Origin: Natrarchaeobius oligotrophus
GTDB taxonomy: Archaea; Halobacteriota; Halobacteria; Halobacteriales; Natrialbaceae
DNA: 57,723 nucleotides
Direction: 5' to 3'
Assembly: GCF_003841465.1 (NCBI RefSeq)
Contig: NZ_REFZ01000020.1
Location: 1-57,723 of the forward strand
This document shows positions 1-57,723 of the stretch, one piece after another; within the stretch, counting starts at the first letter, position 1, and every line of letters begins with the position of its first letter. The translations under genes were made by a program, and so were the position numbers. The notes beneath the pieces are model-generated. The model was not told the DNA's origin, searched no databases, and was given only the letters and a program-made list of their open reading frames with translations.

Positions 1-24
1 GACACGTACCTCGCCGCCGCCGAG

Positions 25-687
25 TTACTTCACGTCGCCGACGTCGTCGGCGAGCGCGAGCCAGCGGCCGCCGGTCGACGTCGCGGTCGCCAGGCGCTCG
101 CCGTCGACCGCGACCGCACCGACCGTGTCGTGATCGAGCCCGTCCGGTCGTCCGCCGTTCGCCGCTCGACTTCGGTCGTTCTCGTTCGTCTTCCCGTCGG
201 GATCCGACCGCCCGTACCGGTCGCGGATCCACTCGAGCCGTTGCTCGACGTCGCCCGGGGGTGAGTCGAGATCGCCCCACCGCTCGCGGGTGCGGTCGGA
301 CCGGAGGTCGACGCCGGTCTCGACGTCGAAGGCGTCGGCCAGCGCGACGGCGTGTTCCCCCGAGACGAAGCCGTGTGGCGTCTCCTCCATGACGATCCGC
401 GCGACGCTGACCGCCCGCTCGACCCTCGGCATCGAGCAGACCGCGCCGACCGCCCGGTCGTCGGTCATGATCCCCGCGTCGGTGCGGATCTCGCCGTCGC
501 TCTGAATCGCACCGCCGAGGCCGGCGTTGAACCGCGGCGACGACTCGAGGACGTTCACCGCCGCCTCGACGGCGTCGACCGGGTTCGATCGCTCGCCGCC
601 GTGTTCGGCCGCCCGCTCGAGGACCCGCTGTCGCGATTTCGGTTCGTCGGGCGTCGATCCCGCGCCGCCGTGGACGAGTACCTGCAT
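25..687 (-). pseudogene. Isoaspartyl peptidase / plant-type L-asparaginase, C-terminus lost to a premature stop
   Basis: This is an N-terminal nucleophile hydrolase that would release Asp from isoaspartyl dipeptides or hydrolyse asparagine. The N-terminus MQVLVHGGAGS and the internal FNAGLGGA segment are family hallmarks. The self-cleavage site HDTVGAVA places the nucleophile Thr near residue 188, and TSTGG follows. Family members run to about 280-320 residues, but this frame stops at 220 just after VGDV, where homologs normally continue with a conserved Gly-rich stretch. Codons beyond the TAA still read LGGG in the same frame, so a nonsense change is possible. A one-base shift reading SNSAAARYVS is the alternative. 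Only 24 nt remain in the window, so the nature of the lesion cannot be settled and a sequencing error is possible. The beta subunit would be incomplete. Confidence 0.6.
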
Positions 688-729
688 ACGAACCGCTGTC
701 GGGCGGGCGGCGTATATCTCCGGCGGCGA

Positions 730-2874
730 TCAGACGAATCCGAGTTGGAGCAGCTGCCAGGCGAAGACGATCCCCAGGACGGCGAGGATCGTCCGGCCGA
801 CGCGGGCGCGCCGGGACCAGTAGGAGTTGTACCAGGCGAGCCCGGCGGAGACCGCCGTCGCGCCGGCCAGCAGGAGCGAAAGCGGCGCGAGCGCGAGGGC
901 GATCCGAAGCGGGAGGGGCGTCGCGACGAAGGCGAACTCGCCGCCGATCGCGAGCCCCGCGAGCAGCGATCCCGCGAACCCGAGCGAGACGACGGCGAGC
1001 GCGATTCCGGCGGCGCGGGCGAGCCACGCCGGCCGTCCGACCGCTCGCCGGAACCGTTCGATCGGCTCGACGACGGTCGACCGTCCGTCCGGCGACGCGC
1101 GACCGTTCGAGCCCGCTCGAATGCGGCCGTACAGTCGACGCGTACCGATACCGAGCCACCACAGGACGGTCGCCAGGAATCCCACCAGCGCAACACCCAC
1201 ACTCGCGCCGACGGCCGCCGTTCGTTCGTGGACCGGAACGGGTTCGTAGGTCGTCATCGGGTGGCTGTTCCGGTGGACCGCCTCGACGGCGCCGTCCTCG
1301 ACCTCGACGACGAGGACGTCGTGGCCGTCGACCTGCTGGTAGACGTTCGGCTCGCTTTCGATCCACTCCCGCTCGTCGAAGCCGAGCGTGTCGCTCTCGA
1401 GCCGACCGTCGCCGGCCGGCTCGATCGACAGCCGCATCGCCAGACCGAGAAACTGCGCCGGGCCGTCGCGGGTCGCCATCGACGGCAGGTACTCGCCGGC
1501 GGCGAGGTCGGTTCGCTCCGTCGATCCGGTGACGGTATCGGCCGCAACCTCCCGTTCGTCGAGTTCGACGGGCTCGGAGAGCAGGCCGTACGCCTCCAGA
1601 ATCCGGTCGACGACCGCGTTCGGCGACGCTCGGTCGTCCCGGACGTTGTAGCTCACGAAGACGCCGACGTCCGCTTTCGGCGCGAGGACGAGCTTGCTCG
1701 TCTCGTGGAGCGTTCCGCCGGAGTGGCCGATCAGGTCGGCGTCCGGGGGGCCGTACTCGTAGAAGCCGTATCGCCAGCCGTTGACCGCTGGATGCCGTTC
1801 GTGGTGGGTGTCGTGCATCGCCTCGACGGACGCCGGCTCGAGAATCCGGGCGTCGTCGACGCCGCCGCCCTCGAGGTGGGCGCTCATGAACGTCGAGGCG
1901 TCGGTCGCCGTCGCGCTCATCGAGCCCGCGGGCCGCCAGTTGACGTACGTTCGATCGGCGGTCTCGACGCCGTCGGTGGTCGGTTCGTGGGGGGCCGCGA
2001 GTTCGCCGGGATGGTCCTCGGGAACCGGCTGGGCGAACGTGCTGTGATCCATCCCGAGCGGACCGAAGAGTTCGGACTGGACGTACTCCTCGAAGGTCGT
2101 GTCGTACGCCTCCGCGACGACGTGACCGGCGAGCATCGCCCCGTAGTTGGAGTAGCTGACCGTCTCACCGGGCGGCCGGATCCGATCCGGTCGGTTCTCC
2201 GCGAGCGCGGTCTCGAGCGACGTCACCTCGTCGGGATCCTCGACGAGACCCGGATCGTGGCGCGTGTCGAATCCGGCGGTGTGCGTGCCGAGGTGTCGCA
2301 GCGTCACGGGCCCGTCGTCCGTCTCCGGAATCTCGACGGCCGAGTCCTCGAGGTAGACGTTGACGTCTTCGTCGAGGTCGAGCTTGCCGTCCTCGACACC
2401 CTGCATCACGGCGGTCCAGGTGACGAGCTTGCCGACGGAGCCGATCACGAACGACGTTTCGTCGGCTCGAACCGGCTGCCCCGACGCGACGTTCGCCTCG
2501 CCGTACCCCTTCTCGAGCACCGGTTCGCCGCCCTCGACGACCGCGACCGTGATCCCCGGGACGTCGTGTTCGTCCCGTTGCTCGGCGACGATCTCGTCGA
2601 CGATCGCCTCGAGATCGGCTGACTCGTCGGCGGACGCCGGTTCGTCGGAATCGTCGCCGTCGGTCGCAGTCGCTGCACCGTCGAATGCGCCGGACGTAAC
2701 CCCCGATTCGGCGTTCGCGTCGGTCGACGCGTTCGTCGCGAGTACCGGCCCCGCCGCTCCTGCGACGAGCAGCGAACTCACAATTACCGCCAGAGCGACG
2801 ATCGATAGCGACGAGCGGCCGACCGTTCGAAGCCGGTCGAAACGCGCCTCGCGGCGTGGCCGTGGATCGAACAT
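730..2874 (-). CDS. Membrane-anchored beta-lactamase-family serine hydrolase (class C / PBP4*-like)
   Basis: A 714-residue protein. An N-terminal hydrophobic segment (about residues 20-45) is followed by an acidic, Thr/Asp-rich linker. The catalytic domain spans roughly residues 85-420. Visible motifs are SVGK (SxxK nucleophile) after FVIG, YSNYG (YxN), and HSGG (the HxG/KTG equivalent). The last ~200 residues carry about four hydrophobic helices, so the catalytic domain is expected outside the membrane. Such proteins act as esterases, D-aminopeptidases or beta-lactamase-like hydrolases; archaea lack murein, so the substrate is unknown. The gene is divergent from the winged-helix gene at 2979, with about 100 bp between, so the two may share control. 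The start ATG at 2874 directly precedes the hydrophobic leader. Confidence 0.85.
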   Translation of the reverse strand: MFDPRPRREARFDRLRTVGRSSLSIVALAVIVSSLLVAGAAGPVLATNASTDANAESGVTSGAFDGAATATDGDDSDEPASADESADLEAIVDEIVAEQRDEHDVPGITVAVVEGGEPVLEKGYGEANVASGQPVRADETSFVIGSVGKLVTWTAVMQGVEDGKLDLDEDVNVYLEDSAVEIPETDDGPVTLRHLGTHTAGFDTRHDPGLVEDPDEVTSLETALAENRPDRIRPPGETVSYSNYGAMLAGHVVAEAYDTTFEEYVQSELFGPLGMDHSTFAQPVPEDHPGELAAPHEPTTDGVETADRTYVNWRPAGSMSATATDASTFMSAHLEGGGVDDARILEPASVEAMHDTHHERHPAVNGWRYGFYEYGPPDADLIGHSGGTLHETSKLVLAPKADVGVFVSYNVRDDRASPNAVVDRILEAYGLLSEPVELDEREVAADTVTGSTERTDLAAGEYLPSMATRDGPAQFLGLAMRLSIEPAGDGRLESDTLGFDEREWIESEPNVYQQVDGHDVLVVEVEDGAVEAVHRNSHPMTTYEPVPVHERTAAVGASVGVALVGFLATVLWWLGIGTRRLYGRIRAGSNGRASPDGRSTVVEPIERFRRAVGRPAWLARAAGIALAVVSLGFAGSLLAGLAIGGEFAFVATPLPLRIALALAPLSLLLAGATAVSAGLAWYNSYWSRRARVGRTILAVLGIVFAWQLLQLGFV

Positions 2875-2946
2875 TTCGTTCGTACCTCGAGAGAGACCAC
2901 GATAGGCCCTCGAGCACGGCTTCAGGGGATGAAGCCGTCGTCACGA

Positions 2947-2954
2947 CTATATAG
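2947..2954 (+). promoter_or_regulatory. TATA box for the winged-helix gene
   Basis: CTATATAG lies 28-29 nt upstream of the GTG at 2979, the usual distance from an archaeal TATA element to a transcription start. It supports a leaderless transcript starting at that GTG rather than at the ATG at 2964. Confidence 0.6.
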
Positions 2955-2978
2955 CCGCTGTCCATGCACGTAGCTACC

Positions 2979-3323
2979 GTGAGTGAGGAGCCCCCGCTCG
3001 AGGAACTCGCCGCCCTGCTGGAAGACGAGACGGCGCGGCGCATCCTCACCGAAATTTATCGCAAACCCATGTCAGCGAACTCACTAACCGAACGGTGCGA
3101 CGCGTCGGAACCGACGGTGTACCGCCGGCTCGAGGATATGCGACGGTGCGGTCTGCTGGTGGAACGGACCCGACCGGACACCGAGCGGGGTCACCACTAC
3201 ACCGAGTACGCGACGAACCTGGAGCGGATCGTCGTCGAGATCGACGACGACGGCATCGACTTCCGGGTCGACCGTCGGGAACGGATGGCCGACCGATTCA
3301 CGCGCCTGGTCGAGGAGATGTGA
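2979..3323 (+). CDS. Winged-helix (ArsR-like) transcriptional regulator
   Basis: About 114 residues, starting MSEEPPLEEL. Helices around LEDETARRILTEIY and SLTERCDASEPTVYRRLEDM form a typical winged helix-turn-helix; SEPTVYRRLEDM is the recognition helix. A wing with ERGHHYTEY follows. The GTG at 2979 is preferred over the in-frame ATG at 2964 because of the TATA box distance. One base separates its TGA from the ATG of the downstream membrane protein, so the two are almost certainly cotranscribed. This HTH plus small membrane partner arrangement recurs in haloarchaea. No effector-binding cysteine cluster is visible. The divergent serine hydrolase is a possible target, but that is inference. 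Confidence 0.85.
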   Translation: MSEEPPLEELAALLEDETARRILTEIYRKPMSANSLTERCDASEPTVYRRLEDMRRCGLLVERTRPDTERGHHYTEYATNLERIVVEIDDDGIDFRVDRRERMADRFTRLVEEM

Positions 3324-3324
3324 G

Positions 3325-3657
3325 ATGCTCGAGATACCGCTCCAGCTCGGCGAGGCGCTGTCGCCGGATTACTTCGAGGGGGCCATGCTGTCGATCAACT
3401 TCCTGAAGGGGGTGATCGGACTGGCGATCGCCGTCATCGCCTACCGCGGCTACCGCAGGAACGCGAGTCGACCCATGCTGTATCTCTCGCTCGGGTTCGT
3501 CCTCGTCCTCGGGGCACCGTTCGTCCTCTACGTCGTCGCGCTCGCGATCGTGGCCCTGTTGAGCCTCCCGCCGATCGCGGAGATGGGCGTCGTCGTCACG
3601 GCGGAACTCAGCCAGGTGCTCGGACTCTTGATCATCGTCTACGCGCTCAGACTGTGA
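3325..3657 (+). CDS. Small integral membrane protein partner of the HTH regulator (DUF7521-like)
   Basis: 110 residues with three hydrophobic helices: about 22-40 (LKGVIGLAIAVIAYRGY), 47-75 (LYLSLGFVLVLGAPFVLYVV) and 90-108 (ELSQVLGLLIIVYAL). It follows the winged-helix gene after a single base, so translation is likely coupled. Size, topology and position match the haloarchaeal DUF7521 family that accompanies ArsR-like regulators; the family name is from memory. The role is unknown; it may sense a membrane state for its regulator. Confidence 0.75.
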   Translation: MLEIPLQLGEALSPDYFEGAMLSINFLKGVIGLAIAVIAYRGYRRNASRPMLYLSLGFVLVLGAPFVLYVVALAIVALLSLPPIAEMGVVVTAELSQVLGLLIIVYALRL

Positions 3658-3721
3658 TCGGTTGGTGTCCGCCGGTTCCGATGTGGCCCCAACCGTTTCG
3701 AGAGACGGCGGTCCGGACGAA

Positions 3722-4042
3722 TCATTCCTCGCCGTTTCGACCCTCGTCCGCGGCTCGCGTCCCGTCCTCGCGGCGTGACGCCAGTACCGTGTCGTCCGCT
3801 CGTGAAGGGTGAACGTTCACCTTGTGGCCCCTGTACGGATCGGTTTCCGGATCGTACGAGAGTTCGCTTCGCTCGAACAGGTAGACGAAAAAGCCGAAAA
3901 TCGGCACGAAGAAGACGATCGCCGCCCACTTTTTCGGCGGCTCGAGGCCCACCTTACCGGCGTCGTAGTAGGTGAACGCCGTGAGCGCGAGGTGCCAGGC
4001 GAGCGGGATCCCGACGATCACCGCGAGCAGTATCGTCTCCAT
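3722..4042 (-). CDS. Small membrane protein with phospholipase D N-terminal-type (PLDc_N) segment
   Basis: 106 residues. Helix 1 is at about residues 3-22 and helix 2 at about 40-57. The segment KKWAAIVFFVPIFGFFVYLF followed by an ER pair is characteristic of the two-helix PLDNc domain that precedes phospholipase D-like proteins, but no catalytic HKD domain follows. The tail after residue 60 is hydrophilic (YDPETDPYRG). The stand-alone domain is common in haloarchaea and its function is unknown. It is convergent with the HTH/membrane pair, with 64 bp between the stops. Confidence 0.75.
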   Translation of the reverse strand: METILLAVIVGIPLAWHLALTAFTYYDAGKVGLEPPKKWAAIVFFVPIFGFFVYLFERSELSYDPETDPYRGHKVNVHPSRADDTVLASRREDGTRAADEGRNGEE

Positions 4043-4373
4043 ATCCGGGATAGGTCGCGAAGCTACTAAACTGACGGCCTTCCACCCGCCAACGGGAGGC
4101 GTTTCCGACTCCGCAGTGACGCCGACGGCCGGCGAAACGGCGACGGGCGGACTACGCGACGAACCAGTAGGCGAAGCCTGTTACGTCCGGTACAGTCGAC
4201 AGAAACGACGTGGTGGGAAAGCGTCGCATTCGTCGCTCGGCCGTAAGGTATCCGTGTACACCGACCGACCGACAGTTTCGGAACAGAAACGTCGGCTTCG
4301 GCGAGGAAACGGCGTCGACCGTTTATGGGGACGACGAACGATCCGTCGGTGCCCAGTACGGGCAGAGTACACG
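4043..4373. other. Intergenic region, no gene seen
   Basis: This holds the divergent 5' regions of the PLDc_N-type gene (minus) and the small secreted protein (plus). An open frame runs from 3972 into the secreted protein but its translation (many Arg/Gly, no hydrophobic pattern) looks like chance. A TTTATG element at about 4322 could belong to the downstream gene. No RNA gene or repeat recognised. Confidence 0.5.
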
Positions 4374-4664
4374 ATGATCAGGACCAGTTACGCGACCGTT
4401 GGACGCACCGTGGTGGTGCTCGCGATCGCCGCGCTGTTGCTCGTGGCGACCGCGGGGATCGGCGCAGCGACGGAGACGACGAACGACTCGACGTACGAAG
4501 ATTCGGTCGAAACGTCTACGGAACGGATCTCCGAGGACGTCTCGGTGACGACCGTCGTCGAGGTAGAAGAAGACACCGCACCCGTTCCCGATGACGTCGG
4601 AGAGGACGCCGTGGACGACGCGTTCGACGAACCCATCGTCGAGATACCCGACATCCTGAGCTAA
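4374..4664 (+). CDS. Small secreted acidic protein of unknown function
   Basis: 96 residues starting MIRTSYATVGRTVVVL. A classical signal segment (TVVVLAIAALLLVATAGIGA, about residues 11-30) ends in an Ala-rich cleavage-like site, after which the mature part is Thr/Glu/Asp-rich (EDVSVTTVVEVEEDTAPVP). No catalytic motif or cysteine is visible. An open frame continues upstream to 3972 but lacks coding character. It stands alone between the PLDc_N-type gene and the S19e gene. Not recognised beyond a secreted haloarchaeal hypothetical. Confidence 0.6.
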   Translation: MIRTSYATVGRTVVVLAIAALLLVATAGIGAATETTNDSTYEDSVETSTERISEDVSVTTVVEVEEDTAPVPDDVGEDAVDDAFDEPIVEIPDILS

Positions 4665-4842
4665 CCGCCGGAGGGCGATCCGACCCTCGTCGGTTAGTCG
4701 GTCGGTCACTTCGATCGATACCGCACGCGTCGATACTATTCGGGGATGGAGACGCCGCGGCAGTCGGCACGCTCGAGCGCGCAGAGCGATCGCGTCGAAA
4801 ACGGATCGCCGAAACGACGCCGCGACGGAGCAGATACGATGG

Positions 4843-4850
4843 TCTTAAAT
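4843..4850 (+). promoter_or_regulatory. TATA box of the S19e gene
   Basis: TCTTAAAT sits about 28 nt upstream of the ATG at 4875, consistent with a leaderless or very short-leader transcript. It decides the start at 4875 over the in-frame start further upstream. Confidence 0.6.
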
Positions 4851-4874
4851 GCCGCGGCAGGGAACCTGACGCCA

Positions 4875-5330
4875 ATGGCTACGATGTACGACGTTCCGGC
4901 GGACGACCTCATCGAGGCGCTCGCCGAGGACCTCGAGGAACGGCTGGACGAACCGGACTGGTCGAAGTTCACGAAAAGCGGCGTCGACCGCGAACTGCCG
5001 CCCGAACAGGAGGACTTCTGGGCGACGCGCGCGGCGAGTCTGCTGCGCAAGGTCGCGGATCGCGGTCCGGTTGGCGTCGGGCGACTCGCGACCGAGTACG
5101 GCGGCTCGAAGCGGGGCTCGAACCGGTACGCCGTCGCGCCCGATCGACGAACCGACGGCTCGCGAAACCTGATCCGAACCATCCTCCAGCAACTCGAGGA
5201 GGAAGGCCTCGTCGAGACCGCCGAGGGAGAAGGCCGACGCATCACCCCCGACGGACAGAGCCTGCTCGACGACACCGCCGGGAGCGTCCTCGAAGAACTC
5301 GACCGACCGGAACTCGAGCGCTACGCCTGA
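4875..5330 (+). CDS. rps19e: 30S ribosomal protein S19e
   Basis: 151 residues, the normal size for archaeal S19e. Family landmarks are the MYDVPADDLIEALAE start, PDWSKFTKSGVDRELPP, the WATRAASLLRKV core, and the basic loop YGGSKRGSNRYAVAPDRR that binds 16S rRNA. Start ATG 4875 is supported by a TATA box 28 nt upstream; an upstream in-frame extension to 4746 is not conserved-looking. It opens a housekeeping cluster with the PDCD5-family gene and hisS, the usual archaeal neighbourhood. Its TGA stop overlaps the first bases of a hairpin repeat (5329-5387). Confidence 0.96.
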   Translation: MATMYDVPADDLIEALAEDLEERLDEPDWSKFTKSGVDRELPPEQEDFWATRAASLLRKVADRGPVGVGRLATEYGGSKRGSNRYAVAPDRRTDGSRNLIRTILQQLEEEGLVETAEGEGRRITPDGQSLLDDTAGSVLEELDRPELERYA

Positions 5331-5387
5331 GACGGTTCGTCGTAACGGTTTGCCGGTGCAACCGCGATCGCCCTGTGGGTGTGCCGG
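5329..5387 (+). repeat. Hairpin repeat family A, copy 1
   Basis: GAGACGG starts on the second base of the rps19e stop codon. It is followed by TTCGTCGTAACGG, then a stem-loop GCCGGTGCAACC...GGGTGTGCCGG. The same layout occurs at 10022, 10754, 28476, 42211 (minus) and 51353 (minus). Position right after a stop suggests a terminator or RNA-end role, but mobility (REP-like) is equally possible. Confidence 0.6.
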
Positions 5388-5509
5388 GAACGACCGACGA
5401 CGGTCCGTCCGAGACGACGCGGTTCGACGACGACTCTGGGACTCTCGCGACTCTCGATACCGACGACGGTCCGTAATCATTTTCCCCAGCGCGAAACAAT
5501 CCAGTACGT

Positions 5510-5860
5510 ATGAGCGAGGCACCAGACGAGGAGAAACTCGAGGAGCTACGACAGAAGAAAATGGAACAGCTCCAGGAGCGCGCGGAATCGGGCGGCGCGG
5601 ACGCCGAACAGGAAGCAGCCCAGCAGCAAGCGGAGGCGCAGAAACAGGCGCTGTTGCGCCAGCACCTGACCGACGAGGCCCGCAAGCGACTCAACACGGT
5701 CAAAATGAGCAAACCGCAGTTCGGCGAGCAGGTCGAACGGCAGGTGGTCACGCTGGCTCGCAGCGGCCGCATTCAGGGCAAGATCGACGACGACAAGATG
5801 AAACAGCTCCTGAAAGAGCTCAAGCCCGACTCGAAGAGCTTCGACATCAAGCGACGCTGA
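5510..5860 (+). CDS. PDCD5 (TFAR19)-family DNA-binding protein
   Basis: 116 residues, the family's usual length. An acidic N-terminus ([18 protein letters not shown]) and a Gln/Ala-rich helix are followed by the three-helix bundle [20 protein letters not shown] and the C-terminal [15 protein letters not shown] motif. Archaeal members bind double-stranded DNA or RNA nonspecifically and are encoded beside rps19e, as here. The TGA overlaps the ATG of the PP-loop ATPase by one base (TGATG), so the two are probably translationally coupled. Confidence 0.93.
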
Positions 5861-6450
5861 TGGAACTCGGACTGCTCTACAGCGGCGGCAAGGATTCGAC
5901 GCTCGCGGCGCTTCTTCTCGAGGAGTTCTACGACGTGACGCTGACGACGGCGACGTTCGGCGTCGGCGACGACTGGAAACACGCCCGAGCGACCGCCGAC
6001 GCCGTCGGCTTCGAGTTCGAACGACTCGAACTCGATCCGGAGGTGGCCCGCGAGGCCGTCGATCGGATCCGCGAGGACGGCTTTCCCAGAAACGGCATCC
6101 AGCACGTCCATCAGCACGCCCTCGAGGAACTCGCCGCGGCCGACTTCGACGTCATCGCGGACGGCACCCGGCGTGACGATCGCGTCCCGACCGTCTCGCG
6201 GGCCCAGGCCCAGAGCCTCGAGGATCGCCACGGCGTCGACTACATCGCTCCGCTGTCGGGATTCGGCCGCGGGGCGGTCGACCGCCTCGTAGAGGCGAAC
6301 CTCGAGGTGACCGTCGGTCCGAGCGAGGAGATCGAGCGGGCCGATTACGAGGCCGAGCTCAGGGCGCTCATCGCCGAACGCGAGGGCGACGCGGCGGTCG
6401 CGGACTACTTCCCGGATCACGAGCAGACGTACGTGACGGACGTTCGGTGA
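5860..6450 (+). CDS. PP-loop superfamily ATPase (alpha-hydrolase / N-type ATP pyrophosphatase)
   Basis: 196 residues. The PP-loop SGGKDST is at residues 8-14 ([20 protein letters not shown]). The middle contains HVHQHALEEL, DGTRRDDRVPTVSRAQAQSLE and YIAPLSGFGRGAVDRL, all typical of the archaeal COG1365-type PP-loop family. These proteins adenylate a substrate and release pyrophosphate; the acceptor is not known for this subfamily, with tRNA or thiamine-like sulfur transfer among the options. Its ATG overlaps the stop of the PDCD5-family gene, so it is in the same transcript. Confidence 0.85.
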   Translation: MELGLLYSGGKDSTLAALLLEEFYDVTLTTATFGVGDDWKHARATADAVGFEFERLELDPEVAREAVDRIREDGFPRNGIQHVHQHALEELAAADFDVIADGTRRDDRVPTVSRAQAQSLEDRHGVDYIAPLSGFGRGAVDRLVEANLEVTVGPSEEIERADYEAELRALIAEREGDAAVADYFPDHEQTYVTDVR

Positions 6451-6512
6451 CGACGATCGAGCGACGCTTCCAAACGAAAGGATAGAAGTTCGCCGTTCCC
6501 GAATCCACGGAC

Positions 6513-7811
6513 ATGTACGACCGAATCAAGGGCTTTCGCGACTTCTATCCCGGTGAGATGGCCGCCAGGCGGGCGACCATCGACGTCCTCGAGGACACCG
6601 CCCGAGGGTACGGCTTCCGGGAGATCGGCACCCCCGCGCTCGAGCGTGCGGAGATGTGGACCGATAAAAGCGGCGACGACATCGTCGAGGAGCTGTACGC
6701 CTTCGAAGACCAGGGCGGTCGCCACGTCACGCTGACACCCGAACTCACGCCGACGGTCGCGCGGATGGTCGTCGCCAAACAGCAGGAACTCTCGAAACCG
6801 ATCAAGTGGTTCTCGACGCGTCCGTTCTGGCGATACGAGCAGGTCCAGCAGGGCCGACAGCGCGAGTTCTACCAGACGAACGTCGACATCTTCGGTTCGG
6901 ACGAGCCCGAAGCCGACGCCGAGATCCTCGCCTGGGCGGCCGACGCGCTGACGAGCCTCGGGCTGACCGGCGAGCACTTCGAGTTTCGAATCTCCCACCG
7001 TGACGTCCTCGGGGGCATTCTCGAGACCTACGACGCCGACGTGGACGTCGACGAGGCGATCCGTGCGGTCGACAAGTCGGACAAGCTCGAGACGGCCGAG
7101 TACCACGACCTGCTGATCGAGGCGGGACTGACGGCCGACCAGGCCGCCGAGTTCGACGGCCTCGTCGCGAGCGGCGATCTCGAGGCCGTCGAAGCGTTCG
7201 CCGACACGGAACGCGTCACCGAGGCCGTCGACAACCTCCGGAACGTCCTCGCGGCTGCCGAGGACTTCGGCGCCCGCGAACACTGTACGATCTCGCTCGA
7301 GACGGCTCGCGGACTCGACTACTACACGGGCGTCGTCTTCGAGTGCTTCGACTCCGCGGGCGAGGTCTCGCGGTCGATCTTCGGCGGCGGCCGCTACGAC
7401 GACCTCATCGAGAGCTTCGGCGGTCAGCCGACGCCCGCCGTGGGCGTCGCCCCGGGCCACGCGACGCTGTCGCTGCTCTGTCAGCGCGCCGGCGTCTGGC
7501 CCGACGAGGAAGTGACGACCGACTACTACGTCCTGCAGATCGGCGACACCCGAAGCGAGGCCGCCCGGATCTGTCGGGGGCTTCGCGAACGCGGTCACGT
7601 CGTCGAAACCGACGTCGCGGGACGATCGTTCGGCGCGCAACTGAACTACGCCGACTCGATCAACGCCGAGACGGTCGTCATCGTCGGCGAACAGGACCTC
7701 GCGAACGACGAGGTGACGGTCAAGGACATGGAAAGCGGCGACCAGACGCAGGTTCCTGTCGAGGAGTTCCCCGGCGAACTCGAGCGACCGACGTTCGCGG
7801 ACTTCGAGTAG
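6513..7811 (+). CDS. hisS: Histidyl-tRNA synthetase
   Basis: 432 residues, class II aminoacyl-tRNA synthetase charging tRNA-His in the cytoplasm. Visible signatures: GFRDFYPGEMAARR at the N-terminus, motif 1 region GFREIGTPALE, LTPELTPTVARMVV, motif 2 around STRPFWRYEQVQQGRQREF, the histidine-specific LDYYTGVVFE box, and motif 3 GGGRYDDLIESFGG followed by AVGVAPG. The C-terminal anticodon-binding domain starts near residue 325 (YYVLQIGD). Full length, no anomalies. ATG 6513 gives the standard MYDRIKGFRDF start. Confidence 0.97.
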   Translation: MYDRIKGFRDFYPGEMAARRATIDVLEDTARGYGFREIGTPALERAEMWTDKSGDDIVEELYAFEDQGGRHVTLTPELTPTVARMVVAKQQELSKPIKWFSTRPFWRYEQVQQGRQREFYQTNVDIFGSDEPEADAEILAWAADALTSLGLTGEHFEFRISHRDVLGGILETYDADVDVDEAIRAVDKSDKLETAEYHDLLIEAGLTADQAAEFDGLVASGDLEAVEAFADTERVTEAVDNLRNVLAAAEDFGAREHCTISLETARGLDYYTGVVFECFDSAGEVSRSIFGGGRYDDLIESFGGQPTPAVGVAPGHATLSLLCQRAGVWPDEEVTTDYYVLQIGDTRSEAARICRGLRERGHVVETDVAGRSFGAQLNYADSINAETVVIVGEQDLANDEVTVKDMESGDQTQVPVEEFPGELERPTFADFE

Positions 7812-7900
7812 TGGCTCGTCGGGGCTGAACGAGCGAATCGATCCGATAGCGGGTGCCTGCTTCGAGCCACACGTCGACGCGTGACGGAGTACGATCGTCG

Positions 7901-7959
7901 TCGTTGACGGTCGTAGCACTCCCGCTCGAGTGCGAGCGGCGAGCAGCTCGTTTCAACGA
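7901..7959 (-). repeat. Inverted-repeat-bounded element B, short copy
   Basis: On the minus strand it reads TCGTTGAAACGAGCTGCTC...CACTCGAGCGGGAGTGC...GTCAACGA and is bounded by TCGTTGA/TCAACGA. A second, longer copy in opposite orientation lies at 11030-11115. It sits in the 235-bp gap between hisS and the coiled-coil membrane gene. MITE-like; no coding capacity. Confidence 0.6.
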
Positions 7960-8046
7960 CTACCGTCGCTCGGTTCGCAGCGGTCGGGCGACGGGGGCGG
8001 TTCGATCGCTCGAGCGAAGCGCGTGTGAGCGCTCGGGTTCACCGGT

Positions 8047-8463
8047 TCAGTCCGTCTCTCCGGTTCCGTCGACCGACTCCTCGATCTGCTCTTCGTGTGG
8101 TCGTCGATCGACGCGGTCGTCGACCGATTCGACCTTCGCCTGCACCTCGTCGATCTGTTCGCCGACGGTCTCCTCGATCGTCCGTTCGACGGTTTCGCCG
8201 ACGGCCTCCTCGACCGATTCCTCGACCGCCTCGCCGACTGTCTCTTGAACCGACTCTTCGACCGTCTCCCGAACGACGGACGTCATCCACTCCGGATCGA
8301 ACCGGGCCATCTTCCAGACGACGTGGAGCACGTACGAGGCGAACACGCCGAGGGCGAACGTCAGTCCGATCCTGAGGTCGAGCGTCGCGATCAGGACGAT
8401 CGAAACGAGGATCAATCCGCCGTAGGCGAGATCGATGATCGCATCGACGCGACGCGGGTTCAT
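8047..8463 (-). CDS. Small membrane protein with acidic coiled-coil repeat tail
   Basis: 138 residues. Two hydrophobic helices at about residues 9-26 (IDLAYGGLILVSIVLIATL) and 31-49 (GLTFALGVFASYVLHVVW) are followed by a tail of near-tandem four-residue units (ETVE ESVQ ETVG EAVE ESVE EAVG ETVE). Hydrophobic Val and charged Glu alternate in a helical pattern that suggests a coiled coil. No enzyme motif. The repeat may mediate oligomerisation at the cytoplasmic face. ATG at 8463 gives MNPRRVDAIIDL, with positive residues before helix 1. Unknown function. Confidence 0.75.
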   Translation of the reverse strand: MNPRRVDAIIDLAYGGLILVSIVLIATLDLRIGLTFALGVFASYVLHVVWKMARFDPEWMTSVVRETVEESVQETVGEAVEESVEEAVGETVERTIEETVGEQIDEVQAKVESVDDRVDRRPHEEQIEESVDGTGETD

Positions 8464-8739
8464 CGTCGACCCTCGTCCGTATCCCCGTCGGTCACCGTCT
8501 CCTCCGTTCGACGGTGACGTCCCGTTCGACGGCCGCCACCGCTGCGACTCGAGAGTTCGCGCGAAACCATGTTACCCGACCGTACGGTCGATCTCGAGGA
8601 AATTCTTTGGAAGACGGAAGACGGAGGAACGACGACGGTGAGCGGTCGTTGGCACCCCGTGGCGAACACTGGTGCAGTCCGGCGAGTAGCAATCATCAGA
8701 TAGAGGCGTTTTTAGGGTCGGCTCGCCTGATAATCGGAT

Positions 8740-9921
8740 GTGACAGACGTACTGTTGATCGTGGGACTTCTCGTCGCGGTCTTCGTCGGCTACAACATCG
8801 GCGGCGCGACGACCGGGCCGGCGTTCGGACCGGCCGTCGGAGCCAACGTGATCACCAAGCTGATGGCGGCGGCGCTCATGTCGGTGTTTTTCTTCCTCGG
8901 CGCGATCACCATCGGACCGCAAGTCGTCGACACCCTCGGCAGAGAGCTCGTCACCGACACCGCGATCTTCACGACGCGCGCGAACGTCGCCGTCCTCTTT
9001 TTCATCGGCGGCGCGCTGTTCCTCGGCAACTACGCTGGCGTCCCCGCGTCGACGTCGATGACCGCGGTCGGCGCGATCGCCGCGCTCGGACTCGCAACCG
9101 GCGAACTCGACTTCGCGGTGCTCGGCGAGATCGTCGTCTGGTGGATCGTCGCACCGATCGTCGGCTTCTGGGTCGCCGGCGTCATCGGTCGGTACTTCTA
9201 TCCGCGGATCAACGAGTGGATCGCCATCGAAGGCAGTCGGGACGGACGGCAGATGGTCACCGTCGATCGATCGTCGGGCGTGCCGCGGCTCCGATTCGGC
9301 GATGACGCCGACAGACGCGAGATTACGGGTGCACTCGTCGTCGTCGGCATCGGCTGTCTGATGGGCTTTTCGTCGGGAACGAGCAACATCGCCAACGCCA
9401 TCGCTCCGATCTACGGCACCGGCGAGATCGACATGATCCCCTTGATTCTGCTCGGCTCGGTCGCAGTCGCCGTCGGCTGTTTCACGATCGCCCGCCGGAC
9501 GCTCGACACGCTCGGCAACGACATCACGAACCTTCCGCTGACGGCGGCGATCGTCGTCGCCGTCATCAGTTCGACGATCGTCATCGGCCTTTCGTACGTC
9601 GGCATCCCCGCGAGCTTCGTCGTCATCGCGACGATGAGCATCATCGGCCTCGGCTGGGGACGGGCGACGCGAACGACGCGCATCTCCGACGCCGCCCGCG
9701 GCGAGGAGACGCACGTCTCCGTCGGCGCGCTCACCGCCGAGGAGGAGGGCGAAACGCCGCCGGAAATCGGCGAGGAAGATCCCGCTGACATCCCGAAAGC
9801 CTCCGACCTGTTCGACCCCTCGACGACCGCCCGCGTCATCCTGATGCAGAACGTGGTCCCGATCGTCTCGACCGTCGGGGCGTTCCTCACGTTCCGGTAC
9901 GTCCCGGTCTTCGGCTTCTGA
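8740..9921 (+). CDS. PiT-family inorganic phosphate permease
   Basis: 393 residues with about ten hydrophobic helices in two homologous halves. The duplicated PiT signature appears as GYNIGGATTGPAFGPAVGA near residue 20 and as GFSSGTSNIANAIAPIYGTG near residue 210. AGVPASTSMTAVGAI and TAAIVVAVISST are conserved transport helices. The central cytoplasmic loop (about 300-355) is acidic and hydrophilic. It likely cotransports phosphate with Na+ or H+. The start is GTG 8740 (VTDVLLIVGLL), as no ATG precedes helix 1. Its TGA is the first codon of a short repeat (9919-9956). Confidence 0.92.
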   Translation: MTDVLLIVGLLVAVFVGYNIGGATTGPAFGPAVGANVITKLMAAALMSVFFFLGAITIGPQVVDTLGRELVTDTAIFTTRANVAVLFFIGGALFLGNYAGVPASTSMTAVGAIAALGLATGELDFAVLGEIVVWWIVAPIVGFWVAGVIGRYFYPRINEWIAIEGSRDGRQMVTVDRSSGVPRLRFGDDADRREITGALVVVGIGCLMGFSSGTSNIANAIAPIYGTGEIDMIPLILLGSVAVAVGCFTIARRTLDTLGNDITNLPLTAAIVVAVISSTIVIGLSYVGIPASFVVIATMSIIGLGWGRATRTTRISDAARGEETHVSVGALTAEEEGETPPEIGEEDPADIPKASDLFDPSTTARVILMQNVVPIVSTVGAFLTFRYVPVFGF

Positions 9922-9956
9922 TAGGGAGTATCGTAGAAGTCCATAGATTTCCAGTG
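9919..9956 (+). repeat. Repeat family C (TGATAGGGA), copy 1
   Basis: TGATAGGGAGTATCGTAGAA...TTTCCAGTG begins on the stop codon of the phosphate permease. A related copy begins on the stop codon of the MoxR gene at 35803. Shared blocks are TGATAGGGA, CGTA and TTTCCAGTG at equal spacing. Confidence 0.5.
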
Positions 9957-10326
9957 ATGAACCGAGACACGGTGTCGAAGAACCGACTTCGAAACCGCCG
10001 GTTGGCTACGATAACCCCTATGAGACGAACTGCTGTCGACCGTCTACCGTGGGCCGCAAACGGACGTCGGTCCCACGGGCAACGACCGGCAGCAGTCGCT
10101 CGACGGGAAGCGATTTCGAAACGATCCCCGCGCCGTCTCGGTCCACTGGGTGGTCGACCACCGACCTCGAGCGACCGATTCGTTTCGATTGTTCGCTTCT
10201 CGTTACGTGCTCTCATTTGTCTAGGTACGTCTCCGCCAGTCTCGTGGTGACTTTCCAATTATTCCTTAAAAACGATTGAGGACTGAACAGCAAGCTATAC
10301 CAGTGCGGGACGTGAATCGTCGGGTG
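9922..10326. other. Intergenic region with repeats and the ferredoxin promoter
   Basis: This 405-bp stretch holds most of repeat C copy 1, hairpin repeat A copy 2 (10022-10079), and an AT-rich tract CCTTAAAAACG at about 10263-10273, which is the likely TATA box of the ferredoxin gene with a short leader. No gene seen. Confidence 0.55.
10022..10079 (+). repeat. Hairpin repeat family A, copy 2
   Basis: GAGACGAACTGCTGTCGACC followed by the stem CCGTGGGCCG...CGGTCCCACGG. The stem bases differ from the other copies but still pair across the loop, so the change looks compensatory. Confidence 0.6.
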
Positions 10327-10716
10327 ATGCCCACGGTAGAATACCTCAACTACGAAGTAGTGGACGACAACGGCTGGGACATTTACGACGACGAGGTCTT
10401 CGAGCAGGCCGCAGAGGAGGGCCTGGACGACGAAGATTACGGCACGCTCGAGGTCAACGAGGGCGAGTACATTCTCGAGGCTGCGGAGGCACAGGGCTAC
10501 GACTGGCCCTTCTCGTGTCGCGCAGGAGCGTGTGCAAACTGTGCAGCGATCGTCGTCGACGGCGAAATCGAGATGGACATGCAACAGATCCTCTCGGACG
10601 AGGAAGTCGAGGAGAAGAACGTCCGACTGACCTGCATCGGTTCGGCCGAGACCGACGAGGTCAGGATCGTGTACAACGCAAAGCACCTCGACTACCTGCA
10701 GAACCGCGTCATCTGA
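10327..10716 (+). CDS. fer: Halophilic [2Fe-2S] ferredoxin
   Basis: 129 residues, the size of classical haloarchaeal ferredoxin. It is a plant-type ferredoxin with a haloarchaeal acidic insertion near the N-terminus ([18 protein letters not shown]). The cluster ligands are CRAGACANC (C-x4-C-x2-C) and the later Cys in [10 protein letters not shown] 10327 ([12 protein letters not shown]) matches the known N-terminus; a longer in-frame start at 10276 lies before the likely mRNA start. It is a soluble electron carrier, for example for 2-oxoacid:ferredoxin oxidoreductases. Monocistronic by spacing. Confidence 0.95.
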
Positions 10717-10753
10717 GGCGCACGCGAACCGCATTCGAGCATCCTCATTGTTT

Positions 10754-10812
10754 GAGACGGACTGCTGTCCGTCAGTTCCGGTGCGACCGCGAACGGGCGA
10801 CGGTTGCACCGG
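10754..10812 (+). repeat. Hairpin repeat family A, copy 3
   Basis: GAGACGGACTGCTGTCCGTC followed by the stem CCGGTGCGACCGC, a short loop, and GACGGTTGCACCGG. This is the best-formed copy and sets the consensus. Confidence 0.65.
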
Positions 10813-11029
10813 TAGCGCAAATCGTCCGAGCGCCGATACCGGTAGTTCCGGCTCTTCGTCCACGCCCGGCTACCGGACGTCGTCCGCGTCTCGCTGCGAC
10901 CTCGCGGCTCGAATCCGCTCGCGAGAGACCGCGCTGGGTCGGTATCCTGACCCGGACGACGATCGACGCAACGATCCGGGCGTTCCCGCCTTTCAGTTCG
11001 GTCACCGCGTAGTGCCACCACGAGAGGGG

Positions 11030-11115
11030 TCGTTGAAACGAGCTGCTCACCGCTCGTACTCGAGCGGTCGCGCTGGCCGCCAATTCGCGAGCGGGAGTGC
11101 GACGACGTTCAACGA
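11030..11115 (+). repeat. Inverted-repeat-bounded element B, long copy
   Basis: TCGTTGAAACGAGCTGCTC at the left and GGGAGTGCGACGACGTTCAACGA at the right give the terminal inverted repeat TCGTTGAA/TTCAACGA. Compared with the copy at 7901 it has about 27 extra bases flanked by GAGCG direct repeats. Confidence 0.6.
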
Positions 11116-11192
11116 TCCTCTCACACGCCGACGCCCGTCCGCAGGAGGACGGCTCCGAAAGTATAACACGGTCACGCTCGAGAGAGCCGTAC

Positions 11193-12230
11193 GTGACACT
11201 CCCCGGCGCGTCCGCGACGGTGCCCGATCTCCTGCGGCTCGTCGCCGTCCCGGTCTTCGCTTGGATCGCGATTCGTGACATCAAGACCAGGCGCGTCTCG
11301 AGCGGCGTCTGGATTCCGCTCGCGCTGCTTGGGGCCGCGTTGCTCGTCTGGGACGCGTGGGTCGCCCGGTCCGCCGGTCCGCTCGCCTGGCAGGAGTTTC
11401 TGCTTCCGACGGCGATCAGCCTGGGGTTCGTCGTCCCGATCGCGTATCTCTTCTGGTGGTTCGGCGGCTTCGGCGGGGCCGACGCGAAGGCGTTGATGGT
11501 GCTGGCGCTGTTTTTCCCCGCGTTCCCGCAGTACGTCGTCGGTTCGTGGACGGTTCCCCTGACGACGACGCCGATCGGCTCGTTCTCGTTTACCATCCTG
11601 ACGAACGCCGTCCTCGTCGGCGTCGCGATCCCCGTCGTCCTCGCGGTGCGAAACGCCGCGGCGGGCCGGGTCGCCCCCGTCATGTTCGTCGGCTGGCCCG
11701 TCCCCTGGGATCGGATTCCCGAGACCCACGGGAGCCTGCTCCAGACGACGTCCGGGTTGAGCCGTCGGGGGCTCGACCTCGACGCGCTCCGGATGTACCT
11801 CCGCTGGCGGGGACTGTCGCTGTCGGACGTCCGCGACGATCCCGACCGGTACCGCGATCCGTCGACGCTACCCGACGAGCCGAATCCGCCGACGGACGGA
11901 GCCGTCCACGCCGCACGCAGCGACGGCGGTGAGTCGGTATCCGCGGAATCCGACGGCGAGTCGATCGTCGACGGTTCGGAATCCGTCGACGAACCGACCG
12001 CGTCCGAAGAATCGAAGACGGACGATCCGTGGGGTGCCGAGGCCTTCCTCTCGGACGTCGAGGGAACGGCCTACGGAACGACGGCCGAAGAACTCCGCGA
12101 CGGACTCGAGGTGCTCTCGAGCGAGGAGACCGTCTGGATCTCGCCGGGGACGCCGTTTCTCGTCCCGGTATTCGTCGGCCTCGTGATCGCGCTCGTCTAC
12201 GGCGACCTGTTGCTGGGAACGCTGCTATGA
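11193..12230 (+). CDS. Prepilin/prearchaellin peptidase (A24 family)
   Basis: About 345 residues. It is an intramembrane aspartyl protease that cleaves class III signal peptides of pilins or archaellins. The first catalytic Asp lies in WIAIRDIKTRRVSS near residue 28, and the second in the GxGD-like segment FGGADAKALM near residue 95. Six or so hydrophobic helices fill the first 170 residues. The remainder is an acidic cytoplasmic region (SAESDGESIVDG) with a final helix at the C-terminus. The GTG at 11193 (VTLPGASATVPDLLRLV) is chosen because the upstream frame is not coding-like. FlaK/PibD-type function is inferred from the motifs. Confidence 0.9.
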   Translation: MTLPGASATVPDLLRLVAVPVFAWIAIRDIKTRRVSSGVWIPLALLGAALLVWDAWVARSAGPLAWQEFLLPTAISLGFVVPIAYLFWWFGGFGGADAKALMVLALFFPAFPQYVVGSWTVPLTTTPIGSFSFTILTNAVLVGVAIPVVLAVRNAAAGRVAPVMFVGWPVPWDRIPETHGSLLQTTSGLSRRGLDLDALRMYLRWRGLSLSDVRDDPDRYRDPSTLPDEPNPPTDGAVHAARSDGGESVSAESDGESIVDGSESVDEPTASEESKTDDPWGAEAFLSDVEGTAYGTTAEELRDGLEVLSSEETVWISPGTPFLVPVFVGLVIALVYGDLLLGTLL

Positions 12231-12644
12231 CATCCTCCGCGCCCTGCAGGGCGCGGTTTTCACTCCGATGTGGGGGTCTCAGCTGGTCTGCGACCCCCCA
12301 GAGGAAACATTTCCGCCACAGTGAGCGGTACTCTGGTCCGTGCGCCGTTCGTTGGGACTTGCCCTCACGGGAGAGCGTGGTGACTCAGACCAAGCGTGAT
12401 CGTCCCACTGGAACCGTGCTCGGAAACGCGCAGCGTTTTCGGCGTCCCGGAAATCTCCGATTTTCGAACGACTTCACGGAGGGGCGGGGACTCTCTCGCT
12501 TAAAAAAGGTAGCGACCGCCGATCCGGGACTTTCGTCCGATGCGTCCGGATTCAACCGACGATCGTCCGGCGTGGGCCACGCGATTGCGCGTCGCGCGTC
12601 GAATCCGTCGAAATCGTTTTATTCTCTGTGGTTGACACTCCGGT
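12231..12644. other. Intergenic region with a strong hairpin at 12237-12256
   Basis: Seven bases after the prepilin peptidase stop is the perfect palindrome CCGCGCCCTGCAGGGCGCGG followed by TTTT, which would serve as a terminator. The downstream ~180 bp (GAGGAAACATTTCCGCC and on) does not look like a gene. A GCCCT..AGGGC hairpin at an end resembles the right ends of IS200/IS605-type elements, so a decayed insertion remnant is possible. GTTTTATT near 12616 is a good TATA box for the next gene. Confidence 0.45.
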
Positions 12645-12998
12645 ATGATGCCCGTCACGCGTCTCCGGAGTCGGTTCGCCGGTCGTCGCACCCGCCGCGC
12701 GTTCGCCCTGCTCGTCGCAGCGCCGCTCGGGCTGGTCGCGCTCGAGTCGCTGGCTGGCGACGCCCTCCCCGAGGCGGCGACCGCGGCGCTCGAACTCCCG
12801 TATCTGCTGTTCGTGTACCTGCCGGGGGCGGTCGTCGGCGCGCTCGTCCTCGAGCCACTCGGCGTGCCCGACGCGCTCGCCGGGGTGCCGTTGGCGGCGG
12901 AGCTAACGCTCGGTACCGTCCTCGTCGCATTTTACTACCTCCTCGCGGTCGCGCTGGTGACGCTGGTTTCGGTTGCGAGGCGAATCGCCGGCGACTAA
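12645..12998 (+). CDS. Small membrane protein of unknown function
   Basis: 117 residues. Basic N-terminus (TRLRSRFAGRRTRR) precedes helix 1 (FALLVAAPLGLVALESLA); further hydrophobic segments are at about 50-70 (LPYLLFVYLPGAVVGALVL) and 90-112 (GTVLVAFYYLLAVALVTLVSV). The ATG at 12645 lies about 27 nt after a TATA-like GTTTTATT, so a leaderless transcript is likely; the ATG at 12648 is the alternative. No conserved functional residues recognised. Confidence 0.65.
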   Translation: MMPVTRLRSRFAGRRTRRAFALLVAAPLGLVALESLAGDALPEAATAALELPYLLFVYLPGAVVGALVLEPLGVPDALAGVPLAAELTLGTVLVAFYYLLAVALVTLVSVARRIAGD

Positions 12999-13116
12999 CC
13001 CGCGTCCCGAGTTCCGACCCGCACCCCGGAACGCGGCGACCGCTCGAGTCGGCTCTCTCGTCTCCGCCCGACTCACACAGGAACCTGCAGTCGACGCGAT
13101 CCCGTCCGCCGCCGGC

Positions 13117-13344
13117 TCACTCCCGGATCCGCTCGTACAGCGGGACGAGCGCCGTCCAGAACAGGACGAAGCCGGCGCCGACCGCGACGATCGCGAGCCA
13201 CGGCGTTGCGTCCCCCCGCGGCGGGCCGCTCGAGAGGAGAACGAACGTTCCGACGAACAACAGCGCACAGATCAGCACGCTCCCGAGTTCGAGCGTCGTC
13301 GCGACGGGATGTGCGCGGAATCTGGCGGCGAGACCAGTGTCCAT
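13117..13344 (-). CDS. Small two-helix membrane protein
   Basis: 75 residues from ATG 13344 (MDTGLAARFRAHP). Two transmembrane helices at about 20-40 (LELGSVLICALLFVGTFVLL) and 50-70 (PWLAIVAVGAGFVLFWTALV) end in PLYERIRE. A longer start at 13368 is possible but adds a basic, unconserved-looking stretch. It lies between two unrelated genes; function unknown. Confidence 0.65.
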   Translation of the reverse strand: MDTGLAARFRAHPVATTLELGSVLICALLFVGTFVLLSSGPPRGDATPWLAIVAVGAGFVLFWTALVPLYERIRE

Positions 13345-13452
13345 ACGCGACGCTCGCGGTCGATCCACAAAACGCTCACGGCGACTCGATCGCGGCGATC
13401 GGTCCTCCGTAGCGATCGGAGCGGTTCGTCCGATCGGATGCGGCCCGATCGA

Positions 13453-13872
13453 TCAGGCGCGCGACGAGATGTCCGCTTCGATCTCGTCGAGTTCGTCGTC
13501 GTCCAGACTCGGCGGCTCGCCCGCAACGCCGTGGATCGGGCCCCCGCCGTCTCCCTCGAAGCGCGGGATAATGTGACAGTGGACGTGGGGAACCTCCTGA
13601 CCGGCCTCGGAGCCGTTGTTGAACGCGACCGTGCTCGCGTCCGCGTCGACCGCGTCCTCGACGGCGGGAATTAAGCGATGGATCGTCGCGTAGAGGTCCG
13701 ACGCGACGTCTTCGGGAACGTCGTTCAGTCGCTCGTACTCGTCTTTCGGGATGACGAGCGTGTGCCCCGGCGCGAGCGGATTGGCGTCCAGAAAGGCGAT
13801 CGTCGTCTCGTCTTCGTACACGACTCGTGCCGGAATCTCTCCGTCGACGATCTGACTGAAGATCGTACTCAT
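13453..13872 (-). CDS. HIT-family (histidine triad) nucleotide hydrolase
   Basis: 139 residues. The active site HVHCHIIPR is near residue 96, giving the H-phi-H-phi-H triad that forms a nucleotidyl-histidine intermediate. The N-terminal half has IFSQIVDGEIPARVVYEDE, AFLDANPLAPGHTLVIPK and the SEAGQEVPHVH approach typical of HINT-branch proteins. It likely hydrolyses adenosine phosphoramidate or related nucleotide adducts. The C-terminal ~25 residues are an acidic haloarchaeal extension. The start is ATG 13872 (MSTIFSQIVDG). Confidence 0.93.
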   Translation of the reverse strand: MSTIFSQIVDGEIPARVVYEDETTIAFLDANPLAPGHTLVIPKDEYERLNDVPEDVASDLYATIHRLIPAVEDAVDADASTVAFNNGSEAGQEVPHVHCHIIPRFEGDGGGPIHGVAGEPPSLDDDELDEIEADISSRA

Positions 13873-14228
13873 ACGTCCGTATGCTGTGTCGTCACGCCGT
13901 ATGAAGGTTACCCGCGCTCGAACGCGAACGCGGGGACGACGGCGGGGAACAGCCCGAGTCGAGCGCCTCGAACGGCGATTTACTCGGGATAATTCGGATA
14001 AACTGTCGAGAATTATCGTGTATCGTCGTTGTCTTCAATACGAACAGGCACCTCCCGTCGAACGCCCACGCGGGCACGAACTCGCGCTGGCTGGAACCCC
14101 TCGCAGTCGACCATCCGCGCGTTCGACGTCGACCGGGGATTTCGGGATGCGGCGTGTGGCGGGGGTGGCGACGTCCCTTCTCGCGGACGATCGATAACGT
14201 GAACTACTCGGCGACGGGCGTTACTGGT
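13873..14228. other. Divergent intergenic region with an AT-rich dyad at 13988-14017
   Basis: This lies between the HIT gene (minus) and upp (plus). It contains GATAATTC (13988-13995) and its exact reverse complement GAATTATC (14010-14017), 14 bp apart, in otherwise GC-rich DNA. The dyad could be an operator or a degenerate element end. A CGATAACG motif at about 14190 may be the upp TATA box. No gene or RNA seen. Confidence 0.45.
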
Positions 14229-14906
14229 ATGCCGATCGAAAACCGGGAGAACGCGTACCTCATCACGCACGCACTGGCGAAGGACACGCTCTCGCGCCTT
14301 CGAGACGTCGAAACCGAGCAGGTCAGCTTTCGCAAGGGCCTCGTCAAACTCGGTCGGATCTGCGGATACGAGATCATCGACGGCCGGATGGAAACCGAGT
14401 ACGTCGAGATCGAGACGCCACTCGAGCCGACGATGGGCGAGCGCGTCCGCGGGCTCGACGACGTCGTCATCGTCAACGTCCTGCGAGCCGCGACGCCGTT
14501 CGTCGAGGGGCTGTTGAAGGCGTTTCCGCGGGCCCGTCAGGGCGTGATCAGCGCCAGTCGCGACGAGGAGGCGGGCCGCGACGCCGACGGCACGTTCCCG
14601 ATCACCGTCGACTACGTGAAGCTGCCGGAGATCAACGAGGAAGACACCGTGATCGTCGCCGATCCGATGCTCGCGACGGGCAGTACGATGTGCACCGTCC
14701 TCGAGCACCTCACGGAGAGCTCCGCCGAACCGGACAACCTGTTCGTCCTCTCGGCGGTGTCGGCACCGGACGGGCTGCTCCGCGTCGGCGAGTCGTGTCC
14801 GGAGGCCGACCTGCTGACGGTCGCGATCGACGACCGACTCGACGAGAACGGATTCATCGTGCCCGGCCTGGGCGACGCCGGTGATCGGGCGTTCCGCACG
14901 ACCTGA
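14229..14906 (+). CDS. upp: Uracil phosphoribosyltransferase
   Basis: 225 residues, the pyrimidine-salvage enzyme making UMP from uracil and PRPP. Family landmarks: [16 protein letters not shown], the [17 protein letters not shown] segment, [22 protein letters not shown], and the PRPP-binding loop [14 protein letters not shown]. The uracil-contact region near the C-terminus is [14 protein letters not shown]. The start ATG 14229 ([15 protein letters not shown]) is the family start. Complete. Confidence 0.96.
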
Positions 14907-14978
14907 AGGGCCTCTCGCGAGTGTCGTCGCCGTCGTGGGTTCGTCGATCTCGAGGGTGCTCGAGCGCCGACGAGCCGA

Positions 14979-15179
14979 TCACTCCGAGCCGCAGGTGTCG
15001 ATCCCCAGGAGCGCGTTCACCGGACACCGCCGGATGATTGCGGTAGCGAAGACGTCGCTCCCGGCGACGAACGCGAGCGTCCCGACCGTTCGGTCCCGGT
15101 TTCGATACCCGAACGCGAGCAGCGTTGCTCCGAGAACGAATCGGAGCGGCCGATCGAATCCGCCGACGTTTTTCTCCAT
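14979..15179 (-). CDS. DUF2892-type (YgaP-like) inner-membrane domain protein
   Basis: 66 residues from ATG 15179 (MEKNVGGFDRPLRFVLG). The MEKNVGGxDRxxR start, a central helix pair and the CPVNALLGIDTC end match the small stand-alone DUF2892 family. The two Cys flanking CPVNALLG are conserved in that family. An in-frame start at 15230 would add 17 residues but the family begins at MEKNVGG. Function unknown; in bacteria the domain is fused to rhodanese. Confidence 0.85.
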   Translation of the reverse strand: MEKNVGGFDRPLRFVLGATLLAFGYRNRDRTVGTLAFVAGSDVFATAIIRRCPVNALLGIDTCGSE

Positions 15180-15250
15180 ACGCGACTCGAGCGGCTCGTC
15201 TCCCGTAGCGGTACCCCCTTCGATCGCCACGCCGGCGGCGACCGGCTGCG

Positions 15251-17341
15251 TTACGTCGAGTCGTCCACGGGGGTTTCGAGACTCGAGAGATCGGCGTCGC
15301 GGTCGCGCTCGAGCGCCGGCGGGACGTCGCGGTGGTCGGCGTAGCCGTCGAACCAGCGGACGATGCGCTCGAGGCGGTCGACGACGTGGCCGGGCTCTCC
15401 GGAGCGGGAGAGTTCGTGACCTTCCCGCGGGTATCTGACGAGTCGGGTGTCGACGCCGTGTTTCTGCAATCCGAGGTAGAACAGTTCGGCGGTGTTCGCC
15501 GGCGCTCGGAAATCCCGGTCGGCGTGCATCACGAGCGTGGGCGTGTCAACGTCCGGAACGTGAGCGACGGGCGACAGTTCCCAGAGGAACTCGGGTTCCT
15601 CCCAGGGGGTCGTCCCGAAGTCGCCCTCGACCAGTTTGAACGCGTCGGTCGAACCGTAAAAGCCGGTGAGGTCGTAGACACCGCGCTGGGCGACGGCCGC
15701 CTCGAATCGGTCGGTCTGCGTGACCGTCCAGGCGGTCATGAACCCGCCGAAACTGCCGCCGGTGACGAACACCTGCTCGTCGTCGACGTACTCGCGCTCG
15801 CAGACGGTTTCGACGCCCGCGAGCACGTCAGTCAGCGTGATCTCTCCCCAGTCGCGTTCGATCGCCGTCGCGTGTTCCTCGCCGTAGCCCGTCGAGCCGC
15901 GCGGGTTGCACCAGAAGACGACGTAGCCGCGCGCGGCGAGCGTCTGGAACTCGTGCCACATCGTGCCGGCGGTCGTCCAGTGGGCGTGTGGGCCGCCGTG
16001 AATCTCGACGACGAGGGGATAGCGCTCGTCGGAGGCCGCGTCAGCGTCGAACGCGGGCGGCGTCAGCACCCAGCCCTGGATTCGTCGGTCGCCGTCTCCC
16101 CCGTCGGTCGGTTCGATCCACACCTCCTCCGGCCGGCGAACCGCCCGGTCCGCGAGGTAGTCGTGATTGAGCCGGGTCAGCCGGTGGGTCTCGGCACCGC
16201 CGCGCGTCGTGACGAAGACGTCGCCCGGGTGGTCCCACTCGCTCTGGACGATCGCGACGGCGTCTCTCCCGACCGAAAAGTCCTCGACCGTGACGCCGTC
16301 GCCGTACACTCGCGTCGGCGACTCGCTCGCGTCGGCCGGCACCGACCACAGGACCCGCGAGCCCTCGTCGGGCGTCGTGAAGTAGAGGACGTCGTCGTCG
16401 GGTGCCCACTCGAAGCCACAGCGGTAGCCGACGGTCCGATCGAGCGGCTCCGTCGGCGTCGTCAGGTCCCCGGCCTCTCCGTCGTACACCCGGATCTCCG
16501 TCTGGCGCATCGACGCGCGCTCTTCCGGCGTGTACTCGAAGGCGACCCGACCCTGCGGCGTCGCCTCGAGGTGCTCGAGCCAGCCCGTCGTCTCCGCGAC
16601 GGCGGTCGCCTCGCCGCGTGCGAGGTCGTGCTCGACGACGTCGTACCGCAGCGAGTCGTCGGGGGGATCACCGGCTTTCGACGCGTAGTACACCGTCTCC
16701 TCGCCGCCCCACGACGGCGCGACGTAGTCCGCGTCGCCGTCGGTCAACCGCGTGATCGCGTTCGCCCGGACGTCCGCGTCTCCGTCCGCCTCGAGCGCGG
16801 CCGCGACGTCGAGGACGTAGACGTGGCGGCGGCGTCCGTCGGCGTACTCGGTGGCCGTCCGGTAGATCATCCGGTCGATCACGCGCGGGTCCGGCTCCTC
16901 GCGTTCGTACTCGTCGTCGACGAGGCGGTCGCGGTCGCTCGCACGGTCGTCCGCCGTGACTCGCTGGGTGAACAGCAGTCGAGTGCCGTCCGGACTCCAC
17001 TCGAGGTCGTCGATCCCGCCGACGACCGAGGTGAGTCGGCCGGCCTCCCCGCCGTCGGTCGGCAACAGCCAGAGCTGCCGTCGATCGCCGTCGTTCCGGC
17101 TGCTGACGAACGCCAGGCGATCGCCGTCGGGGGACCAGCGGGGCTGTTCGTCCGCGCCGTCGGTGGCGGTGAACCGGGTCGCCTCGTCGCCGCCGATCGG
17201 CACCGCGTAGATCGTCGCGGCGGTCGACTCCGCGTCCTCGGCCTGCCGACGGACGAACGCGACCCGTTCGCCGTCGGGCGAAAGCCGTGGCTCTCGAGGA
17301 AAGGCGAGGTCGACGTAGTCGGCCGCTTCGATTCCGTTCAT
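15251..17341 (-). CDS. S9-family serine peptidase (acylaminoacyl peptidase / prolyl oligopeptidase-like)
   Basis: About 697 residues from ATG 17341 (MNGIEAADYVDLAFPREPRLSPDG); an upstream start at 17404 is less likely because PRLSPDG repeats begin right after the shorter start. Residues ~15-400 form a WD40/TolB-like propeller with repeated SPDG blades (WSPDGDRLAF, WSPDGTRLLF). The C-terminal alpha/beta hydrolase has the nucleophile in GGSFGGFMTAW, the Asp in HADRDFRAP and the His in REGHELSRSG. It should cleave short peptides in the cytoplasm; no signal peptide is seen. Divergent from the FAD/Rieske gene. Confidence 0.93.
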   Translation of the reverse strand: MNGIEAADYVDLAFPREPRLSPDGERVAFVRRQAEDAESTAATIYAVPIGGDEATRFTATDGADEQPRWSPDGDRLAFVSSRNDGDRRQLWLLPTDGGEAGRLTSVVGGIDDLEWSPDGTRLLFTQRVTADDRASDRDRLVDDEYEREEPDPRVIDRMIYRTATEYADGRRRHVYVLDVAAALEADGDADVRANAITRLTDGDADYVAPSWGGEETVYYASKAGDPPDDSLRYDVVEHDLARGEATAVAETTGWLEHLEATPQGRVAFEYTPEERASMRQTEIRVYDGEAGDLTTPTEPLDRTVGYRCGFEWAPDDDVLYFTTPDEGSRVLWSVPADASESPTRVYGDGVTVEDFSVGRDAVAIVQSEWDHPGDVFVTTRGGAETHRLTRLNHDYLADRAVRRPEEVWIEPTDGGDGDRRIQGWVLTPPAFDADAASDERYPLVVEIHGGPHAHWTTAGTMWHEFQTLAARGYVVFWCNPRGSTGYGEEHATAIERDWGEITLTDVLAGVETVCEREYVDDEQVFVTGGSFGGFMTAWTVTQTDRFEAAVAQRGVYDLTGFYGSTDAFKLVEGDFGTTPWEEPEFLWELSPVAHVPDVDTPTLVMHADRDFRAPANTAELFYLGLQKHGVDTRLVRYPREGHELSRSGEPGHVVDRLERIVRWFDGYADHRDVPPALERDRDADLSSLETPVDDST

Positions 17342-17414
17342 ACGCTTCGACACCAGAGGGTCTCCGAAAGCGGCTTCGGTTTCTTCGGGTGCCAAAACGC
17401 GCAAACGGCCCCTT

Positions 17415-17493
17415 CCCCGCTCGCCGTACGCGGTTCTCGCTCACTTCCGGGCTCGCGGGTCGTCCCTCCCCGCTCGCCATACGCGGTTCTCGC
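17415..17493 (+). repeat. Short direct repeat between divergent genes
   Basis: Two 26-bp units beginning CCCCGCTCGCC.TACGCGG lie at 17415-17440 and 17468-17493, with one mismatch and a 53-bp period. They occupy the 242-bp gap between the S9 peptidase and FAD/Rieske genes, so they could be paired regulator sites or a duplication. Confidence 0.5.
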
Positions 17494-17583
17494 CCCTGCG
17501 GGGCTCCGAACCGCGCTTGCCCCCAACCTGCACCTTCTCCCGTCCGTTTTTTGCCGCCGCTCGGCGTACCGTTCACCAGTTCG

Positions 17584-19152
17584 ATGCCCGAGTTCACCTG
17601 TCCCGACGACCTCCCCGGCGCGGCGACCTCGCCGTGGCTCGCGACCACGCTCGAGGACGAAGTCGAATCCGAACGGAACGACGAAATGCCCCGGAGCGCG
17701 CTCCTCGAGAGGGACCGACCGGTCGACGCGGCCGTCGTCGGCGGGGGGATCGCCGGCCTCTCGACGGCGATCGAACTCCGCGAGCGCGGCCAGACGGTCG
17801 TCGTGCTCGAGCGCGACCGGGTGGCGACGGGCGTCACGGGCAAGTCGACGGCGAAGCTCACGAGCCAGCACGGACTGATCTACGACCACCTGCGCCGGGA
17901 GTTCGGTCGCCGGGCGGCCGGACAGTACGCGAGGGTTCAGGAGTCGGCGATCGACGTCGTCGAGGAGCGGATCGACGAACTCGGCGTCGACTGCGGGTTC
18001 GAACGCCAGCCGTCGTACCTCTACGGCGACTCGCCGGACGAGATGGAACGGGAGGCCGACGCCGCGCGCCAGGCGGGGCTGTCCGCGGCGTACGTCACGT
18101 CGGTACCTCCGTTCGAGCGCGCCCAGGCCGGCGTCCGGTTCGACGAGCAGGCCTGGTTTCACCCCCGGCGGTACCTCCTCGCGATCGCCGACGCGCTCCG
18201 GGCCGACGAGGGGGCCGCGGTGCTCGAGGGCGCGCGCGTCACCGACGTCGAGCCCGGTGCGCCGTGTCGGGTCGGACTCGAGCGGGGGACGCTGTCGGCC
18301 CGACGGATCGTCGTCGCGACCGGCTTCCCCATCCTGGATCGGGCGGGCTACTTCGCGCGGATGCATCCGAAACGGTCGTACGTCCTCGGACTGCGCATCG
18401 ACGGTCGGCCGCCCGAGGGGATGTACTACCGACCGGGCGACAACTACCGATCGGTTCGAACGCACCGCGACGAGGACGGCGACCTCCTGCTGGTCGGCGG
18501 CGAAAACCACAAGACTGGACAGGGAGGTTCCACGACCGAGCGCTACCGCCGGCTGCTCGCGTGGGCCCGAGACCGGTTTCCGGTCGCGTCGGTCGACTAC
18601 CGATGGTCGACCCAGGACTACCAGCCGGCCGACAAGGTCCCGCTCGTCGGTCGGGCCGGGCCGACCGCGGAGAACGTCTACGTCGCGACCGGCTTTCGCG
18701 GCTGGGGGATGACGAACGGCGTCGCCGCCGGCCGGCTCCTCGCGGACCTGCTCGCCGGCGAACGGCCGCCCGAGTGCGACCTGTTCGATCCGCTTCGGTT
18801 CACGCCGAAGACGTCGTTTTCCTCGACCGTCACCGAAAACGCCGACGCCGCGAGCGAGTTCGCGACCGACTGGCTGCAAACGTTACTGTCGGACGACTCG
18901 GCGTCGCTGTCGTCCGGCGAGGGCCGCGTGTTCCGCCACGGGGGGAAACCGATCGCCTGCGCCCGCGACGCCGACGGGACGCTCCACGCGACGTCGGCGG
19001 TCTGCACCCACATGTACTGTCTCGTCGAGTGGAACGACGCCGAGTGTAGCTGGGACTGTCCCTGCCACGGTTCCCGGTTTTCGCCCGACGGCGAGGTGCT
19101 CGAGGGGCCGGCGACCGCGGAACTCGCCGACCGGGAACCGCCGGGCGAGTGA
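17584..19152 (+). CDS. FAD-dependent oxidoreductase fused to a C-terminal Rieske [2Fe-2S] domain
   Basis: 522 residues. The Rossmann FAD site AAVVGGGIAGLSTAIEL begins near residue 48 and the domain is of the D-amino-acid oxidase/GlpO (DAO) fold, ending at VATGFRGWGMTNGVAAGRLL. The Rieske domain (about 430-520) has CTHMYC and CPCHGSRFSPDG, giving the two Cys and two His cluster ligands. Such DAO-Rieske proteins are seen in bacteria and haloarchaea. The substrate is not known; the Rieske centre implies internal electron transfer from FAD. The start ATG 17584 is within a short leader after the direct repeats. No signal peptide. Confidence 0.92.
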   Translation: MPEFTCPDDLPGAATSPWLATTLEDEVESERNDEMPRSALLERDRPVDAAVVGGGIAGLSTAIELRERGQTVVVLERDRVATGVTGKSTAKLTSQHGLIYDHLRREFGRRAAGQYARVQESAIDVVEERIDELGVDCGFERQPSYLYGDSPDEMEREADAARQAGLSAAYVTSVPPFERAQAGVRFDEQAWFHPRRYLLAIADALRADEGAAVLEGARVTDVEPGAPCRVGLERGTLSARRIVVATGFPILDRAGYFARMHPKRSYVLGLRIDGRPPEGMYYRPGDNYRSVRTHRDEDGDLLLVGGENHKTGQGGSTTERYRRLLAWARDRFPVASVDYRWSTQDYQPADKVPLVGRAGPTAENVYVATGFRGWGMTNGVAAGRLLADLLAGERPPECDLFDPLRFTPKTSFSSTVTENADAASEFATDWLQTLLSDDSASLSSGEGRVFRHGGKPIACARDADGTLHATSAVCTHMYCLVEWNDAECSWDCPCHGSRFSPDGEVLEGPATAELADREPPGE

Positions 19153-19219
19153 CGAGACGGTATCCGATACGTATTTATTTCCATGCCCGTTTAACGATAG
19201 TAATACGAGGCCGGCGTCC

Positions 19220-19900
19220 GTGACCAAAACGATCAGAACCATCAGAACGACGGCGGAGACGATGCTCACCGAGATCGGCACAGCCGTCGGCGTCTTCGTC
19301 GGTCTCGCGTGGCTCGCCGCCAACGTCGCCACCGTCGCCGGCACCGTCGGCGACTGGTCGGTTCTCGCGGTCGGCGTTCCCGAGGTGGGACGCTGGCTGG
19401 GCGTCCTCGCGGTCGCCTCGCTCGGGACGATCTGGCTCGAACGCGACGGCTACCGGAGCGTACGCGCCGATCCGACCAGCGGCGGCGAGTTCGCCTGGCT
19501 GTCGGTCTGTTACCTGCCCGTCGGCTTTCTCCCCACCGCGTACGCCGTGGGACAGTTCGTCTCGATTCCCGCCGCGGCGAACCTGTACCTGATCGCGTGT
19601 ACCGTCGGCGGCGGCTGGCTCGCGTTCTACGGCGGCCTCGACCGCCTCGGCGTCGACTCCGACCGCTTCGGCTGGACGTCGCTCGTCGTGTTCGCCGTCG
19701 TCCTCGTCGCGGTCGCGATCGATTCGACGATCGGCCCGCCCGCGACCCTCGAGACGATCGAACCGCTGGGAGCCGACGTCGCGGTCGCGTCGCTCGCGTT
19801 CGTCTGTCAGTCGCTCGCCCTCGTCGTCGGCTTCGGCGGCGCCGTCCGCTCGCCGGACGCGAGCGCATCCCGCGAGACGGACTCCGAGCCCGCCGAGTAA
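19220..19900 (+). CDS. Polytopic membrane protein of unknown function
   Basis: 226 residues with about six hydrophobic helices, for example AVGVFVGLAWLAANVATVAG, LGVLAVASLGTIWL, FGWTSLVVFAVVLVAVAI and VAVASLAFVCQSLALVVGF. No recognised domain. The start is GTG 19220 (VTKTIRTIRTT); ATG 19262 just before helix 1 is an alternative. It is convergent with the GDPD gene with 14 bp between the stops, so no intergenic signal is expected. Confidence 0.65.
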   Translation: MTKTIRTIRTTAETMLTEIGTAVGVFVGLAWLAANVATVAGTVGDWSVLAVGVPEVGRWLGVLAVASLGTIWLERDGYRSVRADPTSGGEFAWLSVCYLPVGFLPTAYAVGQFVSIPAAANLYLIACTVGGGWLAFYGGLDRLGVDSDRFGWTSLVVFAVVLVAVAIDSTIGPPATLETIEPLGADVAVASLAFVCQSLALVVGFGGAVRSPDASASRETDSEPAE

Positions 19901-19914
19901 CCCGACCCGATCCG

Positions 19915-20745
19915 TCACTCGAGCGAGAACGCGCCCAGTCCGGGGTACTCCGCGATGATGCCGTCGACGCCGGCGTCGGCCAGTTCGGCGAACGACCGCC
20001 AGCGCTCGACGGTCCAGACGTTGACGGCCCGTCCCTCCTCGTGGGCGAGCGCGAGGACGTCGATCTCGGGCTCGCAGGCCGGTACGCCGGCGTACTCGGT
20101 CGCCGCGAGCGCGGTGTCGGCGATCGCGTTTCGCGGCGGGTGGATCGCCTCGCAGTCGTACCGCCGCGCGATCTCGAGTCCCGCCGCGAGATCACCCCAC
20201 ACGAGGGGCGCGGCCGCGTACTCGGGTGCGACCTCGCGGAGGGCCGCGATCGCGCCCTCGCAGAACGACGAGAACAGGATCTCTCCGTCGAAGTCCCGAC
20301 AGTCCTCGACGACGCGCTCGACGAAGGGACGCCAGAGTTCCCGTCGGCGGTCGCGCTCGTCGGACTCGAGCGACTCGTCCGGCCGGAGGTCCGCGACGCC
20401 GGGGTTCTTCAGTTCGACGTTGACGCCGACCGTGGGCGATACCGCCGACAGCAGGGCCGACAGCGTCGGCACCGACTCGTCGGTTCCGAGCACCTGCGCC
20501 TCCTCGAGGGCCTCGAGCGACGTTTCCCGGACCAGGCCGTCGACGTCGGTCAGCGGCCGGCCGTCGCGTTCGGTCTCGAGGCGCTCGTCGTGGACGACGA
20601 CGGGCGTTCCGTAGGCCGCCGGCTGGACGTCGACCTCGATCATCGCGGTTTCGTCGTACTCGGCGGCGCGGACGGCGGCTCCGATCGTGTTCTCGGGAGC
20701 GATCCCGGCGTAGCCCCGATGTGCGACGACGGCTGGCGTGGGCAT
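19915..20745 (-). CDS. Glycerophosphodiester phosphodiesterase family protein
   Basis: 276 residues. The N-terminus VVAHRGYAGIAPENT contains the catalytic HRG...PENT motif (metal and phosphate contacts near residues 9-19). MIEVDVQ and VVVHDERLETERDG follow in the GDPD TIM-barrel order, and FEP/LFSSF and VNVWTVERW are the later barrel strands. It would release glycerol phosphate from glycerophosphodiesters. Archaeal lipids are ethers of sn-glycerol-1-phosphate, so the natural substrate here is uncertain. Start ATG 20745 (MPTPAVVAHRG). No signal peptide. Confidence 0.92.
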   Translation of the reverse strand: MPTPAVVAHRGYAGIAPENTIGAAVRAAEYDETAMIEVDVQPAAYGTPVVVHDERLETERDGRPLTDVDGLVRETSLEALEEAQVLGTDESVPTLSALLSAVSPTVGVNVELKNPGVADLRPDESLESDERDRRRELWRPFVERVVEDCRDFDGEILFSSFCEGAIAALREVAPEYAAAPLVWGDLAAGLEIARRYDCEAIHPPRNAIADTALAATEYAGVPACEPEIDVLALAHEEGRAVNVWTVERWRSFAELADAGVDGIIAEYPGLGAFSLE

Positions 20746-20861
20746 ATCGGGGACACGGCCGCCGTCGTAAAGGAGGCTCCGCCCGACCCCGTGGACCGGC
20801 GACGAGGGTGGTGGCACCTCCCGGGTAACAGTTGAACACCCTGGCCGTCGAACGGACGGCC

Positions 20862-21119
20862 GTGACCGAAACGACACTCGAGGACGTCGAGCGGAGCCTG
20901 GAGCGGGCGAGCGAACTCGAGGCCGAGGAGGCGGTCTCGGTCCTGCGAACCGCGCGGGAGGACCTGCGCGATCTGGGGAACGATCCCGCCGTCGACGAAG
21001 CGCGCAGGCGGGCGCTCGAGACCCGCCTCGAACAGCGGATCCGCGAGGTGAAAAACCGCGACGCATACGACAGCGGGCTCGGGGCGGCGATGAACCCCGG
21101 GGAAGACGACGCGCCGTAG
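20862..21119 (+). CDS. Small helical protein of unknown function
   Basis: 85 residues from GTG 20862 (VTETTLEDVERSLERASEL). Highly charged and helical, with heptad-like Leu/Ala spacing, it ends in a Pro/Gly-poor tail RDAYDSGLGAAMNPGEDDAP. A TTG start 30 nt upstream is possible. Homologous short haloarchaeal proteins are familiar but without a known role. The C-terminal acidic residues fit a soluble cytoplasmic protein. Confidence 0.65.
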   Translation: MTETTLEDVERSLERASELEAEEAVSVLRTAREDLRDLGNDPAVDEARRRALETRLEQRIREVKNRDAYDSGLGAAMNPGEDDAP

Positions 21120-21259
21120 CGAGCGGTTTCGCCCGATCACCCGCGCGGCGGAAACCGTTTGCTACAGGAGGTCCACGCCAACCGGAGCGGTCGAAACGCT
21201 CCGTTACGCACGTAACGGTGTCGTCCGCTTTTGTCGCGACTACCGCGTTCTCCCGACAC

Positions 21260-22588
21260 ATGGGACGACCGACTCGCCGTCGGCTCTTGCGGGGTGTCTC
21301 GACCGGAAGCGTGGTACTCGCGCTCGATCGGCGGCGCGGTCGCGGCGACCGCGTGAGCGATCCGCTCGGTCGCCGCAGATCGGCCGACTCGCCACTCGAG
21401 GTTCGCATCGAGGAGACGAACGCGCCGGTGGCGGCCGGCGAGTACCTCGACGTGACGGTTTCGATCGAGAACGCCGGCAGTACGCCGGTTCGGACGCACG
21501 TCGACTTCCTCGTCGGCTCGGACGTCGAGCCGGTGTCTCGCATCGGGACGACGATCGACGCCGGCGAAACGCGGTCGGGGCTGGGGATGGGATTTCACAC
21601 CTATCCGGTTCCAACCGACGACGAGTTTCCGATCCGGATCGAGGTCGAGGGCGCGTCGGCCGAGCGAACCATCTCCGTCGCGGGCGCGACCACCTACGAG
21701 AGCGTTCGTCCCGATCCCCGCGTTTCGGTCCGGCCCGAAACGGAGGTCCTCTTCGAGGTCGACGCGGTCGACCCGGACGACGGCCAGACGACGATCTGGT
21801 GGGTCGACGGCGAGCGGGTCGGCGATACGCTCGCCGACCCCTGGCAGTCGACGTACTTCCTCGAGACGGGCGCTCACTACCTGCGGCGATCGTTCGACGA
21901 ACCGGGATCGCACGAGGTGACGGCGGCCGTGCTTCCGGACGGAGAACCCGGCTCGTACGCCGCCCGCTGGACGGTCGACGTCGCGCCGGCGGGCTCGCCA
22001 GCACCGACAATCGAGGCGCTGCGACCGGCTGAGGAGGTGATCTCGGTCGGCTCCGACGAGGAGGTGACGTTCGAACTCGAGGCGGCCCACCCGAACGGAC
22101 TCGACCGCGTCGTCTGGTGGCTCACGCAGGCCGACAGCGTCCTCGGCGTCACCGGTCTCGCGGGCGAACGCGACGTCGCGCGGTTGTCGACCGGCGGCTG
22201 TCACACCTGCCGGCTGGTCCCGTGGGTGATCTGCGAGGACGGACCGATGGCGACGCCGGAGCCGACGTGGCAGTTCGAGACCGTTCGCGACGAGTCGATC
22301 TCCCTCTCGATTCGAGAGACCATCTCGCCCGTCGCCGCGGGCGACCGACTCGAGGTCACCGCCGACGTCGAAAACGCCGGCTCGACGACCGCGACGAGAA
22401 ACCTCGAGCTCGTCGTCGGTCACGATCCCACGGTCGTCGACGAGCGGACCGTCTCGCTCGACCCGGGCGAGACGACCGCGGTGACCCTCGCGTTCGAGAC
22501 GTATCCGACCAGTCAGGACGAGCGGTTCCCCGCCCGGATCGTCACGGCGGACGCCGCGGATGAGGTGACCGTTCGAGTGTCCGCCTGA
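21260..22588 (+). CDS. Secreted CARDB/Ig-like repeat protein with Tat-type leader
   Basis: 442 residues. The N-terminus MGRPTRRRLLRGVSTGSVVLAL carries an Arg-rich n-region and short hydrophobic stretch compatible with Tat export, though the twin-Arg consensus is imperfect. Two CARDB-like beta-sandwich units are visible, beginning APVAAGEYLDVTVSIENAGS near residue 48 and SPVAAGDRLEVTADVENAGS near residue 355. A central section has W-rich PKD-like segments (TIWWVDGER, VVWWLTQADS) and an unusual Cys triplet in GCHTCRLVPWVIC. It is presumably a cell-surface protein. The GC-rich frame is uninterrupted. Function unknown. Confidence 0.75.
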   Translation: MGRPTRRRLLRGVSTGSVVLALDRRRGRGDRVSDPLGRRRSADSPLEVRIEETNAPVAAGEYLDVTVSIENAGSTPVRTHVDFLVGSDVEPVSRIGTTIDAGETRSGLGMGFHTYPVPTDDEFPIRIEVEGASAERTISVAGATTYESVRPDPRVSVRPETEVLFEVDAVDPDDGQTTIWWVDGERVGDTLADPWQSTYFLETGAHYLRRSFDEPGSHEVTAAVLPDGEPGSYAARWTVDVAPAGSPAPTIEALRPAEEVISVGSDEEVTFELEAAHPNGLDRVVWWLTQADSVLGVTGLAGERDVARLSTGGCHTCRLVPWVICEDGPMATPEPTWQFETVRDESISLSIRETISPVAAGDRLEVTADVENAGSTTATRNLELVVGHDPTVVDERTVSLDPGETTAVTLAFETYPTSQDERFPARIVTADAADEVTVRVSA

Positions 22589-22777
22589 GCGTGGGGCTCT
22601 CCACGACGACGCGTCCGGAGCGCCCACGGACGTCGGCGACGATTCGGTTTCGCTGTGCCGTCCGGTTTTTCTCCCGCGGTTTCGTCACTCGTCCGAAACG
22701 CCCGCCGAACGCTACCGCCGACCATCACGATCGATGAATACCTTTAGGGCGGCACGTTCCTGATCTCGACGTACCCG

Positions 22778-24199
22778 ATGGCGACGCACACGCACCCGCT
22801 CGGAACGGTCGCCGACCTCGACGAACGGCGTCTCGGCGAGTTCGCTCGAGAGCTCGACGGACACCTCGTTCGCCCCGACGGCGAGCGATACGAGGACGCC
22901 CGGTCGGTGTGGAACGGTCTGATCAACAGGTATCCGGCGCTCGTGGTCCGCGCGGACGGCGCGTCCGACGTCGCGCGTTCCGTTCGGTACGCCCGCGAAA
23001 GCGACCTCCCGCTCTCGGTCAAAGGCGGGGCTCACGAACAGACGGGAAGCGCCGTCGCGGACCACGGGCTCGTCGTCGACCTCTCTCCGATGGACGACGT
23101 CCGTGTCGACCCGGAGGCACAGATTGCGCGGGTCGGACCCGGTGCTCGAGCCGAGGACGTGCTCGCGGCGACCCAGGAGTACGGGCTGGCCTGTCCGACC
23201 GGCAGCGCGGGCACCGTGGGGATTCCCGGTTCGACGCTCGCCGGCGGCATCGGCTGGATCCGGCGCAAGCACGGCCTCGGAATCGACGCACTTCGACGCG
23301 TCGACGTCGTCACCGCCGACGGCGAGCTGATATCGGCCTCGCCCGAGCGAAACGAGGAGCTGTTCTGGGCGATCCGCGGCGGCGGCGGAAACTTCGGCGT
23401 CGTGACGAGCTTCGAGTTCGAGCTGTACGAGGTCGGTCCGACCGTTCAGGGTCTCGGCATTTTCTACCCGTTCGACGCCGCCGACGACGTCCTGCGCACC
23501 TACCGCCGGATGGCACGCGACGCCCCGGCGGAGTTGACGACCCTGCTGCTCGTCGGAGACGTCCCCGGCCTGCCGTCGATGCCCGACGACCTCGCGGGCG
23601 AGGACGCCGTCGCCATTCTCGGCTGTTACGCTGGCGATCCGGCCGAAGGTGCGGACGTCGTCGAACCGTTTCGCGAACTCACCGATCCGCTCGTCGATAT
23701 GACCGACGAGATGCCCTACGAGCTGCTCCACGACCTCGGGACGCAGCTGTACCCGTGGGGGCGCAAGTACACGCACCGCTCGGTGTTCGTCGACGAACTC
23801 ACCGACGACGTCCTGGACCTCGTCCTCGAGCGCCGCGAGGCGGCACCCGTGTCGATGGCGACCATCGGCGTCTGGCCGCTCGGCGGAGCGATCGGAAGCG
23901 GTCTCGACGCCGCGTACGCGTGGGACGACAAGCGGTACATGCTGACCGTCGAGGCGAACTGGGAAGCCTTCGACAACCGCCCCACGCTCGACTGGGCCGC
24001 CGAAACCGAGCGACTGCTCCGACGCGCCGGCGCGGAGGGTGCCTATTCGGGATTCACCGGCGTCGAAGAACGAGACTGGGAAGACTGGCCGGCACAGGTC
24101 TACGGCGACAGCTACGACCGCCTCGCCGCCGTGAAAGCCGAGTACGATCCCGAGAACGTGTTCGCACACAACGTCACCGTCGATCCCGGCGACGAGTAG
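22778..24199 (+). CDS. FAD-linked oxidase, berberine-bridge/PCMH type
   Basis: 473 residues. The PCMH FAD-binding domain (about residues 38-220) contains VKGGAHEQTG, where the His fits the 8-alpha-histidyl FAD linkage site, then VVDLSPMDDV, GPGAR, CPTGSAGTVGIPGSTLAGGIGW and GLGIDALRRVDVVTADGEL. The C-terminal BBE segment is YDPENVFAHNVTVDPGDE. The usual second linkage Cys is represented by LACPTG. It should oxidise an alcohol or sugar with O2 as acceptor; the substrate is unknown. A TATA-like CCTTTAGG about 32 nt upstream supports ATG 22778. Confidence 0.9.
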   Translation: MATHTHPLGTVADLDERRLGEFARELDGHLVRPDGERYEDARSVWNGLINRYPALVVRADGASDVARSVRYARESDLPLSVKGGAHEQTGSAVADHGLVVDLSPMDDVRVDPEAQIARVGPGARAEDVLAATQEYGLACPTGSAGTVGIPGSTLAGGIGWIRRKHGLGIDALRRVDVVTADGELISASPERNEELFWAIRGGGGNFGVVTSFEFELYEVGPTVQGLGIFYPFDAADDVLRTYRRMARDAPAELTTLLLVGDVPGLPSMPDDLAGEDAVAILGCYAGDPAEGADVVEPFRELTDPLVDMTDEMPYELLHDLGTQLYPWGRKYTHRSVFVDELTDDVLDLVLERREAAPVSMATIGVWPLGGAIGSGLDAAYAWDDKRYMLTVEANWEAFDNRPTLDWAAETERLLRRAGAEGAYSGFTGVEERDWEDWPAQVYGDSYDRLAAVKAEYDPENVFAHNVTVDPGDE

Positions 24200-24358
24200 C
24201 GTCGGAGCTCGAGGACGCGATCGGATCCCGAGGTTCGGCGCTCGCGAGTCCGACCCGGAATCCGGTTTCTCGCTCGAGCCCGCAACCGTCGACCGAAATC
24301 GCGGCGAGATCGGCCGATCTCCCGTCCATTTATCGGGGTGCTCTCCCGAGGTTGACGT

Positions 24359-25027
24359 ATGCGAATCGCACTACTCGGCGGCACCGGTGACATCGGCGAA
24401 GGGCTGGCGCTTCGGTTCGCGCGCGACACCGATCACGAGATTCTCGTCGGCTCGCGCGACCCGGAGAAAGCCCGGGACGCGGTCGAAGCGTACGTAACGG
24501 AACTCGACGACCGCGGCGTCGAGGCGGACGTCAAGGGGTTCGGAAACGAGATGGCGACCGACCGCGCCGACGTCGCCGTGCTCTCGGTGCCGCCGTACTA
24601 CGCCGGCGACACCGTCGAGGCGGTCGAGGACGTCCTCGACGCGGAGACGATTCTCGTCACGCCGGCGGTCGGGATGAACGGCGACGAAGACGGCATGCAC
24701 TACCACCCGCCGAGTGCGGGCAGCGTGAGCGAACTCGTCGCGGCTCGCGCACCAGACGAGGTGCCGGTCGTGGGCGCGTACCACAACCTGGCGGCGGGCA
24801 AGCTCGCGGATCTCGACGTCGAGTTCGACCTCGATACGCTCGTCGTCGGCGACGACGCGGACGCGAAACGGACCGTCCTCGATCTCTCGAACGAGATCGC
24901 CGGACTGCGGGCGCTCGACGCCGGTCCGCTCGCAAACGCCGCGGAGGTCGAAAGCGTCACGCCGCTGGTCATCAACATCGCCAAGTACAACGACGATCTC
25001 CACGACGTCGGCGTGAAGTGGGTGTAG
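24359..25027 (+). CDS. npdG: F420H2:NADP oxidoreductase
   Basis: 222 residues. The Rossmann NADP loop LLGGTGDIGEGLALRFA opens the protein, followed by VGSRDPEKA (NADP phosphate contact). The substrate-binding face has VLSVPPYYAGDTVE, LVTPAVGMNGDEDGMHYHPP and VVGAYHNLAAGKLADL, all typical of the F420-dependent NADP reductase family. Haloarchaea make F420, so hydride exchange between F420H2 and NADP is expected. The ATG is 28 nt after CATTTATCGG, a good TATA box. It is convergent with the thioredoxin gene. Confidence 0.93.
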   Translation: MRIALLGGTGDIGEGLALRFARDTDHEILVGSRDPEKARDAVEAYVTELDDRGVEADVKGFGNEMATDRADVAVLSVPPYYAGDTVEAVEDVLDAETILVTPAVGMNGDEDGMHYHPPSAGSVSELVAARAPDEVPVVGAYHNLAAGKLADLDVEFDLDTLVVGDDADAKRTVLDLSNEIAGLRALDAGPLANAAEVESVTPLVINIAKYNDDLHDVGVKWV

Positions 25028-25042
25028 AAACGGTCGTTTTGC

Positions 25043-25312
25043 TCACGCGCCGGCGGACTCGAGGGCGTCCTCCAGGTCGTCACGCTGGGTGACGCCGACG
25101 AAGCGTTCGACGACGCCGTCGTCGTTTTCGATGATGAGCGTCGGCAGCGAGCGTACCTGGTATTCGTTCGCGACGTCCTGTTGTTCGTCGACGTTGATCT
25201 TCTCGACCTCGAATCGCCCGTCCCAGTCGTCCTCGAGGTCCTCGAGGATCGGGTCTTGCGTCTTGCAGGGACCACACCAGTCGGCGTAGAAGTCCTTGAG
25301 CGTGACAGTCAT
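25043..25312 (-). CDS. Thioredoxin
   Basis: 89 residues with the redox motif WCGPC after DFYAD, and the cis-Pro in [10 protein letters not shown]. It reduces protein disulfides in the cytoplasm using NADPH or another donor. The start ATG 25312 ([12 protein letters not shown]) is usual for short archaeal thioredoxins; ATG 25321 (MNRM) is an in-frame alternative. The C-terminal helix ends [12 protein letters not shown]. No Cys beyond the active site pair is visible. Confidence 0.94.
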
Positions 25313-25540
25313 ACGGTTCATCGACAGTTGCCACGCGCCGCGCATAAGGGTTTCCCACTGGCGTTCGCGCGTCGTCGCGTTCGCTTTCACGGCGGCCCGA
25401 TTCGATCGCCGTCGCTGTTCGCGGGTTCGACCGCGATCCGTCCGCGGTCGGATCGACATCGACTGGCGGGGATCCCTCTGCGCTCCACTCGAGTGGCGAA
25501 CGTCGAAAGGTTTAGTTTCCTTCGTCCGGTACGGCCGGGT

Positions 25541-25702
25541 ATGGACAAAGGACAGAACACCGGCGGGCTGATGTCCAGTGCCGGACTCGTCCGGTACTTC
25601 GATGCCGAGGACTCGAACGCGATTCTCATCAACCCGAAGACCGTCATCGCGACCGGCGTCATGATCGGCGTCCTCGTTCAGCTGTTGACGTTCGTCTCGT
25701 AA
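25541..25702 (+). CDS. secG: Preprotein translocase subunit SecG (Sec61-beta)
   Basis: 53 residues, the typical archaeal size. The motif [20 protein letters not shown] precedes [17 protein letters not shown] and a single transmembrane helix ([19 protein letters not shown]), as in archaeal Sec61-beta. It is the smallest subunit of the SecYEG channel. An AAGGTTTAG element about 28 nt before the ATG supports a leaderless transcript. Divergent from the thioredoxin gene. Confidence 0.96.
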
Positions 25703-25871
25703 CGCCCGGCCGAGGTGCGATTTCTCGACCCTCGAGTTTGTGCGCCAGCGCCCGCCACGCTTGCGCGCCCGTTAGAGCGACCCGTCGCGGTAGCGTAGCG
25801 ACGCCGATCCCCTCCGACGCATCTCCGCGCTCGGCCACGTCGGCTATGTTCTTTCGGGGCGTAGCGTCCGT

Positions 25872-26717
25872 ATGGCACCACTGGCGGACTCGATCCCGGA
25901 CGCGACGCGTCTCGGGCGAGTCGCGCTTCGAACGGCGGATCGTTCCGACCTGGTCTCGTTTTACCGCGACGTCGTCGGACTCGAGGTGCTGGCGACGAAC
26001 GGGACGGCGACGCTCGGCGTCGACGACGCGCCGTTGCTCGAGATCGTCGCGGACGGAGACGCCCGTCCGCGAGACGACCGCGAGGCCGGTCTCTTCCACG
26101 CGGCGTTCAGGGTTCCGGATCGCTCCGCTCTGGGAGAGGCTCTCGTTCGGATCCGCGACCGCTGGCGACTCGACGGGGCCGCCGACCACGGGTTCAGCGA
26201 GGCGCTCTATCTCTCGGATCCCGACGGTAACGGCGTCGAAATCTACCGGGATCGACCGCGTTCGGAGTGGCCGCGAGAGGACGGGACCCTCCGTGCGCCC
26301 TCGGATCCGCTCGACCTCGAGGCGATCGCGGCCGCCGCGACCGCCGGCGCAACGTCGACGGCACCGCCGGGGACGGACGTCGGCCACGTCCACCTCGAGG
26401 TGTCGTCGATCGACGACGCCCGCGCGTTCTACGTGGACGCGCTCGGATTCGACGAGACGGTCGACGTCCCGGCGATGCTGTTCGTTTCGGCCGGCGGCTA
26501 CCACCACCACGTCGGGGTGAACACCTGGAACGGACGGTCGCGACCCGCCGCCCCCGAAGCGCGGGGGCTCGCGTGGTTCGAACTCGTCGTTCCGCCCGCC
26601 GCCGTCGAACGGATCCGGGACCGTCTCGCGGAGGGGAACGCGACGGTAACCGACGCCGACGACGGTCTCGACGCGACCGATCCCGACGGCGTCGCGATCC
26701 GGATCGTCCCCCGGTGA
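25872..26717 (+). CDS. VOC-family (glyoxalase/extradiol dioxygenase-like) two-domain protein
   Basis: 281 residues with two vicinal-oxygen-chelate modules. The first has RVALRTADRSDLVSFYRDVVGLE and EALYLSDPDGNGVEIYRDRP; the second, from about residue 165, has HVHLEVSSIDDARAFYVDALGF and ATDPDGVAIRI. Candidate metal ligands are the His in FHAAFRV, the Glu in VEIYRD and the HVHLEV His. The architecture resembles CatE-like catechol-2,3-dioxygenases, but the substrate is unassigned. Complete, single gene by spacing. Confidence 0.88.
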   Translation: MAPLADSIPDATRLGRVALRTADRSDLVSFYRDVVGLEVLATNGTATLGVDDAPLLEIVADGDARPRDDREAGLFHAAFRVPDRSALGEALVRIRDRWRLDGAADHGFSEALYLSDPDGNGVEIYRDRPRSEWPREDGTLRAPSDPLDLEAIAAAATAGATSTAPPGTDVGHVHLEVSSIDDARAFYVDALGFDETVDVPAMLFVSAGGYHHHVGVNTWNGRSRPAAPEARGLAWFELVVPPAAVERIRDRLAEGNATVTDADDGLDATDPDGVAIRIVPR

Positions 26718-26803
26718 GCGGACCAGGAGTTGCTCGAGGCGGGGTTCGTCTCTGTCGGCCGCGTGACGCGTCCTTTTTGACGCGGCGCTCCGTACCCGCG
26801 AGC

Positions 26804-27421
26804 ATGTCACTGACTGCGGGCGTCGTCGCCGTCCAGGGCGACGTCGAAGAACACGCGGATGCCATCGAACGGGCGGCCCGCGAGCGCGAGATTCCCCTCA
26901 CCGTGCGCGAAATTCGCACGTCGGGGATCGTCCCCGACTGCGATCTCCTCGCGATGCCCGGCGGCGAGTCGACGACCATCTCGCGGCTGCTCCGCCGCGA
27001 GGGAATCGCACCCGAGATTCGGGCGCACGTCGAGGCGGAGAAACCGCTGCTCGCCACCTGCGCCGGACTGATCGTCGCCTCGAGCGGCGCGGGCGACGAC
27101 CGCGTCGACGAACTCGGAGTGCTCGACGTCTCGGTCGAGCGCAACGCCTTCGGTCGACAGCGCGACAGCTTCGAAGCGCCGCTTTCGGTCGACGGACTCG
27201 AGGAGCCGTATCCGGCCGTCTTCATCCGCGCGCCGGTCATCGACGAGGTCGGCGACGCCGACGTGGTGGCGTCGTGGGACGGCCGACCAGTCGCGGTACG
27301 CGACGGCCCGGTCGTCGGCACCTCGTTTCACCCGGAGTTGACGCCCGACAGCCGCCTTCACGGGCTGGCGCTCTTCGAAAACGACGACGCGACGATCCCG
27401 ACGCTCGAGCGAAGCGCGTGA
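26804..27421 (+). CDS. pdxT: Pyridoxal 5'-phosphate synthase glutaminase subunit
   Basis: 205 residues. A class I glutamine amidotransferase releasing ammonia for the PdxS synthase in the DXP-independent vitamin B6 pathway. Signatures: AGVVAVQGDVEEHADA, LLAMPGGESTTISRLL, the nucleophile Cys in ATCAGLIVAS, RNAFGRQRDSFEAPL, and the His-Glu pair in GTSFHPELTPD. pdxS is not in the window. ATG 26804 lies 27 nt after a CTTTTTGA element. Next gene is a bifunctional-nuclease-like protein, not obviously related. Confidence 0.95.
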   Translation: MSLTAGVVAVQGDVEEHADAIERAAREREIPLTVREIRTSGIVPDCDLLAMPGGESTTISRLLRREGIAPEIRAHVEAEKPLLATCAGLIVASSGAGDDRVDELGVLDVSVERNAFGRQRDSFEAPLSVDGLEEPYPAVFIRAPVIDEVGDADVVASWDGRPVAVRDGPVVGTSFHPELTPDSRLHGLALFENDDATIPTLERSA

Positions 27422-27516
27422 CCGCGAGCGCGAACCGTCGATCCGCCGTTCGTACGCGTCGTCTGCATGCATGCGCGACCGGACCTGTTTTCCCCCCTGC
27501 ACACGATTGTCGTGGT

Positions 27517-27984
27517 ATGCAGGCATCCATCGACGCCATCCGGGTCGCGGGAACCCCCCAGGGGCCGGTCCCGGTGGTCGTTCTCGCCGTCGACGACGAG
27601 GACGACGTCGTCCCCATCTTCATCGGATTCAACGAGGCGACCAGCATCGCGCGCGGCCTCGAGGCCGAGGACATCGGCCGGCCGCTGACCCACGACCTGT
27701 TGCTCGACGTGGTCGAGGAACTGGGCTGTCGGATCGACCGCGTCGTGGTCAACGAGATCGAAGCCCGCGACGACGGCCGCGGCGGCACCTACATCGCAGA
27801 CCTCCACGTTCAGACGCCCCGCGGCGAGACCGTCATCGACGCCCGCCCCAGCGACTCGCTCGCGCTCGCCGCCCGGACGAACGCGCCGATCGAGGTGACG
27901 GCGGACGTCTTCGAGAGCGGCCGAGACGACAGCGAGAAGTTCGAGGAGTTACAAGACATCCGCGCCGTCTCCGGTGAGTTATAG
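27517..27984 (+). CDS. Bifunctional nuclease (BFN/DUF151) family protein
   Basis: 155 residues. The BFN domain pattern is visible: VPIFIGFNEATSIARGLE, RPLTHDLLLDVVEELG, YIADLHVQ, and the motif IDARPSDSLALAARTNAPI near residue 115. Plant and bacterial homologs have reported nuclease activity, but the archaeal role is not known. The ATG of hisE is the very next base after its stop, so they form an operon. Confidence 0.9.
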   Translation: MQASIDAIRVAGTPQGPVPVVVLAVDDEDDVVPIFIGFNEATSIARGLEAEDIGRPLTHDLLLDVVEELGCRIDRVVVNEIEARDDGRGGTYIADLHVQTPRGETVIDARPSDSLALAARTNAPIEVTADVFESGRDDSEKFEELQDIRAVSGEL

Positions 27985-28269
27985 ATGGACGACGTACTCG
28001 ACGACCTGTTCGCCGTGATCGAAGATCGCAAGGAAACGCTGCCCGAGGGATCGTACACCGCCTCGCTGTTCACCCACGAGAAAGGCGAGAACGCGGTGCT
28101 CGAAAAGCTCGGCGAGGAGACGACGGAGCTCGTCATCGCGGCCAAAGACGACGACGACGACGAAGTCGCCTACGAGGCGGCGGACATCGTCTACCACCTG
28201 CTGGTGTTGCTTTCGATGAAGGAGATGGACCTCGAGGACCTCCGGACCGAACTCGAGGCGCGTCGGTAG
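27985..28269 (+). CDS. hisE: Phosphoribosyl-ATP pyrophosphatase
   Basis: 94 residues, a MazG-like all-alpha enzyme removing pyrophosphate from PR-ATP in histidine biosynthesis. Recognisable segments are LFAVIEDRKETLPEGSYTASLF, the GEETTELVIAAKDDDDDEVAYEAADIVYHLLVLL core with the EExxE and ExxD metal ligands, and LEDLRTELEARR. The stand-alone HisE (not fused to HisI) is the haloarchaeal form. It directly follows the BFN gene with no gap. Confidence 0.95.
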   Translation: MDDVLDDLFAVIEDRKETLPEGSYTASLFTHEKGENAVLEKLGEETTELVIAAKDDDDDEVAYEAADIVYHLLVLLSMKEMDLEDLRTELEARR

Positions 28270-28581
28270 CGCCGTCGGCGCGACGGTCGCCCGAGATGAA
28301 TGTTCTCCGACATGTGAGACACCAGATTTGTATACCGATGGCGTGTATCGACGGACGACGTCGGCCTGGTCCCCTCCCGACGCGGTCGCCTCGAGCGCCC
28401 GTCTGCGGGTGCGTCCTCGGTTCGAACGGTCGCACGCGCGATCGGCGTCGCACGGACGGACCGGGTCGAAACCCTGAGACGGTCCGCTGTCCGTGCGTTC
28501 CGGCCACAGCCGCACCCGGTTTGCGGTTGTACCGGGACGTCGAGACGCCGGACCGAACGAACTCCCGCACACGATCCAGGA
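28270..28581. other. Intergenic region with hairpin repeat
   Basis: This 312-bp gap separates hisE from the DUF4129 operon. It contains hairpin repeat A copy 4 (28476-28536). TTTGTATACC near 28329 is AT-rich and TATA-like but far from the next start. No gene or RNA recognised. Confidence 0.45.
28476..28536 (+). repeat. Hairpin repeat family A, copy 4
   Basis: GAGACGGTCCGCTGTCCGTG followed by the stem-loop CCGGCCACAGCCGC...GCGGTTGTACCGG. It lies 46 bp upstream of the DUF4129 gene start, so unlike copies 1 and 6 it is not at a gene end. Confidence 0.6.
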
Positions 28582-30807
28582 ATGCCCGCCGACGATCCGC
28601 CGGACGAACCGACAGCCGGTCGAGCCTACCGGCAGGTGTCGTTCGTCCTCCTCGCGGCGGCCGCGCTCGTGATCGCGTCCCTGTTTGCACCCGCGATGGC
28701 CGGCCACGTCGGGGACGGTGCCGATCCAGCCGGCGACGTTCCATCGGATCCCGACGGCGAACCGGACGACTCGTTCGACTGGACGGAGCTGCTCGAGTGG
28801 CTCGATCTCGACTGGTTCGACGATCCCGAACCCGCCGACCCTGCGTGTACGATCTGGCTGGACGACGATCCGGTTCCCGGTCGCGAGTTGACGGCGACGA
28901 TCCACGACCGGGACGGACCGATCGTCGACGCGCCGGTGTGGTTCAACGACCACGACGTGGGACAAACGGACGAGAGCGGACGGGTGGCGGGCGAGATCCC
29001 GTACGAGACCGAACTCGTCGTCCGGGTCGGCACCGGCGAGGACGGCGAGTGTCGGGCGATCGAAACGACGACCGGGTTCGACTCGAGCGACCTCGGATTC
29101 GACGACGATGCGGCCGATCTCGACTCCCTTGCGACCGCTATCGACTCGAGCGACCTCGGCGCGTCCGCGTCGCTTGGGGGCGTTCCGTCGACCGATCGCT
29201 TCGAGACGGTTCAGTCCGAGACGCCGTCGGGCAACGCCACGGCCGAGTACGAGATCGACGGCGCACTTTCGATCGGAATCCACGGCTCAGCCTATCCGGG
29301 TGAACCGGTGACGATCGCGGCGGACGTCCAGGGAACGCCCGTACAGTCGGCGACCGTCGCCGTCGACGGAGAGCCGGTCGGGGAGACGGACGACGACGGA
29401 ACGCTCGAGGTGACGGTCCCCGACGACGGCTCGGACCGCGTCGCGATCACCGTCTCGCGCGGCGAGTTCGAACGAACGGCGACGCTCGACGTGCTGTTGC
29501 TCGAGGCGCGGATCGTCCCCGACGGGCTCGCGCCGGTCCCCGGGAGCGACGGGAGCGTCGTGGCAGAGATCGCCGGCGAACCGGTCGAAGACGCGACCGT
29601 CGCCGTCGACGACGACCGTCGCGGAACGACCGACGCCGAGGGACGGGCGGCGATCGACGTGCCGCTCGATCCGACGGCGACCGTGACGGTCAGCACCGAC
29701 GACCAGACCGCGAGCACCACGCTCCTCGGCTCATACGGCGGACCGGTGCTCGCGTTCGTCGCGTTCGTCGCGGGAGCCGCCGCCGTCGGCCACCGGACGC
29801 ACGGCGGTCGCGGCTCGCTGGGAGTCGTGGCCGCGACCGGCGTGGCCGTCGTCGCGCTGATCCTCGAGGCGTTTTCCGGCCCGCTCGTCGCGCTTTTTGC
29901 CGTCGTCGTCCCGCTTGCGACCGCGCTCGCGTACGTCGCGGTGCGATCCGACGGGAGGGTACGCGACGCGATCCCATCGCCAGGGGACGGTCACCGACTG
30001 CTCGAGCGCGTCGTGGGCGGACTCCTCCGGTTCGTCGACGCCCTCGAGTCGCTGCTGGATCGAGTTCGGTCGCTGCTGGGAGCGGCCTGGATCCGGCTCA
30101 CCTCGTTGCCTCGATCCGTGACGGGGCTCGCGAGCGCCCTCGCCGCCCGCCTCGAATCGATCGCTCGCGGCTCGGCCGTCGTGGCGCTGCGGTGGCTCGG
30201 CGCGCTCCGGCGGCTTCGCGGCCGGACGATCGCCGCTTGCTGCGGTGGCGCGCTCCTCGTCGCCGGCAGCTACGTCGCCGTCGGTCATCGGGTTGCGGCC
30301 GCGGTCGCGGTCGCGCTCCTGGTGGCGGCGGCTGTCGCTCGCGCGTTCGATCGCGAAGAGCCCGAGCCGACGGCGTCCGAAGCGGGTGTGAACGACGAAT
30401 CGCCGACCGACCGCGCCGGGGAGCAGCCGGAGGAAGGGGCAGTCGTGACGCTTCGCGACGTGTGGCGCTCGTTCGCTCGCGAGGTCGATCCGCGGCGGTG
30501 GCGGACGCGGACGCCGGGGGAGATCGAACGACGGGCGCTCGAGCAGGGATACCCTCCCGAACCCGTGCGCGAACTGACGTCGCTGTTTCGGGCGGTCGAG
30601 TACGGCGACCGCCCCCGCTCTCGGACCGTCCGCTCGAGCGCGACCGCCGCCGCCGAGCGGATCGCGGCCGCGCGGCCGAACGACGACGGCGGCGAAAACG
30701 GATCGGACTCGCCGGATTCGTCGAAGGGAGACGACGCTCGTCCCGTCGCGGACGCGACGATATCCGACCGACCGACCGAGTCTCAGCCGGAGGGGATCGA
30801 GCGGTGA
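28582..30807 (+). CDS. Multi-domain membrane protein with Ig-like repeats and C-terminal DUF4129
   Basis: 741 residues. Signal/anchor helix at about 20-40, then an acidic extracytoplasmic region with an acidic stretch (residues ~60-80) and two carboxypeptidase-regulatory-like beta units (VDGEPVGETDDDGTLEVTV, VDDDRRGTTDAEGRAAIDV). A block of about six helices follows (390-590). The cytoplasmic end has the DUF4129 core TLRDVWRSFAREVDP...RTPGEIERRALEQGYP. DUF4129 normally follows a transglutaminase domain; none is visible here. It is the first gene of a four-gene operon; its TGA overlaps the GTG of the next gene (GTGA). Confidence 0.85.
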   Translation: MPADDPPDEPTAGRAYRQVSFVLLAAAALVIASLFAPAMAGHVGDGADPAGDVPSDPDGEPDDSFDWTELLEWLDLDWFDDPEPADPACTIWLDDDPVPGRELTATIHDRDGPIVDAPVWFNDHDVGQTDESGRVAGEIPYETELVVRVGTGEDGECRAIETTTGFDSSDLGFDDDAADLDSLATAIDSSDLGASASLGGVPSTDRFETVQSETPSGNATAEYEIDGALSIGIHGSAYPGEPVTIAADVQGTPVQSATVAVDGEPVGETDDDGTLEVTVPDDGSDRVAITVSRGEFERTATLDVLLLEARIVPDGLAPVPGSDGSVVAEIAGEPVEDATVAVDDDRRGTTDAEGRAAIDVPLDPTATVTVSTDDQTASTTLLGSYGGPVLAFVAFVAGAAAVGHRTHGGRGSLGVVAATGVAVVALILEAFSGPLVALFAVVVPLATALAYVAVRSDGRVRDAIPSPGDGHRLLERVVGGLLRFVDALESLLDRVRSLLGAAWIRLTSLPRSVTGLASALAARLESIARGSAVVALRWLGALRRLRGRTIAACCGGALLVAGSYVAVGHRVAAAVAVALLVAAAVARAFDREEPEPTASEAGVNDESPTDRAGEQPEEGAVVTLRDVWRSFAREVDPRRWRTRTPGEIERRALEQGYPPEPVRELTSLFRAVEYGDRPRSRTVRSSATAAAERIAAARPNDDGGENGSDSPDSSKGDDARPVADATISDRPTESQPEGIER

Positions 30808-33119
30808 CGTCCGTTCGTCGGCTCGCCGTCGGCCTCGTCGGCATCGCGTTCGTCGCGATCGGCGTGGCGGCCGCCGTCGCCGGTTCAGACGACGCACAGT
30901 CCGTCGGCGCGACAGTCGCCGCGACGGCGCTCGCGCTGCTCGCGTTCTGTGTCGCCCTCTGGAAGGTTCGCGGCGCGCTCGAGGCCGACGGCGACGCGCC
31001 CGCCGTTCCCTGGGCACCGGACGAGCCGTTCGCGGAACCGGCACCCGAACGCACCGATCGCGATCCGCTGCTTTCGAGCGACGAGCTCGCGAGCGTGATC
31101 GAAGCGGCCGGCGCGACGGCCCGCGCGGAGGGAACCGTCGACGACGGACTCGCCGTCGCCCGCCCGCACCTTCGAACGGCGCTTCTGGAGGCGCTGGTCG
31201 CGGGTGGAAACTCGCGGTCGACCGCGGAAGCGACGCTCGCGGACGGCTCCTGGACCGACGACGAGGTCGCCGCGGCCGTCCTCGACGAGGGAATTCGCGC
31301 CCCGGATCGGCGATTCCGCGAGCGGGTGGTGGCGTGGCTGTTTCCCGAGCGCGTCGTCCGCCGACGAATCGCCCGGACGATGGACGCGGTCGCCGCCGCC
31401 GCAAACGACGCGATACCGGTCGTCGCGGGTCAGAACGCACCCCGGACCGTTCCGGTCGTCGCGCCCGGGCTGGCGGAACTGGTCCGTGGTGCGGACGGAC
31501 GGCTCCAGCGCGCGGTCGATCCGCGCGCGACGGCCCGCGGTCCCCGGCCGCCTCGAGTCCGCCTCGGTCGGTCGGACGACCGGTCCGAGGGGACGGACGA
31601 CGAGCAACCCGGACGACGCGACGACGGGGCGGACGAGTCGGACGAATCGCCCCTCGAGTCGGTCGTCACGACTCGACAGCGTCGCTGGCGGGGGGCGGTG
31701 GCGGCCGCGATCGTCCTCGTCGGGATCGGCGTCGCGAGCCGGAACGGTGTCTTGCTGCTCGGTTCGATCGTCCCGCTGTCGTACGTGGCCTACGGCGCGC
31801 TGTCGCCGCCGGTCGTTCCGACCGGGCTCTCCGTCCGGCGATCGATCTCGCCGACGCCTGCGCCGCCGGGCCGACCGGTCACCGTCGCGCTCTCGCTGAC
31901 CAACGCCTCCGACCGGACGCTGTCCGACGTCCGCCTGGCCGACGGCGTTCCCGGGGAACTCGCCGTCCACGAGGGATCGCCGCGCGGCGCTGCGACGCTC
32001 GAGCCGGGCGAATCCCTCTCGATCGAGTACGTCGTGGTCGCGCGCCGCGGCGACTACGAGTTCGATCCCCCCCAGGTCCGGATCCGAGGGCTCGGCGCCG
32101 GAGCGGTCACGACCGCGACGCCGACGACGGCCGGCGACGACGCGCTCCGCTGTCGGCTCGATACGAACGCGCCGCCCCTCGAGCGGACGGGGACCGACCG
32201 CGTGGGTCAGCTGTCGACGGATCGACCCGGCGAGGGGGTCACGTTCCACTCGACTCGCGAGTACCGGCCCGACGATCCGGCGGATCGAATCGACTGGCGA
32301 CAGTACGCCAAACGCGGCACGCTCGCGACCGTCGACTACGAGCGCAGCGTCGCCGCGACGGTCGTGCTGGTCGTCGACGCGCGCGAACCGAACCGGGTCG
32401 TCGCCGGCCCCGGCCAGCCGACGGCGGTCGAACTGTCGGCCTACGCGGCGACCCGAACGCTGTCCGACCTGCTCCGACGCGGCCACGAGGTCGCTGTCGC
32501 CGCGATCGGCCTCGAGGGTCCGGGTCCGGCCGGTCTCCACTGGCTCGCCCCCGGATCCGGCCGCGTTCACCGATCGCGCGCGCTCGAACTACTCCGGACG
32601 GCGACCGACGAAGCGAATCGGCCGACGGCCGATCCCTCGACGGAGCCGTCTCCGCTCGCCTCGACCCGGACCTCGAACTGGAAACGGACGACCGAAGCGG
32701 CGACCGACGGGGCCGACTCGGCCGGCGGCGACCGGTCCGTCGAAACGACGGCTCCCGACGCACAGATCGGACGGCTGCTCCGGCTCGCACCGGCGGGAGC
32801 ACAGCTCGTGTTGTACTCGCCGGGGCTCGACGAGTACCTCCTCGAGGCGGTCGAAACCTGGCGCTCGGACGAACTGGCGGTCTCGCTCGTGTCACCCGAC
32901 GTCGTTCCCGAAAACACCGTCAGCGGACAGTACGCACAGATCGAAAGGCGGACGCGTCTCGCGCGCTGTCGATCCCGGGGCACACGGACCGTCGACTGGC
33001 GGCGAGGAACGCCGCTCCCGCTGATCGTCGAGTACGCCGTCGCGGCCGAATCGCGGCTCCCAACGGATCGACTCGCGACCGGCTCGAGTGCACCGCCCGG
33101 TGCCGGGGGTGATGGCTGA
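30804..33119 (+). CDS. DUF58-domain protein with N-terminal DUF7269-like membrane region
   Basis: 771 residues from GTG 30804. Part 1 (1-260): two helices ([39 protein letters not shown]) then a soluble helical section, resembling haloarchaeal DUF7269 proteins. Part 2 (290-760): two more helices, a beta-rich section ([21 protein letters not shown]) and the DUF58 signature [22 protein letters not shown], which resembles vWA domains. The two parts are usually separate genes in relatives, so this looks like a fusion (family names from memory). DUF58 proteins work with MoxR ATPases. It overlaps both neighbouring genes. Confidence 0.82.
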
Positions 33120-34582
33120 TGTCGCTCGCCGGTCCGCGCCTCGACCGCCCGTCGGCGATCGGCGACGAGGGGCGACCACGGGCGACGAGCCTCGGAATCG
33201 CAACGCTCGCCGTCGTCGTCCCCGCGATCGCTGCCGGCTTCGTCGTCGGCGAGCCGACGCTGGTGACGGCGCTCGCAACCGTCGTCGGATTGGCCGTGGC
33301 GGGAATCGCGCTCCTCGAGCGATCGGGATTCGTCGAACTGTTCGTGGGTCACGCGTTCGTCGTGACGTTCGGCTCCGCGTTCGCGCTGCTGGTCGTCATC
33401 GCGCCGTTTTTCGGCACGCTCGGCGTCGCAGTTTCGGGGTTATCCCTGGCGCTTTTCGGCGTCGCGATGGCCTGGGCGGACGTCGGCGGGAGCGAACTCA
33501 CGCGAGCCGTCGTCGGCTGCGGGCTGACGTACGGCTCGCTGCTCTGTTCGTTCGTCGCCGTCGGAGTCACGGTCGGTCTCGCGGTGCTGGCGCTGGTGGT
33601 TCTGGGCGCCGTGACCGGGGCGTCGACGCCGATCGGTGCGCTCGCCGGATTCCTGCTCGTCGCGATCGGAACCGGCTGTTCGCTCGCGCTTTCGCTTCGG
33701 TTGCTTCCGTTCCGTCAACTGACCCCGCGGAGTCGACGTTCTCGCGTCGAACGGCGGCTGCGAACCGCGGGATGGACGATCGGGATTGCGACGCTCGGGG
33801 CGTTCGTTCTGCTCGTCGCGGTGGTCGGTTTGCTCGTCGCCGGCCCGCTCTCCGACGGATCGCTCGGCGTTTCGATTCTCGACGCGATCCTGTCGGCGCT
33901 CTCGTCCGTGGTCGTCGTCGGATCGGTCGCCGCGGTCGGTCTCGCCAGTCTGCTCGCGGGGGTAACGGCGGCCGGCGTCCGACTGCTCACTCGTCGACCC
34001 GGTCCCGACGCGACCCGGTGGAGCGCCGCGGTCGCCGTCGGCTTCGTGCTCGTGTGTCTCGCCGTCGCGGCGACGGTGCTGGTGTTCGCCGGCGCGGCCG
34101 TCGGCAATCCGCTGGTCGTCGTCGGCGTCGGAACGATGGCATCGGTCGTAGCCACGCTCTTGCTGGTCGGTCCGATCGCGTTCGCCGTCCTGATCGGCGC
34201 GTTCGCAGTCGGCGTCGCGCTGCGTCTGGTCCCCGACCGCGCGGGTGGACCGACGCTCGCCGCGGTCGGGCTCGTCATCGCGGCGATCGCGCTCTCGTGG
34301 CACGACCCGACGCTGACGTTCGTCTGTCTCGCCGGGAGCGCGCTCGTCTGGGACGTCTCGACGTACGGACTCGGGCTCACCGCGGAACTCGGACACCTCC
34401 CGGAAACTCGCCGTCTCGAGCTGTTCCACGGCCTGCTCTCGGTCGCCGTCGCAGTCGGCGCCGTTCTCGTCGCGATCGGCCTCCAGACGGTTCGAGGGGG
34501 GATCGCCGGAACCGCCGCGCCCATCGCGCTCGTCGCGGTCGGCGTCGGCGCGCTCGTCCTGTTGCTCCCGCTTCGCGGCTGA
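33119..34582 (+). CDS. Polytopic membrane protein of the MoxR/DUF58 operon (DUF7519-like)
   Basis: 487 residues, almost entirely transmembrane with roughly 12-13 helices and short loops, for example [36 protein letters not shown] and [14 protein letters not shown]. Its ATG overlaps the stop of the DUF58 gene (TGATG). Position and topology match the membrane gene found in haloarchaeal MoxR operons; the DUF7519 name is from memory. It has no enzyme motif. It could form the membrane platform for MoxR-dependent assembly. Confidence 0.78.
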
Positions 34583-34659
34583 CGGCTGTGCGGAGCCCGT
34601 CCGCGCCGACAGATGCCAGCGAAGCGAGGCTTCTTGAACGTCTAGCTCGACTGTCCGAT

Positions 34660-35805
34660 ATGGACGAATCGAACGTGACGCCGGAGGAGGGTTCGAGGGC
34701 CGTCCGCGCGGTTCTCGAGCGCGTCGAGGACGCCGCCGTCGTCGACCGTCGCGTGCTCCACGCGATCTTCTCGGCGATACTGGCCCGCGGACACGTCTTG
34801 CTCGAGGACGTGCCCGGAACGGGAAAGACGGTAACCGCGCGCGTCGTCGCCGAATCGATGGGCCTCGAGTTCACCCGGATCCAGTTCACGCCCGACCTGC
34901 TTCCTTCGGACGTGACCGGGTCGACGGTGTACGACGAACACGCCGGCGAGTTCGAGTTCGCGAGGGGCCCCGTCTTCTCGAACGTCGTCCTCGCGGACGA
35001 GATCAACCGCGCGCCCCCGAAGACCCAGGCGGCGCTGCTCGAGGCGATGGAAGAACGCCAGGTCAGCGTCGACGGGACGACCTACGACCTCCCTCGCCCG
35101 TTCGTCGTCATCGCGACCCAGAATCCGATCGAACAGGAGGGGACCTTCCGGCTCCCGGAGGCCCAGCGCGATCGGTTCAGCGTCAAGACCTCGCTCGGCT
35201 ATCCCGACGTCGACGGCGAGCTGGGGCTGCTCGAGCGTCGGGCGAACCGCCGGACGCTCGCCCCCAGCGTCGAGCCGGCGATCACGCCGAACTCGGTTCG
35301 CGTTCTCCAGTCGCTGACCGAGGCCGTCGAGGTCGATCGGGGCGTCAGACGGTACATCGTCGAACTCGCGCGCTCGACCCGACGAGACGAGCGGACCGAG
35401 ATCGGCGTCTCCCCCCGGGGGGTCCAGCGGGTGTTCGAAGCCGCTCGAGCGGCCGCCGTCGTCGACGGCCGGACGTACGTCGCGCCCGACGACGTCAAGC
35501 GCCTCGCGGAACAGACGATGGCCCACCGGATCGTCCTGACGACCGAAGCGACCGTCGAGGGGGTCGACGAACGCGACGTCGTCGGGGACGCCCTCGATTC
35601 GGTCGACGTTCCGGCCGTCTCGCCGGACGCACCCGGTACCGAACCGGACGAACTGGCCGAGCCGAGCGATCGGTCGAACGAGTGCGATCGGCCGTCCCGA
35701 GAACGAGCCGATTCCCTACCCGACGACGACGCGTCGGCCGGCGTCGATCCGCAACCGTGGGTGGATTCCCCCCTCGAGTCGGAGTCGGACGCGGGACCGA
35801 ACTGA
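34660..35805 (+). CDS. MoxR-family AAA+ ATPase
   Basis: 381 residues. Walker A VPGTGKT is at about residues 54-60, Walker [13 protein letters not shown] near 112, and the sensor-1 region [24 protein letters not shown] near 155; ISPRGVQ-type sensor 2 appears as [11 protein letters not shown]. MoxR ATPases insert cofactors or act as chaperones for vWA/DUF58 partners. The last ~60 residues are an acidic low-complexity tail. It follows the DUF7519-like gene after 77 bp. Its TGA is the first codon of repeat C copy 2. Confidence 0.95.
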
Positions 35806-35839
35806 TAGGGATTAGCGTAAACCCTCGTACTTTCCAGTG
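35803..35839 (+). repeat. Repeat family C (TGATAGGGA), copy 2
   Basis: TGATAGGGATTAGCGTAAAC...TTTCCAGTG starts exactly on the MoxR stop codon, as copy 1 does on the phosphate permease stop codon. It marks the left edge of the AT-rich island. Confidence 0.5.
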
Positions 35840-35857
35840 TGGCAGGTCACAGATATG

Positions 35858-35900
35858 TTGAAATCGCCGTGCAAAATATAGAGGGTGAATGCAGCACGAC
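35858..35900 (+). repeat. Island palindrome family D, copy 1 (diverged)
   Basis: TTGAAATCGCCGTGC followed by GAGGGTGAATGCAGCACGAC. The left arm AAATCGCCGTGC recurs at 37281. Confidence 0.5.
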
Positions 35901-36002
35901 GGCTCTGTTTGTTTCATACCGAAATCAGTGAACCATCCGCACACTACACGTGCGAAATGAGCGCTGAACAGCCCATCAAAAATAAAACATATTCAGAATA
36001 TC

Positions 36003-36031
36003 GTGCTGAATACACAGCGCGAATGTAGCAC
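36003..36031 (+). repeat. Island palindrome family D, copy 2
   Basis: GTGCTGAATACACAGCGC then GAATGTAGCAC. The arms GTGCT/AGCAC are exactly complementary. A nearly identical copy lies inverted at 37415-37443. Confidence 0.65.
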
Positions 36032-36159
36032 GGGCTAACTGGCGATCTGCGGGGCTAGTGATCACCAGCACAGACAGAGAATGCAACGTGATTTTCTCTG
36101 TTAGAATAATAGGATTAATAATGATGGTAGGAGAAGGTATTTATACGGGGTGTCAAAGC

Positions 36160-36414
36160 ATGGGCGCAAATAAAATACCGAATAAGGCCGATAGCAGTGA
36201 GGAATTGTATGAATGTCGAAATTGTGGTGAAAATCTTCCAAAAGACGTTGATGAATGCCCTAACTGTAACCGGCAAGAGGTTGCGTACTACGTATTGGAG
36301 ATGGGCAGTAGTGAAGAATTGTACGAATGTCGAAATTGTGGTGGAAAATATACGATGAATTTTAATAACTGTCCTAACTGTGGCCGGCAAGAGATTGCAT
36401 ACTATCGATTCTAA
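36160..36414 (+). CDS. Tandem zinc-ribbon protein, AT-rich, internally duplicated
   Basis: 84 residues from ATG 36160 (MGANKIPNKAD). Two 38-residue units each begin SSEELYECRNCG and end CPNC.RQE(V/I)AYY, so each has a C-x2-C...C-x2-C zinc-ribbon knuckle. The units are nearly identical at DNA level over long stretches (36194 on and 36308 on, 114 nt apart), which implies a recent duplication. Codons use A/T at third positions far more than neighbours, suggesting transfer. Upstream in-frame starts at 36058 and 36121 exist, but a TTTATA box at about 36140 favours a later start. Likely nucleic-acid or protein binding; function unknown. Confidence 0.65.
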   Translation: MGANKIPNKADSSEELYECRNCGENLPKDVDECPNCNRQEVAYYVLEMGSSEELYECRNCGGKYTMNFNNCPNCGRQEIAYYRF

Positions 36415-36799
36415 GCGCTCTATATGGGGGATTTAGAGAAGAGGGGGGCTCTGACAGTTTCGTTATAGCCATTAGTAAGTGGCGTTCAATTGATTTTCCG
36501 ATTCAGACCCACTCTATTGGAAGAAACAATGTAATCTGCTATCTCTATCCTCTGGATCGGCCACGGCATTTATGGCAATGATCAGATAGTTCTGGTAGTG
36601 TGTGCTGAACTCAGGGCGCGAATGTTGCACGAAATCAGACTCGGTCAGCGAGGAGAGGATCAGTCAGTAGAGGTCGTAGATGTCACGCCGTAAATTGCAA
36701 GTTTCCTGTTATCTGTCAAAGCCGACGCGCTGAAGACAGCGATTTCGCGTCCTTTCCAGTGAAACAATTATCTCCTCTCCCAGCGTGCTACATATTGCC
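36415..36799. other. AT-rich non-coding stretch between island genes
   Basis: Contains palindrome copy 3 (36602-36630) and the promoter region of the cupin gene (CAATTATC near 36766). No open frame with coding character was found on either strand. Confidence 0.45.
36602..36630 (+). repeat. Island palindrome family D, copy 3
   Basis: GTGCTGAACTCAGGGCGC then GAATGTTGCAC; three or four differences from copy 2, with the terminal arms kept. Confidence 0.6.
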
Positions 36800-37144
36800 A
36801 TGATAGATGAATTAGTGGTGAAATCGTTCGAGTCACCTGATGAGACGATGGCCCTCGAGAATGCGAAAGGTGAGTGTGTACAATTGGGGGAGCGGAAGTT
36901 CTGGTTGGCAACGGCAGAACCGGGATGGAAGTTCTCCAGAGATAACGGTCCCGATATGGGAACCGAGTGGTGCCCGTCTCCACACCGTCTGTACATGCTC
37001 TCTGGACAGATGACTGTTGAAATGGAAGATGGTACCCGGAAAACACTCGAGAAAGGCGATGTCGCCTTGCTTCCACCCGGACACGATGCATGGGTGGAAG
37101 GAGACGAGCAGGTTGTGTGGTTCGAGGAAGAACTCGACGGATAA
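36800..37144 (+). CDS. Cupin-domain protein
   Basis: 114 residues. The cupin barrel is visible as WKFSRDNGPDMGTEWCPSPHRLYMLSGQMTVEMEDG (motif 1 region, one His) and KTLEKGDVALLPPGHDAWVEGDE (motif 2, with PPGHDAW). The metal-ligand set is reduced compared with classical cupins. The sequence between the Cys and His suggests a small-molecule-binding rather than dioxygenase role, but this is inference. The gene has lower GC than neighbours and sits inside the AT-rich island. ATG 36800 is chosen; a start at 36785 would add five residues. Confidence 0.8.
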   Translation: MIDELVVKSFESPDETMALENAKGECVQLGERKFWLATAEPGWKFSRDNGPDMGTEWCPSPHRLYMLSGQMTVEMEDGTRKTLEKGDVALLPPGHDAWVEGDEQVVWFEEELDG

Positions 37145-37280
37145 TTTCTCCCACAAACCTTCCTGTGACTACGTGCGTTGAATGTAGCAGAACATATTTA
37201 CTGTGATTGGCAGAACCATCGATGGTCAATACGCACGTCTAGTGAGCAGATAGTTCACCGATTCCCGCGCGAAACAAACG

Positions 37281-37317
37281 AAATCGCCGTGCTGCACTAA
37301 TGCTCCATATGCAGCAG
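37281..37317 (+). repeat. Island palindrome family D, diverged copy
   Basis: AAATCGCCGTGCTGCAC...ATGCAGCAG; the left arm equals that of copy 1 (35861 on). A further half copy GTTGAATGTAGCAG is at about 37177-37190. Confidence 0.4.
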
Positions 37318-37414
37318 TCGGTTTCTGACACCTATCCGAGAGGTAGGTAGCTGCTCCGGTAACGCCTTCGCCTATACTGAGCGATCTACACTGTTGCAAA
37401 TCGGGCAAGGTTCA

Positions 37415-37443
37415 GTGCGACATTCGCGCTGTGTATTCAGCAA
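37415..37443 (-). repeat. Island palindrome family D, inverted copy
   Basis: On the minus strand it reads TTGCTGAATACACAGCGC then GAATGTCGCAC, two or three differences from copy 2 at 36003 in opposite orientation. The two bound a segment of about 1.4 kb containing both island genes. Confidence 0.65.
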
Positions 37444-37639
37444 ATCCTATCTCTCAACTGCTGGAGAGAAGCGAAGTAAAACTATGAGCTGTGTTGCTAG
37501 TCCCTATGAGTCGTCCCGACCCGAGTCGGGACGGGGCTGCGACGTTCCGGTCGGAGCCGCCGGGACCGTTCGCGGGGCACTCGAGCGCTTGCACTCGCCC
37601 GGCCCAGCTTGATGAACGGATTCGGCGTGGGTTCGCGTG

Positions 37640-37984
37640 ATGGCGCTCCAACAGATCGAACACGCGGACGACCACATGCAGGAGTGTATCGACAACTGTT
37701 TCGAGGCGGCCCAGGTCTGCGAGTGGTGTGCCGACGCCTGCGCCGACGAGGAGGGGATGGCCCGCTGCATCCGACTCTGTCGCGACGTGGCCGACGTCGC
37801 GTCGCTACACGCCCGGTGGATGGCTCGCAACTCGGGGTACCACCGCGAGCTGGCGGCGCTCTGTGCCGACGTCTGCGAAGAGTGTCTCGAGGAGTGCGAA
37901 CGCCACGATCACGACCACTGCCAGGCCTGCGCCGAGGTGCTCCCGGACTGCGTCGAGAGCTGTCGCGAGATGGCCTCCGCGTAA
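37640..37984 (+). CDS. Cys-rich four-helix-bundle copper-binding protein (DUF326/Csp-like)
   Basis: 114 residues with 15 cysteines spaced every 3-4 residues along predicted helices (ECIDNC, VCEWCADAC, RCIRLC, LCADVCEECLEEC, HCQACAEV, DCVESC). That is the pattern of the ferritin-like DUF326/copper-storage family, in which cysteines line the core of a four-helix bundle and bind Cu(I). No signal peptide, so it would be cytosolic. ATG 37640 is preferred to GTG 37637. Just right of the AT-rich island but with normal GC. Confidence 0.88.
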   Translation: MALQQIEHADDHMQECIDNCFEAAQVCEWCADACADEEGMARCIRLCRDVADVASLHARWMARNSGYHRELAALCADVCEECLEECERHDHDHCQACAEVLPDCVESCREMASA

Positions 37985-38102
37985 CGCCACCGACTTCGGT
38001 CGTCTCTCCCGGGTTCGCCCGAGGGATCGGATGCCGACGCGAGCGAGAGTCGCCTCTCCGACGCGACGAACCGTCAATTCGCGGCCGTCACGGTTTCCCC
38101 GA

Positions 38103-38870
38103 TCACAGCCCCGTCGGGACCTCGAGGTACGTCGTCTCGAGTCCCCACCCCTCGACGACGTCCGAAAGCGCCCGGACGCCGAACGTCTCGGTCGCGTAGT
38201 GGCCCGCCAGGACGACGTGAATGCCGGCCTCCCTTGCCTCGTGGTAGACTTGCTGTTTTCCCTCGCCGGTTACCAGCGCGTCCGCACCGACGTCGACGGC
38301 CTCGTCCAGCCAATCGGTTCCGCTGCCGGTGACGATCGCTACGTCCTCGATCTCGTCCGTGCCGAACCCGAGGTGCCGTACCGATCCGTCGTCGCCGATC
38401 AGTTCCGACTCGAGTCGATCCCGGAGTTCGTCCGGATCGAACGGCGTCTCGGCGGTTCCGCGCTGACCGATGTACTCCGGGCCGTACGCGCCGAACGGCT
38501 CCCGATCCTCGAGTTCGAGGACGTCGGCGACGCCGGCCGCGTTCCCCAGCCGCTGGTGGCCGTCGAGCGGTAGATGCGAGACGTACAGCGCGAGGTCGTT
38601 CTCGATCAGCGCCGCGATGCGGTCGTGCGTGCGACCGGTCACGCGCTCGAGATCGCCCCACGAGATACCGTGGTGGGTGACCAGTACGTCGGCATCGGCG
38701 TCGACTGCGCCCTCGATCGTCTCGAGGACGCCGTCGACGGCGAACGCGACGCGGTCGATCTCGCCCGCGTCCGGACCGACCTGCAGCCCGTTCGCGCTCG
38801 CGTCCAGTTCGGCGTAGTCGTCGTGGCGCAGTTCGTCGTCGAGTCGGTCGACGAACGTCGAGAGCTCCAT
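38103..38870 (-). CDS. Nif3-like dinuclear metal centre (GTP cyclohydrolase I type 2-like) protein
   Basis: 255 residues. Metal ligands appear as THHGISWGD (HxH-type site, near residue 66), SHLPLDGHQRLGNAA near residue 100, and AGHYATETFGVRALSD near residue 222. NGLQVG near the N-terminus is another family marker. Nif3-like proteins form hexamers with two metals per subunit; the physiological reaction is not established. ATG 38870 (MELSTFVDRLDDELR). Confidence 0.9.
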   Translation of the reverse strand: MELSTFVDRLDDELRHDDYAELDASANGLQVGPDAGEIDRVAFAVDGVLETIEGAVDADADVLVTHHGISWGDLERVTGRTHDRIAALIENDLALYVSHLPLDGHQRLGNAAGVADVLELEDREPFGAYGPEYIGQRGTAETPFDPDELRDRLESELIGDDGSVRHLGFGTDEIEDVAIVTGSGTDWLDEAVDVGADALVTGEGKQQVYHEAREAGIHVVLAGHYATETFGVRALSDVVEGWGLETTYLEVPTGL

Positions 38871-39029
38871 ACTCCTCGATTGTCCCGCCGACGGTATGTA
38901 TCCATTCGATCGTCGCCCGACGTCGACGGGTCGCTTATCCGTGACCGCAGTTCGAGCCAGTCGGCCACCGTCCCGCGTCGCAGTCGATCGAGGGACCGAT
39001 TTACGGCGATCGGCGCCGATCGTACGGGT

Positions 39030-39935
39030 ATGCCACGACGAACCGTGAGTCACGAGGACGGTGCGATCTACGAGTTCACCCCGGAGCTCGAACCCGTTGG
39101 GACGGTCGAGCCGGGAACGGAGGTAACGATCGAGACGCGGGACAGCCTGGACGGTGCGATCCAGAGCGACTCTGACGTGATCGACGCCGTGCCCGACGAG
39201 GTCAACGCCGCGACGGGACCGATCGCCGTCGAGGGCGCGACGCCCGGCGACGTCCTCGCCGTCCGGATCGAGGACGTCAGGGTCGCCGAAGACCAGGGGC
39301 GGGTGATCACGATCGACGGGTTCGGACTGCTCGACGGCTACGACGAGATCGACGCGCCGCGGACGCGGATGACGCCCGTCGAGGACGACGCCATCTCGTT
39401 CGACGACTTCGAGATCCCGATCGAGCCGGTCGTCGGAACGATCGGCGTCGCGCCCGCGGGCGAATCGTACACGACGCTCGTTCCCCACGACCACGGCGGT
39501 AATCTCGATACGACCGACGTGACCGCGGGCAACGCGATCTACTTCCCCGTGTTTCAGAAGGGGGCGATGCTCGCGATGGGCGACTGCAAGGCGGCGATGG
39601 CCGACGGCGAGATGTGCGGAACCGGCTCCGAGATCGCCACCGAGATCGACGTTACGCTCGAGGTGATCGAATCCCCATCGACGACGATCGAACGCCCGCT
39701 GATCGAGACGTCGGACGCCTGGAAGACCGTCGCGAGCGCGGAGACGCTCGAGCAGGCCTGCGAGCGCGCGAACCTGGACGCGATCGAACTCCTCTCGGCC
39801 GCACACGGCTTCGATCTCACGGAGGCGTACATGTTCTCGAGTCTCGTCTGCGACCTCGAGATCAGCCAGGTCGTCGATCCGCTGGTGACCGTCCGGAACG
39901 CGATCCCGAAGGCGTACCTTTCGTCGCCGCTGTGA
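39030..39935 (+). CDS. Acetamidase/formamidase family protein
   Basis: 301 residues. Family landmarks: TVEPGTEVTIETRDSLDGAIQ, VEGATPGDVLAVRI, PVVGTIGVAPAG, the metal-site-like PHDHGGNLDTTDVTAGNAIYFPV, and GDCKAAMADGEMCGTGSEI with its Cys pair. It hydrolyses short amides to acid and ammonia. The ATG lies about 30 nt after GATTTACGG, a TATA-like element. It diverges from the Nif3-like gene, so the two may share a control region. Confidence 0.93.
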   Translation: MPRRTVSHEDGAIYEFTPELEPVGTVEPGTEVTIETRDSLDGAIQSDSDVIDAVPDEVNAATGPIAVEGATPGDVLAVRIEDVRVAEDQGRVITIDGFGLLDGYDEIDAPRTRMTPVEDDAISFDDFEIPIEPVVGTIGVAPAGESYTTLVPHDHGGNLDTTDVTAGNAIYFPVFQKGAMLAMGDCKAAMADGEMCGTGSEIATEIDVTLEVIESPSTTIERPLIETSDAWKTVASAETLEQACERANLDAIELLSAAHGFDLTEAYMFSSLVCDLEISQVVDPLVTVRNAIPKAYLSSPL

Positions 39936-39955
39936 GCGGCGGAATCCGGCCGACG

Positions 39956-40294
39956 TCAATCCGCGTCGATCGCGTCGGCGACCTCGATGACGGGCGACAG
40001 CGTCCGCTCGGGGTCCGCCGTCACGACGATCACCTCTGTGGAGGGCGCGTACTCGATCAGACCGTGGTCCTCGAGCCGCGGCAGGTGATTGTGAACGAGG
40101 TCGATTCGAACCCGCTTTCGAACCCGCCGATCGACCGGCTCCTCGCGTTTCCACGTCGACAGTTCCCCGACCAGTTCGTCGACCGTGATTCGTTCGTCGA
40201 CGTCCAGTCTGTCCAACACGTACCGTCGATGGGGATCCGACAGGAGCTCGTACGCCGTTTCGCTCGAGAGCGTGCCATTCTGGGTGGGTGCCAT
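39956..40294 (-). CDS. Winged-helix DNA-binding protein (DUF7344-like)
   Basis: 112 residues. The start YELLSDPHRRYVLDRLDVDERITVDELV and the second helix block RRVRKRVRIDLVHNHLPRLEDHGLIEY match the haloarchaeal DUF7344 winged-helix family (name from memory). The final segment (IVVTADPERTLSPVIEVADAID) is the dimer/wing part. It is convergent with the acetamidase gene, separated by 20 bp. A transcription regulator of unknown target. Confidence 0.85.
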   Translation of the reverse strand: MAPTQNGTLSSETAYELLSDPHRRYVLDRLDVDERITVDELVGELSTWKREEPVDRRVRKRVRIDLVHNHLPRLEDHGLIEYAPSTEVIVVTADPERTLSPVIEVADAIDAD

Positions 40295-40406
40295 ACCCCG
40301 GCGTACGACGTCCCCACTTCCAACGTTTGAGCCTTACTAGTAGGGTAGGTATCGAGTTTTGAGTGTCAGGTCGTCGAACCGGTCGACGGACCGTGAGGTT
40401 CCGCCG

Positions 40407-41258
40407 TCATTCGCGATCTGCGCGCGCGAAGACGAACTCCCGCACGAGCTTTCCCGCCAGCGACGCGGCCTGGCCGTCGTCCCGGTCGTTGACCTCGACG
40501 ACGTCGAACCCGTCCGCGTGCGGTCCGACGGTCCGAACGACGTCGCGCATCTCGCGGGGCTCGAGACCGAACGGCTCCATCGTTCCGGTTCCCGGTGCGT
40601 ACGCGGGATCCGCGCCGTCGATATCGACGCTCAGGTAACACGAACGGGAGCCGAGCCGACTCCCGAGGTCGAACGCCGTGGCTTCTTCGGGCGGGACGAC
40701 CGTCACGTCGCCGCCGTCGGCTCGATCCCACTCGGCTTCGCTTCCCGTGCGCGCGCCGACGACGATCGCTTCCTCGACCGAGTCGACGTCCTCGAGGATT
40801 CGCCGCGTCACGCAGGCGTGAGATAGCCGGTTGCCGTCGTACTCATCGCGAAGGTCGAGGTGGGCGTCCAGACAGACGAACACCTCCGGTTCGACGGCGC
40901 GAACGCCCGCGAGCGAGACGGTGTGTTCGCCGCCGAGGGTGATCGGAACGGCGTCGTCCCAGACGACGTCGCGCAGCGTCCCTTCGAGGAACTCGAGGTA
41001 GGCTTCGGCGTCGTCCCACGCGTAGACGTCGCCGTGGTCGACGACGCCGAGTTCGGAAAAGTGTTGGTCGGTTCGACGGTCGAAATCGTCGAACGTCTCC
41101 GCGTACGTCCTGATCCGTCGGGGACCGAACCGGGTCCCCGGCTGAAAGGTCGTCGATACGTCCAGGGGCGCACCGACGACCACGAAGTTCGCGTCCTCAC
41201 GGTCGATTCCGCCGGCCGCGTCGCCAGTCTCGCGCTCGTCGGTCGCCCCGGGAAACAT
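40407..41258 (-). CDS. speB: Agmatinase-family ureohydrolase
   Basis: 283 residues with the dinuclear-manganese ureohydrolase motifs: GGEHTVSLA (His), CLDAHLDLRDEY (DxHxD), and SVDIDGADPAYAPGTG (DxD). GAPLDVSTTFQPGTRFGP is the N-terminal family box. Its ATG overlaps the stop of aIF5A by one base (TGATG), so they are an operon. In haloarchaea, aIF5A hypusination passes through an agmatine-linked intermediate that an agmatinase-like enzyme processes; the coupling here fits that route, although free-agmatine hydrolysis is also possible. Confidence 0.92.
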   Translation of the reverse strand: MFPGATDERETGDAAGGIDREDANFVVVGAPLDVSTTFQPGTRFGPRRIRTYAETFDDFDRRTDQHFSELGVVDHGDVYAWDDAEAYLEFLEGTLRDVVWDDAVPITLGGEHTVSLAGVRAVEPEVFVCLDAHLDLRDEYDGNRLSHACVTRRILEDVDSVEEAIVVGARTGSEAEWDRADGGDVTVVPPEEATAFDLGSRLGSRSCYLSVDIDGADPAYAPGTGTMEPFGLEPREMRDVVRTVGPHADGFDVVEVNDRDDGQAASLAGKLVREFVFARADRE

Positions 41259-41632
41259 CAGACGATCTTTCGCTGGTCTTCCATCTCGAGGAACTCGATC
41301 TCGTCGTCCGGCGAGACGTCCTTGTCTTCGGGGATGCGCATCGTCATCGTTTCGTACGTCTCGAGGTCCATAACCTGCATGTCCTCGCCGTCGACCGAGA
41401 CGACCTGACCCTGTTTGCGCTCGATGATCGGCACCCAGATCTTGGCGTCGACGGGCTGGGAGAACGACCGCTTTTTGCCGTCGAAGACGCCGCGGGCTTC
41501 CACTCGTGCCTTCGCGCTGCCGTGTTTGCCGGGCTTTGCCGTCGAGTAGGAGTCGATCTTACAGGGCGCGTCGTCGATCATCACGTAGCTTCCCTCCTGG
41601 AGATCGCGAACCTCGTTCTGCTGTTTCGCCAT
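41258..41632 (-). CDS. eif5a: Translation initiation factor aIF5A (hypusine-containing)
   Basis: 124 residues. The hypusination loop is [12 protein letters not shown], with the modified Lys in PGKHG near residue 37. Flanking segments are [20 protein letters not shown]-equivalent [26 protein letters not shown] and an OB-fold C-terminus. It promotes translation of difficult peptide bonds and termination. ATG 41632 is 28 nt after the TATA element TTTATGG. It precedes and overlaps the agmatinase gene. Confidence 0.96.
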
Positions 41633-41655
41633 ACCGCGCAGTAATCAATCGAGGG

Positions 41656-41663
41656 CCATAAAC
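41656..41663 (-). promoter_or_regulatory. TATA box of the aIF5A-agmatinase operon
   Basis: GTTTATGG on the minus strand, centred about 28 nt before ATG 41632, consistent with a leaderless transcript. Confidence 0.6.
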
Positions 41664-41767
41664 TGATTGGATGCACGCGAGGCGAAAAACGGGCTCCGAC
41701 GAACCGGCGGGACTCGAGGCGTCACCGGCCGAAATCGCGGGCAACGGTCTACCTCCTTTCGAAAGGG

Positions 41768-41775
41768 CTTTAACT
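41768..41775 (+). promoter_or_regulatory. BRE/TATA element of tRNA-Arg
   Basis: CGAAAGG (BRE-like) followed by CTTTAACT, centred about 27 nt upstream of the mature tRNA 5' end at 41799. The preceding CCTTTCGAAAGG is palindromic. Confidence 0.55.
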
Positions 41776-41798
41776 GCTACGGGGTTACGAAGAGATGA

Positions 41799-41871
41799 GT
41801 CCTGATAGGGTAGTGGACTATCCTCTTGGCTTGCGGAGCCAGGGACCGGAGTTCAAATCTCCGTCAGGACG
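41799..41871 (+). tRNA. tRNA-Arg (anticodon GCG)
   Basis: 73 nt without encoded CCA. The acceptor stem GTCCTGA pairs with TCAGGAC, followed by discriminator G. The D-arm is GGGTAGTGGACTATCC; the anticodon stem TTGGC/GCCAG closes a seven-base loop TTGCGGA with anticodon GCG, reading CGC. The T-arm is CGGAG-TTCAAAT-CTCCG. No intron. Shifted pairing could suggest TGC instead, but GCG gives the better stem. Its 3' end is duplicated downstream. Confidence 0.9.
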
Positions 41872-41938
41872 CTCACTTTGTGCGAGCGCTTCGCGTTGCT
41901 CAGCGCTCGCTACGGCGTTCGCGTCCTGACGTGCCTTA

Positions 41939-42121
41939 CGCTCACTGCGTTCGCGTAAGACTCCGTCAGGACGTTTTCAACGACACACTATCTGGGAGAT
42001 TTGAGCAGACCAGTGCCTGCCCGCACAGTCGAGCGAAGCGGACGAGCAGGATCCTCTGGACGTGTTCAAATCTCAGTCAGGACGCTCACTGCGTTCGCGT
42101 AAGACTCCGTCAGAACGTTTT
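41939..42121 (+). repeat. Direct repeats derived from the tRNA-Arg 3' end
   Basis: Two 39-bp copies (41939-41977 and 42083-42121, one mismatch) run CGCTCACTGCG...CGTAAG then GACTCCGTCAGGACG-TTTT. In addition, the T-arm to 3'-end sequence GTTCAAATCTC.GTCAGGACG plus CTCACT at 41851-41877 recurs at 42064-42090 with one mismatch. These are attachment-site-like scars of integration at the tRNA. Confidence 0.7.
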
Positions 42122-42210
42122 AAAGACACGACACTTCGAGCGAAGCGAGGAATCCGCGTCGCTGGCCGTACCGTCGGGCTTCACTTTTCGTACAGATTCC
42201 TGGAACGATT

Positions 42211-42273
42211 CACCGGCGCAACCGCCGCCTGGGTCGCGGTTGCGCCGGTACCGGCTTACAGTAAACCGTATCA
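42211..42273 (-). repeat. Hairpin repeat family A, copy 5
   Basis: On the minus strand TGATACGGTTTACTGTAAG is followed by the stem CCGGCGCAACCGC...GCGGTTGCGCCGG. It is the most diverged in its head but has the best-paired stem. Confidence 0.55.
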
Positions 42274-42338
42274 GGGACTGGCGGCGCTCGTCTCGTCCGA
42301 AACTCGAGTCGGCACTACGAGGAAAACGGTTTCGCCGA

Positions 42339-42657
42339 TCAGGGAGGCGATCGGTCGACGTCATCGTTGACGTCGACGTGGTGTACCGCGGCGGGCGACG
42401 GCGGCCGGTTTCCCTCGAGCTCGAGCCGGCCGTCCGCGTGGATGAGCACGGGGTCTTCGTAGAGCGGCTCGTCCGCGGCGGCTTCGTCGTAGATGGCGGC
42501 CTCGGGTAGCCACTGGTGACGGGTTTCGCTTCGCGCTCCGGATCGGATCGCGGGAGGTGGGCGGCGGAAACACCGTTGGAACTCGACGCCGACAGCGTCC
42601 GGACTCGATAGTCGCACCGGTGGCCTGCGTTTCGCCGTCGGCGAGCGGATCGTCCAT
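42339..42657 (-). pseudogene. Possible decayed small gene downstream of RNase P RNA
   Basis: From ATG 42657 one frame reads MDDPLADGETQATG...TVFPPPTSRDPIRS, and near 42500 a second frame continues WLPEAAIYDEAAADEPLYED...VHHVDVNDDVDRSPP to the stop at 42339. Both parts look coding in haloarchaeal style (acidic, GTC/GAC codons), but no single frame joins them. A one-base frameshift would. Not recognised as a family; it might also be an intact short protein in the second frame starting further upstream. Confidence 0.3.
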
Positions 42658-42699
42658 CCGGTGGCGGACGACGCCGTCGCTCGAGGAGTGTGGAGTAGG

Positions 42700-43195
42700 T
42701 GAGAGGAGTAAGCCCCCTTCTGTTCGTACCGGCATTCGGCTGAGCGTCCGCCCCGTCCGCGGCGAAGCCGCGGGACGTTCGGGCTACCACGGGACGGACT
42801 TGCACCGGTGAGGGTTCGCCGTTCCATCGATCCTCGGCCGTCGGCGCGGTCGATCGCGACGATTCGGATTCCCGTGCGTGACACGAGAGTCCCGTTCGCG
42901 ATCCGTGGTCTTGAACCACGATCGTCGACCGCACGTCGTGCGCCGGTCCGCGCTTCCCTCTGCGGGTTACCTTCCCTTCCTTGCGGTCGGGTTCGCGCGC
43001 GTCATCGGTCGGGCCGAGACGTGTCGTTTCTGTTCCAGAGCCAGCGGTCTCCCGCTCCGGACTTGCGCCCGGTCACCCGCCCGAACGGGTGGGGGGACTT
43101 TCCTCGCGAGCGTTGCCCGACTCGGAGAGTCGCGCAACGGAACTGTGGTCGCGTCGTTGCCAACGCGACCACCGCGGCAGCCGGTCTCTCTCTCC
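42700..43195 (-). ncRNA. rnpB: RNase P RNA (archaeal type)
   Basis: The minus strand carries the conserved cores of RNase P RNA: GAGGAAAGTCC (CR-I) near 43107-43096, GGCTCTGGAACAGAAACGACA near 43042-43022 (ACAGAAA, CR-IV-like), and at the 3' end GTACGAACAGAAGGGGGCTTAC near 42729-42708 (CR-V). The ends carry AGAGAG and CTCTC strings that can form P1. Several long stems are visible, for example GGTGGTCGCGTTGGC/AACGCGACCACC in the 5' third. TATA-like ACTTATTC lies 25-30 nt before the 5' end. It makes the catalytic RNA that matures tRNA 5' ends. Exact ends are estimated. Confidence 0.88.
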
Positions 43196-43218
43196 CATCC
43201 GCAGTAGGAGACGGGACG

Positions 43219-43226
43219 GAATAAGT
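43219..43226 (-). promoter_or_regulatory. TATA box of RNase P RNA
   Basis: ACTTATTC on the minus strand, centred about 27 nt upstream of the estimated 5' end at 43195. Confidence 0.5.
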
Positions 43227-43301
43227 CCCCCGATCACCCCCTGGTATGAACCTCGAAACGAATGGAAGCGTTTTAGGACGATTACTTCCATGTACTGGTG
43301 T

Positions 43302-43901
43302 ATGTCCCAGCGACAGGGCGTCGACCTCTCCTACGAGGACGGTGCGCGGGCCGTCAAACTCGCGCGCGAAGCCGTCGAATCCTACGTACAACACGGGCAA
43401 CGAGAACAGCCGGGTAGCATGCGCGAGGCATTCTACGAGCGGACGGGCGCGTTCGTCCGCCTCGAGTCCACGCGCGGCCGGGGCAGCCTGCGGGGCTGTG
43501 CCGGCGGCTACCGGTCGGGCGACCAACTCGGGCACGTCATCGTCGACGCGGCCATCGAGGCCGCCAGCGAGGACTCCTGTGGCTCGGAGGTGAGCCCGTC
43601 GGAGCTGTCGAACATCACCGTCTCGGTCTGTGCCGTCCGGAACGTCGTTCTGACCGACGATCCGCTGGCGGACCTCGAGCTCGGAACCCACGGCGTCGCC
43701 ATCGACGGCGGCGAAGGTGGCTGGCTCTACCCGACGGTGCCCGTCGAAAACGGCTGGAGCGAGCGCGAGTACCTCGATCGAACTTGCCGGAAGGCAAAGC
43801 TCGCGCCGGGTGCCTGGCAGGGCGACGACGTCGTCGTCACGCTCTTCGAAGGACAGGTGTTCCGCGAGCGAGACGCCGACGGCAGCATCGAGCAGGTCTG
43901 A
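43302..43901 (+). CDS. AMMECR1-domain protein
   Basis: 199 residues. The RGCAGGY signature (as SLRGCAGGYRSG, near residue 68) and GAFVRLES, VSPSELSNITVSV, LELGTHGVAIDGGEGGWLYPTVPVENGWSEREYLDRTCRKA are hallmarks of the AMMECR1/TIGR00296 family. The function is unknown, although the strict conservation in archaea and eukaryotes suggests RNA-related or radical chemistry. The ATG is about 28 nt after GTTTTAGGA. It diverges from the RNase P RNA gene with about 100 bp between. Confidence 0.95.
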   Translation: MSQRQGVDLSYEDGARAVKLAREAVESYVQHGQREQPGSMREAFYERTGAFVRLESTRGRGSLRGCAGGYRSGDQLGHVIVDAAIEAASEDSCGSEVSPSELSNITVSVCAVRNVVLTDDPLADLELGTHGVAIDGGEGGWLYPTVPVENGWSEREYLDRTCRKAKLAPGAWQGDDVVVTLFEGQVFRERDADGSIEQV

Positions 43902-44313
43902 GCCCGGCGGTTCAGTCGAACGGCTGCGACCTCGAGTGCTCCAGTAGCCGTCGCTTTTGGGCCGATCGTCGCGTCGCCGCTCGACCGCGACGAGGGCGGG
44001 TATCGACTCGGACGGCAACTGCAGGACGATCCGGAGCGCGAACGGACGACGACCACTCGCGCGACGACACGCCCGCACGGCGCGAGCGATCCGCCGAACA
44101 CCGACGTCACGCACGCGGGCAACCCGACGAGTGAAACGAGCGGGCCGAGAGCCAGTTCGCCAGCGCACACGACGACGCCGACGGCTCGTTGGTGAACGCA
44201 GCCACGGTCGTCGTCGGCCGACCGTCGATGCGTTTCTCACGCGAGTGCGTGAGCCGCGTCAAACGATCGGAAACGGCTGCCGGAATCAAAACGATCGGAA
44301 ACGGCTGCCGGAG
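43902..44313. other. Intergenic region, no confident gene
   Basis: A frame between about 43930 and 44190 reads APVAVAFGPIVASPLDRDEGGY and on, somewhat coding-like, but has no start codon at its head and matches nothing I recognise; it may be a fragment. The 3' part has a hairpin and a tandem repeat (44236-44312). Confidence 0.4.
44236..44312 (+). repeat. Hairpin and 28-bp tandem repeat at the pncB 3' end
   Basis: The perfect stem-loop CTCACGC-GAGT-GCGTGAG is at 44236-44253. It is followed by two copies of AAACGATCGGAAACGGCTGC plus CGGA at 44261 and 44289 (period 28 bp), the second abutting the stop codon of the nicotinate phosphoribosyltransferase gene. A termination or RNA-end function is plausible. 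Confidence 0.55.
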
Positions 44314-45465
44314 TTACCGGTCGAACCCGACCGCCTCGGCGTCGGTCAGACACCGCTCGCTCGCGTCCTCGAGATCGAACTCGCGGACGATCTCGCCGTT
44401 TCGGACCAGCGGCTCGAGCAGCGCCTCGCCGTCGGTCGGCGGGTCGCCGTCCGCGAGAGAGACGTGGTGGCCGCCGTCTGCCGTCCGGTACACCTCCTTG
44501 ACGCCCGAGAGTTTACCGCGTTTCGAGACCGGTTCGCCCTCGACGGCGACGATGTCGAGGCTGAAGTCGACCGCGTCCGCGTCGGTGATGTGGCTGCCGA
44601 CGCCGAAACCGTCGGCGACGTCCCGAAGCGATCGAATCGCCGCCGGATCGAGTCCGCCGCTACAGAAAACGTCGACGTCCTCGAACCCTCTCGCGTCGAG
44701 TTCCCAGCGAACTTCGCGGACGATGTGGCGGAAGTCGCCCCGACGGGAACCGGTCGTGTCCAGTCGCACCCCGTCCAGTCGGTCGCCGAGGGTCTCGGCC
44801 GCGAGCAGGCTCTCGCTGACTTCGTCCCAGAACGTATCGGTCAGCGCGATCCGAGGAACGTCTTCGGACACGGCCTCGTCGAACGCCCGCCAGGCCTCGT
44901 CCTGATTCCCCTCGCCGAAACAGAACATGAGCGCGTGGGGCATCGTCCCGCCCGCCACCCGGCCGAGCAGTTCGCCCGCGGCGACGTGAGAGAAGCCGTC
45001 CAGTCCGGCCACCAGCGCGGCGCGTTCGACCGTCGCCGCGATCGACGGGTGGACGTGGCGCGCCCCGAACGAGAGCACCTGCGAGTCGGGTGCCGCCAGT
45101 CGCGCCTCGAGCGCCGCGGTCGCGAACCCGCTGGGCTGGGAGAGAAAACCGAGCAGCGACGTTTCGAGCGCGGCGAACTCGAGGTACGGCCCCTCGATTC
45201 GCATCACCGGTCCGCCGTCGAACAACTGGCCGTCGGGGAGGGCGTCGGCGTCGACGTTCCGGCCCTCGAGCAGCGTCGCGACGTCGTGAACGCCGGAGAA
45301 CACCTCGAACGAACCGGTTGGAAACTGGTCGGCGGTCACCTCGGCGACCACGTGCGGGTTCTTCCCGGCGTACTCGAGCGTCTCCCGGGTGCGCTCGAAG
45401 TAGGCGTCCGTCGCGGTTCCCGCGAGAATCGCGTCGGGGGGAACGGTTCCGAACGGATGTGACAT
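44314..45465 (-). CDS. pncB: Nicotinate phosphoribosyltransferase
   Basis: 383 residues. It makes nicotinate mononucleotide from nicotinate and PRPP in the Preiss-Handler NAD salvage route. Visible elements: LAGTATDAYFERT at the N-terminus, PVMRIEGPYLEFAALET, the SFGARHVHP active-site strand, VRLDTTGSRRGDF, DVFCSGGLDPAAIRSL (phosphate loop) and GVGSHITDADAVDFSLDIV. ATG 45465 (MSHPFGTVPPD) is clean. Its likely upstream partner, a nicotinamidase-like hydrolase, lies 3.5 kb away beyond two surface-protein genes. Confidence 0.93.
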   Translation of the reverse strand: MSHPFGTVPPDAILAGTATDAYFERTRETLEYAGKNPHVVAEVTADQFPTGSFEVFSGVHDVATLLEGRNVDADALPDGQLFDGGPVMRIEGPYLEFAALETSLLGFLSQPSGFATAALEARLAAPDSQVLSFGARHVHPSIAATVERAALVAGLDGFSHVAAGELLGRVAGGTMPHALMFCFGEGNQDEAWRAFDEAVSEDVPRIALTDTFWDEVSESLLAAETLGDRLDGVRLDTTGSRRGDFRHIVREVRWELDARGFEDVDVFCSGGLDPAAIRSLRDVADGFGVGSHITDADAVDFSLDIVAVEGEPVSKRGKLSGVKEVYRTADGGHHVSLADGDPPTDGEALLEPLVRNGEIVREFDLEDASERCLTDAEAVGFDR

Positions 45466-45555
45466 AGCGTCGGTTTCCCGTGCTGAGCAAAAAAGCTACC
45501 CGTCCTCGGCAGCGTTCGCGGTCGATTCGGGGTGCGTTCGATCGAGATCGGACGA

Positions 45556-47028
45556 TCAGCCGACGGCCGATCCTGCGGTCGGGGCGTCGCTCGACCCAAC
45601 GGTCGGGGCGTCGACAGCGTCGTCGGAACCGAGCGCGCGATCGTCGGCTGCGGCGTGAAGCTCCGCGAGGTCGTCGACCGTCGGCGCGCCGACGATCTCG
45701 ACGAGCGCGTCGCTCGTCGTCACGCGATAGGCTCCGGCGAACGGTTCGTCGTCCGGTACCGCGTAGACCGCACCATCGTCGGTCTCCTCGAGTCGATCCG
45801 CGCCGCGGTTCTCGAGGAGCGTGCGGTAGGCGTCGGCGAACGCGTCGGCGTCGTCGGGGGTCTCCCAGGCCAGTTTCCAGACGTGTCCCGTCCGGTCGGG
45901 ATCGTCGACGTCCTCATAGACCCGGAAGCTGTCGCCGGCCCAGCCCGTCGTCGCCGGAGACGTGTAGTTGTACGGCGATAGCTCGGTACCGCCCTCCGTG
46001 AGCGGCCGATCGACGACGTCGTTGGCCCAGATCGTCGCGTAGAGGGTCGCCTCGCCGACGGTCTCGGTCCGGGGATCGTCCTCGCCGTTCGCGTTCGCCG
46101 TCGGTTCCCCACCGCTGACGGACGGCGTCCAGTCGTCGCTCGAGCGATCGGGGACGTCGACGTCGAGCGGTCGGTCGTCGGGGTACCGCTCGGGGTGGAT
46201 CAACTGGCTCGTGCTCGTCGGTCGCTCGTCGTGGGCGCGGTCGACGGCTTCCCAGCCGCCGGTCTCGTGGAGGTGTGCGACGAACGCCGGCCCCTCCGAG
46301 TACGGCGCGAAGATCGAGAGGAACAGCCCGACGTTGAACGGCCGCTCCTCGAGTTCGTCCGCGTCGTCGGGCTCTCGCTCCAGGTCGGCCACGCACTGCC
46401 ACTGCTCGCCACAGCGCTGGTCGTACAGGTACGGAACGTAGTTCGCTTCGCCCTCGATCAGCCCGTTTTCGGCCCGGCGTTCGTCGATCGTCTCGCCCTC
46501 GCTCCCGAGCCCGAACCGCTGGTCCTGGAGGGCGTGGGTCAGTTCGTGGACCAGCGTCCGCCGATCGACGCGGACGCGATCGCTGTCGTCGGTGACCAGC
46601 ACGACGCGGTCGCTCGTGTAGTAGCCGGCGACCGCGTCGCCGTAGAGTTCGTCGAACGCCCTGTTCGGATCGGTTTCACCGTCGACCAGGAAGGTTCCCC
46701 GCCAGAGTTCGTTCTCGAACGCCGACGCGTTGGGACTGTCGCTTCGTCGCTCGCGGTACTGCGCTCTCGAGACGACGTCCACTTCGACGTCGCGCTCGAA
46801 CTTCGTCCCGCGAATCACCTCGATTCGGGCCATCGATCGGTACGTGACCGCCTCGAGTTCGTCCTCGGTGAGCCCGTCGCTCCCGTCGAAGGCGAAGACG
46901 TCGTCGTGGGCGTACGTTCCCACGTATCCGAGCTCACGGTCGGTGTCGAGCTGACCCGGCGTCCCGGGGAGCGTACACCCCGAGAGGACGACGAGGACGA
47001 CGACCGCAAACAGTCGAGCACGACCCAT
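45556..47028 (-). CDS. HExxH surface lipoprotein (Hvo_1808-like), paralog 1
   Basis: 490 residues from ATG 47028. The leader MGRARLFAVVVLVVLSGCTLPG ends in the lipobox LSGC, so it should be lipid-anchored outside. HELTHALQDQRF near residue 160 is a zinc-metallopeptidase HExxH motif, followed by ENGLIEGEANYV, which supplies a Glu as in gluzincins. It is paralogous to the next gene over the whole length (EELEAVVYRSMARIE, DVDVPDRSSDDW, TGWAGDSFRVY, APTVDDL). From memory it resembles haloarchaeal Hvo_1808-type surface proteins. Proteolytic activity is not demonstrated. Confidence 0.82.
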   Translation of the reverse strand: MGRARLFAVVVLVVLSGCTLPGTPGQLDTDRELGYVGTYAHDDVFAFDGSDGLTEDELEAVTYRSMARIEVIRGTKFERDVEVDVVSRAQYRERRSDSPNASAFENELWRGTFLVDGETDPNRAFDELYGDAVAGYYTSDRVVLVTDDSDRVRVDRRTLVHELTHALQDQRFGLGSEGETIDERRAENGLIEGEANYVPYLYDQRCGEQWQCVADLEREPDDADELEERPFNVGLFLSIFAPYSEGPAFVAHLHETGGWEAVDRAHDERPTSTSQLIHPERYPDDRPLDVDVPDRSSDDWTPSVSGGEPTANANGEDDPRTETVGEATLYATIWANDVVDRPLTEGGTELSPYNYTSPATTGWAGDSFRVYEDVDDPDRTGHVWKLAWETPDDADAFADAYRTLLENRGADRLEETDDGAVYAVPDDEPFAGAYRVTTSDALVEIVGAPTVDDLAELHAAADDRALGSDDAVDAPTVGSSDAPTAGSAVG

Positions 47029-47059
47029 TGCGACTCCTTTCGCCGTTCGGCTCAAAGGT

Positions 47060-48769
47060 TCATCGCTCGCGGGTCGCGTCGTCGACCGTCTTCCGGTTCG
47101 AGTCGACGTCGGAGACGGCGCGTCGGCGGACGACGATCGCGACGCCGGTCCCCGCGACGACGGCTCCGGCGACGACGACCGAATCGGCGCTCGATCCGCC
47201 GCCGCCGATCGCGTCCGCGGCGCTCGCCTCGCTCGTGGAACCGCCTTCGACACCGCCCGTTCCGTCGTCGCTCTCGAGGCCCACGCTCGCGTGTTCGTCG
47301 GAGGCGGCGACCGCGTCGACGCCTTCGAGGTCGTCGACCGACGGCGCGCGCACGATCGTCACGGACCGATCGTCGCGGTCGACGTAGTACGCGCCGGGGT
47401 AGCCGTCGTCGATCTCGAACGCGTTCGGCCGGTCGTCGACCGCCTCCGCGTCGTGGGCCGCGAGCAACTCGAGATAGGCGTCGCGGAACGTCGCCGCGTC
47501 CTCGTCGGTCTCCCACTCGCTGTGCCAGACGTAGCCGGTGCGGTCGATCGCGCCGGCCGACTCGTTCGTCGGATCGACGTCGGCGCTGACGTAGGTGACG
47601 AGGCGATCGCCGGCCCATCCGTCGGTCTGGGGTTGATCGTACTCGTACCCCACGCCGTCGGTGACGAACGCCTCGCGCTCGATCACCGCGGAGCGATCGG
47701 AGTCGAACGCGTCGGCCGCGAACATGGCGACCATGCCGACCTCGCCGACGGTCTCGGTCGCGGTCTCGCCGTCGACCTCGAGTTGCTCCCAGTCGTCGCT
47801 CGAGCGGTCGGGGACGTCGACGTCGACCGGTTCGCGGTCCTCGCTCGGTCTGATCACGTCGGCGCTGCTGGCCGGCGGATCGTCGTAGGCCGCGTTCACG
47901 GCGTCCCAGCCGTCGTCCTGCTCTCTGAGGTACTCGACGTAGTCGGGACCGTCAGCGTACGGTTGATAGACGATCAGGTACAGCCCCCAGTTGAGATCCG
48001 ACGATCCGGCGGCGCTCCGCTCGGACCGAACGCAGCTCCACTCGGCCCGACAGAGCCGCTCGTACTCGGTTTCGACCCACACCGCGTCGCCTTCGATGAG
48101 GCCGTTTTTCGCCGCCGACTGGTCGATCGTCTCGCGGTCGTACTGCGAGAGGTCGAACTGCTGGTCCTGCAGCGCGTGAAGCAGCTCGTGACCGAGGACG
48201 ATCTCGTCGGTCTCGGGGGCGTCGGGACTGTCCGAAACGAGGACGACCTCCTCCTCGCCCGGATCGTAGTAGCCGTCGACTGCACCGCCGTAGAGCGATT
48301 CGAACTCGTCTTCGGCGTCGGTCGCCCGGTCGACGACGAACAGCGCCTCGTAGTTGACGTTCTGTTGGAGCCGCTCGTCGTCGGTCACGTCGACGAAGAG
48401 GTCGTCGCTCTCCGCTCGGTACTCCTCTCGGGAGACGACCTCAACGTCGACGTCTTCTTCGAACGTGAGTCCCCTGATCTCCTCGACGCGGGCCATCGAC
48501 CGGTAGACGACCGCCTCGAGTTCGTCCTCGGAGAGGGCGGCGTCGTCGCGGTCGTCGACCGGCAGTTCGTCGTCGTGCCAGTAGCCCTCGACGTAGCCGA
48601 CGGTGTCGGTCGTCGACGGCTCGTCGGTCCGGTCGTCGGTCCCGTCGGTTCCGGGCGGGCTCGAGCCGTCGGAGATCGGGCCGAACAGCCCCGCGCCCGC
48701 GACGACCAGGACCGTCGCCGCCGCCAGGAGCACGACGGCGACCAGCACCCGCGTTCGCGTCGATTTCAT
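47060..48769 (-). CDS. HExxH surface protein (Hvo_1808-like), paralog 2 with C-terminal anchor
   Basis: 569 residues from ATG 48769. Signal helix MKSTRTRVLVAVVLLAAATVL (no lipobox Cys), Thr/Asp-rich linker, then the core with LGHELLHALQDQQF and KNGLIEGDAVWV, aligned with paralog 1. Unlike paralog 1 it ends with a Ser/Gly/Asp-rich stretch (GGSTSEASAADAIGGGGSS) and a C-terminal helix VVVAGAVVAGTGVAIVVRRR, a different anchoring mode. Thirty-one bp separate its stop from the start of paralog 1, so they form an operon. An in-frame start at 48805 is less likely. Confidence 0.82.
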   Translation of the reverse strand: MKSTRTRVLVAVVLLAAATVLVVAGAGLFGPISDGSSPPGTDGTDDRTDEPSTTDTVGYVEGYWHDDELPVDDRDDAALSEDELEAVVYRSMARVEEIRGLTFEEDVDVEVVSREEYRAESDDLFVDVTDDERLQQNVNYEALFVVDRATDAEDEFESLYGGAVDGYYDPGEEEVVLVSDSPDAPETDEIVLGHELLHALQDQQFDLSQYDRETIDQSAAKNGLIEGDAVWVETEYERLCRAEWSCVRSERSAAGSSDLNWGLYLIVYQPYADGPDYVEYLREQDDGWDAVNAAYDDPPASSADVIRPSEDREPVDVDVPDRSSDDWEQLEVDGETATETVGEVGMVAMFAADAFDSDRSAVIEREAFVTDGVGYEYDQPQTDGWAGDRLVTYVSADVDPTNESAGAIDRTGYVWHSEWETDEDAATFRDAYLELLAAHDAEAVDDRPNAFEIDDGYPGAYYVDRDDRSVTIVRAPSVDDLEGVDAVAASDEHASVGLESDDGTGGVEGGSTSEASAADAIGGGGSSADSVVVAGAVVAGTGVAIVVRRRAVSDVDSNRKTVDDATRER

Positions 48770-48974
48770 CCGGTCAGATAGCCGTCCGTATGGAGCCGAT
48801 CGCAAAAAGCACGGCGGTCAGTTCGTCGCTGACCGGTTCGCCTCTCTCCGCTTTCGCGGCGATGCCTCGCCCCCGTCTCGAGTGCGACCGACACGTTGGG
48901 CCAGGAGCCCGCCGGGATCGACTCACACCGACCTCGCCGCGAACGTTTTTACGATCCCGTTCGAACCGTCACGT

Positions 48975-49553
48975 ATGAACCTCGAGCCAGCGCGCACCGC
49001 GGTCGTCGTCGTGGACATGCAAAACGGCTTCTGTCACCCCGACGGCTCGCTGTACGCCCCCGGCAGCGAGGCGGTCGTCGAGCCGATTCGGGAACTGGTC
49101 GGTCGGGCCCACGAGGCCGGCGCACGCGTCGTCTACACGCGGGACGTCCACCCGCCCGAGCAGTTCGACGACGCCTACTACTACGACGAGTTCGACCAGT
49201 GGGGCGAGCACGTCCTCGAGGGATCCTGGGACGCCGAGATCGTCGACGAACTCCCCGCCACGGACGCGGACCTCGTCGTCGAAAAGCACACCTACGACGC
49301 GTTCCACCGGACGGAACTCGAGGGGTGGCTGAACGCCCGCGGAATCGACGACCTGGTCATCTGCGGGACGCTCGCGAACGTCTGCGTCCTCCACACGGGC
49401 GGCAGCGCCGCCCTGCGGGACTTCCGGCCGATCATGGTCGAAGACTGCATCGGTTCCATCGAAGACGATCACCGGGAGTACGCCCTCGAGCACGCCGAGT
49501 GGCTGTTCGGCGAGGTCGCACGGAGCGACGACCTCGCGTTCGCGGCCGAGTGA
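48975..49553 (+). CDS. Isochorismatase-family cysteine hydrolase, nicotinamidase-like
   Basis: 192 residues. The catalytic triad is visible: Asp in VVVDMQNGFCHPDG, Lys in VVEKHTYDAF, and Cys in CGTLANVCVLHTG. YTRDVHPPEQF matches the metal-site region of nicotinamidases. Because nicotinate phosphoribosyltransferase is encoded nearby, conversion of nicotinamide to nicotinate is a reasonable inference; other amides are possible. A TTTTTACG element about 25 nt upstream supports ATG 48975. Divergent from the surface-protein operon. Confidence 0.9.
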   Translation: MNLEPARTAVVVVDMQNGFCHPDGSLYAPGSEAVVEPIRELVGRAHEAGARVVYTRDVHPPEQFDDAYYYDEFDQWGEHVLEGSWDAEIVDELPATDADLVVEKHTYDAFHRTELEGWLNARGIDDLVICGTLANVCVLHTGGSAALRDFRPIMVEDCIGSIEDDHREYALEHAEWLFGEVARSDDLAFAAE

Positions 49554-49630
49554 GCCGCGTTCGGAGCGAGCGCAAGCACGAACGAAAGAGGAGTCGAGAG
49601 AGTTTTGCTCGGGACCTCCCAAGCGTTCGT

Positions 49631-49729
49631 ATGAACGATGGAGACGGGACGGCTGGAACGAGACGGAGCGACGCGGCGTCGGCGGACAGAGCGACGGAGC
49701 GACGCGGCGACGCGGGTGGCCGCGAATGA
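49631..49729 (+). CDS. Possible 32-residue leader-like protein
   Basis: MNDGDGTAGTRRSDAASADR and 12 further residues, overlapping the start of the next small gene by ATGA. The composition is hydrophilic and low-complexity. Coding status is uncertain; the overlap is the main support. Confidence 0.3.
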   Translation: MNDGDGTAGTRRSDAASADRATERRGDAGGRE

Positions 49730-49887
49730 ACCGCCGTCGTCTCGGAACGATGTACCTCTTCGGCATCGCGCTCAACGGCGCGGCACTCGTGACCGCGGCC
49801 TCGACCGGCGCGACGCTGTACGCGGTCACCTTCGGCATCGTCATGATCTACCTCGGTCTACGGTACTGGATGATCTCGCGAGAGTGA
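49726..49887 (+). CDS. 53-residue small membrane protein
   Basis: MNRRRLGTMYLFGIALNGAA and on to MIYLGLRYWMISRE. Two short hydrophobic helices (about 8-24 and 30-48) are flanked by basic residues, the positive-inside pattern of a real membrane protein. The ATG overlaps a preceding small open frame (ATGA). Function unknown. Confidence 0.55.
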   Translation: MNRRRLGTMYLFGIALNGAALVTAASTGATLYAVTFGIVMIYLGLRYWMISRE

Positions 49888-49964
49888 TCCACCCGCGGCG
49901 CGTCGAGCCTCCGGAGTGTCGTCGTCTCGAAGCGGAGCAGTTGCCGTCGTCGTCCGGTGACGCG

Positions 49965-50534
49965 TTAGTTGCCGTCGTCGTACTCGTACTCCGTTTCGGG
50001 GTCCGCGACGCCCTCCGTACGCGATCCGACCCACGCGCCGAGCGCGAGCCCGTAGACGAGGTGGCCGGCGTGAAACAGCGCGAGTTCGTCGCTCTCGAGG
50101 CGGATGTCGAGCAGTTCTTTCAGCATGAACTGCGAGCCGAACGCCGAGAGGGCCATTCCGTAGACGGTTCCCCAGACGAGCCCTCGCTGTTCGGCCTCGA
50201 TCGAACGTTCCGCGTCCTGCAGGGCGAACAATCCGCCGAACACCGCGCCGGCTTGCATCCCGTAGACGAAGTGCAACACCAGTCCGGCGATCGGATGGTT
50301 TTCGGGGTCGCCACCGCTGACGTACTGCGCCCAGAAGTTCGCCGACGGCGGCAGCGATCGCAGGATCGGCAGCCTGAACGCCGTCATGATCAGCGTCGCG
50401 ACGAATCCCGCCTGCAGCCCCCGGACGGCGGCGTACAGGGCGTGCTCGGCGCGCGATCGGTCGTCGACGACCGCAGCCGGATCGTCGCGTTCCTCGGTCG
50501 GTGACAGCCGTCGCAATCGATCGGATACGGACAT
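49965..50534 (-). CDS. Multi-pass membrane protein of unknown function (YagU/DUF6789-like)
   Basis: 189 residues with about four hydrophobic segments: AAVRGLQAGFVATLIMTAF, HPIAGLVLHFVYGMQAGAVFGGLFAL, GLVWGTVYGMALSAFGSQF and LFHAGHLVYGLALGAWVG. The repeated HFVYG/HLVYG and GTVYG motifs suggest an internal duplication around polar helices. The N- and C-termini are acidic. Similarity to the DUF6789/YagU family is from memory. Role unknown. Confidence 0.7.
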   Translation of the reverse strand: MSVSDRLRRLSPTEERDDPAAVVDDRSRAEHALYAAVRGLQAGFVATLIMTAFRLPILRSLPPSANFWAQYVSGGDPENHPIAGLVLHFVYGMQAGAVFGGLFALQDAERSIEAEQRGLVWGTVYGMALSAFGSQFMLKELLDIRLESDELALFHAGHLVYGLALGAWVGSRTEGVADPETEYEYDDGN

Positions 50535-50853
50535 CTCGAGGTGTGAGCTACCACGGACGGCGACTTAACTCCGGTGCGGGTCACTGCAGCCTCCCGGTCG
50601 AACTGCCCGGTCGGATCGACCGCGCGATCGGTCTCCGTTCGAGACAAAGCAAGCGATCGACTCGAACGCTCCGTCGAAACGACCGGCTCCGATCCACCGA
50701 ACCGTCCGAAACTCCCGAAGTTCGGTGGACGACCGCCCACAATATAATCGGATTTCCGGTGGCGAATCCTCGATACGCGGATTTTGTCGATACTGTGCGG
50801 AAATATTGCACTATACGACACGAACGTCGGCTTCGGATCGGTATCTGTGACCG
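50535..50853. other. Intergenic region, no gene seen
   Basis: The right half is AT-richer (ACAATATAATCGG near 50738, AAATATTGCACTATACG near 50801). A TATA-like ACTATACG is about 42 nt upstream of the ATG at 50854. No repeat family member is clear. Confidence 0.45.
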
Positions 50854-51210
50854 ATGGACGCAGACGTTCCGCCCGGGTGGACGACCGAAACGAGCCGGAG
50901 CTACGTCCCGGCAGACACCGACCGCGAGCTGGAGTACCGGACGTACCGCCACGACTCCGGAGATTTGCGACTGAAAGTCGCCCCGGCGGCGCTCGAGGAG
51001 GACGACCACCCTGGGTACGCGCTAACCGCCACCAGCTACCCGGAACTCGATTTTTCCGAGACGATCCGGATCCGAACGGTCCTCACGTTCGCCCGGTGCG
51101 ATCGAATCGCGCGGCAGTTCATGGAACTGTTTTCCGCCAGCTACGACGGACCGGGCTCCCTCGAGGACGCCCTCGAGTACGCCTCCCGGCGAACGCGAGC
51201 CCACCGGTGA
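50854..51210 (+). CDS. Haloarchaeal conserved hypothetical protein
   Basis: 118 residues. MDADVPPGWTTETSRSYVPADTDRELEY, a beta-rich middle (RTYRHDSGDLRLKVAPAALE) and helical end (IRTVLTFARCDRIARQFMELFS). Soluble, acidic, no metal or catalytic motif. Not recognised beyond resembling other short haloarchaeal proteins. It is transcribed towards tatC, which is convergent. Confidence 0.65.
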   Translation: MDADVPPGWTTETSRSYVPADTDRELEYRTYRHDSGDLRLKVAPAALEEDDHPGYALTATSYPELDFSETIRIRTVLTFARCDRIARQFMELFSASYDGPGSLEDALEYASRRTRAHR

Positions 51211-51352
51211 GCGAAGCGACTCCGACGGGCGACGCGCTCGAGTGATCAGTCGGCGTTCGGTCTCGAGGGGAGGCCGTGAAGTGCACGGCGAAACTCGTTT
51301 CGACGCGAACGAGCCTGCGACGCGTTTCTCGGACGGGATGCCGTCACCGAGT

Positions 51353-51426
51353 ACCGGTGTGACCGCAGACGGGTCGCGGTCGAACCGGCAACGAGTTCAA
51401 TCGTCCGTCTGACAGCAGACCGTCTC
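51353..51426 (-). repeat. Hairpin repeat family A, copy 6
   Basis: On the minus strand GAGACGGTCTGCTGTCAGAC starts on the second base of the tatC TGA stop. The stem CCGGTTCGACCGC...GCGGTCACACCGG follows after a longer spacer (22 nt more than copy 3). Confidence 0.6.
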
Positions 51427-52345
51427 ACTCGCGTCCGACCCACTTTAGCACCAGCAGCGTCCCTTCGAACAGCAGGATCATCGTGATCGCGACGAGGATC
51501 GGCGCCATCATCGTCGGGTCCACCGTGAACATGAACGACAGCCCCGCGAACGCCGCCCAGAAGTAGAGTCGCTTCTCGACCAGCCATCGGCGGGTCGTCA
51601 CGCCCATCATGATCGCGAGCATGATGAACAGCGGGATCTGGAAGACGATCGCGAGGAATCCGGTCAGCGTGATGATCAGGTCGAAGGTGTCGCCGAGCGC
51701 GTACGCGATGTCCGCGCTTCCCTCCGCGTAGAACGTGAAGTACTCGAAGAGGATCGGCAACACGAGCACGTACGAAAACAGCATGCCGACCGCCGCGAGC
51801 ACGACGCTCGTCGGGACGGCCGCGAGGTAGTACTTGCGCTCGTGAGGGTACAGTCCCGGGCGCATGAACCGGTAACACTCGTAGACGAACGCCGGCAGCG
51901 CGATCAGAATTCCGAGCAGCGCCGAGAGCTTGATTCGCGTCAGCCACAGCTCGAGCGGGTGGTAGACGTGCGGTGGCGGAACCTGGTCGATCTCGTAGGG
52001 AAAGACGTTGAGCCAGATGTACTCGATCGCCTGCGAGGCCCACAGCAGCCCGACCGCCGTCCCGGCCGCCCCGAAGAGCACGACGACCGCGAGCCGGAGG
52101 ATCATCTCCTCGATGTGATCGGCCAGCGGCATCTCCTCGTCGTCGGGCGGCGTCGAGATGCCACCGACGTCGTCGTCGGGCTCGGGGAAAGACGACTCGG
52201 ACGGCTCCGGATCGTGACCGACGACGCCCTCGCCGTCGGTCTCGAGCGGCGGCTCGCGCTCGTCCGAGCGCGACGGCTCCTCGGACGTCTCACGCGGCTC
52301 CTCGGGGGTTTCGTCGTCCCCTTCGTCGACCGGCTCCTCCGCCAT
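51425..52345 (-). CDS. tatC: Sec-independent translocase TatC (single-unit TatC)
   Basis: 306 residues. An acidic N-terminal extension of about 75 residues precedes the canonical PLADHIEEMILRLAV, then six transmembrane helices. The conserved ALPAFVYECYRFMRPGLYPHERKYY loop contains the functionally important Glu. It forms the receptor of the Tat pathway, which exports folded proteins and is the dominant export route in haloarchaea. Divergent from the TatCt gene, with 150 bp between the starts. Its stop codon is shared with hairpin repeat A copy 6. Confidence 0.95.
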   Translation of the reverse strand: MAEEPVDEGDDETPEEPRETSEEPSRSDEREPPLETDGEGVVGHDPEPSESSFPEPDDDVGGISTPPDDEEMPLADHIEEMILRLAVVVLFGAAGTAVGLLWASQAIEYIWLNVFPYEIDQVPPPHVYHPLELWLTRIKLSALLGILIALPAFVYECYRFMRPGLYPHERKYYLAAVPTSVVLAAVGMLFSYVLVLPILFEYFTFYAEGSADIAYALGDTFDLIITLTGFLAIVFQIPLFIMLAIMMGVTTRRWLVEKRLYFWAAFAGLSFMFTVDPTMMAPILVAITMILLFEGTLLVLKWVGRE

Positions 52346-52370
52346 CTATCGAGATATAGATAGGCGGCCG

Positions 52371-52377
52371 GTTATAG
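52371..52377 (-). promoter_or_regulatory. TATA box of tatC
   Basis: CTATAAC on the minus strand, centred about 28 nt upstream of ATG 52345, consistent with a leaderless tatC transcript. Confidence 0.6.
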
Positions 52378-52495
52378 GCCTTTTTCTTACGAGCACCGCG
52401 GGAGAGTGACAAGGGCCGACGACCGCGAGCCGGCAGATCGACCGGTACCCACTCGAAAGGTTGATAACTGGATGTCAGTTACCCACAGACAGCAA

Positions 52496-54826
52496 ATGAG
52501 TTCTGCCGTCGGCGAGGATACCGTACGGGCCGTCGCCACCGGACGGGAAACCCTCGGCGCGATATTCTCGAGCGCTCAGACGCACCTCCAGAAGGTGTTC
52601 ATCGTCTTCACTCTCGGCTTCGTCGGCTCGTTTTACGCCCTGCGCGTCTGGATCTGGGATTTCCTCGAGGAGACGGCCAAAGCGGAGATGGGACAGTACG
52701 TCGCCGACTCGACGGACATCATCACGCGGACCCCGTTCGAGGTGATTCTCCTCCAGGCGAAAATCGGGCTGATCGTGGGCGTCCTCGTCGCGATCCCGGC
52801 ACTGTTGTACCTCTCGCGCGAAGCGCTCCGACAGCGGGGATACGAAAGCGTCGTGCCGATCTCGCGAACGTACCTCGTCGGCTTCGCGACCGCCTCGTTC
52901 GTGCTGTTCTGGGGCGGAATCGTCTACGCGTACGGCATTTTCTTCCCCTACGCGTTCGACTTCCTCGCGTCCAACGCCGTCAACGCCGGCGTCAAACCGA
53001 GCTTCGGCATCACAGAGTTCACCGAGTTCATCGCGCTGTTGACGCTGTCGTTCGGTCTCGCCGCCCAGCTACCGCTGTTTATGGGTGTCCTCTCGTACAC
53101 CGAGATCGTCCCCTACGAGACGTTCCGGGACAGGTGGCGCCACGCCATCGTCGCCATCACCGTCTTCGGCGCGATGTTCTCTCCGCCGGACCCGTTCACG
53201 CTCATCATGTGGGCGATGCCGATGGTCGCCCTCTACGTCTTCAGCCTCGGACTGGCGAAGCTCGTCACGAACATTCGAAGACGCGGCGCGGCCGAGACCG
53301 ACGGGACGGGAACCGAACACTTCAAGGGGCTCATCCTCCGGTTCGTCGCCGTGCTCTCGGCGGTTGCGGTCGCGGTCTCGGTCGCGGTCAACCGGGGCGC
53401 GTTCGCGTACCTCGAGGAGTCGGTCTATCCCCAATTCCCGGCCGCCGTACGCCCCGAAGACGGCGGCACGCTCGAGTCGATCGCGCTCGAGTACGGCCTG
53501 CTCGGCGACGTCGCGGCCGGGCTGGCCGTGGCCGCGGGCGTCGGCGTGTTGATCCTGTTCGTCTACACCGTCAAGGTGTTACAGTCGCCCGTCTACCCCC
53601 GCGAGGGCGACATCAGACGCGCCGAGACGCCCGACGACGTCGATTTCGAGATGCTCGCGGCCGACGACGTCGAGGAGGTTCCGTCGACCGTCTTCCTCGC
53701 GATGGAAGAAGACGACGCCCTCGAGTACTCCCGACAGGCGATGTACGACGACGATCGGGAGAAAGCCCAGGCCATTCTGAACCGCTTCGATACGCTTCAG
53801 GCCGAGGCGGCCCAAGCCGACGACGCGCCCGAGGGCGACGGGAGTGACGCTGCCGGCGAAAGCGCCGACGCGGCCGAACCCGAGGAGGAGGACAACGTCT
53901 TCGCGAGCACCGCCGCAGGGATGCTCGATCCGTTCACCGAAGAGGAGACGACGGAAGACGACATCGGCGGCTACGCCTACGACATCGCGTTCGTCTTCAA
54001 CAGCCTCACGTCGAAGATGTTCCGCATCGTCGGGCTGTTCATGCTCGTCATGGGCGGGACGTTCGCCTGGCTCTACAGCGGCGGGCTCGGACGCATCCTC
54101 GAGACGTTCCTGGACCGGGTTCCGGACTACGTGCTCGAGGAGGTGGCGGTCCGAAACGGCGTCGATCCGGAGGGGCTGTCCTTCCAGGAACTGATCATGC
54201 AGATGGACATCGTCATCGCGTTGCACCCCGTCGAGGTGCTGATCTTCGAGGTGAAGGTGAGCGTGCTCGCCGCGATCATCACCGTCCTGCCGCTGGTGCT
54301 GTACTACGCGTGGCCGGCGATGAAAGAGCGCGGGCTGGCCTACGGCGATCGACGGATCTTCGTCGTCTGGGGCGGCTCGCTGCTCGGCGGGTTCGCGTTC
54401 GGGACCTACCTCGGGTTCTTCTGGGTCGCGCCCGCCGTGATCTCGTATCTCGTCTCCGACGCGATCACCAACGGAGTGGTCGTCTCCTACCGGATCAGCA
54501 GCTTCTTCTGGCTCGTCATCTTCACGACCGTCGGCATCGGCTTCCTGTTCAACATCATCGTCACGATGGCGCTCTTTCACGTCGGCGGCATCGTCAGCTA
54601 CCGAACCATGCTCGCCGGCTGGCGGCCGGTCGTCGTCGGCATCTTCGTGGTCGCGGCGTTCGCCAGCCCGAAGGGGATCCTCACGATGTTGCTGTTTGCC
54701 ATCCCGATCGCTCTGACGTACGTGCTCGGACTGGCCGTCCTCTACGTGCTCACCGGCGGCGGTCGGCTCTTCGGCGGCAGCGGCGGCGGTGGGCCGTCGA
54801 TCGAGACCGGCCTCTTCGGTCGGTAG
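52496..54826 (+). CDS. tatCt: Duplicated TatC-family translocase (TatCt)
   Basis: 776 residues, two TatC units joined by extra helices, as in haloarchaeal TatCt with about 14 transmembrane segments. Unit 1 has LQKVFIVFTLGFVGSFYALRVW and LLTLSFGLAAQLPLFMGVLSY; unit 2 (from about 490) has SKMFRIVGLFMLVMGGTFAWLY and VVLPL-like segments ending VLGLAVLYVL. An acidic cytoplasmic insert (about 400-490, VEEVPSTVFLAMEEDDALEY) separates them. ATG 52496 (MSSAVGEDTVRAVATGRETL) is like known TatCt starts; ATG 52472 is an in-frame alternative. Confidence 0.94.
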   Translation: MSSAVGEDTVRAVATGRETLGAIFSSAQTHLQKVFIVFTLGFVGSFYALRVWIWDFLEETAKAEMGQYVADSTDIITRTPFEVILLQAKIGLIVGVLVAIPALLYLSREALRQRGYESVVPISRTYLVGFATASFVLFWGGIVYAYGIFFPYAFDFLASNAVNAGVKPSFGITEFTEFIALLTLSFGLAAQLPLFMGVLSYTEIVPYETFRDRWRHAIVAITVFGAMFSPPDPFTLIMWAMPMVALYVFSLGLAKLVTNIRRRGAAETDGTGTEHFKGLILRFVAVLSAVAVAVSVAVNRGAFAYLEESVYPQFPAAVRPEDGGTLESIALEYGLLGDVAAGLAVAAGVGVLILFVYTVKVLQSPVYPREGDIRRAETPDDVDFEMLAADDVEEVPSTVFLAMEEDDALEYSRQAMYDDDREKAQAILNRFDTLQAEAAQADDAPEGDGSDAAGESADAAEPEEEDNVFASTAAGMLDPFTEEETTEDDIGGYAYDIAFVFNSLTSKMFRIVGLFMLVMGGTFAWLYSGGLGRILETFLDRVPDYVLEEVAVRNGVDPEGLSFQELIMQMDIVIALHPVEVLIFEVKVSVLAAIITVLPLVLYYAWPAMKERGLAYGDRRIFVVWGGSLLGGFAFGTYLGFFWVAPAVISYLVSDAITNGVVVSYRISSFFWLVIFTTVGIGFLFNIIVTMALFHVGGIVSYRTMLAGWRPVVVGIFVVAAFASPKGILTMLLFAIPIALTYVLGLAVLYVLTGGGRLFGGSGGGGPSIETGLFGR

Positions 54827-54971
54827 TCGACTGGCTTCGCCGGTCCGAAACTCCCGGACGAGATCGCCGTACCGTCTCGCAACGCCGCCTCGAGTCCCGT
54901 CGAGAGGGACGTCGATACCCAACGTACGCCGATACCCAACGTATATTGTCCGCCTATTCGCTAGCGATCAC

Positions 54972-55148
54972 ATGCCCAAAATTAGCGTCGAAATTCCCCA
55001 GGAACTGCTCGACGATCTGGACGAACACGTCGGTGACGACGGCAAGTTCGTCAACAGAAGCGACGCGATCCGCGCTTCGATCCGCAAGAACCTCGACATC
55101 CTCGACGAGATCGACGCCCGCCACGACCGCCTCGAGTCCGACGAGTGA
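54972..55148 (+). CDS. Ribbon-helix-helix (CopG/MetJ-type) DNA-binding protein
   Basis: 58 residues. MPKISVEIPQELLDDLDEHV forms the beta ribbon and first helix, and FVNRSDAIRASIRKNLDILDE the second, with NRSDAIR the conserved loop. Such proteins bind DNA as dimers and regulate their own or nearby genes, or act as antitoxins. No toxin-like partner is adjacent. GTATATTG near 54941 is a TATA-like box about 29 nt upstream. ATG 54972. Confidence 0.9.
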   Translation: MPKISVEIPQELLDDLDEHVGDDGKFVNRSDAIRASIRKNLDILDEIDARHDRLESDE

Positions 55149-55314
55149 CCGGAACGCGCCGGCTTCCGATCCGTCGCGTTCCGATCGGTCGTCCAGACTA
55201 CTCCGTTTCGCACGGAGCCGTTTCCTCGCGTGTACACGGCGACGTCGACCCCACCCGCGCTTGGATAACCGTCGACGGGTACCCGCCGTTCCCGCCGGAG
55301 CGGCGGGCAACCGG

Positions 55315-56127
55315 TCAGTCGCGATCGAGTCGCCGTGCGAATCCGAAGTTCGGCTTCACGTCCTCGACGCGGACGTCGACGACGTCGCCTTCCTCCGTCG
55401 CTGGGACGAACAGACGGTAGCCCTCGACGGAGGCGATACCGTCGCCCTCGCTGCCGACGTCGACGATTTCGACCTCGAGTTCGTCGCCGGGTCGAACGGG
55501 AGCGGTCAGCCGTCCTTTCCCGACGAAGTACGTCTCCGAGGACTCCTTTCGCGAGGCCTCGGGGCTCGTCGCCCGGACGTACTGGAACTCCTCGTCGAGG
55601 TCCGCGCGAAACTCTTCGACGTCCGGCCCGTCGAAGACCTTCACCACGAAGTCGCCGTCGGCGGCGAGCAACTCGAGTGCCGTCTCGAACGCCTGTCGGG
55701 CCAGATGCAGCGATCGGGCCTGATCGAGCGAGTACTCGCCGGACATGTTGGGTGCCATGTCCGAGAGGACGACGTCGACGGGACCGCCTTCCGACGCGCT
55801 CTCCGCGTCCGCCACGGTTCCGCCGGCCGTCTCGACCACGCGGTCCCGCGTCCGATCCGCGGTCATGTCGCCGCGGATCGTCTCGACGGTGTCGTGGTCG
55901 TCGAACTCCTTGATACGCTGGAGGTCGACGCCGATTACCGTTCCCTCGGAGCCGACCTCTTCGGCCGCCACCTCGAGCCAGCCACCCGGTGCGGCTCCGA
56001 GGTCGACGACCGTATCGCCTCTCGAGAGCACGTTCTCGAGGTCGTCGAGCTGTTTGAGCTTGTACGCCGCCCGACTTCGATACCCCTCCTGTTTCGCCCG
56101 GTTGTAGTAGTCGTCCTTTCGTGTCAT
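55315..56127 (-). CDS. rlmE: 23S rRNA ribose-2'-O-methyltransferase RlmE with C-terminal TRAM domain
   Basis: 270 residues. The FtsJ/RrmJ domain begins MTRKDDYYNRAKQEGYRSRA; SAM motif I is VVDLGAAPGGWLEVA near residue 42. The K-D-K-E catalytic set is represented by the Lys in AYKLKQLD, Asp in VLSDMAPNMSG, Lys in FVVKVFDG and Glu after ASRKESSE. The last ~65 residues are a TRAM RNA-binding domain (LEVEIVDVGSEGDGIASVEG). A haloarchaeal linker (VETAGGTVADAESASEGG) interrupts the fold. It methylates the ribose of U2552-equivalent in 23S rRNA. Confidence 0.95.
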   Translation of the reverse strand: MTRKDDYYNRAKQEGYRSRAAYKLKQLDDLENVLSRGDTVVDLGAAPGGWLEVAAEEVGSEGTVIGVDLQRIKEFDDHDTVETIRGDMTADRTRDRVVETAGGTVADAESASEGGPVDVVLSDMAPNMSGEYSLDQARSLHLARQAFETALELLAADGDFVVKVFDGPDVEEFRADLDEEFQYVRATSPEASRKESSETYFVGKGRLTAPVRPGDELEVEIVDVGSEGDGIASVEGYRLFVPATEEGDVVDVRVEDVKPNFGFARRLDRD

Positions 56128-56332
56128 GAATACCTCACCGAGATTCGTGACGCGTTCACGAGGGTCGGCGAATCCACGTTCATACGAGAGGAGACGTCGC
56201 CGACCCGGAAAGGTACATCGGATGGTGCTGGTAGCGCGTCGTCCCCTCCGGTCGTGGAATTCCTCAAACGCGTTCGCTGGCTCGTCTGTCCCACCGGAAA
56301 GCTATTGTCTCACCAAGTGGAACATGTAACGT

Positions 56333-57013
56333 ATGACGAGACAAAGAGCGGTGACCGACGAGACGAAGCAAGCCACGATCGGGCTTCCGATACCGACTCC
56401 GGATCCCGATTTGTTCCGCCACACGGCAACTGACGACCTGCTCCGGCTGTTACTCGACAATCCGTACGAGCAGTTCACGATCCGCGAGCTAGGGCGACTT
56501 ACCGACAACGCGGCCCAGTCAGTCAAGCGGGCCGTTGACGTCCTCGAAGCCAATGACGTCGTCGTGGTCGAGAGCGAGGGGAATCGTCGACTCGTCGCCG
56601 TCAACCGAACTCGCGTGACGAAGCCCGACGATCCAGTCCTTCGCATTCCCCAGCCGGAGTACCATCCACCAGTCCGTGCTGCACTCGACCGGATCCGCGA
56701 CGAGCTCGGAGACGTGGAGGGCGTCCTCGTGTTCGGGAGCGTCGCCCGAGGCCGTGCCGACCGCCAGAGCGACATCGACCTCTGGATACTGGCCGGCGAC
56801 CGCGTCGAGCAGCATCGCGCCAACGAGGTCGCGAAAGAACTCGGAGAAAAGCGGTTCGACGGCGACCGCTACGAGTTCCAGATCCTCGTCGAGACGCCGG
56901 AGTCGGCACGCGGCCACGGTGACCGGCTTCGAGAGATCTTCGCCGACGCGATAACGCTCGTGGACAGCGACACCCTCAGCAACCTCAAGCGTGAGGTGAT
57001 GGGTGATGCCTGA
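56333..57013 (+). CDS. Winged-helix plus MNT nucleotidyltransferase-fold antitoxin
   Basis: 226 residues. Residues ~30-95 form a winged helix (FTIRELGRLTDNAAQSVKRAVDVLEANDV). Residues ~128-200 are a minimal nucleotidyltransferase with FGSVARGRADRQSDIDLW: GS at 135-136 and metal Asps at 147 and 149. MNT proteins of HEPN/MNT modules AMPylate the HEPN partner to silence it. It overlaps the HEPN gene by 8 nt, the usual operon arrangement. The attached winged helix suggests it also autoregulates. GTAACGT lies upstream; start ATG 56333. Confidence 0.88.
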   Translation: MTRQRAVTDETKQATIGLPIPTPDPDLFRHTATDDLLRLLLDNPYEQFTIRELGRLTDNAAQSVKRAVDVLEANDVVVVESEGNRRLVAVNRTRVTKPDDPVLRIPQPEYHPPVRAALDRIRDELGDVEGVLVFGSVARGRADRQSDIDLWILAGDRVEQHRANEVAKELGEKRFDGDRYEFQILVETPESARGHGDRLREIFADAITLVDSDTLSNLKREVMGDA

Positions 57014-57518
57014 CGAACCCGATGACCTCGTCGATGCAGTCGCACACGCCGAGGACGCCTTCACCGGCCAACTGGGTCGTCCCGACTACGAGGACGGACT
57101 CGATCCGAATGCTCACGATCCCAACGTGATCCAACTTCGGAAGGCGTGCCGCCTCCTCGACGCGTGCCGTCTGCTCCGCAAGCACGACGGCTACCATACG
57201 AGCGTCATCGAAATGTCTTTCGCTGCCATCGAGCGCACTCTCGAGTTCTACGCGCTCACCGCGTCGAACGATACGATCGACGACTTCCGCGAGGGACACG
57301 ACCGGGCGTACGACCGCGGTGCCGATCTCCATCTCGTCACCGATGAAACTGCGCGGCGGATGAAGCAACTCTACCGCGACAACCGCGCAGCGGCGTACTA
57401 CCGCGAGACAGTCGCTGCCGCTCAACAGGCCGATGCGATGTTCGATCTCGCAGTGGCCGTCCACGACTACGTCAAGAACTTCGCACAACTCGCACACGAG
57501 TGTCGCTGTCAGAACTAG
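57006..57518 (+). CDS. HEPN-domain protein, toxin-like partner of the MNT protein
   Basis: 170 residues from ATG 57006. An all-helical HEPN fold is indicated by CRLLDACRLLRKHDGYHTSVIEMSF-type helices, EYALTASNDTIDDFREGHDRAYDRG and the C-terminal QQADAMFDLAVAVHDYV. HEPN toxins are RNases using Rx4-6H near the last helices. Here the equivalent stretch RDNRAAAYYRE (residues 124-134) has no His within 4-6 residues of R124 or R127, though two Tyr follow. Chance Rx4H strings exist at 55-60 and 104-109. It might be an inactive or divergent toxin. Its stop codon lies in the left arm of the palindrome at 57514. Confidence 0.85.
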   Translation: MPDEPDDLVDAVAHAEDAFTGQLGRPDYEDGLDPNAHDPNVIQLRKACRLLDACRLLRKHDGYHTSVIEMSFAAIERTLEFYALTASNDTIDDFREGHDRAYDRGADLHLVTDETARRMKQLYRDNRAAAYYRETVAAAQQADAMFDLAVAVHDYVKNFAQLAHECRCQN

Positions 57519-57602
57519 TGCGTCCCAAGCCTGAACTGATGAGCGAAATCATTCGGTGTGGTTCGATTTCGCTCATCAGTCGACGCTTGGGAGGGTACTA
57601 GT
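57514..57602. repeat. 89-bp near-perfect palindrome after the HEPN gene
   Basis: The left arm ACTAGTGCGTCCCAAGCCTGA and ACTGATGAGCGAAATC (57514-57550) is mirrored by GATTTCGCTCATCAGT and GCTTGGGAGGGTACTAGT (57565-57602) around a 14-bp loop. The ACTAGT ends, the CCCAAGC/GCTTGGG blocks and the 16-bp core pair exactly. It covers the HEPN stop codon. It could be a terminator, MITE or element end. Confidence 0.7.
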
Positions 57603-57723
57603 GGACCATCCAAGAAGTTCGTACCCGGTTAGTCTGGAGTCGTTATCTCCTCAGATGACGTAGAGTGAACAGACCCGACCGAGGAAGAACGTGTCTCCAG
57701 GCCCTAACCCAGTTACAATCACG

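Follow-up and report, generated by a model that had tools for sequence, protein, structure and literature searches.

A low-GC island of Natrarchaeobius oligotrophus as a probable IS630-type carrier of an integron-like cassette array

Background

The 57,723-bp stretch of Natrarchaeobius oligotrophus DNA analysed here (the window; contig NZ_REFZ01000020.1) has a GC content of 67%, against 47% over positions 35803-37509, where the two flanks stand at 70% and 68%. This island raises the questions of where its ends lie, how it was moved and where its genes were drawn from. It is interpreted here as two layers, an IS630-type non-autonomous carrier outside and an array taken from a haloarchaeal pool of gene cassettes inside, a reading that we regard as probable.

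Results and discussion

Extent and gene content of the island

The true extent of the element was 35803-37509, a length of 1.7 kb that includes both TGA copies of the target site, and its anatomy is assigned from the alignments with very high confidence. It is bordered on one side by a MoxR-type AAA ATPase gene (34579..35805, + strand; Pfam AAA_3, 7e-64), whose TGA stop codon at 35803-35805 also makes up the left-hand half of the target duplication, and on the other by a DUF326 gene. In two sister species (G001 and G003) the homologous MoxR and DUF326 blocks were found approximately 240-270 bp apart with no island between them, so that the whole non-autonomous element (35803..37509), defined by its terminal repeats and target duplication, was missing from this locus in a comparison of the kind that a reading made from the sequence alone had proposed. 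The intergenic DNA of G001 and G003 was too diverged for an alignment with the exact insertion point of the window element.

The AT-rich island and its two genes, both described in that sequence-only reading, were confirmed, and each gene product had Pfam domain matches. Cassette 1 encodes a double zinc-ribbon protein (36124..36414, + strand; DUF7129, 2e-8, and DZR, 3e-7) whose start is ambiguous, an internal start at 36163 being equally likely as 36124. The gene contains an internal tandem duplication of 98 nt (36193-36404, approximately 79% identical) with one copy per ribbon. The suggestion that this protein serves as a DNA-binding factor of the cassette found no backing, as no tie was found and the gene is one cargo gene among hundreds. 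Cassette 2 encodes a cupin protein (36800..37144, + strand; Cupin_3, 4e-7).

The cupin unit (36602-37235) recurred in a second element of G001 (L014) with 90% DNA identity. In three genomes other than that of the window the cupin was present, beside different neighbour genes in each and always near a site or half-site of the kind described below, and the case of both island genes lying in synteny elsewhere without the palindromes, named beforehand as one that would speak against a mobile cassette, was not seen. Relatives of the cupin with approximately 40% identity were found on actinobacterial and Thermus plasmids and also in haloarchaea, and cargo of this type may cross domains, judging from these matches. 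A SnoaL-like gene formed a lone cassette in G001 and was joined with the cupin in one cassette in Natronorubrum halalkaliphilum (L013 5570-6344, L048 8405-8921), which suggests a fusion of cassettes.

The outer layer

The sequence-only reading had placed the bounds of the island at the palindromes and had proposed that two genes travel as a cassette between inverted ends, with no transposase of their own. The latter part was upheld, as no transposase was identified among the genes of the element by open reading frames and Pfam domains. The palindromes were displaced as mobile ends by IS630-type terminal repeats lying beyond them, and the pair at 36003 and 37415 was recognised as internal half-sites. 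By alignment, the outer ends of the element are the terminal repeats at 35803 and 37509, and the palindrome was rejected as the end of a mobile unit since the terminal repeats sit 66 bp outside it. These repeats (TSATAGGGAYTAGC) were found by comparing the window cupin unit with its G001 copy, where homology extended past the palindromes. The left terminal inverted repeat, or end B (35806..35836, + strand), consists of TAGGGATTAGC and a second block, TCGTACTTT, about 20 bp in, and aligned at equal spacing with the ends of an IS630 transposon and of miniature elements (MITEs). The right repeat, or end A (37476..37506, - strand), consists of TAGGGACTAGC and the second block TCATAGTTT and aligned in the same way.

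A search of 125 genomes for the terminal-repeat motif recovered MITEs of 105 bp, elements with cargo measuring 0.7 to 7.9 kb, and a transposon of 1.08 kb, which was assigned to the IS630 type because its proteins contained HTH_32/33 and DDE_3 domains. The two-block repeat TSATAGGGATYAGC-N7-YTCATAGWTT was common to the IS630-type transposons, the MITEs and five cargo elements, and the relatives in other genomes kept it at identical spacing when L120-L123 and the cargo elements were aligned. One 105-bp MITE lies in the window itself (9919..10023), with the same terminal repeats as the island and a TGA duplication at the stop codon of the upstream gene. The 3-bp flanks matched on both sides in all thirteen complete elements (13/13) and were always TGA or TCA, an agreement with a chance of about 1 in 8000 if the middle base is free. 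As the TGA duplication in the window is the MoxR stop codon, the MoxR gene remains whole. We therefore have high confidence that 35803-37509 is a non-autonomous IS630-type element, that is, a mobile insertion cassette (MIC) or a MITE with cargo. No intact matching IS630 was found in its own genome, where only a broken relative turned up.

Like known MICs and MITEs, the element has terminal repeats in common with an autonomous transposon, passenger genes, a short target duplication and no transposase; it differs in carrying as cargo an array of cassettes that has exchange sites of its own. The usual target duplication of the IS630 family is TA, in contrast to the 3-bp TGA or TCA found here. In G054 (L150-L157) an IS630 relative was present in many near-identical copies with the target CTAG and an apparent TA duplication, and by these comparisons the target duplication appears to differ between close relatives, being TA in G054 and 3 bp in the TGA/TCA group. 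In two different genera (L093 6001 and H31, NZ_CP100356.1 247612-247704), end B was observed where a hemolysin-family (CorC-like) gene ends, hinting that this position is a favoured target of the element family.

A viral origin of the element was considered and rejected, as there was no match in phage records and the exact core palindrome occurred in 0 of 2.9 million viral contigs.

A composite 95-bp site

The palindrome GTGCTGAATACACAGCGCGAATGTAGCAC at 36003-36031 was located together with its inverted copy at 37415-37443 (27/28 bases complementary), an internal copy at 36602-36630 and diverged copies at 35869 (+) and 37289-37317 (-), in agreement with the repeats first noticed in the sequence. 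A genome search for the 28-mer with up to three mismatches, one of the checks proposed with that first description, returned 28 occurrences in four genomes of the genus and none for the reversed control, an excess well above what chance would give. Palindrome pairs were inverted at exactly 66 bp in 16/17 cases. The full site was 95 bp long and comprised two imperfect palindromes of 29 bp, inverted and set at a constant start-to-start distance of 66 bp, with a conserved 37-bp spacer, and on this alignment GTGCTGAATACACAGCGCGAATGTAGCAC is read as one half of the composite site.

One complete site lies between the two genes of the island (36537..36630, + strand; R1 E values of 7.9e-15 in its own genome and 1.5e-15), with palindrome 2 inverted, followed by the 37-bp spacer and palindrome 1. 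The remaining copies are half-sites. A palindrome 1 opens cassette 1 (35996..36031, + strand; R1 model 60-95) and a palindrome 2 with spacer closes cassette 2 (37289..37348, + strand; R1 model 1-60). The cargo elements carry one palindrome 66 bp inside each end. In the window the one of end B is a palindrome 2 that retains 15 bp of spacer (35854..35897, - strand; R1 model 1-44), and the one of end A, on the right, is a palindrome 1 (37415..37450, - strand; R1 model 60-95), each at this distance of 66 bp. Based on the R1 model matches in the window, the order of the cargo is half-site, zinc-ribbon gene, full site, cupin gene and half-site, and each cassette lies between palindrome 1 (+) and palindrome 2 (-), in the manner of the inverted sites of dif modules.

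Covariation was seen between the inner arms of the palindrome pair over 150 sites, with 156 two-sided cells compared to 92 +/- 7 after shuffling and 48-66 when the partners were slid, and as single-stranded DNA two full sites folded better than 199/200 shuffles. The covariation and folding would fit a folded single strand, as in attC, and equally inverted protein-binding arms that are copied together. A comparison with known RNA families gave a single chance match below the family cut-off and was discarded.

Distribution of sites and arrays

The 95-bp site was identified with the site model (E up to 1e-6) in 117/125 Natrialbaceae genomes and in 237/391 genomes of the haloarchaeal class. These whole-genome counts come from a search that scored part of its candidates, and the densest genome searched, G020, held at least 150 sites. 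Sites were approximately 60% identical to one another and occurred in runs of up to twelve, arranged head-to-tail. In 860 kb of DNA around sites, a sample picked by site density with orientation ignored in the choice, adjacent full sites separated by under 2.5 kb had the same orientation in 143 cases versus the opposite orientation in 8. The intervals between sites had a median length of 1.04 kb and a GC content of 53%, and the longest open reading frame followed the direction of the site in 42/88 decided intervals, which is random.

Exchange points and alternative explanations

Breakpoints were determined from cassettes recurring in different arrays as the change-point where identity rises above the per-column site background. 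An insertion sequence in palindrome-1 centres was removed before the count, having inflated the histograms. Of 33 non-redundant junctions, fifteen fell in palindrome 2, fifteen in palindrome 1 and none in the spacer interior (columns 30-62), with the remaining three at columns 63, 97 and 105. These calls carry intervals of several bases, and their resolution is limited because the palindromes are more conserved than the spacer. In a typical junction the outer half of the recipient, TGCTGAATACA, was kept and the inner half, GCGCGAATGTNGCAC, arrived with the cassette.

Three pairs of sister genomes had collinear flanks around different cassettes between identical half-sites. In the comparison of L277 (G111) with L352 (G114), 1.4 kb at 96% identity ran into palindrome 1. 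Beyond it one genome had two cassettes over 2.8 kb where the other had 0.5 kb occupied by a different cassette, and identity of 94% then restarted within a few bases of the palindrome-2 centre. The collinear flanks and different contents of this pair indicate that cassettes were replaced at a fixed locus. Taken together, these alignments give high confidence that cassette exchange happens at the palindromes.

The removed insertion sequence encodes a transposase (284-aa frame) and lies within palindrome-1 centres with an apparent 8-bp duplication, AGGGCGCG (L205 15432-16395, with copies in L194-L197, L199, L208 and L210).

The 95-bp site could also be a mere abundant repeat at which ordinary homologous recombination shuffles cassettes with no dedicated enzyme. 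The abundance of the sites, their identity of about 60% and the failure to find a linked recombinase favour this explanation, but the identity between sites is low for homologous recombination, 0/33 exchange points were inside the conserved 37-bp spacer while 30/33 were in palindromes, and the restart of identity in L277 and L352 so close to a palindrome centre is similarly difficult to accommodate. We therefore consider it unlikely.

A REPIN-, ERIC- or PATE-like identity of the 95-bp unit, with mobilisation by a Y1 (RAYT/IS605) transposase and incidental genes between copies, is considerably less plausible. Two inverted palindromes around a short spacer, many copies and covarying arms would be expected of such elements, and near-terminal palindromes are a hallmark of haloarchaeal PATEs (PMC3119063). 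Against this, sister species differed in the DNA between half-sites and did not differ in the 95-bp unit itself, neighbouring copies were co-oriented (143 versus 8), and breakpoints fell inside the palindromes as opposed to outside them. Furthermore, a Y1 transposase (PF01797) was absent from the genome of the window (G000) and from G020, and was present in eight other genomes searched; its absence from G020, the densest, led us to set aside an IS605/REPIN origin.

We give even less credence to the palindromes being operator or promoter sites of a regulon with the arrays as sets of co-regulated genes. Palindrome 1 was located 100-200 bp upstream of a gene in the window and at several other loci, as such sites might be, whereas gene orientation relative to the site was random (42/88) in spite of the co-orientation of the sites, and swapped cassettes had common breakpoints in the palindromes. 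An origin of the island as ancient AT-rich debris whose repeats arose by coincidence, which its structure and low GC alone might have allowed, is refuted by the terminal repeats, the target duplications, a second element holding the cupin unit at 90% identity and the absence of the island from the orthologous locus, and is hardly credible.

Search for the recombinase

An 11-bp arm, a central spacer and a second 11-bp arm are the layout of tyrosine-recombinase core sites, and each 29-bp palindrome could be divided into an 11-bp arm, a 7-bp centre and an 11-bp arm. Because of this 11-7-11 layout and the exchange in or near the palindrome centre, a tyrosine-type recombinase is the candidate, and the chances that a dedicated one acts at the palindromes are about even.

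An array-start motif, GTTGAAACCCT-N-GTGATAGG-N-palindrome 1, was conserved at 18 places (L205 15378, L259 11310, L273 8832, L277 8222 and 14 others) and is possibly a primary attachment site. The genes upstream of the 18 array-start motifs differed, and no recombinase was consistently linked to the arrays. An XerC-like tyrosine recombinase (L277 7191-8204) was located 15-17 bp upstream of an array start and a paralog (L212 3510-4517) at an array end, both of which are candidate enzymes. Their family was present in 361/391 genomes, and among 30 close relatives only a few others had weak half-site matches nearby. These two loci were not counted as evidence of a linked integrase, the family being near-universal in Halobacteria.

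Comparison with known cassette systems

The arrays resemble integrons in being head-to-tail, in holding mostly unrelated accessory genes, in sites that are imperfect inverted repeats of about 95 bp, share one orientation and might fold, and in cassettes that recur beside different neighbours. No linked IntI was found beside the arrays. Unlike in integrons, gene orientation was mixed (42/88) where integron cassette genes are mostly in one orientation. The R'' and R' boxes of attC (RYYYAAC...GTTRRRY) were found in 0/150 sites. The 95-bp site behaves in an integron-like way, yet is not an integron site. A survey of archaeal integrons did not mention Halobacteria or haloarchaea (PMC9668308).

The dif (pdif) modules of Acinetobacter plasmids are similar in that their genes lie between inverted sites, each about 28 bp long and built of two arms around a variable centre. 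Insertion sequences target pdif sites (PMC10132070), and here also an insertion sequence sits in the site, at palindrome-1 centres, in a manner reminiscent of IS1202-family elements at pdif sites. The present sites differ in length and layout, with 29 bp and a 7-bp centre (11-7-11) compared to the 28-bp XerC/XerD site (11-6-11), in being paired at the fixed 66-bp spacing with a conserved spacer, and in being spread across an archaeal class, in chromosomes as well as plasmids. REPINs and PATEs, including the PATEs of H. walsbyi with their near-terminal palindromes (PMC3119063), share paired or near-terminal palindromes and an intergenic location, and lack the co-oriented arrays and the exchange of inter-site DNA found here.

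Neither the core palindrome strings in a haloarchaeal context nor haloarchaeal integron-like arrays were described in the papers that the literature search listed. The novelty of the arrays is provisional, as this search covered open papers.

Proposed explanation

The two-layer reading draws on the anatomy, the tandem arrays, the breakpoints and the replacement at orthologous loci, which the DNA comparisons bear out directly. In its outer layer a transposase supplied from elsewhere would move the element, and the insertion would have taken place at the TGA that ends the MoxR gene. The cargo would be a two-member array drawn from a pool of gene cassettes extending across the haloarchaea, each cassette extending between the midpoints of successive palindromes, and recombination within the palindromes would account for the gain, loss and exchange of cassettes. 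A tyrosine-recombinase-like enzyme is proposed to cut at the palindrome centre, given the 11-bp arms and 7-bp centre, a layout like that of Xer/dif and integron core sites.

Conclusions

Haloarchaea swap genes freely, and an integron-like cassette store has not been described for them in the open papers covered by the search. The wider proposition is that of a class-wide archaeal cassette system independent of integrons, in which a bipartite 95-bp site and a hypothetical archaeal recombinase would allow single genes to be stored and swapped on chromosomes and plasmids, while IS630-type elements would ferry short arrays between loci and species; for this we judge the arguments to be evenly balanced. 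If the sites are indeed what they resemble, most haloarchaeal genomes would hold exchange sites, some genomes more than 100, with small accessory genes between them. This would provide a concrete route for haloarchaeal gene turnover and a marker for adaptive genes, a new site-specific recombination system that could be purified and put to use, and a direct comparison for the origins of integrons and dif modules.
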